From NCBI GenBank assembly GCA_017386585.1, contig JAFNPO010000058.1, positions 1-33,239 on the forward strand: a DNA stretch of 33,239 nt. Direction: 5' to 3'. Position 1 is the stretch's first letter; every line of letters starts with the position of its first letter. The DNA is from Aeriscardovia sp. Its GTDB lineage: Bacteria; Actinomycetota; Actinomycetes; Actinomycetales; Bifidobacteriaceae. Both the position numbers and the translations under genes were made by a program. The notes below the pieces were generated by a model, which was not told the origin of the DNA, searched no databases, and was given only the letters and a program-made list of their open reading frames with translations. Shown in pieces: positions 1 to 33,239 of this stretch.

Positions 1-80
1 GAACGAGTCAGGAACTGCAGGCCGCTGGTCTTGTCGCGGAACACGATCGGGCCGTACTCTGGATGAATATCCTTCTTCAT
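1..80 (-). CDS. rpmE2: 50S ribosomal protein L31 type B, N-terminal part
   Basis: Reading the minus strand from an ATG at 80-78 gives [14 protein letters not shown], then [13 protein letters not shown]. This is the characteristic N-terminus of L31 type B (RpmE2), a component of the large ribosomal subunit. Only 26 codons lie in the window and the gene runs off the left edge. An SD-like GAGG lies about 7 nt before the start. Type B proteins lack the zinc-binding cysteines of type A, and none is seen in the visible part. In many bacteria the zinc-free paralogue is made under zinc limitation, usually under Zur control (family knowledge). The palindrome just upstream would suit such an operator, but that is inference. 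The identity is secure despite the short length. Confidence 0.9.
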
Positions 81-96
81 AGCTGCCTCTATCCGA

Positions 97-114
97 TATA
101 AATACGTATTTATA
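97..114. promoter_or_regulatory. Perfect 18-bp palindrome, candidate operator of rpmE2
   Basis: The sequence TATAAATACGTATTTATA is a perfect 9+9 inverted repeat centred between 105 and 106. It lies 17 bp upstream of the rpmE2 start, where a promoter would be expected. Its length, symmetry and AT-richness fit a dimeric repressor site. Zur is an attractive candidate because rpmE2 encodes a zinc-free paralogue, but the motif cannot be assigned from sequence alone. Confidence 0.5.
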
Positions 115-331
115 CAGATGCCATTTATACCAGTTCCTCTCTACAGCGGCAAAGAAGCACGAGAAGCGGAGCGGTTGGCGACACGTTGGCACAGGATTTT
201 CCCCGCAGAACGGAAATATTCTTTACCGCATCACGCATCGTCTTGCATGAAATTATCCGAAAAAACAATCGATAGTTAGCTAGAATCGCCTCCTTGTGGC
301 ATGAAGATTGCTGACAGAATAAGCTGAAGGT

Positions 332-604
332 ATGACACGGCATCAAGGACAGTTGAAAGAGACCCTTGAAGTCCAGAGGAACCTGATTCAGAACATCAAG
401 ATTCGTTTGACGTTCAAAGGCCTATCCCAGAAAGACCTGGCGGAAGGCATGGGCATCTCCGTTCCGTCAGTCTCCCTGAAAATGACAGGCCACACTTCCT
501 GGACCCTCGACGACATCACACGCGTCTCCCAGTTTCTGCATACCCCGATTTCCGTTCTGCTGTCGGCGCCATCGCTGGCGCCGACAGAAGCCGAACAGAA
601 CTGA
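332..604 (+). CDS. Small XRE/Cro-type helix-turn-helix regulator
   Basis: A 90-residue protein. Residues about 30-75 form a lambda-repressor-like helix-turn-helix, with the recognisable stretch GLSQKDLAEGMGISVPSVSL followed by a short C-terminal helix. It probably binds DNA as a dimer; its target is unknown. There is no well-spaced SD: AAGG lies almost on the ATG. However, TAAGCT at 320-325 is followed by exactly 6 nt and the ATG, which fits a leaderless transcript, and an in-frame stop at 320-322 rules out an earlier start. A strong 11-bp hairpin (560-570/577-587) lies inside the last codons and a terminator-like hairpin follows the gene. It is divergent from rpmE2, so it could act on the shared 250-bp spacer, but nothing proves this. 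No toxin or phage partner is visible. Confidence 0.75.
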   Translation: MTRHQGQLKETLEVQRNLIQNIKIRLTFKGLSQKDLAEGMGISVPSVSLKMTGHTSWTLDDITRVSQFLHTPISVLLSAPSLAPTEAEQN

Positions 605-652
605 TTCCTCAGGGTCGTTCGTTAAGAACTGACCAGTCGGACTGATGGTTGA

Positions 653-690
653 GAAGCGTCCTGTCAAAGCGGACAGGACGCTTCAGGATT
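653..690 (+). terminator. Rho-independent terminator after the HTH gene
   Basis: A perfect 13-bp stem (653-665 pairing with 672-684, arm GAAGCGTCCTGTC) with a 6-nt loop, about 50 nt after the regulator stop codon. The downstream tail is T-rich but interrupted, so termination efficiency is uncertain. Confidence 0.65.
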
Positions 691-1431
691 ATTGTTCCGC
701 ACCCGGTTTTCACTCAAGGCCACATCTTCCGTTTTCATGCCATCCCGTTGGGGATTCCGGGGCGATGCGCGACCAGGGTAGTGCTGTCGAAATCGGATTT
801 GGTGAGGAGACCTCTACGGGAAGCGGCTTTTACGCTGCCAACACACGAGTCGCGTGTCCAGGATTCAGCGTCTGGTAGAGCAGACGTGATCGAGTGTCGC
901 AGCGGTTAGGAATCAAACAGGAGGAAAACCGAATAGATGCGAAAAACCGGAAGCACCGGGGTCGTTGACCTGTTGACGATGTCTTTGCCAAGAATCCCTA
1001 TCTGCGTGGTCGGCCATGGAGGTCGTTGCTCTGTGAACGCCGTCAGTCACTGCTGCGCACTTGAACCGTCGGCGTGGTCGTCACACCGGGGTTCGTTATA
1101 GGTGACGCGGCCGTAGGTCGGTAACTCCCAGCCGCCGTACTATGTAAGCCGGATGCGCCAGTTGGGATGTGTCGAAAACATTCGTGCGGTAGCCGATGGC
1201 GCCCGTCAGCAGTACTGGTCCCTCAATGAAACTGGCCGTTGTTGACCACGGCTTTACGCGGCGCATGAAAGAGCCGCTAGTTTCGCCTGTTCAAGGACAA
1301 GAAGACAGAACAGCCCAGTTAAAAAACAGGCCAATGGAGCAGAGTCGATGGATTCGAAAACAGCGAGTGCGACGTGAAGAAGAAAAAGCAAAAAACCGTG
1401 CGGAACATAATCGTTTCGCACGGCCAACCTG
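691..1431. other. Gene-poor region, probably decayed coding DNA
   Basis: About 740 bp without a convincing gene. On the plus strand around 700-880 a frame reads LPTHESRVQDSASG near its end, which resembles the C-terminus of LacI-family regulators (LPT.LVVRDSTG-like), so a LacI remnant is possible but weak. An AGGAGG at 921-926 precedes a 54-codon frame (937-1101) of no recognisable family. On the minus strand around 1100-1270 short protein-like stretches occur in different frames, separated by stops. I could not identify them. The region reads as old, degraded coding DNA. Confidence 0.4.
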
Positions 1432-1504
1432 TGCCCCCTGTGGGACTCGAACCCACAACCCACGACTTAAAAGGACGCTGCTCTAGCCATTGAGCTAAAG
1501 GGGC
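1432..1504 (-). tRNA. tRNA-Lys (anticodon UUU)
   Basis: The reverse complement folds as a 73-nt cloverleaf. The acceptor GCCCCTT pairs with AGGGGGC, the D stem is GCTC/GAGC, the anticodon loop is CTTTTAA (UUU at positions 34-36), and the T arm is GTGGG-TTCGAGT-CCCAC. The discriminator base is A and CCA is not encoded. The anticodon stem GCGTC/GTCGT has a U-U mismatch at 30-40 and a G-U at 27-43, so it is weaker than usual. Confidence 0.93.
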
Positions 1505-1513
1505 AATGACTTC

Positions 1514-1542
1514 ATTGTACACGATAATTCCGCGAAGCGTAA
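1514..1542 (-). promoter_or_regulatory. Likely promoter of tRNA-Lys
   Basis: On the minus strand a good -10 hexamer TACAAT (1519-1514) lies about 10 nt before the mature tRNA 5' end. A weak -35 candidate (TTTACG) lies 17-18 nt further upstream. The -10 is convincing, the -35 is poor. Confidence 0.45.
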
Positions 1543-1704
1543 AGAAGAGCGCCGGATCGCAAGCGCCTGTCGGCGCGAAAGGCCACTCGTAGCGGCAATA
1601 AATGAGGCCCGGGGCAAAGCAATCCGACGCGGGCTTCATCATAAAACCTACCTGCCTAATTTCGCTAGATGGCGCGTGTTGCCGGCGCTGTTTTAGCTAA
1701 GGTT

Positions 1705-2496
1705 TCAGTTGAGCTTGCCGCGTGACCATAGGTTCGCGCCGACATGGAATCTTCGAGCTGTCTCGTTCAGATTGGCACTCGTGCGGTGCAAGCGTGCGAT
1801 TTCCTGTGCGATTGCCGACCTCCGCGCTGACGACTTTGGTGGTGTCCGATTCGCCGTACCCCCGGACACCTGTCTGGCCCGGTCGGAGATTTGACCCGCA
1901 GTCTGCTCTGCGTCGTTTCCGACGAGTTCCAGATGCGTGCGCAGTCGCTGCGACTGGCGCTCCATGCCTGCCGCGATGACGTCGAGGAACGCGCTGGCTC
2001 GTTCCAGCGCGATGGCGAAATCGCCGGTGAAAGCACCTGACAGAATTGAATTGGCCGTGCGCACGATGTCGGATGCCGTGGGGAACTCGCTCACGCCGGT
2101 GATGGCACTTGCGGCGCCTTCTGCTGGTTCGCCCAGCGTCCAGAAGCGCGGCAGGTCGTTTTTACGGGCGCGCATCCAGGAGCGAAGTGTGTACAGACGC
2201 CAAAGGATGCCCGGCAACGACTCCGGTTCCGATTCAGACCACAACTCCGCGATGATGTCAATGCCTTCCGTGTCAACGATAGTCAAGACGCGTTGCACTA
2301 GCGCCGGATCCTGGGAATGATGAACGCGGTTTAACAGCACGCTTGCTGTCTCGTGGCTCATTTCGCTAATCTTCTGTGGGTCAATTCCTCCTGACAGCCG
2401 CAACTGGGCGCAGTCACTTATTTGTGCAGGACGTGCCGGTCGACTGGAACCGGTGCGATGGGGCAGATAGGCTTGGGACAGCGATCGGATTGTCAT
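1705..2496 (-). CDS. Conserved hypothetical protein, actinobacterial type
   Basis: A 263-residue soluble protein with no signal peptide or membrane segment. The central part (about 50-190) is helical and acidic, with a tryptophan-rich stretch (LWRLYTLRSWMRARKNDLPR). The last 60 residues are rich in Arg, Ser and Thr and look like a basic tail. I do not recognise a family with certainty. The start is supported by AAAGGA 5-7 nt before the ATG. It lies 107 bp downstream of the MutT1-like gene on the same strand and may be cotranscribed with it. Coding character is good (long open frame, biased composition), so it is probably a real gene of unknown function. Confidence 0.7.
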   Translation of the reverse strand: MTIRSLSQAYLPHRTGSSRPARPAQISDCAQLRLSGGIDPQKISEMSHETASVLLNRVHHSQDPALVQRVLTIVDTEGIDIIAELWSESEPESLPGILWRLYTLRSWMRARKNDLPRFWTLGEPAEGAASAITGVSEFPTASDIVRTANSILSGAFTGDFAIALERASAFLDVIAAGMERQSQRLRTHLELVGNDAEQTAGQISDRARQVSGGTANRTPPKSSARRSAIAQEIARLHRTSANLNETARRFHVGANLWSRGKLN

Positions 2497-2603
2497 AGTG
2501 TCCTTTCAAGGAGTTCGTGTTTTCTAAAACGCCACGAAGTACATGCAGTGCGGCAGTGCACGTACAAGCAGGTCCGACTATGGTGACCTGCGAGAGAACG
2601 GCG

Positions 2604-3695
2604 TCATGATTCAGAACAATGTTCTGTTACAACGTGCGACGTCAGGATTCTGTAACCCGGGCAGGGCAGTGTCTTCCTCCAGGGTTCGGGCACAATTGTC
2701 AGCGCGAGACACATGCCCGGCTTGATGCCCAGGCTCTTGCATGGTGAGACCGTATCTTTGCTTTCCTCGGGAGAACCTTGTTGGGGGGAGCGGAAGCGGG
2801 GGAACGCTCCGCGCAGGAAGTTATCGAAGTCGGTACGGCGCAGACAGATGGCGGTCGGGGACTGTGGACGGGTTGCGGCGTCGGCGAGCGCATCATCCAG
2901 AGTACGGTAAGCGTCCGAGACGGACGTGGTGGCGTCGCTAGGAAGGATGTCACTGAGGATTGGTGTGCCGGTCTGTGCGAAGTAGGGTTGCAGGGTCTCG
3001 GTGCAGCGAGTGTATGGCACGGTTTCCAGACGCGTCACGCCGTAGGATGCTAGGTCACGTGTCGTGCGGAATGCTTCGGCCGCACCAACTGGAGTGAGGG
3101 GGCGCTGCTGGTCGAATGCGGTGTTCCATCGCCCGCTAGGTTCCGCCTTTGCTTGGAGTGTCAGCAGCACGGTGGCGGCGTCTGTGGCTCTGGCTCGGGC
3201 CAACTCCTGGAACCGGGTAAGCACCATGCGGTCGTCATCGTAGGTGAGGCGTGCCGCCGCTTCCTGGCAGTCCACCCACACGATATTGTCAGTCTCATGG
3301 TCACGGATGAGAGGCACACCCAAAGCTTCCGAGCGTTGTAGGTGCGCTGTCTCGCTGATGGGGTGGCCAATCCAGTAGGCAACGCGCTTAGTGAAGGTAA
3401 TGCCGGAGGACGGAGACGTGGTATGTCGGCCTTGCGGGGCCTTAGGAGGGAGTAGGTATGTGATCGTGCTGATCTTCGCGCCAAGACGAATGGGTATGCC
3501 AGTTTCTTCGCCGACCTCACGCACAGCCGTTCGGACGATGCTTTCATCCCTCTCCTGCTTGCCCTTGGGGAAGCTCCAGTCATCATACCAAGGGCGATGC
3601 ACGAGACAGACCCAGAGGGTATCGGTTTGCTGGCGAAAGACGACGGCGCCACCGGCGTCGATGTTGTTCTTATCGGCATACGTATTTAGTGACAT
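2604..3695 (-). CDS. mutT1: MutT1-like Nudix hydrolase fused to an inactive histidine-phosphatase domain
   Basis: A 363-residue, two-domain protein. Residues about 12-165 are a Nudix domain with a perfect Nudix box: G45, E51, then REVGEETGI at 59-67. MutT1-type enzymes hydrolyse damaged or signalling nucleotides such as 8-oxo-GTP and Ap4A (family knowledge). Residues about 175-350 align with the histidine-phosphatase domain of mycobacterial MutT1. However, the catalytic motif VRHA is TLQA here, so the catalytic Arg and the phospho-accepting His are Leu180 and Gln181, while the downstream RCTETL motif remains. The second half is therefore probably a structural relic. The start has GAGG 6 nt upstream. 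The decayed ppk1 lies directly upstream on the same strand, the arrangement known from mycobacteria. Confidence 0.85.
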   Translation of the reverse strand: MSLNTYADKNNIDAGGAVVFRQQTDTLWVCLVHRPWYDDWSFPKGKQERDESIVRTAVREVGEETGIPIRLGAKISTITYLLPPKAPQGRHTTSPSSGITFTKRVAYWIGHPISETAHLQRSEALGVPLIRDHETDNIVWVDCQEAAARLTYDDDRMVLTRFQELARARATDAATVLLTLQAKAEPSGRWNTAFDQQRPLTPVGAAEAFRTTRDLASYGVTRLETVPYTRCTETLQPYFAQTGTPILSDILPSDATTSVSDAYRTLDDALADAATRPQSPTAICLRRTDFDNFLRGAFPRFRSPQQGSPEESKDTVSPCKSLGIKPGMCLALTIVPEPWRKTLPCPGYRILTSHVVTEHCSES

Positions 3696-3773
3696 GATGC
3701 CTCGTTTCGGTCGAATGGTGGTGTAGGAATAGTGTGGCTGTTGGCTCGGGGTTTAGATACGCAGAGGTTAATT

Positions 3774-5062
3774 CTAGCCCTCAGGCTGCTCATGACAGCT
3801 GGTCTCATCAGACATCTGTAGGTCGACATAGTCGCGAAGCCGATGGATCTGGTTCGTGTCGAATGCACGCGAGTGCTGTGATGCGGTGGTCGACGTTTGC
3901 GGTGTATGAGGTCGGCTGACCCGACCTAGACTGACGGGCTGAACCAGAGGACTTTGCCGATCTAGGGGTCTTGTTCGTTGGCGACAGTGTAGACGCGCGA
4001 ATGTTGGAGGAAATAGTTCACCATCGAAGGGATGGGAGTGGTGGCTGACACCGAGGATACCGGACTTGAGGTTGCAGATGACTCGAGTCAATGCACACGC
4101 TGACGCGTTTGAACTTGCGGCCCCAAGCAATGGTGGTCTTTCGTTGAAGCGCGCCGTGATCGTGATGAGGGTGACAACCTGTTTGCTGGCGTTCGTGGAC
4201 TCGACAAGCGCGTCGAGGGTCGGTCAGTCGCTCAACGGAGGGTACCGCTTACTGGCTGTCACTTTCAGGTTGGCAGGCACCTGTGAGAGGAATGCCTGCA
4301 CGGAGGTAGGGAACGAGTCGTAAGGATGGTGGAGAAGAATGGTGCCAGCCGCTAATTTTAGCTTCGAAGATGCACGGATGTGTCAATACGGTGAACGGCT
4401 TATCCTTCAGGTCAAGGCAGCCTACGTCGCAGCTTGCGCTCCCTGGCGTTAAATAGACCGCCGACCCTCTGTTCTCTTGGGCTTCGATATCCTCGTTGTG
4501 AGTCAAGTACAAGCTGGGCACTTCTCTGACTGTTATCTTTGGGAGCACCACATCGAGATGAGCGATGAGGTTCTCCAGGCTGATGAGGCTGTGACCGCTC
4601 CCGACTGCCGTCTTGTCCGCGCCAGCGTCGGGTGAAACGGGAAAAACGGAACGGATAAAGGCGTCGTCTAGGTCGTCGACCGTGTACCGGGCGTATTCCT
4701 CCTGCCGACCATGGGTCACGTCGGAAGTTGCGTGTCACTCCTGCGATAGGCTGAAACCGCAGGGGGGAAACCTTCGTCGAGTCGTTGTTGATGTCGTGCT
4801 TGAGATCAGCGACGTGCACCGTGGAGAACTCATCGAGATGGGACCTGGAGAACGCACATTCCAGCAATGGGACCATCCCTTGCTTCCAATCCCAAGACAC
4901 GCTTGTGCAAGAGGAGCCAGGGTGCCTGGTGATCGTAGGAGCGGTTGCTAGGGAGGCTGACACGGCGGACCGCTGTTTGTCGTCTCGCCCAAATTGGTCT
5001 GAAAAGCGATAATGGCTTTCGCGTGCAACATTTTGGCAAGGTGTTCGGCGATGCCCCAGCAA
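3774..5062 (-). pseudogene. ppk1: Polyphosphate kinase ppk1, heavily decayed
   Basis: Minus-strand fragments in N-to-C order match PPK1, the enzyme that makes polyphosphate from ATP. SHLDEFSTVHVADLK (about 4840-4790) matches the family motif SNLDEFFMVRVAGLK. ISLENLIAHLDVVLP and LTHNEDIEAQ (about 4585-4480) match PLEDLIAAHLD and VTRNEDLEVEE. LDLKDKPFTVLTHP (about 4415-4375) follows. ILLHHPYDSFPTSVQAFLSQ (about 4330-4270) matches the highly conserved LLHHPYDSF block. DALVESTNASKQVV and TARFNER correspond to DALIEAAEAGKQV and KARFDE. The C-terminal NQIHRLRDYVDLQMSDET ends at 3774. The fragments sit in different frames with stops between. About 1.3 kb remains of the usual 2.2 kb, and the HIGTGNYH catalytic block is not recoverable. 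The 5' boundary is approximate. Confidence 0.85.
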
Positions 5063-6330
5063 AGCTGGACACGCGTCGGGTAACTCACGCGCGATCTTCG
5101 AAGGTTCCCTCTACGTTGGCTCATTCTAGAAGTTTTTACGGCGAACTGGATGTGCGGAATCTGGCGTTCCCGTGAGATTATTGTTTTCTCGTGGGGGAGC
5201 TTGGGAGAAGGCCTTGCGGGGTGGATGCGTCAACGTGAAACACAGGGGAAAGATATGTCGGTGCCGGGATTCGCACAGATGCTGGCGGACAATCCGGCGT
5301 GAGCCACTCAAAGTAGAGCATGGTCTGGAACTCGGGGTGACGGCCGGACCGTTACTTGACATGGGAATATACCGTGGCGATGCCATCCGCGTCGTCCGGC
5401 TGGGACGCTCTGACGGCACTGGAAGGCGACACGGGATTACGCTGCTCGTAGGTCTGAACTGCCGATGGGCATATCGATCCCGTCATGCTGTTGCCCGAGT
5501 TCATCCAATGGGACAGTGTTCGCCGTGTCATCGTCGGCGGTGAGCGTGAAGGAAAGGAGTTTCACCAAAGCAGGGTTTGGAAAAATGCGGTCGGGAAAGG
5601 AGTCAGAGGTCCAGGTTTGTTGCGGAGGTCTGCGATTATGAGGCGCGCTATCGCGTTGGGCGTACCGTTCTAGCGCAAATACGCTCAGGCGCCCAGACGT
5701 TCTGCCGCTAACGGGGTTCCTACCTGGAGACACTGGCGTGTCGTACCCAGCGCTCCCCTGGCAATCACCGGGATGAGAAGACAGCCGATCACGGCGTTGC
5801 TGGGTGCAGGCGCCTACGGCGAGTGCATTGTTATAGTGAAAACTCAAGCAGATGGGTAGCTGGGCTGCGTGTCGCTGGCCTGTCGGAATGTGAACAGCGA
5901 AGAGGTCAGGAGTTGATCTGGTGTGTGCTACGCTACTCGCCGATTCCGTCGAAGGGGCACCGTTGCGGCTGATGGTGATGAGACACTTGGTGAGGTTGTT
6001 GGTCGGAGAGGTGCGATGTTATCCGGCGGTGCGTGCATGTTGTTTGAGAGTCTCATTTAAGGGTTTGCCCGTCTGTCCAGCCTACTTGTCACCCGGTTAT
6101 AGCGGCGTGCGTTTCGTTGCGGAGTGTGTGACATGGTGGAGCTGTGCGTGAGAGGAATTTTGCCTTTCTGGTCAGGATGTTCATCCGATCTCTGGGGTCG
6201 CTGTCGGGGGTCGCAGTGGTTTCGTGGTGGTCCTGTCGAGTGTGCTGCGCGGAACGCTGAGAGTTCAAACTGATGACCTATGATGTCCTATCTTTGAAGA
6301 AAGGTTTCGTGAGCGGAAAAGGATGCGGCT
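5063..6330. other. Long gene-free stretch upstream of dnaX
   Basis: Nearly 1.3 kb with no frame I can assign. On the minus strand a protein-like stretch PEFQTMLYFEWLTPD (about 5340-5295) and another around 5610-5440 occur in different frames, suggesting a second decayed gene, but no family is recognised. No tRNA, SRP RNA or other structured RNA was found. The dnaX promoter must lie near the right end, but I see no clear -35/-10 pair. Confidence 0.4.
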
Positions 6331-8577
6331 ATGGCCTTGGCATTGTATCGGCGGTATCGTCCCGACACGTTCGATGGCGTGATTGGACAAGATCAGGTCA
6401 CGGTTCCACTGTCGAGGGCTTTGGATACCGGTAAGTTGACGCAGGCCTACCTCTTCTCGGGACCTCGCGGCTGTGGCAAGACGAGCTGCGCTAGGATTCT
6501 GGCGCGCTGTCTTAACTGCGAGAAAGGCCCTGTATCTCATCCGTGTGGTGTATGCCCTAGCTGCCGTGAGCTAGCGAAAGATGGTTCGGGTTCTATCGAC
6601 GTCGTTGAGATTGACGCTGCTAGTCATAACGGTGTGGACGATGCCCGCGAGATTCGTGAGCGCGCCCAGTTTGCCCCTGCTCGTGACCGCTATAAGATTT
6701 TCATCCTTGATGAGGCTCATATGGTGACGTCGCAGGGCTTCAATGCGCTGTTGAAAATCGTGGAAGAGCCACCTGAACACGTGATGTTCATTTTCGCGAC
6801 AACGGAGCCGGACAAGGTCATCAGTACTATTCGGTCGCGGACGCATCATTACCCGTTCCGCTTAGTTCCATCGGAAATCATGGGTCCGTATTTGCAGCAG
6901 GTGTGCGACGAGGAGAAAGTGGGTGCTGAACCCGGTGTCCTGAGTTTGACGATGCGTGCCGGCGGCGGATCTGTGCGTGACACCCTGTCGATTCTTGATC
7001 AGCTGATGGCTGGTTCCGAAGGGGGAGTGATTACGTATCGGTTGGCGGCCGCGCTGCTGGGCTTCACTCCGGATGGTCTCCTCAACGACGTGATTGATGC
7101 TGTGGAAAAGCAGAACGGTGCTGCGTTGTATACGGCTGTTGAAAAGGTCATTGTCGGTGGCTACGATCCACGGCGATTCGTGGAGGATTTGCTGCAGCGC
7201 TTGAGGGATCTGCTGGTGCTGGTTCTGGGTGGTGTGTCCGCGGCGGCGACGTTGGATGGGCAATCCATTCAGGATACGGACGCGTTGTTGGAGCAGGCAT
7301 CCGTTTTCGGTCTAGCGCGTCTGACGCGCCTAGCTGATTGTGCGAATGATGCGCTGGGGTCATTGTCCGCGGCGGCTTCCTCTCGTCTAGGGTTGGAACT
7401 GCTGGCCGCCAAGCTCTTGTCTATCATGGAGGAACAGCCGCAGGATGCTGAAGTGAAACCGGATGGTGAGCAGTCGTCGCTGCGAGGGGCTTCGCCACAG
7501 CTGATCTCGTCACCCTCAACGGTTCACTGTTCAGTCGCATCGATGTCGACGAGCCCCATAGCGGATTCCATAGCCCCGTCTGCGCCCGCTCGGTCTATAT
7601 CTGCGACGCCCGAGCCGACTGTTTCCCCCTTCTCTGCGACACCATCTCCGCTGCCGTCTGTGGCTTCGGCAACGGGCGCCGTCCAGTCCACCGTTGATAA
7701 AGAGAGCCTGTGGAAGCAGGCGGTGGCTGGCTTGCCAGACGACCTGCGGCGCTACGTGAGCGCGCAGAAAGTGCCGCAGGTGCACTTCGCCGTTAACTCG
7801 CTGGGTGGCACGCACATTCTGCTAACTTTCGACCAGCCGCTGTCGCAACACGTGTTCGCGATGGCGGTGACGCCTGACGGTCGTCATGTTCCTGGCCTTG
7901 TGCAGAAGGGTGTGCGCCGCTGTTTTGGTCCGACGGCGTCCATCGCGCCCACACCCGTCGCCGCTAACGGAGAGATGGTCAAGAAAATATCCGCTATGAC
8001 GACGCAGGAACTTGCTGCCGTTAAACGCGCCATCGCGATGGAAGCGGCCGCCGGAGCGGCTTCACGCAAGAAAGTACCCCTCCCCGATGCATCCGATATT
8101 GCCCCTCCAGGGAAGACCCTCCTGGGCGCTGCAACGGATTCTGGGCAAACACCATCGGCAGTTTCGTCCGCCTCATCGGAAGCACTATCATCACCTACCG
8201 CGCCACCGAAGTCTACCTCGGCGGTTTCCGCTGCTGGTACGCTAGCCGTATCTGCTGCACCAGAAATGCCAAGAACCCCGGCCACCACCCGTGCCTTGGC
8301 ACCCAGGGCGCCCATTCCAGTGTCCGTTGACACTTCCATCGTTGAATCGCTAGCGGCACCAATGTCATCCACACCATCCGTGTCGACATTGTCGACCGCG
8401 TCAACATCCACAGTGCCGATCGTTGACGCAGACAAGGACGAATATTCCCTATCCGACAAATCAGTGGACGAAGCGGCAACCGTCAGCCTCGACACACTGA
8501 AGACGATTTTTGACGTCAAGGATGTCACGGAGATTCCCGCTCCGGGCAACGAGCCTGACGGAATGCGAGGTGAATGA
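6331..8577 (+). CDS. dnaX: DNA polymerase III subunits gamma and tau
   Basis: 748 residues. DnaX is the clamp-loader ATPase that organises the replisome. Visible: N-terminal [16 protein letters not shown], Walker [10 protein letters not shown] at 44-52, zinc cysteines C63, C72, C75 and C78, Walker B ILDEAH at 125-130, and an SRC-type arginine in IRSRT (about 167-171). Residues about 220-360 are the lid and collar domains. The C-terminal half (about 370-735) is mostly low-complexity Ser/Ala/Pro/Thr, with one conserved-looking island at about 450-535 ([20 protein letters not shown] onward) that corresponds to a tau C-terminal domain. No A-rich slippery site for gamma frameshifting is seen. SD AAAGGA lies 7 nt before the ATG. 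The stop overlaps the start of recR. Confidence 0.97.
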
Positions 8578-9182
8578 TGGCATTAATGTACGACGGTGCA
8601 CTGCAACAGGTAATCGACTCCTTCTCGAAGTTGCCAGGAATTGGCCCTAAGGGCTCCCAGCGTATCGCGTTCTATTTGTTAACGGCCGACAAGCAGCAAG
8701 TGGCAGCGCTCGCCGCCTCTATCGCCACACTGCAAGAAAAAGTGAAATTCTGCGACATTTGCGGCAACGTTACCGAAAGCAGTCCCTGCCTCATCTGCCG
8801 AGATCCACGGCGCGATGTGACGAAGCTGTGCGTGGTCGAGGAACCCAAGGACGTAATGGCTATCGAGCGCACGGGCGAATTCCATGGTCGATATCATGTA
8901 CTGGGCGGCTCTATCAACCCGATGGCGGATGTTGGCCCAGCCGATTTGCGTATCGCTGATCTGCTGGAACGGCTCCGCGATGGCACTGTCGCCGAAGTGA
9001 TCCTCGCATTGAACCCCAACATTGAGGGCGAGGCGACAGCTACATACCTGTCTAGCCTGTTGAGGCCGACGGGCGTGACGGTAACCCGGCTCGCCTCCGG
9101 CCTGCCGGTGGGCTCAGACCTGGAATATGCCGACGAGATCACGCTGGGCTATGCTTTGGCCGGTCGTCGGTCCGCACAATAG
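8577..9182 (+). CDS. recR: Recombination mediator RecR
   Basis: 201 residues from this ATG. RecR works with RecF/RecO to load RecA at gaps. Visible in order: helix-hairpin-helix [11 protein letters not shown] near residue 20, a C4 zinc finger (CDIC and CLIC pairs, about residues 59-74), a Toprim domain starting at [14 protein letters not shown], and the C-terminal [12 protein letters not shown]. Two tandem ATGs occur at 8574 and 8577. I prefer the second, because GAGG lies 6 nt upstream of it and the protein then begins MALMYDGA, as in relatives. Either way it overlaps the dnaX stop (TGATG), so the pair is translationally coupled, a very common dnaX-recR arrangement. Confidence 0.96.
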
Positions 9183-9264
9183 CAGCCAACTAAGATCGGG
9201 GAGTGTTTTCCGGGCAACGTTTTCGAACGAAGACGACAACGGTTTTAAAAGGGAAGGGGATAGC

Positions 9265-9879
9265 GTGTCTCGGACGTCTGATTCAGTGCGCCGTCAGCTA
9301 GAGCGCATCATCGCCTTGGGATACCCACAAATCGCCGGGATGAGCGCGGAGGCGTTCCGCGCCCTCGCCGTGCCATTACTAGGTGCGTTGGATTCGGTTG
9401 ATGTTGACGAGGAGATCCTCCTGGTACCAACGTCGGAGCTCGTGTCGCCCGATTCCCTCATTGCGCGCACATCCATCGGCCGCAACGCCGGTTTCTCCAC
9501 GATGCCGCCACGTGACATTGAAAGCTTCGCGGCCACCGATACACTGCCGGAAGGCCCGTTCTACGTGGTAATCGACCCCCATACGGGTTCGGCATACAAA
9601 AACCGTGAGCCGGACGTGGCTCGTAAGCTTATCGACGCAGACGGTAAGGAGCCGCTGACACTGGAGGAGGGGTTGGCTTTGGCCACACAGCACCCCGATT
9701 GGCTGGTAAGCCACCAGGGTTTCGCCCTGACAGGTTCCCGCTCCGCCGACGGTCGCGTTCCGGGAATCTGGATGAGCCAGCATTCGCCGCGGCTTGGGTC
9801 GATGTGGCCGACGAGCAAGCACACATGGATTGGCAACGCTTACTGTACTGAACGTAGAGGCGTTTCCCTCCTGGCCTAA
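9265..9879 (+). CDS. DUF5701-family protein
   Basis: 204 residues from a GTG at 9265, chosen because GGGAAGGGG sits 4-5 nt upstream. An earlier in-frame ATG at 9127 would overlap recR and adds only an unconserved tail. The protein begins VSRTSDSVRRQLERIIALGY and ends in SKHTWIGNAYCTERRGVS. The pattern LGYP.IAGMS.EAFRAL, a central PFYVVID and PLTLEEGLALATQHPDWL, and the terminal TW.G block match the actinobacterial DUF5701 family. Function is unknown; there is no signal peptide, membrane segment or catalytic motif. It lies 82 bp after recR on the same strand and may share its transcript. Confidence 0.75.
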   Translation: MSRTSDSVRRQLERIIALGYPQIAGMSAEAFRALAVPLLGALDSVDVDEEILLVPTSELVSPDSLIARTSIGRNAGFSTMPPRDIESFAATDTLPEGPFYVVIDPHTGSAYKNREPDVARKLIDADGKEPLTLEEGLALATQHPDWLVSHQGFALTGSRSADGRVPGIWMSQHSPRLGSMWPTSKHTWIGNAYCTERRGVSLLA

Positions 9880-10057
9880 GCAGTGCCGGTTCTGGCTGTC
9901 GGTTTTGTCGCTTCTCTATCGAAGGACCGAACCGGACTCGATTTCGTTTACCGTACCTACTTGTCGCTGTGGTTTCGTTCCTTGCTTCCTTTGTTCTGCG
10001 ATTTTCCTGAACACCGCGGGAGATTTTTCCCAGCGGTCTCTAATAGAATACTTTGGT

Positions 10058-10081
10058 GAATGGTTGTCCTAACAACCATTC
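10058..10081 (+). terminator. 10-bp hairpin in the 9880-10203 spacer
   Basis: GAATGGTTGT pairs perfectly with ACAACCATTC around a 4-nt loop (CCTA). The tail TTCTG is only weakly T-rich, so it may be a terminator for the recR/DUF5701 transcript or a regulatory hairpin. The rest of this 324-bp spacer is AT-richer than the genes and must hold the promoter of the next gene, but no clear promoter was seen. Confidence 0.45.
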
Positions 10082-10203
10082 TTCTGATGCGGGTGTATGC
10101 ATGATTCGTTCAGAATTTTGTCCCAGAATCGTCGGTGTTTATCGTGTTCCTCCGAGGCGGTGTCGGCGACAGTGTCGCCGCGCGGAAAAGGAAACGAGGT
10201 GTT

Positions 10204-12516
10204 ATGAAACCGCTGGGTAATCGGCAGCGTGGCCGGCATGTTCGAAACAAAGAGAACGCGGATTCTCTGAATGCCGCAGTCGGAGCAAAACGGCCAGAGC
10301 GGGTTGTGTCGCCCGCCGCCAGCAAATTGCGTTTCTGGCGCCGCCACGGTGATCCAACGGACCGCTACTCGCGCTGGGTTTATTTTGTTTTCTTCGCGCT
10401 GGTCGACTTTCTGATTGTTATGGAGTCTATCTGGGCGGTGACACTTGATGAACCGGTTCCAGTGTGCTGGAACTTCTTCGCGCAGATGTTCACCCAGGGC
10501 CGATTCGTTTTCTTGCTCAACTTCCTAGTAATCGGCGTCCTCTATTTCGCCTTCATTGCCCTGTTCAACCGCTTCTGGGTCGCTACCGCTGTGTTCTCGT
10601 CGCTGGCGCTGATTCTGTGCGTCATTGACCGCATGAAGGTCGAAGTGCGCAACGCCACGATCTTACCGTCGGACCTGGGCTTCGTTGGCCGCGACTCCCA
10701 CAACTTGATGAGCTTTATTCCCCCCGGGAGCGGGTGGCTCATCGCCGGGACTGTTCTTATGATTGTCGCCGACTGTCTAGTGTGCAGCATTTTCGCTTTG
10801 CGTGACGGCGGTAAAGCTACGCTGCTGCCAGCTCGCGAGACCTATCGCGCCATGCGGCGTGCCGCCAGTAAGACTGCGAAAGCTGAGAAGAAGGGCGCCA
10901 GAAAGGTCTCACGGTCTACTTTTGCTGCCGCGCGTGTTGCCAACCGTGGCCGTGCCGGTCGGCATGTCAACCTCGGCGTGCGTATCGTCTCACAAATCCT
11001 GCTGATTGCTGCTCCGATCGCGCTTTTGGTGAGCTTCAGCGTTACCCTGGGCACTAGCGGGGAATGGGGCCACGACTTCGCGCAGTGGCTAGGCGACCAA
11101 CCTGCGATGTGGGATTCTGTCACGGACGCTCAGACGAATGGCACTCTTATCGGCTTCCTGCGCTTCACCCACGTCACCGTGATGCAGAAGCCGTTGGGCT
11201 ACTCGCAGGCCGAGATGGACTCTATCGCCCAGGAATACACGCAGGTGGCCGACGAGATGAACAAGAATCGTGCCAACGAGCTGACGAATAATAATGTCAT
11301 CGCCATCCTGTCCGAGTCGTATTCCGATCCGACCCGCGTTCCAGGCGTCAAGCTTAACATGGACCCGATGCCCTATGTGCGCGAACTTAAGACGCAGACC
11401 ACGTCGGGTCTCATGCTCAGCTCCGGTTACGGCGGGGGAACGGCGAATCTGGAGTACGAGGAAATCACTGGCCTGAGCATGGCGAATTTCGACGGATCGC
11501 TGACGTCCCCGTACCAGCAGCTTGTACCGGACGCAGCGTGGGCACCGTCCTTCAATCAGCTGTGGAACGAGTACGGTTCGGGCAGCTTGGCCTTCCATCC
11601 CTATATGGGTTCCATGTACTCGCGTGAGACTAACTACCGTGAGAAGTTCGGCTTCCAGCACTTCTGGACACTTGACGGCCCGGAATATATCGACACTATC
11701 AGTTGCGTCAACCACATCGACAACGATCCGTACGTGTCCGACAGGTGCGCGTACGAGAGCGTGCTCAACACGCTGAAGAAGAATCAGGTTGGCGATCGCT
11801 ATTACCAGCTGGAGACGATGCAGAATCACATGCCGTACGATCAGTGGTACGCGAATAATCCGTTCGTTGCGTCCTCCACGACGTCTACGCCGTTGCCGTC
11901 CGACGAGAAAAGCGAGATTGAGACTTACGCTGACGGCATGTACCAGACGGATTCGGCGATTAAGTGGTTCCTCGATCAGCTCAACCAGCTGGACGTGCCA
12001 GTAACCGTCATCTGGTACGGCGACCATCTGCCGGGCATCTATGAGCAACAGTCGGAGAACCCGAAGAACGCCATCGCGCTGCACGAGACCGACTACTTCA
12101 TTTGGTCGAACAAAGCCACGCATCTGACGATCCAGGAGAGCAAACTGCCGCCCAGCGAAGCGGCGTACACCTCACCGAACTACTTCATGAGTGAAGTCGC
12201 CGAGCAGACGAACTCTAAGGTCTCGCCGTATCTCGCGTTCCTCACGAAGATGCACGAGGCAATTGCCGCGCTGCAACCGCCAGTCTCCGAAGACATGAAC
12301 TGGGGTGGCTCAATGCCCTCGGGTCAGTCCTTGGACATCATGAGCGACGGTAGGCAGGTCTCCACGGCGGATCTGTCAGCTCAAGCCAAGAGGCTGCTCC
12401 ATCAGTACCGGCTTATCCAGTACGACATCACCTGCGGCAAGCACTACCTTAAGTCGACTGACTTCATGAACCTTCCCCAGCCGATGACAGGCAGCGCGAT
12501 AAAGCCGGGGAAGTAG
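10204..12516 (+). CDS. LtaS-like phosphoglycerol transferase (sulfatase superfamily)
   Basis: 770 residues from an ATG at 10204 (GAGG 6 nt upstream; an earlier in-frame ATG at 10135 lacks a good SD). Five hydrophobic segments lie at about 59-80, 101-122, 124-142, 178-199 and 261-283. An extracellular sulfatase-fold catalytic domain follows. It shows NNVIAILSESYSDP (metal-binding Glu), SSGYGGGTANLEYEEITGL with the nucleophilic Thr near residue 411, and WYGDHLPGIY near 605. LtaS-type enzymes transfer glycerol phosphate from phosphatidylglycerol onto a surface glycolipid. Between membrane segments 4 and 5 there is a Lys/Arg/Ala-rich loop (about 205-255), longer and more basic than typical. The polymer made here is not known from sequence. 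It is followed by rpsF 158 bp on. Confidence 0.88.
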   Translation: MKPLGNRQRGRHVRNKENADSLNAAVGAKRPERVVSPAASKLRFWRRHGDPTDRYSRWVYFVFFALVDFLIVMESIWAVTLDEPVPVCWNFFAQMFTQGRFVFLLNFLVIGVLYFAFIALFNRFWVATAVFSSLALILCVIDRMKVEVRNATILPSDLGFVGRDSHNLMSFIPPGSGWLIAGTVLMIVADCLVCSIFALRDGGKATLLPARETYRAMRRAASKTAKAEKKGARKVSRSTFAAARVANRGRAGRHVNLGVRIVSQILLIAAPIALLVSFSVTLGTSGEWGHDFAQWLGDQPAMWDSVTDAQTNGTLIGFLRFTHVTVMQKPLGYSQAEMDSIAQEYTQVADEMNKNRANELTNNNVIAILSESYSDPTRVPGVKLNMDPMPYVRELKTQTTSGLMLSSGYGGGTANLEYEEITGLSMANFDGSLTSPYQQLVPDAAWAPSFNQLWNEYGSGSLAFHPYMGSMYSRETNYREKFGFQHFWTLDGPEYIDTISCVNHIDNDPYVSDRCAYESVLNTLKKNQVGDRYYQLETMQNHMPYDQWYANNPFVASSTTSTPLPSDEKSEIETYADGMYQTDSAIKWFLDQLNQLDVPVTVIWYGDHLPGIYEQQSENPKNAIALHETDYFIWSNKATHLTIQESKLPPSEAAYTSPNYFMSEVAEQTNSKVSPYLAFLTKMHEAIAALQPPVSEDMNWGGSMPSGQSLDIMSDGRQVSTADLSAQAKRLLHQYRLIQYDITCGKHYLKSTDFMNLPQPMTGSAIKPGK

Positions 12517-12576
12517 CCGCCACACCTTCGCACGCCGTTTGTAGCGCAGGCAAACTATAGTGGGAAAGCGGTATCT

Positions 12577-12650
12577 GCTCCGTTGCGGAATCTGGATGGT
12601 TTCGACGGAGCGGCACGCGCTACATCCTCCTGCCGCGGAAAGTCCGCGGC
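12577..12650 (+). promoter_or_regulatory. Structured leader of the rpsF operon
   Basis: Two hairpins lie between a -10-like TATAGT (12556-12561) and rpsF. The first is GCTCCGT (12577-12583) pairing with ACGGAGC (12605-12611). The second is an 8-bp stem GCCGCGGA/TCCGCGGC (12632-12639/12643-12650) with a 3-nt loop. In many bacteria the rpsF leader binds the S6:S18 complex for autoregulation. I cannot confirm the S6:S18 consensus here. Confidence 0.35.
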
Positions 12651-12674
12651 CTGTTAGTCCGAAGGGGGTGGATG

Positions 12675-12971
12675 ATGTCTGCGCATAAGTATGAAATGAT
12701 GCTAATCATCGATCCACAGATTGAAGACGCGAGTGTGAAAAAGCTCGTGGACAAATACTTCGAAGTGATCACCGATGCGAGGGGTACGATTGACAACTCC
12801 GATTTCTGGGGTCGTCGTAAGCTGGCGTACCCAATCGACCACAAGACTGAGGGCAGCTACGTGGTCATGACCTATACTTGCGAGCCAGCCGCTAGTGCTG
12901 AGCTTGATCGTCAGCTCAAGCTGAACGATTCCGTGCTTCGCACGAAGGTCCTCCGCAAGGACGTCAAGTAG
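12675..12971 (+). CDS. rpsF: 30S ribosomal protein S6
   Basis: 98 residues beginning MSAHKYEMMLIIDPQI. The ferredoxin-like S6 fold is clear (KYEMMLIID, GRRKLAYPIDHKTEGSYVVM, VLRTKVLRKD). S6 binds 16S rRNA together with S18 in the platform of the small subunit. Tandem ATGs lie at 12672 and 12675. I prefer the second because AAGGGGG is then 7-8 nt upstream and the N-terminus MSAHKYE is the usual one. It is the first gene of the rpsF-ssb-rpsR-rplI operon, with 74 bp to ssb. Confidence 0.97.
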   Translation: MSAHKYEMMLIIDPQIEDASVKKLVDKYFEVITDARGTIDNSDFWGRRKLAYPIDHKTEGSYVVMTYTCEPAASAELDRQLKLNDSVLRTKVLRKDVK

Positions 12972-13045
12972 TCAAGTAGTAGGCTTTCGTCTCCGCCGAA
13001 ACGAATCCAAACAAATAGTAAGCAAGCATAGCGAGAAGGCGTGAA

Positions 13046-13627
13046 ATGGCGAATGAAACGGTCATCACGGTCGTTGGCAATCTGACCGGCGACCCCGAGC
13101 TGAGGACTATTGCCTCGGGCGCACAGGTCGTGAACTTCACGGTCGCGTCCACCCCGAGGACCCTTGATCGCACCACACAGCAGTGGAAGGATGGGGAAGC
13201 CCTGTTCCTGCGCTGCTCCGCCTGGCGTGACGCGGCTGAACACATTGCGCAGTCTTTGACCAAAGGCACGCGCGTCATCGTACAGGGCCGGCTCGTCCAG
13301 CGTTCATATACCACGCAGCAAGGCGAAAAACGTTCAACCATTGAGCTGCAGGTCGACGAAATTGGTCCATCCTTGCGTTACGCTACAGCCCAGGTTCAGC
13401 GCGTCCCGCGCGCCAGCGGCTACAACGGTGGGTACGGGTCTACCACGCCAGCCGGCTATTCCGGGGGTACCAGCGCTCCGACGCCGGCTACTCCGGCCGC
13501 TATGCCGCAACCATCCAGCGAACCGTGGGCTGCGTACGGTGACATGGACACGGCATCCGGATTCGGTACATCAGGAACCACGAGTGGAGCAGACGCGTTA
13601 GGCGTGTCCGATGACCCGGGATTCTGA
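13046..13627 (+). CDS. ssb: Single-stranded DNA-binding protein
   Basis: 193 residues. The N-terminal 110 residues are an OB fold with the family motifs [38 protein letters not shown] and [11 protein letters not shown] Gly/Pro/Thr/Ser-rich linker follows (about 120-185) and an acidic tip, SDDPGF. That tip is the docking peptide for replication and repair partners; here it ends in PGF rather than the usual PPF or IPF. SD GAAGG lies 5-6 nt upstream. The position between rpsF and rpsR is the classical one. Confidence 0.96.
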
Positions 13628-13670
13628 ATCGGCGTCGACGAGATTCGAATAAACACAAGGAGATACGCAT

Positions 13671-13919
13671 ATGTCACGCAAGAGGCCACAGCCGCCGGTC
13701 AAACCATTCAAGAAAAAGCCGGATCCACTGAAGGTAGCCAGAGTTAAAGAGATTGATTACAAGGATGTCGCACTACTGCGCAAATTCATCTCCGACCGTG
13801 GCAAGATTCGTTCCCGGCGCATCACCGGCGTGAGTGTCCAGGAGCAGCACGCCTTAGCCCGTGCCATCAAGAACGCCCGCGAGATGGCGCTGCTGCCTTA
13901 TTCGTCCAACGGCCGCTGA
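13671..13919 (+). CDS. rpsR: 30S ribosomal protein S18, zinc-free type
   Basis: 82 residues with the S18 core [28 protein letters not shown] and [13 protein letters not shown]. No cysteine is present, so this is the zinc-independent form. The Pro/Lys-rich N-terminus (residues 1-22) replaces the usual CxxC region. A strong SD, AAGGAG, lies 9 nt before the ATG. S18 pairs with S6 in the small subunit, and both are encoded in this operon. It is 43 bp after ssb and 19 bp before rplI. Confidence 0.97.
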
Positions 13920-13938
13920 GTCGAGAGGAGATAAAGCT

Positions 13939-14394
13939 ATGACCAACAAGCAGGCTAAAGTCATCCTCCGTGAACCGGTCTCCAAGCTCGGAGACCGTGG
14001 AGACGTCGTCACCGTCGCCTCCGGCTACGCGCGCAACTACCTCATCCCGCAGGGCCTTGCCTTCACGTGGAATAAGAGCGCTGAGAGCGAGATTCAGGCT
14101 ATGCAGCGCGCCCGCCGCGCCGAGGAACTCGCTACCCGTGAGGATGCCATCGCCATCAAAGGTCAACTCGAAGGTCTGACACTGACGATTCCCGCGAAGG
14201 TATCCGAGTCCGGCAAGCTGTTCGGCGGCATCTCTGCCGCACGCATCGCCGACGAACTCACCAAGAAGGGCATCAAAGTTAACGCCAAGATGCTTTCTTT
14301 CGACCCAATCCGCAAGACTGGTGACTTCCCCGTCAAGGCGCAACTCCACCCGGAGATTACCGCTCGGTTCGTCGTATCCGTCGTGGCGGAGTGA
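13939..14394 (+). CDS. rplI: 50S ribosomal protein L9
   Basis: 151 residues starting [20 protein letters not shown] at 13939, with AGGAG 8 nt upstream; earlier in-frame codons overlap rpsR and are not needed. The N-terminal RNA-binding domain has the signature [21 protein letters not shown] long helix follows (about 45-80), then the C-terminal domain with [20 protein letters not shown]9 binds 23S rRNA near L1 and projects from the large subunit. It is the last gene of the operon and is followed by a strong terminator. Confidence 0.97.
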
Positions 14395-14411
14395 GTTTTC
14401 CGTTTCTTGAG

Positions 14412-14452
14412 AAAGCCCCGCGTGACGTCATTGGCGTCCCACGGGGCTTTTT
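14412..14452 (+). terminator. Rho-independent terminator of the S6-SSB-S18-L9 operon
   Basis: The arm AAAGCCCCG (14412-14420) pairs with CGGGGCTTT (14442-14450), with a further GACG/CGTC pairing inside, and a run of five T closes it (14448-14452). This is a classical terminator 17 nt after the rplI stop. Confidence 0.9.
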
Positions 14453-14481
14453 GCTGCCTGAAAGTTATTAGAAACTGTTTG

Positions 14482-14523
14482 GCGACAGAATGATGTCGCT
14501 CCTGCATTGGACACTGATGCAGG
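14482..14523 (+). promoter_or_regulatory. Two small hairpins before the L,D-transpeptidase gene
   Basis: GCGACA/TGTCGC (14482-14487/14494-14499) is followed at once by CCTGCAT/ATGCAGG (14501-14507/14517-14523). A -10-like TATAAC lies further down at 14548-14553. If that is the promoter, the hairpins lie in the upstream DNA and could be operator sites; otherwise they could form in RNA. The evidence is weak. Confidence 0.25.
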
Positions 14524-14614
14524 GTAGGTGTCCCGGCGAAAAAGAGATATAACGAGACACGGAAATTCCAGTCACGGTCGGTAAAACTGTTCTGAAAGGG
14601 TGGCTTTCGTCACA

Positions 14615-16069
14615 ATGGCAGTGGAAGGTGCGAAAGCGAAGAAGAAGAGTGGATGGATTGCCCTATGGATCATTGTGGGTGTGGTGGTTGCGGCTGCGAT
14701 TGTTGACGGATGTGTCGGCGCCCTTTATCTCAAGAACCGCGCTCCGCTGGGCACGTCTTTCGTAGGGCAATCAGTTGCCGGTGACACGCGCGCCCAGGTG
14801 AAGCGACTTGTCGCCGAGAAGATTGCGTCGTCCAAAATCCTGCTCACGGGCAACGGTAAAACCGTTACGATGGACTACCGAGCCTTAGGTGTGACGGTTG
14901 ACGAGCAGCGCACCGTCGACGCCATTATGGACGCTAAGGGGAAGAATCCATTCGCCAAGGCGGACTTCCTGCAAAAAGCGAATATCCCACTGCAGGCCAG
15001 CGTCGATGCGACGTTGCTGCGCAGGGCCGTCGACAGTGCGCTCGTTAGCGGAGAAGCCTCGATGAGAGATCCGTCAGTGGTGTACGACTCCGGGCGACAC
15101 GAGTTCATCGTCACGCCGGGCCGCTCCGGGCCGTCCATTTCCTTAACGGACGTAGAGTCCTCGGTGAAGGCCACCTTTTCCCAACCAGCGGGCACAGCCG
15201 TCGTGCCGGTGACAGTTTCATCCGCAACGCCGCTAATTTCCAACGAAGCCGCCGATCAGGCCGCTCAGAAGGCCAACAGAATGCTATCCTGCCGGTACAT
15301 AATCTCGAACGGCTCTACGAAGACTTTCAACGTCCCAGCGTCCACTGTCGCATCCTGGATCAGTGCCAAACCCGACGAAGCCGCGGGAATAATCAACGTG
15401 ACGGTCGATCGGAGGGCCATCGACTCCTATATGGCCGCCACGCTGCCTTCGAAGCTCAACCAGGATAAGCAGAACGAGGTCGTCCTTATCACCCCTAGTG
15501 GCGACAGGATTCCGGACGTTCCCGGCGTCAAGGGTTTACAGGTCTCGCAGCCCTCTGCTGTGGCGGATAAGGTGTACCAGGCTTTAGAATCCGGCCGCTC
15601 ACTGACGACGGTTGCCCCGATGAAGACCGTGGACTTCACAGTCGATAATAAGCCGGTGCCGAACAACTTTGGCGTGGCCAACGGCAGCCCTTGGCTCCAG
15701 CTCAACCTCAGTACCCAAACAGTCACCGCCTACCGGGGTACCACGCAGGTCGCTACTTTCAATGTTTCCACCGGCCGTGCTGGCTACGACACCGCCGACG
15801 GCACATTCTACATTTATGAGAAGTACTTGAGCCAGACGATGCGCGGCCCGGGATACGTAACGCCAGACGTCAAATGGGTCTCCTACTTCAATGACGGCGA
15901 TGCCTTCCACGGGGCTCCATGGAACCTAACCGGTATCGCGACCGGTACTCCGCGCTCGCACGGCTGTGCCAATATGACTGTCGCTAACGCGCAATGGGTC
16001 TACAACTTCGCGCCGCTGGGCACTAAAGTCGTTGTCATCGGCACCACCCCACCGGCAGCAGTGCGCTGA
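14615..16069 (+). CDS. L,D-transpeptidase (YkuD fold) with peptidoglycan-binding region
   Basis: 484 residues from the ATG at 14615. A GTG at 14600 in the same frame is possible but overlaps the only SD (GAAAGGG). One N-terminal membrane anchor (about 14-36) is followed by a long extracellular region with two related halves of the PG_binding_4 type (about 45-340). A C-terminal YkuD domain begins at WLQLNLSTQTVTAYRG. The catalytic motif is complete: FHGAPW, then TPRSHGCANM, with the nucleophilic Cys near residue 450. Such enzymes form 3-3 crosslinks in peptidoglycan or attach proteins to it, and are targets of carbapenems. It heads a three-gene cluster and its stop is 6 bp from the next start. 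Confidence 0.93.
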   Translation: MAVEGAKAKKKSGWIALWIIVGVVVAAAIVDGCVGALYLKNRAPLGTSFVGQSVAGDTRAQVKRLVAEKIASSKILLTGNGKTVTMDYRALGVTVDEQRTVDAIMDAKGKNPFAKADFLQKANIPLQASVDATLLRRAVDSALVSGEASMRDPSVVYDSGRHEFIVTPGRSGPSISLTDVESSVKATFSQPAGTAVVPVTVSSATPLISNEAADQAAQKANRMLSCRYIISNGSTKTFNVPASTVASWISAKPDEAAGIINVTVDRRAIDSYMAATLPSKLNQDKQNEVVLITPSGDRIPDVPGVKGLQVSQPSAVADKVYQALESGRSLTTVAPMKTVDFTVDNKPVPNNFGVANGSPWLQLNLSTQTVTAYRGTTQVATFNVSTGRAGYDTADGTFYIYEKYLSQTMRGPGYVTPDVKWVSYFNDGDAFHGAPWNLTGIATGTPRSHGCANMTVANAQWVYNFAPLGTKVVVIGTTPPAAVR

Positions 16070-16075
16070 GGGTAC

Positions 16076-16633
16076 GTGCTGAAACGGCCCGAGCGAGCGC
16101 ATGCTCGTCGCCCCTTCCGGCGACAATGGAACACCGTGAAACATCTGATCGAGCAGTTCATCAAATTCGCTGTTGTCGGTGTCGTCGCCTTCTTTGTCAA
16201 CTGGGCGATTATGAACGCAATGCTCCTGATGCATTGCTCCGCCGTTCTCGCTTCGACAGTTGGTTTCGTCATTTCACTCGTCTACAACTACGTGGCGTCC
16301 ATGCAGCACGTGTTTACCCACCGCGAGGACATGCCCCGTTGGATGGAGATGCTCATCTTCGTGGTGAGTTCCCTCATCGGCTTGCTCATTAACGATTTTA
16401 TCATTTGGATTTTCACGAGTGTTATGATTCCCGGCGTCTCGTCGGGTGGCAGTAAGTATAGGCTGTTCTCCAATATCGGCCTGCTAGTGGCGACGGTCAT
16501 CGTAGCTGTGTGGAATTTCCTGGTCCGCAAGATTCTTTTGGACAAGCCTGCTCCTGGCCATGAGAACGACAACACATTGGCTCATCGCGTCGGCCTGTGG
16601 GCTGTACAGCACAGCCGCCAGGGATGGAACTGA
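16076..16633 (+). CDS. GtrA-family membrane protein
   Basis: 185 residues with four hydrophobic segments and the family opening FIKFAVVGVVAFFVNWAIMN, then SLVYNYVASMQHVF. GtrA-like proteins are thought to flip lipid-linked sugars, or to help, in making surface glycopolymers (family knowledge; the substrate is unknown here). The GTG at 16076 has GAGGG 3 nt upstream, which is rather close; a GTG at 16136 just before KHLIEQFIKF is an alternative that keeps the whole membrane domain. It is tightly linked to the L,D-transpeptidase (6 bp) and to the phosphatase (22 bp), so probably one operon for the cell surface. Confidence 0.85.
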   Translation: MLKRPERAHARRPFRRQWNTVKHLIEQFIKFAVVGVVAFFVNWAIMNAMLLMHCSAVLASTVGFVISLVYNYVASMQHVFTHREDMPRWMEMLIFVVSSLIGLLINDFIIWIFTSVMIPGVSSGGSKYRLFSNIGLLVATVIVAVWNFLVRKILLDKPAPGHENDNTLAHRVGLWAVQHSRQGWN

Positions 16634-16655
16634 GGGCGGAAAGGCGGGGAAACCA

Positions 16656-17327
16656 ATGGCGTCCCAGTCTGTCACCACGCTGTACTTCGTGCGACATGGG
16701 GAAGTGAATAATCCCCGGAAAGTCGTCTACGAGAGGCTTCCGGGCTTCCCGCTCTCCGGCGTCGGACGGCTCCAGGCGAAACGCTTGGCATCCTTCCTGG
16801 CGACGCAGCCGGAGGCGATCCGAGCTTCAGCGTTCTTCAGCTCCTCACTAGACAGGACGATGGAAACAGCTAGCTATGTGCTGGAAGCCGTGAACCATCG
16901 GCGCGCGGAGGAGAATCTTACCCCGCTGTCCATCGCCACAGACGAACGGCTGTTGGAAGCGCGCAACCGCTATAAAGGCCAACGACTTGGTCACGGAGAA
17001 GCGAGCCTTTTCCGCAATGGTAACCTGCTGCGCTTCCTCAACCTACGTACCCCAGGCTGGGGTGAATCTTACGACAGCATCGCCGCCCGAATGACCGATT
17101 TCGCGTTCGAGAAGGTCGACGAGTTCTCCGGCGGTAGCGTTATCGTCGTCTCCCACGAGTCGCCGATTTGGACACTGCGCCACTACCTGGAAACCGGTCG
17201 CGCCGCGACGAACGTGTTAACACGCAAGACCGCCTTGGCGTCGGTAACGGCGCTGTCGCTCGAAGTGAGAACTCATCGGCTGGTCCGCGTGCGCTACAAG
17301 GACCCCTCTGAGCGGATTGTCAACTGA
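16656..17327 (+). CDS. Histidine phosphatase family protein (phosphoglycerate-mutase-like)
   Basis: 223 residues from the ATG at 16656, which has GGAAAGG/GGGG upstream and leads straight into the domain; an in-frame ATG at 16560 would overlap the GtrA gene. The catalytic motif LYFVRHGEV is intact, as are the arginine in SSSLDRTMETA and the second histidine in VIVVSHESPIW. Substrate unknown: such proteins dephosphorylate sugar phosphates, nucleotides or proteins. It is the last gene of the L,D-transpeptidase cluster and faces the ABC-transporter genes across a terminator. It offers a useful contrast to the inactive phosphatase domain at 2604-3695. Confidence 0.9.
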   Translation: MASQSVTTLYFVRHGEVNNPRKVVYERLPGFPLSGVGRLQAKRLASFLATQPEAIRASAFFSSSLDRTMETASYVLEAVNHRRAEENLTPLSIATDERLLEARNRYKGQRLGHGEASLFRNGNLLRFLNLRTPGWGESYDSIAARMTDFAFEKVDEFSGGSVIVVSHESPIWTLRHYLETGRAATNVLTRKTALASVTALSLEVRTHRLVRVRYKDPSERIVN

Positions 17328-17331
17328 CAAG

Positions 17332-17391
17332 AAGGCCTCCGACGAAAAGGCTCCGGCCCAGAAGGGAGCTACCCTGGACCAGGGCCTTTTT
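17332..17391. terminator. Terminator between convergent genes
   Basis: A small hairpin CCCTG-GAC-CAGGG (17372-17376/17380-17384) is followed by CC and five T (17387-17391), fitting termination of the plus-strand cluster. An outer pairing AAGGCC (17332-17337) with GGCCTT (17383-17388) could serve as an alternative fold in both directions. Confidence 0.6.
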
Positions 17392-17440
17392 CCGACGGCC
17401 CCCAATGGGCGCCGTCGCCATTTGTCTCAACGTCTAGCCA

Positions 17441-18373
17441 TCACCGACCGTCCACCGACAGCTCCACAGCATCGTCAGGAAACCAGATCTTCTCAATGGC
17501 TGACAGGAGCCACCACAGCAGCCCCGTCATGACAACGATGAGAGTGGTCGCAGCAAAGATGAGTGGCGTTTCGAAGGAATTGAACGCCGACTGTAATACA
17601 ATGCCCAAGCCGTTGCGGGCACCCAGATACTCCGCAGTCGCAGCAGTGGCGAACACGTAGACCGCGGCAATCTTCATGCCGCCGAAAATCTGTCCGACAG
17701 CCACACGTAGCTTGACATGAAATAATGTGTAGACGCGCCCAGCCCCGCAGGTCAGGGCAACATCCGTGTAGTAGCTAGGCACGGCCTGCAGGCCGCGATA
17801 GGTTTGCACGGCGATGGGAAAGACTGAGAAGACCGCTACCATTACAATCTTACCGAACGGCTCAAAGCCGAACCAGATAATGAACAGCGGTGCGACAGTG
17901 ATGAGCGGCAACATCTGGGCGATGGCTAGCAGCGGGTAGAGCGCAGCCGAGAACAGCCGCGATACGGACAGCATGACGCCGAAAAGAATGCCGATAGGGA
18001 CAGCAGCAATGAAGCCAACCACGCCCTCCATGGCAGTGATGGCGGTGGCAGGGGCCAGAATCTGACTCCAGTCCTCCTCGAACGCCTCCACGATCATGGA
18101 CGGCGAGCTGATGACGCGGGGAGACAGGTTCCCACTGCTAACGACAACCTGCCACACAACGAGTAGAACGATGATAGTGACCGTCCCTACAATCCAGCGG
18201 AACTGCCGATCAGTGGCGCGTTCAGCCTGCTTCGGGTCGCGAGCAGCTGCGCGTCGGGTCGCCGTTTGTGTTGCCGGTTGCGTCGAAACGACCGCGGTCG
18301 TAGCCTTTGTCCTCGCAGGCGTCACGGCGTTGTCCGTCGTTGGCGTTGACGCTGTCGTTGTTTTCTTCGTCAT
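17441..18373 (-). CDS. ABC transporter permease, ThiX/SsuC type
   Basis: 310 residues from the ATG at 18373, which has GAGG 6 nt upstream. An ATG at 18406 overlapping the stop of the upstream gene (TAATG) is the alternative and would allow translational coupling. A Thr/Ala-rich cytoplasmic tail of about 55 residues precedes six hydrophobic segments. The permease-to-ATPase coupling loop is at TDVALTCGAGRVYTLFHVKL (the EAA-like region), and SPSMIVEAF and PLLAIAQMLPLITVAPLFII are typical of the nitrate/sulfonate/thiamine-precursor permease family. It pairs with the NMT1-type binding protein encoded just upstream. No ATPase gene is adjacent, so it must use one from elsewhere. Confidence 0.88.
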   Translation of the reverse strand: MTKKTTTASTPTTDNAVTPARTKATTAVVSTQPATQTATRRAAARDPKQAERATDRQFRWIVGTVTIIVLLVVWQVVVSSGNLSPRVISSPSMIVEAFEEDWSQILAPATAITAMEGVVGFIAAVPIGILFGVMLSVSRLFSAALYPLLAIAQMLPLITVAPLFIIWFGFEPFGKIVMVAVFSVFPIAVQTYRGLQAVPSYYTDVALTCGAGRVYTLFHVKLRVAVGQIFGGMKIAAVYVFATAATAEYLGARNGLGIVLQSAFNSFETPLIFAATTLIVVMTGLLWWLLSAIEKIWFPDDAVELSVDGR

Positions 18374-18405
18374 CGTGATCCTCGCGTTCGATTCAAGTTG
18401 CCCCA

Positions 18406-19533
18406 TTAGTCGACGTATTGGTTGGTGGCTAACTTATCAGCCACTGGCTTGACGCCCAGGGGGCTATCTTTGGTGGCGTAGACCTTGTTCTCATAGAGGA
18501 AGTCAAGGTAGGACTGCCCCTTCTGCAGGTCGGTCTTGCCGATGCCCAGTTGCGCGGCTGTAACAGTCTTATCCTTCGCCGTCTTGTTATAAGCAATGGC
18601 GATGGCCTTCGAATCACCCCAGATGTTGTTGTCGACGATGTACTGCATAGATGCCTTGACGAGGGCCGTCTTGAGGTCGGCGTCCTTGGCCTGCTCGACG
18701 AGGATCTGGGAGGCCTTGTCCGGGTTTGCCAGCGCGTAGGCGTAACCGCGAGCAGTGGCGTTGACAAAGGCCTGAATTTCCTTCTGATGGGTGGATTCCC
18801 ACTCTGTATTCACTGCGTAGCCCAGCTGCGTCGGATTGCCTGGCACGCCCCACTGCGTCGGGTCGAAACAGGTAAGCTTCGGACCGTAGAGCTTGGATTC
18901 GATACCCTCCCAGGTTTTATAGAACCCACCGAAGGTGCCCTTACCGCTGGTGAGCGTCTGGAAGGTGGAGGTACCGACGGTAACGGTCTTAAAATCGCCC
19001 GTTCCGCCCGCGTCCTTGATCATCTCGCGTACGATGGCCTTCTGCTCGGCGGAACCGAAGGTGACCATGGTGCCATTATCGAAGTCTTTGGGCGTCTTGA
19101 TAGACCTGTTAGACGCCAGGGCGCACCACATGGAGACTGGCTGCTGCGTCAGGTCGAAGACGAATTGCAGGTGCGAACCCTGCGCGTCAACGGCGGTGAC
19201 GTTGCTGAGCGTGGAAAAGCCAATGTTTGCCACGCCAGTTTCGACAGAGGTCTCCGCGCCGACGGACGACACCGGTAGAATGTTGACCTTGATACCTTCG
19301 GCCCTGTAGTAGCCGAGCTTCTGAGCCACGTACAGGCCGGTATGGTTGGTGTTCGGCGTCCAGTCGAGCATGACATTGACTGTCGGTAGATCGGATATGC
19401 TATTCGAAGAACTGGACGAGCTGGCCGTATTGCCGCAGGCGGCGACGCTGAACAGGGTCGCGATGCCTGCGATGGCGACAAGGGAACAATGGACGATTTT
19501 TGCCCAGGTCGACGAGATGCGATAGGTGCACAT
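18406..19533 (-). CDS. ABC substrate-binding lipoprotein, NMT1/THI5 type
   Basis: 375 residues from the ATG at 19533 (AAGG 6 nt upstream; a GTG at 19539 is weaker). The N-terminus is a lipoprotein signal with lipobox SVAAC, Cys33 being the lipid-bearing residue, then a Ser-rich linker. The mature part starts NVMLDWTPNTNHTGLYVAQK, the signature of NMT1/THI5-like binding proteins that capture pyrimidine precursors of thiamine (HMP or formylaminopyrimidine), and has LGYYRAEGIKV. That substrate is an inference from family. No TPP riboswitch was found in the leader. Its stop overlaps a possible start of the permease gene, so the two are cotranscribed. Confidence 0.88.
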   Translation of the reverse strand: MCTYRISSTWAKIVHCSLVAIAGIATLFSVAACGNTASSSSSSNSISDLPTVNVMLDWTPNTNHTGLYVAQKLGYYRAEGIKVNILPVSSVGAETSVETGVANIGFSTLSNVTAVDAQGSHLQFVFDLTQQPVSMWCALASNRSIKTPKDFDNGTMVTFGSAEQKAIVREMIKDAGGTGDFKTVTVGTSTFQTLTSGKGTFGGFYKTWEGIESKLYGPKLTCFDPTQWGVPGNPTQLGYAVNTEWESTHQKEIQAFVNATARGYAYALANPDKASQILVEQAKDADLKTALVKASMQYIVDNNIWGDSKAIAIAYNKTAKDKTVTAAQLGIGKTDLQKGQSYLDFLYENKVYATKDSPLGVKPVADKLATNQYVD

Positions 19534-20602
19534 AATCACCTTGCTTTCCGCACGGAACGTGCTTCGAGGCCGCGCCCGGCAGCGGGAAGGTGAGGAGCCC
19601 GCGCGCGCGTCAGCCGGATTTTTTGATGCCGGAATAAACCGCCGACATTCCTGACGAGGCCACGGCCGGTGTTCCGACCGCGCGAACGGTTCTCAGTGTA
19701 GTTTGCCGTCCGAAAAATCGATGTGTTTCCCCAAGGCATATCACGTCTTCAGGCGATTGCGCGGACCGTTCTGTCGATGACTGTATTCTTTGTTTCTTCG
19801 TTTGTTCGACTAATCGTTTTCGCCGATTGTCTCGACGGGGAAAACGGGTTGTTGGAAAGGCTGATGGCGATAGTTTTATTAAATTAGTAGCTTTTAGTAG
19901 CTTTGCGCAACGATCAGGGTTCCTTACTTTCTGTCCAAAAATCGCACTGGTGACGGGTGTTTCTCATTGGAACCAGGGTAGCGGATCTCGTTGGCAACAA
20001 CGTGGATTAGTTCCATGTTTCCGCGAAGTGGGATCGCGTGGTTGGTTCGTTAGTAGCTCTTTAGTGGAAATGCTCTTCTGCTTCGAGCAACCGGTACGTG
20101 AAGAGTGAATAGTCCTCAGTGTGTTCCGAACTACCCCGCCACCGTTTCCCAATTGTACAGTTCAAGGCGATGGAAATCCGACGTGGTATCCAGATTGTCG
20201 TACGTTTCCTCCCTATGACCCAATGGGTTGCATTCCAGGGAGTGAGTGCGTCTTCCTCGAGTTTCGCGATGTTCGTCATCTGTGGCGTTACTAATCCGTT
20301 TGTTATAGTTCCGGGTTCTGGATGAACTGGATTTTCTGGTTGTGCCTATGAACCCGCGCTGGTCCTCTAATTCGCATTTCTACGGCAGGACTTTCCCTTG
20401 TTTCCTCCCAATGACATAGGTACCACAGCTGAGTTTTGTCCTTCCTCTACGCTCCCCTTCCTTGATGGATCTGGTATCTTCCGATACTCCTTTTGCGAGT
20501 GCAAATATCCCTACTTGAATTTCGGATGTCCGCTTTTCTTCGTGATGCACGCTCCATGGTTTTTCTTCTGGTGCGTCGTCTTGGCGGTGCATAATGAGGA
20601 AC
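19534..20602. other. 1-kb gene-free region upstream of gltX
   Basis: This divergent spacer between the binding-protein gene and gltX has no frame I can assign. It becomes AT-richer from about 19740 and pyrimidine-rich on the plus strand from about 20380. It holds the tandem 10-bp repeat listed separately. The first 200 bp on the left are GC-rich and contain several imperfect inverted repeats in the leader of the transporter gene, including CTGAGA without the rest of a TPP riboswitch. No tRNA or known RNA was recognised. Confidence 0.4.
19884..19903. repeat. Tandem 10-bp repeat TTAGTAGCTT
   Basis: Two perfect head-to-tail copies at 19884-19893 and 19894-19903. A third copy with one change (TTAGTAGCTC) is at 20050-20059. 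A spacing of 10 bp, one helical turn, would put both units on the same face of the DNA, as in regulator sites; a replication-slippage origin is equally possible. Confidence 0.55.
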
Positions 20603-22135
20603 ATGAGCATTAACACTGAAAATAAAGCGAAAGCTGGGAAGCCTGAGCTTCCTGAGCACGTTCGTTTGCGGTTTTGCCCGTCTCCGACTGGTATCCCACA
20701 CGTCGGCATGATTCACACGGCCTTGTACAACTGGGCCGAGGCGCGTCACACCGGGGGTACGCTGATCTTCCGAATGGAGGACACCGACAGCAAGCGCGAC
20801 ACCCAGGAGAGTCTCGACATGATTATCGAGGCGCTGCACTGGATGGGCATCGACTGGGATGAGGGTATCGGCAAGGGTCCGGACGAGCTCTATTTCCAGT
20901 CTAAGCGTGCTGATGTGTACGCCAAGGTCGCCCAGCAGTTGTTGGACGCTGGCTACGCCTATGAGTCCTATTCCACTGCTGAGGAGATTTCCGCCCGTAA
21001 TCGCGCCGCCGGCCGCCCGGAGGCCTTCGGCTACGATGGTTATGATCGCACTCTAACCGAGGAACAGAAGGCCGAGTTCCGTTCCCAGGGACGCAAACCT
21101 GCTTTGCGTTTGCGTGTGCCGGATGAGGACATTACCTGGAATGACCTCATCCGTGGTCCCATTACTTTCAAGGCTGGCTCCTTCCCGGATTATGTCATTG
21201 TCCGTCCCAATGGTGAGGCCCTGTATACGCTGACCAATCCCGTCGACGACGCCGTTACCGGTGTCAATGTCGTGTTGCGCGGTGAGGACCTGTTGCCCTC
21301 TACTCCCCGCCAGATTGTGCTCTATCGTTATCTAGCCAAGCTAGGAATCGCTAAGGGTACGCCGCTGTTTGGCCACTTGCCGTACGTGATGGGCGAGGGC
21401 AACAAAAAGCTCTCCAAGCGCGACCCGCAGTCCAACCTGTTCCTGTTGCGCGACGAGGGCTTCATCCGCGAAGGCTTGCTCAACTATCTTGCGCTACTCG
21501 GCTGGTCCTTCTCCGCCACGGAGGATGTGTTCAGCATGGAGCAATTTATTGAGAAGTTTGACGTGCGCGATGTTAAGGCGAACCCGGCCCACTTTGACAT
21601 CAAGAAGGCCATCTCCATTAATGCTGAACACATTCGTCGTCTTGATCGGGATGACTTTTTGCGCCGCTCCACCCCGTATCTGTTCCGCGACGGCATCGTA
21701 TCCGCTAAGGACTGGGATGACTTGACTGACCGCGAGAGAGACATTCTTGTTAAAGCCGCGCCACTGGTCCAGCCCCGTGTGCGTCTGCTGGGGGAGGTCC
21801 CTGGTATGGTCGACTCCTTGCTGAGTACCGAGACCTATCTCGAGCCGGCGTCAGATGCTCGCAAACAGCTGAAGGCCGGTTCCGACGAGGTCCTTGACAA
21901 GGCGATCGCTGTCCTTGAAGGCGTGGAGGAAGCTGATTGGAAGGCCGACACGCTCCACCAAGTCCTCAACAACGAGCTCGTCGAGAAGGACGGCATCAAG
22001 CCGCGTCTGGCTTTCGGCCCAATCCGCGTAGCCATCTCCGGGCGTCGCGTTTCCCCACCGCTTTTCGAGTCCATGGAGATCATCGGAAAACCTGTTGTGA
22101 TAGCGCGACTCGCAGAGTTGCGTAAACGTATTTAA
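20603..22135 (+). CDS. gltX: Glutamyl-tRNA synthetase
   Basis: 510 residues from the ATG at 20603. It charges tRNA-Glu with glutamate. The class I signatures are clear: RFCPSPTGIPHVGMIHTAL (HIGH-type motif as PHVG) and KKLSKRDPQSNLFL (KMSKS-type motif). Between them lies the acceptor-binding domain (RAAGRPEAFGYDGYDR), and the helical anticodon-binding domain fills the last 170 residues. An ATG at 20594 gives three extra residues, but CATAAT at 20590-20595 lies exactly 7 nt before the ATG at 20603, consistent with a leaderless start; the GAGG there is too close to act as an SD. It is followed by its own substrate tRNA gene. Confidence 0.96.
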   Translation: MSINTENKAKAGKPELPEHVRLRFCPSPTGIPHVGMIHTALYNWAEARHTGGTLIFRMEDTDSKRDTQESLDMIIEALHWMGIDWDEGIGKGPDELYFQSKRADVYAKVAQQLLDAGYAYESYSTAEEISARNRAAGRPEAFGYDGYDRTLTEEQKAEFRSQGRKPALRLRVPDEDITWNDLIRGPITFKAGSFPDYVIVRPNGEALYTLTNPVDDAVTGVNVVLRGEDLLPSTPRQIVLYRYLAKLGIAKGTPLFGHLPYVMGEGNKKLSKRDPQSNLFLLRDEGFIREGLLNYLALLGWSFSATEDVFSMEQFIEKFDVRDVKANPAHFDIKKAISINAEHIRRLDRDDFLRRSTPYLFRDGIVSAKDWDDLTDRERDILVKAAPLVQPRVRLLGEVPGMVDSLLSTETYLEPASDARKQLKAGSDEVLDKAIAVLEGVEEADWKADTLHQVLNNELVEKDGIKPRLAFGPIRVAISGRRVSPPLFESMEIIGKPVVIARLAELRKRI

Positions 22136-22146
22136 TCCTGTATAGT
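22117..22146 (+). promoter_or_regulatory. Promoter of the tRNA-Glu/tRNA-Gln unit
   Basis: TTGCGT (22117-22122), an 18-bp spacer, and TATAGT (22141-22146), beginning in the last codons of gltX. The expected start point (about 22153) falls within the left arm of the inverted repeat that follows. Confidence 0.55.
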
Positions 22147-22182
22147 TTCTTTCGTTGCACAGGAGCGCAACGAAAGAAACTA
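22143..22182. promoter_or_regulatory. Perfect 16-bp inverted repeat before tRNA-Glu
   Basis: The arms 22143-22158 (TAGTTTCTTTCGTTGC) and 22167-22182 are perfectly complementary, with an 8-nt loop ACAGGAGC. It begins within the -10 box and ends 2 nt before the mature tRNA 5' end. No T-run follows on the plus strand, so it is not an ordinary gltX terminator. It could be an operator, an RNA processing signal, or a hairpin ending gltX messages. Confidence 0.7.
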
Positions 22183-22184
22183 AA

Positions 22185-22257
22185 GCCCCTGTCGTCTAGC
22201 GGTCTAGGACACCGCCCTCTCACGGCGGTAACACCAGTTCAAATCTGGTCGGGGGTA
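22185..22257 (+). tRNA. tRNA-Glu (anticodon CUC)
   Basis: 73 nt. The acceptor GCCCCTG pairs with CGGGGGT (with G1-U72 and U6-G67 wobbles), the D arm is typical of tRNA-Glu, the anticodon stem is CCGCC/GGCGG with CUC in the loop, and the T arm is ACCAG-TTCAAAT-CTGGT. The discriminator is A; CCA is not encoded. It lies 49 bp after gltX, whose product charges it. Confidence 0.95.
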
Positions 22258-22304
22258 CGAGCGGCACTCTGACCGAGTAGTAATACGGTGTCAGTGTTGT
22301 TCAT

Positions 22305-22376
22305 TGGGGTATGGTGTAATTGGCAACACAGGTGATTCTGGTTCATCCATTCTTGGTTCGAGTCCAGGTACCCCAG
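22305..22376 (+). tRNA. tRNA-Gln (anticodon CUG)
   Basis: 72 nt. The acceptor TGGGGTA pairs with TACCCCA, the D stem is GTGT/ACAC, the anticodon stem GGTGA/TCATC encloses CUG, the T arm ends in a TTCGAGT loop, and the discriminator is G. A CCA follows directly (22377-22379), so the 3' end is encoded here, unlike in tRNA-Glu. It is 47 bp after tRNA-Glu and presumably cotranscribed. Glutamyl-tRNA synthetases of many bacteria also load tRNA-Gln for the amidotransferase route; that cannot be judged here. Confidence 0.95.
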
Positions 22377-22383
22377 CCAGTGA

Positions 22384-22414
22384 GAACCTCCAGCGATGAG
22401 CTTGGAGTTCTTTT
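22384..22414 (+). terminator. Terminator of the tRNA unit
   Basis: GAACCTCCA pairs with TGGAGTTC (one bulged C) around a 9-nt loop and is followed by TTTT, 4 nt after the encoded CCA. A second, weaker hairpin GCTCAG/CTGAGC with a TTTT tail follows at 22460-22484 and may be a backup. Confidence 0.7.
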
Positions 22415-22583
22415 GCGTTCTCCATGCGGGTGAGAGTGCTCGGCGTGTCACAGTACTCAGCTCAGAAGGCAAGCTGAGCGCTTTTGGCATAGTCCTACCG
22501 CAGGTTCGGGGGAAGGATTAGTACGCGACTGTCACGCGTTCGGTGCGCCTGGTAATTTCTCCAGTGAACATTAGTCTAGAATC

Positions 22584-24101
22584 ATGAGCGCACATAGCAA
22601 CCAGACCATGTCGAAGCCGGTGTCTATCTCGCAACGGCTGGGCCGTCTGCAGTTCCATCGGTCGGGCAAGTTCCGCGTCATGCAGGTTGCAGACATCCAG
22701 GATGGGGCGAAGATCTCGAAAGACACGGTTGCGTTAATCGCCGCCGCCTGTGATGCCATTCAGCCGGACCTTGTCGTGTTCACAGGTAACCAGATCGCCG
22801 GCTACGCACCCGAGTTCGAGGCGACCTACCGGCGCCGCCGCTGGAGTGCGCCGCAGGACGGAGTGTACGTGCCCAGCGGCGATGGCTGGCACGTTGTGTC
22901 ACGGGAAGCGGGCAGCGCCGATCCGATCCTCATCGCGCGCACGCGGGCGCTAGTGGTCAAGCAGGCCCGCCAGTTTCTTCAGCCGCTGATCGATCGGGGT
23001 ATTCCTTTTGCCATCACATACGGCAACCATGACTTCCAATGTGGGTTGGATACGGTTGAGTTGGACGAGATTTATCGGAGCTTCCCGGGCTGTCTTAACC
23101 CGGCTGCACCAATAGCGGCGAGTGTGACGGGTTCAGCAATCACGTCAGATGTCGCTGATATTTCAGGTGTGCTGGATTCGTCCAACGCCGTCTCCGCTCC
23201 GATTCTGGGAGCTGTGCCTGTCGCCGATCTGGATAAGCAGATTGCGTACCCCTGCGAGCCGGGTACTTTCGCATTGCCAGTGACTTCGGAGGACGGCAAG
23301 GAGACGGCCGCTGGCCTCGTGCTGCTGGATTCGGGCGACTACGCTCCCGGCGGCGGCTACGGGTCACCGTCGACGAAAGCGGTGGAGTGGCTGCGCCGCC
23401 TACCGTCTGCGCTGGCAGCCAAATCGCTCGTCTTTCAGCATTTCCCGATGCCGCAGATGTACCGGCTGATGCGCGAAGTTCCGGCTGGCACGGCGTACGC
23501 TATCCAGGGCTACCGCTCGTTCGACCGACGCTGGTACGTTCTGGATGCGGATAAGACGCAGCCCGGGGGCTACCTAGGTGAGGGCATCAGCTGTCCCGAC
23601 GAGGACTCCGGTGAGTTCGCCGCGCTGCGCGACTCCGACGGCTATATCGGCGCTGTCGCGGCCCATGACCACCGCAACGCCTACGTCGGCCTGGAGCAAG
23701 GCCTCATGCTGGGCGCTACGCCCACGTCCGGGTTTGGTTCCTACGGGCTGCCCGCGTCCCAACGCGCGGTCCGGTACTTCGAGTTCGATCAGCGTCACCC
23801 TGACAAACCGCGAACAGTCCTGCTAGAGTTCGGTGACATCGCTGGGCATGCTAGCTCACGGTCTGTATACACGTTCGCCATGAGCCGTATGCCCTCGTCA
23901 GGGGATGTGCCGTCGGCGCGGAGTGTTGACTTTCCACTCAAGGTCGGTAAACGTCGGATCGATGTGGATAGGTGCCGTAAAGCCGCCAACGAACAACAGA
24001 ACCTGCCGCGGCTCACGCTCATGGCCGAACTTTTGACTACGCTGTCGGATTCGTTAAGCATCAAACATCGCCGTCGGCGCGGATCACGGACGGCCAAGTG
24101 A
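22584..24101 (+). CDS. Calcineurin-like metallophosphoesterase
   Basis: 505 residues. The N-terminal motif FRVMQVADIQDG replaces the usual DxH by D37-I-Q39, the second motif is FTGNQ (usually GDN) and the third is TYGNHD at 145-150, intact. Later histidines lie in QHFPMP and AAHDHRN. The order fits the calcineurin-like fold, with a long lid insertion (about 190-260). Substrate unknown. There is no secretion signal, so probably a cytoplasmic or membrane-associated phosphatase. There is no SD; TAGTCT (22572-22577) lies 6 nt before the ATG, fitting a leaderless message. An ATG at residue 9 is the alternative start. It stands alone between the tRNAs and murA. Confidence 0.82.
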   Translation: MSAHSNQTMSKPVSISQRLGRLQFHRSGKFRVMQVADIQDGAKISKDTVALIAAACDAIQPDLVVFTGNQIAGYAPEFEATYRRRRWSAPQDGVYVPSGDGWHVVSREAGSADPILIARTRALVVKQARQFLQPLIDRGIPFAITYGNHDFQCGLDTVELDEIYRSFPGCLNPAAPIAASVTGSAITSDVADISGVLDSSNAVSAPILGAVPVADLDKQIAYPCEPGTFALPVTSEDGKETAAGLVLLDSGDYAPGGGYGSPSTKAVEWLRRLPSALAAKSLVFQHFPMPQMYRLMREVPAGTAYAIQGYRSFDRRWYVLDADKTQPGGYLGEGISCPDEDSGEFAALRDSDGYIGAVAAHDHRNAYVGLEQGLMLGATPTSGFGSYGLPASQRAVRYFEFDQRHPDKPRTVLLEFGDIAGHASSRSVYTFAMSRMPSSGDVPSARSVDFPLKVGKRRIDVDRCRKAANEQQNLPRLTLMAELLTTLSDSLSIKHRRRRGSRTAK

Positions 24102-24170
24102 AGCGCATGAACTAATTTCGTAGAACCACCGCAGCCTTCACGCCATCTCCATCATCGCCGATGCGAAACT

Positions 24171-25514
24171 ATGACTATGGCAGAAAAAGAAAGCGATGTT
24201 TTGAAGGTGTGGGGCGGTAAGCCCCTACGCGGTACCGTGCGTGTCCGCGGTGCGAAAAACTTCGTCAGCAAGGCAATGGTCGCATCTCTGCTGGCTCCGG
24301 ACAAGTCTGTACTGCGAAATGTACCGGCAATCCGTGACGTCAAGGTCGTCTCTAACCTACTGCGTCTGCATGGCGTGGATGTCAATGTCGACACGCAGGC
24401 TGGAGTCGTCACCGTCGACGCCAGTAAAGTTGAGCTGGCCAATATTGCCGACGTGCACACCCTGGCCGGTAGCTCTCGCATCCCGATTCTTTTCTCCGGC
24501 CCTCTGCTGCACCGCCTGGGAGAGGCTTTCATTCCGTCCCTCGGCGGAGACGAGATCGGTCACCGTCCTATCGACTTCCATCTGAACACGCTGCGCGAGC
24601 TGGGCGCCCACATCGAAGAGCTGCACGACGGCAGTGTCGACCTGACCGCCCCGCACGGCCTTCACGGCGCGCAGATCCATCTGCCGTACCCATCCGTAGG
24701 TGCTACCGAGCAGACGCTGCTTGCAGCCGTCCAAGCCAACGGCAAGACAGAGTTAAGCGGCGCCGCCATCGAACCCGAAATCATGGACCTCATTAACGTG
24801 TTGCAGAAGATGGGAGCCATTATCTCTGTGGACGTTGACCGCACCATTCATATTGAAGGCGTCCCGGAACTGCACGGCTTCACGCACACCGCGCTGACTG
24901 ATCGTATCGAAGTCGCGTCCTGGGCGTCGGCAGCGCTAGCTACTAAGGGTGACATCTTCGTGCAAGGTGCTCAACAGTCCACCATGACCACTTACCTCAA
25001 CGTGTTCCGCAAGATTGGCGGCCAGTTTAACATCACTGACGACGGTATCCGCTTCTGGCATCCGGGTGGTGACCTGCATCCAATCGCTATTGAGACCGAT
25101 GTGCACCCTGGCTTCATGACGGACTGGCAGCAGCCACTCGTCTGCGCCCTGACTCAGGCCAAAGGTCTGTCGATTGTGCACGAAACCGTATACGAGAACC
25201 GCTTCGGTTTCGTCGGTTCCCTCATCAAGATGGGCGCGAATATCCAGCTCTATAAAGAGTGCCTCGGCTCTCTGCCGTGTCGCTTCCGCGAGAAGAATTT
25301 CGTGCATTCCGCCGTTATTTTCGGACCCACTCCACTGCATGGCGCCGACATTGACGTGCCGGATATCCGTGGCGGCTTCAGCCACATCATCGGCGCACTT
25401 GCTGCCGAAGGCGAGTCTCGTGTCCACGGCATCTCACTTATCAACCGTGGTTACGAGTTCTTTTACGGTAAGCTGCGCGCGCTGGGCGCGGAAATCGAGG
25501 AACCCCAGAAGTGA
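24171..25514 (+). CDS. murA: UDP-N-acetylglucosamine 1-carboxyvinyltransferase
   Basis: 447 residues. MurA performs the first committed step of peptidoglycan synthesis, adding enolpyruvate from PEP to UDP-GlcNAc. Visible: GAKNFVSKAM (the Lys-Asn pair near residue 30), PYPSVGATEQTLLAAV, GFMTDWQQPL and the C-terminal IRGGFSHIIGALAAEG. The active-site loop reads SLGGDEIG, with Asp127 where most MurA enzymes have the Cys that fosfomycin alkylates. The same Cys-to-Asp change occurs in mycobacteria and Chlamydia, where it gives fosfomycin resistance while keeping activity. Tandem starts lie at 24171 and 24177; neither has an SD. It is a single-copy-looking, intact gene. Confidence 0.95.
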   Translation: MTMAEKESDVLKVWGGKPLRGTVRVRGAKNFVSKAMVASLLAPDKSVLRNVPAIRDVKVVSNLLRLHGVDVNVDTQAGVVTVDASKVELANIADVHTLAGSSRIPILFSGPLLHRLGEAFIPSLGGDEIGHRPIDFHLNTLRELGAHIEELHDGSVDLTAPHGLHGAQIHLPYPSVGATEQTLLAAVQANGKTELSGAAIEPEIMDLINVLQKMGAIISVDVDRTIHIEGVPELHGFTHTALTDRIEVASWASAALATKGDIFVQGAQQSTMTTYLNVFRKIGGQFNITDDGIRFWHPGGDLHPIAIETDVHPGFMTDWQQPLVCALTQAKGLSIVHETVYENRFGFVGSLIKMGANIQLYKECLGSLPCRFREKNFVHSAVIFGPTPLHGADIDVPDIRGGFSHIIGALAAEGESRVHGISLINRGYEFFYGKLRALGAEIEEPQK

Positions 25515-25556
25515 GTCGGGAGCGAGGTTTTCAACGCGCGCACGTAGACTGAAACT

Positions 25557-26603
25557 ATGTCATCTCCAGGAAAGATTTCCCCGTTTTGGTCCGTTTCGCC
25601 GCCCAGCTCACGCCAGGTTGCGCGACTCTCGCAAAGGCATCGCCTCGTTGACCCGACGCGGGCGTTGTGTGGCTATGGCTTCGTTCGCCAGCCAAATCGG
25701 CCGGAAGTGGCGGCTATGAATCCGCGTTTGGAGACCAGGCTGATAGGAGCCGTTTCGACGGTGACGCGAGCGCGTGTTAAGGCTTTGGCGTGGGGCACGC
25801 AGAACATCCCTCAGGAGGGTTTGTTCATTCTGGCATGCAGCCATATCGCGCAGTTGGATGTGTTCGTACCCATGGAAGCGGTCCACCATTTGGGTCGCCG
25901 TCCGTGGTTCGTGGCTAAAGGCGAGTTAGCGAAGTTGCCGTTGCTGGGGCCGTGGTTTAAGGCTATGGGTATGCAGTCGGTTGACCGTCGATCGGGGCAA
26001 GCGCTGCGCATCGAGGAAGAATCCGTGCGTATCTTGCAGGATGGCCATCCGCTGGTGATCTGGCCAGAGGGCACACTGACGCGCGACCCGCTCAAATGGC
26101 CGATGAGCTTCAAGCATGGTATGGCGGAGATTGCGCTGGCAGCGTCGCGTCGTGTGGGCTACGAAATCCCGCTGATTCCATCGGTGACCTGGGGCGGCAC
26201 GAACGTTCACTGGTGGAAGCCGTGGCCGCGGCCGCATCTGCTCCTGGCCTTCGGGGAACCAGTTCGTTACAACGATCTGCTGAACAATCCAGCCACATGG
26301 CAACCGCAGGGCGTCGATGCTTCCAGCGGTTCAATCGCTTCCACTGAGTCGCTTGATTCGTCCGATTCCTTCAGCTGGCCAGCGATGGGCGCCGTTGAGG
26401 AACTCGGGTACCGTGTTCGTCAGAAGATGGAAGATCTCGAGGCTGAAGCGCGTGGGGAGCGACCACCGGCGGCTGGCATGTGGGACTACCGCACTGAGTC
26501 TCGCGTTCCGCGCCCCGCCACCAGGATGTCGACGTCCGTGAATGAACGGCGTCAGGGAATCGGCCAGAGAGCGGTGAAGTCCGCTGGCAGCCAGAATAGA
26601 TAA
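25557..26603 (+). CDS. plsC: 1-acyl-sn-glycerol-3-phosphate acyltransferase
   Basis: 348 residues. It acylates lysophosphatidic acid to phosphatidic acid at the inner membrane face. Motif I is CSHIAQLD (H96 and D101), followed by WFVAKGELAKLPLLGPW and the substrate-binding motif VIWPEGTLTRDP (about 170). Residues 1-53 are basic, variable and perhaps not all translated: an ATG at codon 54 (25716) starts nearer the domain. At 25557, TAGACT lies 6 nt before the ATG, fitting a leaderless start, and no SD is present. The C-terminal 70 residues are poorly conserved in appearance. It lies upstream of gpsA, so glycerophospholipid genes are grouped. Confidence 0.9.
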   Translation: MSSPGKISPFWSVSPPSSRQVARLSQRHRLVDPTRALCGYGFVRQPNRPEVAAMNPRLETRLIGAVSTVTRARVKALAWGTQNIPQEGLFILACSHIAQLDVFVPMEAVHHLGRRPWFVAKGELAKLPLLGPWFKAMGMQSVDRRSGQALRIEEESVRILQDGHPLVIWPEGTLTRDPLKWPMSFKHGMAEIALAASRRVGYEIPLIPSVTWGGTNVHWWKPWPRPHLLLAFGEPVRYNDLLNNPATWQPQGVDASSGSIASTESLDSSDSFSWPAMGAVEELGYRVRQKMEDLEAEARGERPPAAGMWDYRTESRVPRPATRMSTSVNERRQGIGQRAVKSAGSQNR

Positions 26604-26712
26604 ACGTAGCCGAAAGCCTCTTCGAACTCCGCCCGCAGCCCCATTAGCCGCATGATGTGAAGGTCGCGGGTTACCTCCACAGCTGCCTGGAGTCCACAGT
26701 AAAATGCCGGTT

Positions 26713-27711
26713 ATGGCTAAGATTACCGTTCTGGGTGCTGGAGCGTGGGGCACAGCTTTCGGTCGTGTCCTCGCGGACGCCGGCAACGACGTGACGATGT
26801 GGGACATTGTTCCGGATGTCCTGGAGGACATCCGCGTCAACCACCGCAACAGTGCTCGTCTGCCGCTTGCCGGAATCCTGCCGGACACCATGACCGTTGA
26901 GGCTGACCGACGAACCGCAGTTGCCAATGCGCGAATCGTCGTCGTGGCAATTGCCTCCCAGTTCGCGCGCAGCGCACTGAAGTTCTTTAAAGACTTCCTG
27001 CCGCACGACTGCCTTGTGGTGTCCTTGATGAAGGGCATTGAAAAGGGTACTGGCAAGCGCATGGATCAGGTTGTCTGCGAAACGCTGGACTTGCCACGCT
27101 CTCGCTTCGTCGCCGTGTCCGGCCCGAACCTGTCCGCGCAGGTGGCGCAGCGCCAGCCGACGGCCACCGTCGTCGGGTCTGAATCGCTTGAAGCGGCGCG
27201 GACCGTAGCGCAGGCGTGCTCCACGCCGTACTTCAAACCGTACCTCTCTGATGATGTCATCGGTCTGGAGCTGTGCGGCTCGTTGAAGAACGTCGTTGCG
27301 CTCGCCGTTGGCATGGGACACGGCGCCGGCTTCGGTGAGAATACAGCGTCCGTCGTGATGACGCTCGGCATGAAGGAGATAGCCCGTTTAGGCGTTGCCG
27401 CTGGAGCGAAAGCAGAAACTTTCGAAGGTTTGGCCGGCTTCGGCGACCTCATCTGTACATGCACGTCGCCGCTGAGCCGCAACTACACGTTCGGTTACAA
27501 CCTCGGTACGGGCATGAGCGTAGAGGAAGCAACGAAGGCCAGCAACGGCGTGGCGGAGGGCGTGGCGACTACTTCAGCAGCTCTGAAGCTCGCTGGAAGG
27601 CTGGGGGTGCCGATGCCGTTGGCTGAAGGTATGAATGCGGTGTTGACAGAGGGTGTCGGCTTTGACGAGCTATTCGCCTATTTGACAGGCAGGGAGATTG
27701 CATCGGAATGA
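26713..27711 (+). CDS. gpsA: Glycerol-3-phosphate dehydrogenase [NAD(P)+]
   Basis: 332 residues from the ATG at 26713. GpsA reduces dihydroxyacetone phosphate to sn-glycerol-3-phosphate for phospholipid synthesis. The dinucleotide site ITVLGAGAWGTAFG is at the N-terminus. SGPNLSAQVA, LCGSLKNVVALAVGMGHGAG (catalytic Lys) and GLAGFGDLICTCTS are family signatures. An in-frame ATG at 26704 is possible, but TAAAAT (26700-26705) with 7 nt to 26713 suggests transcription begins at the later ATG. Its stop overlaps the start of ddl by 4 nt (ATGA), so the two are translationally coupled. Confidence 0.96.
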   Translation: MAKITVLGAGAWGTAFGRVLADAGNDVTMWDIVPDVLEDIRVNHRNSARLPLAGILPDTMTVEADRRTAVANARIVVVAIASQFARSALKFFKDFLPHDCLVVSLMKGIEKGTGKRMDQVVCETLDLPRSRFVAVSGPNLSAQVAQRQPTATVVGSESLEAARTVAQACSTPYFKPYLSDDVIGLELCGSLKNVVALAVGMGHGAGFGENTASVVMTLGMKEIARLGVAAGAKAETFEGLAGFGDLICTCTSPLSRNYTFGYNLGTGMSVEEATKASNGVAEGVATTSAALKLAGRLGVPMPLAEGMNAVLTEGVGFDELFAYLTGREIASE

Positions 27712-28925
27712 GTGAGAATCAGAAAAACAAGAAACGCGTCATCATCCTGTTCGGAGGCCGTGCCGCCGAACATTCGATTTCCTGCATTTCCGCGGGAAGT
27801 GTATTGCGCGCCATTGACCGTGACCGTTTTGAGCCCATTCCGGTCGCTATCACCAAGGAAGGCCAGTGGGTCCTTCCTGACGTTGACCCACGCAACTGGA
27901 ACCTTGGTGATGGCGCAATGCCGGAAGTTAATATGACCGACGAATCGCGCCCGATTATGATTGACATGGCCAAGGGTGCTGATGGTTTCTTCGCTCTGCT
28001 TCCAGGCGACAATAAGGCTGGCTCCGCCGCCATCGGCATAGGGGTGTTGGGTGACATGACAGCCGGGGATGTGGAGGACACCGACTGTGAGTGGCTCGGT
28101 CATATCGATGCTGTTTTCCCGGTGTTACACGGTGAGTACGGCGAGGATGGTGCCGTCCAAGGGTTACTGGAGACCATTGGCGTTCCCTACGTTGGGTGCG
28201 GCATCCTGGCGTCGGCCGTATGTATGGACAAACATTTCACTAAGATCCTGCTGCGGGCGGCGGGCATCCCCGTCACTCTGGGTGTTACTTTTGACGCACG
28301 CCTGTTCGACCAGGCCAGTCATTTCAAGGAGAATGCTGACGAGATTTTCAGCGCCGTGGCCGCGGTAGGCCTGCGCTACCCCCTCTTCGTCAAGCCCGCG
28401 TGGGGTGGCTCCAGCATCGGTGTTACCAAAGTTGAGCGTCAGGAGGACCTTGTCGCCGCCCTGTACGCTGCGTACCCCTATAGCTGGAGGATTCTCGTAG
28501 AGCAAGGCATCGATGGACGTGAAATTGAGTGCGCCGTGTTGTCGACGAATCCGTTAGCCGAGCCGCGTACTGCTTGGCCGGGCGAGATTGTGCTGGATCA
28601 TAAGCAGTCCGAGGGCGACGAATTTTATGACTTCGACGCTAAGTACACTGACTCGAGTGCTTCCCACGTGGAAGTACCGGCCAAGCTACCACCCAAGATG
28701 CTTCAGAAGATTCGTGACGTGGCCGTGCGCGCGTTCAGTGCGGTCGACGGCGTCGGACTCATGCGCGTTGACACCTTCGTACAGGAGGACGGTACCGTGC
28801 TGGTCAACGAACTCAATACCATGCCGGGTTTCACCTCAATCTCCATGTATCCAAAGGCTTGGGCGGCATCCGGCATCGACTATCAGACAGTCATCACGGA
28901 GCTGATCGACAGCGTGGCCCGCTGA
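27708..28925 (+). CDS. ddl: D-alanine--D-alanine ligase
   Basis: 405 residues. Ddl joins two D-alanines for the peptidoglycan stem. Visible: N-terminal RVIILFGGRAAEHSISCISA (Glu of the active site), the ATP-grasp motif FVKPAWGGSSIGVTKV, an omega-loop FYDFDAKYTDSSA, and the metal site LVNELNTMPGFTSISMYPKA. The omega-loop keeps the DFDAKY pattern close to the YxxKY of D-Ala-specific enzymes, so D-Ala is the likely second substrate. It is coupled to gpsA by the ATGA overlap. With MurA upstream it makes a wall-precursor group interleaved with phospholipid genes. Confidence 0.96.
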   Translation: MSENQKNKKRVIILFGGRAAEHSISCISAGSVLRAIDRDRFEPIPVAITKEGQWVLPDVDPRNWNLGDGAMPEVNMTDESRPIMIDMAKGADGFFALLPGDNKAGSAAIGIGVLGDMTAGDVEDTDCEWLGHIDAVFPVLHGEYGEDGAVQGLLETIGVPYVGCGILASAVCMDKHFTKILLRAAGIPVTLGVTFDARLFDQASHFKENADEIFSAVAAVGLRYPLFVKPAWGGSSIGVTKVERQEDLVAALYAAYPYSWRILVEQGIDGREIECAVLSTNPLAEPRTAWPGEIVLDHKQSEGDEFYDFDAKYTDSSASHVEVPAKLPPKMLQKIRDVAVRAFSAVDGVGLMRVDTFVQEDGTVLVNELNTMPGFTSISMYPKAWAASGIDYQTVITELIDSVAR

Positions 28926-28946
28926 CCACGGTGGAGGGCCGTGCCG

Positions 28947-28975
28947 TTGACTGAGTCCAGTCACCCGGCTATCCT
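28947..28975 (+). promoter_or_regulatory. Promoter of rpmB
   Basis: TTGACT (28947-28952), a 17-bp spacer, and TATCCT (28970-28975): the best -35/-10 pair in this part of the window, about 65 bp before the start codon. It makes rpmB independent of ddl. Confidence 0.65.
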
Positions 28976-29041
28976 ATTAGGGCTATGTGCCGGTCGTGTT
29001 TGTCAACCGGTTGCCAGGACTTATTCAGAGGAGCATTTGCT

Positions 29042-29239
29042 ATGTCTTATCGTTGTGACATTTGCGGCAAGGGTCCGCAGGTCGGTATGAACGTCTCCCA
29101 TTCCCATCGTCGCACCAAGCGTCGTCTGCTGCCAAACCTACAGCCGTTCCGTGTTTCCGACGGCATGGGTGGCACCATCCGCCTACGCGTGTGCACCAGC
29201 TGCATCAAGGCTGGTAAGGTCCAGCGCGCTGACCGCTGA
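29042..29239 (+). CDS. rpmB: 50S ribosomal protein L28, zinc-binding type
   Basis: 65 residues from the ATG at 29042, with AGAGGAG 8 nt upstream. The sequence begins [20 protein letters not shown] and contains [18 protein letters not shown] and [10 protein letters not shown]. Two CxxC pairs are present, so this is the zinc-binding form, in contrast to the zinc-free S18 and L31 in the same window. It is a monocistronic unit with its own promoter and terminator. Confidence 0.97.
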
Positions 29240-29342
29240 AGCGGAACGCACAGCGTTGCCGCGGAGTATCGCCGCAAACGTCAGCAATCGAAATCCGGCA
29301 GATAATGGCCAGGAGTGCGACGAATTCGCGCAACAAGTGCGC

Positions 29343-29370
29343 AAAAGCCCGGGATTCGTCCCGGGCTTTT
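29343..29370 (+). terminator. Rho-independent terminator after rpmB
   Basis: A perfect 12-bp stem AAAAGCCCGGGA/TCCCGGGCTTTT closed by a TTCG tetraloop, about 100 nt after the rpmB stop. The flanking A and T runs make it work in both directions in principle. Between rpmB and this hairpin nothing else is seen. Confidence 0.9.
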
Positions 29371-29432
29371 GCGTATCCGAAGACCGCTGCGCATACTGGC
29401 ATTGGCCGAACGGATGCAGGAATTGAGGAATG

Positions 29433-31760
29433 ATGGCTCTTTCCATGGACAGTCTACTGACAGGGATTCTGAGCAACAGACGGCGGGCAGCGAGCTTCAA
29501 ACGGCTGGGCATCCTGACCGTTGGCGACGCGTTGACGTACTATCCGTTCCGCGTTACTCCTTCCATCCCGCGAGGCACACTACGACAAGCGACGCCCGGA
29601 CAGAAGACGGCGTTCCTCATCCGCGTGCTCAACACCCGCGTCACGTCGATGGCAAGGGGAAAGGCACGCGTCCTGAGCCTCGTCGAGGATGCTGATATCG
29701 ATAGTGCTGCGTTGCCAACAAGAGACTCAAGAGCACCGGCAAAGGAAACACTGTTGCGGGGCGCGACACCAAGCGCCCGCGCGCAGTTGGTGTTTTTTTC
29801 TTACAAACCCCAGTACCTTTCTTGGATATCAGGACGTTTACCAGCGGGCGCAACCGCGGTCGTCTGCGGCGAGCCGAGTCTGTACAACGGATTCCTGCAA
29901 TTCACTCATCCAGATATCCAGGTCGTAGGTCGAGACTGCGCCTGCGCCGACGAAGCGTTCCAGGCCCTGACCGTACCGCGACCGGTATACCACGCGACAG
30001 CCAGCCTCTCGTCCGAGCGCATCCACGAGACCATCGTCGACTTGCTGCACGCGATCCAAGCCAGTGATAACCCCGAAGCCATCGTACCCACCGTCGTGCC
30101 CGCATCCGTCCGCGAGGCGAACCATCTGATGAGCCGGCTCGAGGCACTCACAGCTATCCATACCCCACAGTCCCCAAAGCAGTTCCAGGATGGTATCCGC
30201 TCGATGCGCTACGAAGAAGCGTTCCTCTCGCAGATGGCGCTGCTAGAGGCACGACGCGCCACCCAGAACGAGACGGCGTTCCCGTGTGCTCAGCCTACAG
30301 TCAGCGACAGCGGCCTGGTATCCCAACTCATTGAACATTTGCCATTTGAACTGACGGACGGCCAAAAGGACGTACTCGCGCACATTGGACAGGATATGAC
30401 AAGCAGCCGCCCAATGCACCGGCTATTACAAGGAGAGGTCGGCTCGGGTAAGACAATCGTCGCGTTGATTGCCATGCTGCAGGCCGTTCAAGCTGGATAC
30501 CAAGCCGTTCTCGTTGCGCCTACGCAGGTGCTGGCCGAACAGCACTACGCGACCATCACGAGACAGTTGAAGACAGCTTTGGGTAAGAGCGCTCCGCGCG
30601 TCGTCCTGCTGACGGGCGCGCTACGGCTACATGAGCAGTGCACCGCGCTCGCAACTGTAGCCAACGGCGAACCCTGCCTAGTGGTGGCCACCCATACAGC
30701 GTTCTCTAAGAAGTTCCAGGCCCCGAAGATGGCGCTTGCCGTCATTGACGAACAGCATCGTTTCGGCGTCAAGCAGCGCGACTCTTTGTTGGATAAGTCC
30801 GACCGTACGCCGCATCTGTTAGTCATGACGGCGACGCCGATTCCCCGTACGGCCGCCATGACATGGTTTGGCGATTTGGACTTTTCCGAACTCCAAGGTG
30901 TGCCCAGCGGCCGTAAGCCGGTGCAGACTTTCGTTATCCCTGAGGCTGACGCACGGTCGATGGCGCGGATGTTCGTTCACTGCCGTCAGCGGATTAACGC
31001 GGGAGAGCGCGTCTACATCGTCTGTCCGGCCATCGAGACAGAGGACGAGGGCAGTAATGCCGCGGGTACAGCCGTTGACCCCAACCTAGACTTGTTCGAG
31101 GACCATTCGGAACAGGATATGTCCCGGACTGATGGTCTTGCCGTATCCCCGCTGCATTCGGTGGAGGAGATGGTGGAACGATTGCCGCGCCTGCCGCAGT
31201 TTGCTGGCGTGGGCTTCGCCCGTCTAACGGGCCGGGATGACGTCACCACCAAGGCACGCGTTATGCGGGGTTTTATCGATGGGAAAACTCCGGTGCTAGT
31301 GGCGACGACCGTTATCGAGGTTGGTGTGGATGTGCCGCAGGCGAGCTGTATCGTCATCTTTAACTCCGACCGCTTTGGACTGACGCAGTTGCATCAGTTA
31401 CGCGGGCGTGTAGGGCGCGGTGGAACGGACGCGTGGGCGTTCCTCGTGTCGAATGCGGAGCCGGGGTCTTTGGCAGCGCAGCGACTGGAAGTCGTGCGTA
31501 CGTCATCCAATGGAGCCGACATCGCCCAGGCGGACCTCGAGCTGCGTGGAGTAGGGGAGGTGCTGGGCGACGTCCAAGCGGGCAGCAAGTCCTCCTTTAA
31601 GCTGCTGCGCGTCGTCAAAGACGCTCCAGTGATCTTGCAAGCCCGCGACGATGCCGCGCGAGTACTGGACGCAGACCCGGAGCTAGTATCAAATCCGCAG
31701 TTAGCGGGGGCCGTGTTAGATTTCTTGCGCGGTAACGAGAAATTCCTCATGCGGTCGTAA
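29433..31760 (+). CDS. recG: ATP-dependent DNA helicase RecG
   Basis: 775 residues from the second of two tandem ATGs (29430, 29433; GAGG is 4-5 nt before the second). RecG remodels stalled forks and branched DNA. The N-terminal wedge domain (about 1-200, VGDALTYYPFR, ATAVVCGEPSLYNGFLQFTHP) has a loosely conserved insertion around 90-120. The helicase core starts at PFELTDGQKDVL, with Walker A GEVGSGKTIVA, the DEQH box VIDEQHRFGVKQRD, MTATPIPRTAAM, TTVIEVGVDVPQA and the final QLRGRVGRGG. All motifs appear intact. It is coupled to rsmD, whose start lies 10 nt beyond its stop. Confidence 0.96.
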   Translation: MALSMDSLLTGILSNRRRAASFKRLGILTVGDALTYYPFRVTPSIPRGTLRQATPGQKTAFLIRVLNTRVTSMARGKARVLSLVEDADIDSAALPTRDSRAPAKETLLRGATPSARAQLVFFSYKPQYLSWISGRLPAGATAVVCGEPSLYNGFLQFTHPDIQVVGRDCACADEAFQALTVPRPVYHATASLSSERIHETIVDLLHAIQASDNPEAIVPTVVPASVREANHLMSRLEALTAIHTPQSPKQFQDGIRSMRYEEAFLSQMALLEARRATQNETAFPCAQPTVSDSGLVSQLIEHLPFELTDGQKDVLAHIGQDMTSSRPMHRLLQGEVGSGKTIVALIAMLQAVQAGYQAVLVAPTQVLAEQHYATITRQLKTALGKSAPRVVLLTGALRLHEQCTALATVANGEPCLVVATHTAFSKKFQAPKMALAVIDEQHRFGVKQRDSLLDKSDRTPHLLVMTATPIPRTAAMTWFGDLDFSELQGVPSGRKPVQTFVIPEADARSMARMFVHCRQRINAGERVYIVCPAIETEDEGSNAAGTAVDPNLDLFEDHSEQDMSRTDGLAVSPLHSVEEMVERLPRLPQFAGVGFARLTGRDDVTTKARVMRGFIDGKTPVLVATTVIEVGVDVPQASCIVIFNSDRFGLTQLHQLRGRVGRGGTDAWAFLVSNAEPGSLAAQRLEVVRTSSNGADIAQADLELRGVGEVLGDVQAGSKSSFKLLRVVKDAPVILQARDDAARVLDADPELVSNPQLAGAVLDFLRGNEKFLMRS

Positions 31761-31770
31761 GGTGAAAATT

Positions 31771-32418
31771 ATGCGTATCATCGCAGGACGTCTCAAGAAC
31801 ATGCTCCTCGACACGCCAAAGTCCGGCACGCGCCCGACAACCGACCGAACTAAGGAAGCAATCTTTTCGCACCTAGAATCTCTCGGCGCATTTGATGGCG
31901 GCGCAGTCCTCGATCTGTTCGCCGGATCGGGCGCCCTAGGCTTCGAAGCGCTATCGCGCGGTGCAAACCAAGCCGTGTTTGTTGATGTATCAGCCGGAGC
32001 CGTTGCTTGCCTGTGTCGGTCATTGGACAGGGCGTGTAAAAACCAATCCTGGAAGGCGGATGGCCTAACAGCGCGGATTGTGCGTGGTACGGCGCAGTCG
32101 TACATTGCTAAGCTGACGAAGGCTTATAGCGGCGAAACGAAGAAGGTGGAACCGACAGTTAACTACAGGAGCAGCACACTGGCGGCGAGGCCGAAGTTTT
32201 CCGTCGTGTTCCTTGACCCGCCGTACGCTTTCTCTGACGCCGATTTCAACAATCTGCTGACGGCGGTCGCCTCGTCAGGCGCGCTAGAGGACGACTGCGT
32301 GATGGTGATAGAACGTTCAAGCCGATCGACGCAGCCGGTGCCACCCGCTGGCTGGGAAACCAGGATGGTTCGATCCTACGGGGAGACGGTCATCAGCTAT
32401 CTTTCCGCACCCAAATGA
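31771..32418 (+). CDS. rsmD: 16S rRNA (guanine-966-N2)-methyltransferase
   Basis: 215 residues from the ATG at 31771 (AAGG 8 nt upstream; a GTG at 31762 is less likely). Family signatures: MRIIAGRLK, RPTTDRTKEAIFSHLES, the SAM site VLDLFAGSGALGFEALSRGA, and the catalytic VVFLDPPYAF. RsmD methylates G966 of 16S rRNA. Between the SAM site and DPPY there is an extra stretch of about 30 residues (KLTKAYSGETKKVEPTVN onward) not expected in the family. Downstream I see no intact coaD or similar gene, which often follows rsmD. Confidence 0.93.
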   Translation: MRIIAGRLKNMLLDTPKSGTRPTTDRTKEAIFSHLESLGAFDGGAVLDLFAGSGALGFEALSRGANQAVFVDVSAGAVACLCRSLDRACKNQSWKADGLTARIVRGTAQSYIAKLTKAYSGETKKVEPTVNYRSSTLAARPKFSVVFLDPPYAFSDADFNNLLTAVASSGALEDDCVMVIERSSRSTQPVPPAGWETRMVRSYGETVISYLSAPK

Positions 32419-33144
32419 AAGCCAGGTCGCGATGGTATCCGTTTTCTCAATGGCGGTGTTCGCGGTTGCGCAATCCGGTGGCGGACAAGTTTCGTGGCGC
32501 GTGTTCGTCGACGGCATTGCAGGTTTCGAAAGCTTCACGCCTGTCAGAGGATATTCGGTGAGCGCTGGAATCCAGTCGATGGATAGCCGAAACGCGATCT
32601 GATGATGTGATAATAAAACGAGGGTGGTGAGAAAAATGTCGCGATGGGCGATAAGCTGAGTGCGGCAATCATGGATTTGACGGCTGTAGGTTTTGTGGAG
32701 TGGCATCCGACGATAGCCACTGACCTTGTGTTTGGACATGATGCGTAGCTGCTCCATTTACGCAATCGGTAACTCCTGCAACCTTTTAGATAAGCAAGTT
32801 GATTGTCGCGCTGGAGAACATGCTGCACGGGGTTCTCAGTGACGGGAACTTCCCATCCCAACCGATAGTCGTTCTCCTGGGTAACGCGCACCGTCGACTG
32901 TGGAATGGAATCGCTCTGTCTGTGCTGCACAAGCTTATATCCAGCGAACGGGCGTTTGCGGCATGTAGAAAAAATCCGCAGTTTCGCCGCCGGGCACAGC
33001 TCGTTGGTGCTATTCAACGATGTCGATATCATCGGTGAACTGGCCAAGAAGATGCCTCTGTATTGTCGATAACCTCACCAGTTGAGAGAATGTGTTGCGG
33101 GAGATGGTGGGGCATATGGCTGTCTCCTAAACAATAACAATTTG
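32419..33144. other. Gene-free, probably decayed region
   Basis: About 725 bp with only short, frame-shifting protein-like stretches. On the plus strand SFAAGHSSLVLFNDVDIIGE (about 32980-33040) reads like protein but has stops on both sides. On the minus strand around 33000-32550 an open frame of about 167 codons is of no recognised family. I cannot name either. Such decay next to a broken insertion element is plausible. Confidence 0.35.
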
Positions 33145-33160
33145 CTAAAATATGTTTTAG
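33145..33160. repeat. Small inverted repeat before the IS607-type gene
   Basis: CTAAAA-TATG-TTTTAG, a perfect 6-bp inverted repeat in AT-rich DNA 15 bp upstream of the broken gene start. It may belong to the left end or promoter of the element. Confidence 0.35.
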
Positions 33161-33175
33161 TGTGCTCTATGTTAT

Positions 33176-33239
33176 ATGTTGGTGAAGGAATGGGCCGGGC
33201 GTGAGCATCTGCACCCGCAGACCGTGTGGAAATAGTGCC
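33176..33239 (+). pseudogene. IS607-type serine resolvase/transposase, N-terminus with premature stop
   Basis: An ATG at 33176 reads MLVKEWAGREHLHPQTVWK and then TAG at 33233-33235. This strongly resembles the MerR-like helix-turn-helix N-terminus of IS607-family recombinases, where the motif runs VHPQT.YRWFREG or similar. The stop falls exactly where a tryptophan (TGG) is expected, so a single G-to-A change would explain it. The following codon (TGC) keeps the frame. The window ends here, so it is unknown whether the rest, or the usual tnpB, is present. No clear SD is seen. The call rests on 19 residues. Confidence 0.6.

Follow-up and report, generated by a model that had tools for sequence, protein, structure and literature searches.

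The DNA that we analyzed, referred to here as the window, is a stretch of 33,239 nucleotides from Aeriscardovia sp., and the genome to which it belongs, which we searched as the organism's own genome, is a MAG of 1.32 Mb in 138 contigs. The window carries a gltX gene, the product of which has its nearest named records in Aeriscardovia MAGs (94% and 81% identity), followed by tRNA-Glu, a 46-nt spacer, tRNA-Gln and a terminator-like hairpin, in that order. The gltX stop lies 49 nt from tRNA-Glu, the two tRNAs are inferred to be co-transcribed, and the terminator-like hairpin is the probable end of the unit. The features that we consider are as follows:

20594-22135, + strand: gltX (glutamyl-tRNA synthetase), an open reading frame of 513 aa with stop TAA at 22133-22135; name taken from an earlier note on this DNA
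22106-22114, + strand: CGACTCGCA, a degenerate copy of the element CGACAYGCC (7/9 by eye), 26 nt 5' of the -10 and in gltX codons
22118-22123, + strand: putative -35, TTGCGT, inside the gltX 3' end, from sequence and a 17-nt spacing to the -10
22141-22146, + strand: putative -10, TATAGT, the last four bases within the left arm, from sequence and the spacing in relatives
22143-22158, + strand: left arm of the 16-bp stem, from arm complementarity
22154-22158, + strand: GTTGC, the conserved core in the left arm, from comparison with relatives
22159-22166, + strand: 8-nt loop between the arms
22167-22182, + strand: right arm of the stem, from arm complementarity and the alignment of relatives
22146-22184, + strand: leader RNA element matched by covariance model R1 at 32.1 bits, the window being a training sequence
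22185-22258, + strand: tRNA-Glu(CTC), which opens the unit and has no encoded CCA, from ARAGORN and Rfam
22259-22304, + strand: Glu-Gln spacer with a second hairpin (-18.2 kcal/mol, z of -3.2 to -4.4), from folding
22305-22379, + strand: tRNA-Gln(CTG), from ARAGORN
22388-22407, + strand: terminator-like hairpin, then TTCTTTTG, from a terminator scan

Our analysis confirmed that a perfect 16-bp inverted repeat, described in the earlier note, is present at 22143-22182, with arms complementary at 16 of 16 positions and 8 nt between them. The repeat ends 2 nt (22183-22184) short of tRNA-Glu(CTC), the start of which ARAGORN places at 22185, and its left arm covers the last four bases of the putative -10 TATAGT (22141-22146). 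Also as the earlier note described, there is no T-run 3' of the stem, which is followed by AA and then by the tRNA; an intrinsic terminator was rejected, given this lack of a T-run and a terminator scan that lists only the hairpin at 22388-22407. The repeat is the longest perfect inverted repeat in the window (loop of 3-12), and perfect arms in the same loop range reached at most 10 when the window was shuffled 30 times with its dinucleotides preserved. Folded as RNA, the hairpin together with tRNA-Glu reaches -53.2 kcal/mol (z = -5.35), a value equalled by none of 200 shuffles. Elsewhere in the window, a 15-bp perfect inverted repeat at 29340-29373 (loop of 4), with an A-run in its left arm and a T-run in its right arm, looks like a two-way terminator, and two further perfect hairpins, at 560-587 (12 bp, loop of 4) and 653-684 (13 bp, loop of 6), lie approximately 65 nt apart.

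Relatives of this locus were sampled through gltX, which is present in 150 of the 151 genomes of the family (Bifidobacteriaceae). We examined 119 gltX loci, i.e., 28 with a homologous protein, then 31 and 60 further. Most of the actinobacterial loci among the first 28 have a tRNA-Glu or tRNA-Gln just 3' of gltX, and one or the other was found in 106 of the 119; none was found in 13, in some of which the stretch ended first or the tRNA is farther off. Among the distinct leaders, 81 start with tRNA-Glu, and we could anchor 69 non-redundant leaders, each with a -10-like hexamer and, after it, a pentamer that begins with G and resembles GTTGC; because this anchor search favours GTTGC, the frequency of that motif is partly a product of construction, and pairing is not. 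The 12 unanchored leaders include six (L011-L015 and L017, from Aeriscardovia MAGs with 70-72% identity) that have other hairpins and lack GTTGC, four whose length exceeds the 75-nt stretch, and two more. The distance from the -10-like hexamer to the G of the core is 8 nt in 62 of the 69 anchored leaders, 7 nt in 5 (the window included) and 9 nt in 2, and the lengths of loop and stem vary widely.

In the window, a stricter consensus scan listed no promoter in the hairpin region, and we therefore treat the promoter as a plausible, unscored reading. G22154, at the head of the core, is the likely region of +1. The motif GTTGC/GTGC and its close variants also occur 6-9 nt past a -10-like hexamer at unrelated tRNA promoters, being found in 19 of 49 leaders of genome G117 (1.6-1.9 expected) and 8 of 34 in the own genome and, among the loci listed, in 9 of 27 in G001, 6 of 25 in G149, 7 of 23 in Actinomyces (0.1 expected) and 0 of 27 in Paracoccus. 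This motif may mark the start site. A second sequence, CGACAYGCC, is a fixed-distance element upstream of stable-RNA promoters in Bifidobacteriaceae. For example, YGACAYGCC is found in 37 of the 69 tRNA-Glu units, 26-29 nt 5' of the -10 in 32 and 37-38 nt in 5, and the element was noted in loci L040-L055 and in other tRNA-Glu spacers. It is present in 12 of 49 G117 tRNA upstream regions (approximately 0.1 expected), and one or two copies lie upstream of each of the four G117 rRNA operons (L295 and L297-L299 among the loci). It may be where an activator of stable-RNA transcription binds; the copy in the window at 22106-22114, CGACTCGCA, could instead be constrained by the GltX protein.

In minimum-energy folds, every one of the 69 leaders has at least four of its core bases paired, and 58 have all five. 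Each core position is paired in 63-68 of 69 leaders, against fractions of 0.66-0.77 with the downstream part shuffled, and this excess fades toward the -10, with 43 of 69 paired at offset -3 (0.50 shuffled) and 26 of 69 at offset -7 (0.25 shuffled). In an alignment of 36 of the 69 leaders, picked for shortness and with the window first, 95.0% of the 302 cells of a nine-pair stem form a pair, versus 88.2% when shuffled (0 of 500 as high). Both-sided changes occur in six of the nine pairs, the covariation score is 0.439 versus 0.303 in the shuffle comparison, sliding the partners by 1-3 columns leaves 36-45% pairing, and RNAalifold recovers the inner seven pairs without guidance. A cruder, noisier and weaker count in ungapped register over all 69 leaders (619 cells) gave 440 Watson-Crick, 96 G·U, 19 A·C and 64 other cells, with shuffled fractions of 0.58, 0.12, 0.04 and 0.26, respectively. 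The stems of relatives thus keep pairing through two-sided and wobble changes, i.e., they show the compensatory changes that the earlier note had proposed as the mark of an RNA, and it is for this reason that we favour an RNA role over an operator. The comparison indicates that relatives keep a structure formed by the tRNA-sense RNA.

The earlier note had also suggested an operator, where a regulator would bind the dyad, cover the -10 and control tRNA synthesis. Such a reading would account for a perfect dyad lying across the putative -10, for a GTTGC that is nearly fixed both in sequence and in distance to the -10, and for the recurrence of GTTGC/GTGC at that distance at other tRNA promoters (the 19 of 49 in G117), and because of this near-fixity and recurrence the left arm may carry promoter information. 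However, in the 36-leader alignment G·U accounts for 60 of the off-pair cells, C·A for 1 and U·U for 3. The non-Watson-Crick cells are therefore mainly G·U on the tRNA-sense strand, a bias that a DNA dyad would not be expected to show; changes in the right arm preserve RNA pairing by G·U, and dyad symmetry at the DNA level is not kept. In addition, the own genome has no second copy of the dyad, and the loops and stems of relatives differ widely in length. The G·U bias rules out an operator as the main reading, and we regard one as very unlikely. The near-fixity of the left arm, set against a right arm that changes by wobble pairs, suggests that the left arm probably serves the promoter or start site as well.

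Across all 81 units, the gltX stop lies 44-601 nt from tRNA-Glu (median of 185), and the 69 anchored hairpins cover this entire range. The linker from the pairing partner of the core G to the tRNA has a median of 11 nt and is mostly 10-13 nt, though the span from G to tRNA is 24-58 nt; the linker is shorter where the outer stem forms. The hairpin belongs to the tRNA rather than to gltX. Two roles centred on gltX had been put forward in the earlier note, an RNase-processing hairpin for gltX read-through transcripts and a device decoupling the synthetase from its tRNA. Neither is needed, because the hairpin follows the tRNA, persisting with gltX 44-601 nt away, and because comparable hairpins occur in the Glu-Gln spacer and before unrelated tRNAs. 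Of the three roles that had been proposed, our best guess is still processing, taken in the wider sense of pre-tRNA maturation.

We nevertheless considered a specific form of the read-through reading, in which, at loci where gltX leads directly into the tRNA, the full 16-bp stem exists only in gltX-tRNA RNA and serves either for double-strand cleavage or as a shield, thereby uncoupling the tRNA from the message. This would suit a promoter within the gltX end and the 49 nt between stop and tRNA in the window, and it would suit the more numerous outer pairs of compact units (mean of 7.7 in the 25 units with gltX less than 110 nt away vs 4.0 in the 44 others; Mann-Whitney p = 6e-6) and their more stable stems (-22.6 vs -14.9 kcal/mol in the same two groups). 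Independent contrasts on a tree of the gltX C-terminus do not support it: log distance and outer pairs gave r = +0.27, the opposite direction, with 23 contrasts of opposite sign and 36 of the same sign, and the compact label against outer pairs gave p = 0.42. Lengthening of the stem for read-through was therefore rejected, the strong raw association being lost and its sign reversed, and we treat that association as a clade effect. As the hairpin is also present with gltX up to 601 nt off, and similar ones precede unrelated tRNAs, we consider a read-through device unlikely.

The same distances bear on a terminator or pause hairpin without a U-run, which would stop gltX transcription ahead of the tRNA. 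Terminators lacking a T-run have been proposed in actinobacteria, and in compact loci a strong stem does directly follow the gltX stop. However, the hairpin keeps its position with respect to the promoter and 5' end of the tRNA, whereas the gltX stop lies anywhere from 44 to 601 nt away from that tRNA. A hairpin of this type also occurs inside the unit, ahead of tRNA-Gln, which termination there would cost; we give this reading little credence.

Searches for further members indicated that the tRNA-Glu element is distinct. When held-out loci were searched at E up to 1 with a covariance model of the 36 leaders, 16 of the 37 from Bifidobacteriaceae gave a match (L143 among them, which scores higher on the opposite strand), as did 0 of the 6 from other actinobacteria; the model matched none of 40 (of 50) G117 tRNA loci. 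In the own genome, model R1, for which the window is a training sequence, had no second match at E up to 10. The Glu leader element is thus, as judged by the model, a recognizable family of its own, and the hairpins of other tRNAs share its layout without being recognizable as relatives by sequence. The arm itself, which the earlier note had advised looking for elsewhere in the genome, is not dispersed: beyond two copies, there are only matches with 1-2 mismatches (39, vs 38 in the reversed control). A dispersed repeat was rejected, as the own genome has no further close copies. Rfam tRNA matches (RF00005) are present at 22185 and 22305, and no Rfam family exceeds its gathering score at the hairpin, where lax limits gave only sub-threshold matches on the other strand, e.g., mir-242, which scored 21.4 bits where its cut-off is 54; a known Rfam structured RNA or riboswitch was rejected on this basis. 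Nothing but uniqueness in the genome speaks for a functionless chance repeat, and the shuffle and covariation tests and the matching of held-out leaders by the covariance model speak against it. Covariation in relatives already refutes a chance origin, which leaves this possibility negligible.

Hairpins of this layout are not confined to tRNA-Glu leaders. Among relatives we identified 65 non-redundant Glu-Gln units, where tRNA-Glu is the first tRNA of a multi-tRNA unit; their 45-nt leaders have a mean z of -3.2 (54 of 65 below -1.5) and their Glu-Gln spacers a mean z of -2.5 (48 of 65 below -1.5). Because the spacer hairpin sits inside the tRNA unit, these hairpins go with tRNA 5' ends and not with promoters alone. 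For other tRNAs, we used at most 30 listed tRNA loci per genome, with more added for the own genome and G117, and ranges between runs reflect differing random seeds and lengths. Among inter-tRNA spacers of 20-90 nt, those with z < -1.5 number 7 of 8 in the own genome (6 of 8 in a repeat run) and 11 of 13 in G117 (11 of 15), and, among the loci listed, 5 of 6 in G001 (6 of 7), 4 of 5 in G149, 4 of 7 in Actinomyces, 1 of 4 in Mycolicibacterium and 0 of 1 in Paracoccus (both runs). In the last 40-45 nt before leading tRNAs, the same threshold is passed by 9-13 of 34 in the own genome and by 15 of 32, 15 of 29 or 21-25 of 49 in G117, depending on the run. The corresponding numbers among the loci listed are 5-9 of 26-27 in G001, 10 of 25 in G149, 1 of 23 in Actinomyces, 5-8 of 26 in Mycolicibacterium and 5-6 of 27 in the alphaproteobacterial control Paracoccus, which is thus somewhat foldable. 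The stretch 90-130 nt upstream passes in 3% (own genome), 8% (G001), 16% (G117), 12% (Mycolicibacterium) and 4% (Paracoccus).

Measuring leaders from the putative -10 gave a clearer signal than the fixed 40-45 nt, with 20 of 26 in G117 and 10 of 25 in the own genome at z < -1.5, and, among the loci listed, 15 of 22 in G149, 8 of 23 in G001, 7 of 13 in Mycolicibacterium, 3 of 13 in Actinomyces and 1 of 3 in Paracoccus. In six actinobacterial genomes, the first paired base lies 5-9 nt past the putative -10 in 0.50-0.71 of folded leaders, against 0.15-0.26 when shuffled; for G117, G149, the own genome and G001, the range is 50-71%, with 18-26% after shuffling. The -10 positions were picked automatically, and the starts are putative. 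Two Mycobacterium/Mycolicibacterium gltX loci (L030 and L031) have strong 10-11-bp hairpins just 5' of tRNA-Gln, which suggests that the layout extends beyond bifidobacteria. As the alphaproteobacterial control is thin, a restriction to Actinobacteria is not established. We tentatively suggest, at slightly less than even odds, that in Bifidobacteriaceae, and perhaps in Actinobacteria at large, a small hairpin systematically precedes each tRNA as a general precursor architecture. This would comprise a +1 stem-loop on promoter-proximal tRNAs and spacer hairpins between tRNAs, would leave a few single-stranded nucleotides at each RNase P site, would differ from the unpaired leaders on which E. 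coli RNase P is described as working best, and would have the 16-bp repeat as its most regular example in this genome.

The repeat forms a structure that is conserved as RNA, keeps a set position between -10 and tRNA, and does not depend on gltX. It is best explained, with a probability of roughly 60%, as the 5'-leader stem-loop of a tRNA-Glu-tRNA-Gln precursor that insulates the leader and sets the access of RNase P. In this model, a promoter overlapping the gltX end would start the transcript at or just before GTTGC, and the RNA would fold at once into a 5'-terminal hairpin, leaving a linker between hairpin and tRNA. The hairpin would keep the leader from base-pairing to the body or 3' end of the tRNA, may protect the 5' end against decay, and may set the length of single-stranded leader that the processing enzyme, presumably RNase P, can grip. 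The similar hairpin in the Glu-Gln spacer would serve the second tRNA likewise, and the two could, if at all, order the cleavage of Glu and Gln. The outer 10-11 bp would lie upstream of a normal start, and a promoter-made transcript would therefore hold only approximately 5-6 bp of the stem. The design is compatible both with a distal insulating hairpin, where the stem is short and the linker long, and with a brake, where the whole stem forms and 2 nt are left in the window; for promoter-made RNA we favour, at about the confidence given to the model as a whole, insulation together with 5'-end protection. The full-length hairpin could hinder RNase P, since its right arm stops 2 nt short of the tRNA and, in E. 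coli, structure this close to the cut is reported to slow the enzyme (PMC9433436).

Leader structure was previously known as an RNase P brake in single E. coli cases, and a family-wide, covarying leader hairpin that is tied to promoter and tRNA end, together with its counterparts in inter-tRNA spacers, suggests that some bacteria encode precursor folding and access to cleavage in their spacers. This makes testable the question of whether leader structure sets how fast, and in which order, tRNAs mature in vivo, and it provides a clean, covariation-based case where an apparent promoter operator is really an RNA. Searches of open-licence full texts yielded no description of hairpins in the tRNA leaders or spacers of bifidobacteria or actinobacteria, and as far as the open literature shows, a family-wide covarying leader hairpin with spacer companions is new; a prior description elsewhere is possible.

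The nearest known systems are those where leader structure affects RNase P. Bacterial RNase P is reported to act best on leaders that are single-stranded; its protein subunit touches leader bases 5' of -3, and leader pairing with the 3' RCCA or with distal sequence slows cleavage (PMC9433436; PMC10731613). A distal leader stem-loop has been engineered to keep added leader out of inhibitory structure (PMC9433436; PMC10731613). In E. coli, RNase P is slowed by structure close to its cleavage site, and leader stem-loops can be anti-determinants for it; for example, the valV leader stem-loop inhibits cleavage at its site and enforces directional processing of valVW (PMC9433436). The hairpin described here is like that of valV in being a leader stem-loop on the first tRNA of a two-tRNA unit and near the RNase P site (PMC9433436). 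The valV case concerns valine tRNAs of one E. coli operon, whereas here the unit is a bifidobacterial Glu-Gln unit and the hairpin covaries family-wide; unlike valV, the stem lies at the inferred start site, and a second hairpin is present in the spacer. By analogy, the hairpin would work like known leader stem-loops, with a valV-like slowing of RNase P and ordering of cleavage as putative effects. A further likeness is to the 5' stem-loop of ompA, which stabilizes its transcript. The ompA 5' stem-loop is named in PMC4681348, and the hairpin upstream of tRNA-Glu would resemble that type in its place at the very 5' end of the transcript, given the putative start; ompA is an mRNA, whereas here the RNA is a tRNA precursor, the leader of which would be removed by RNase P.
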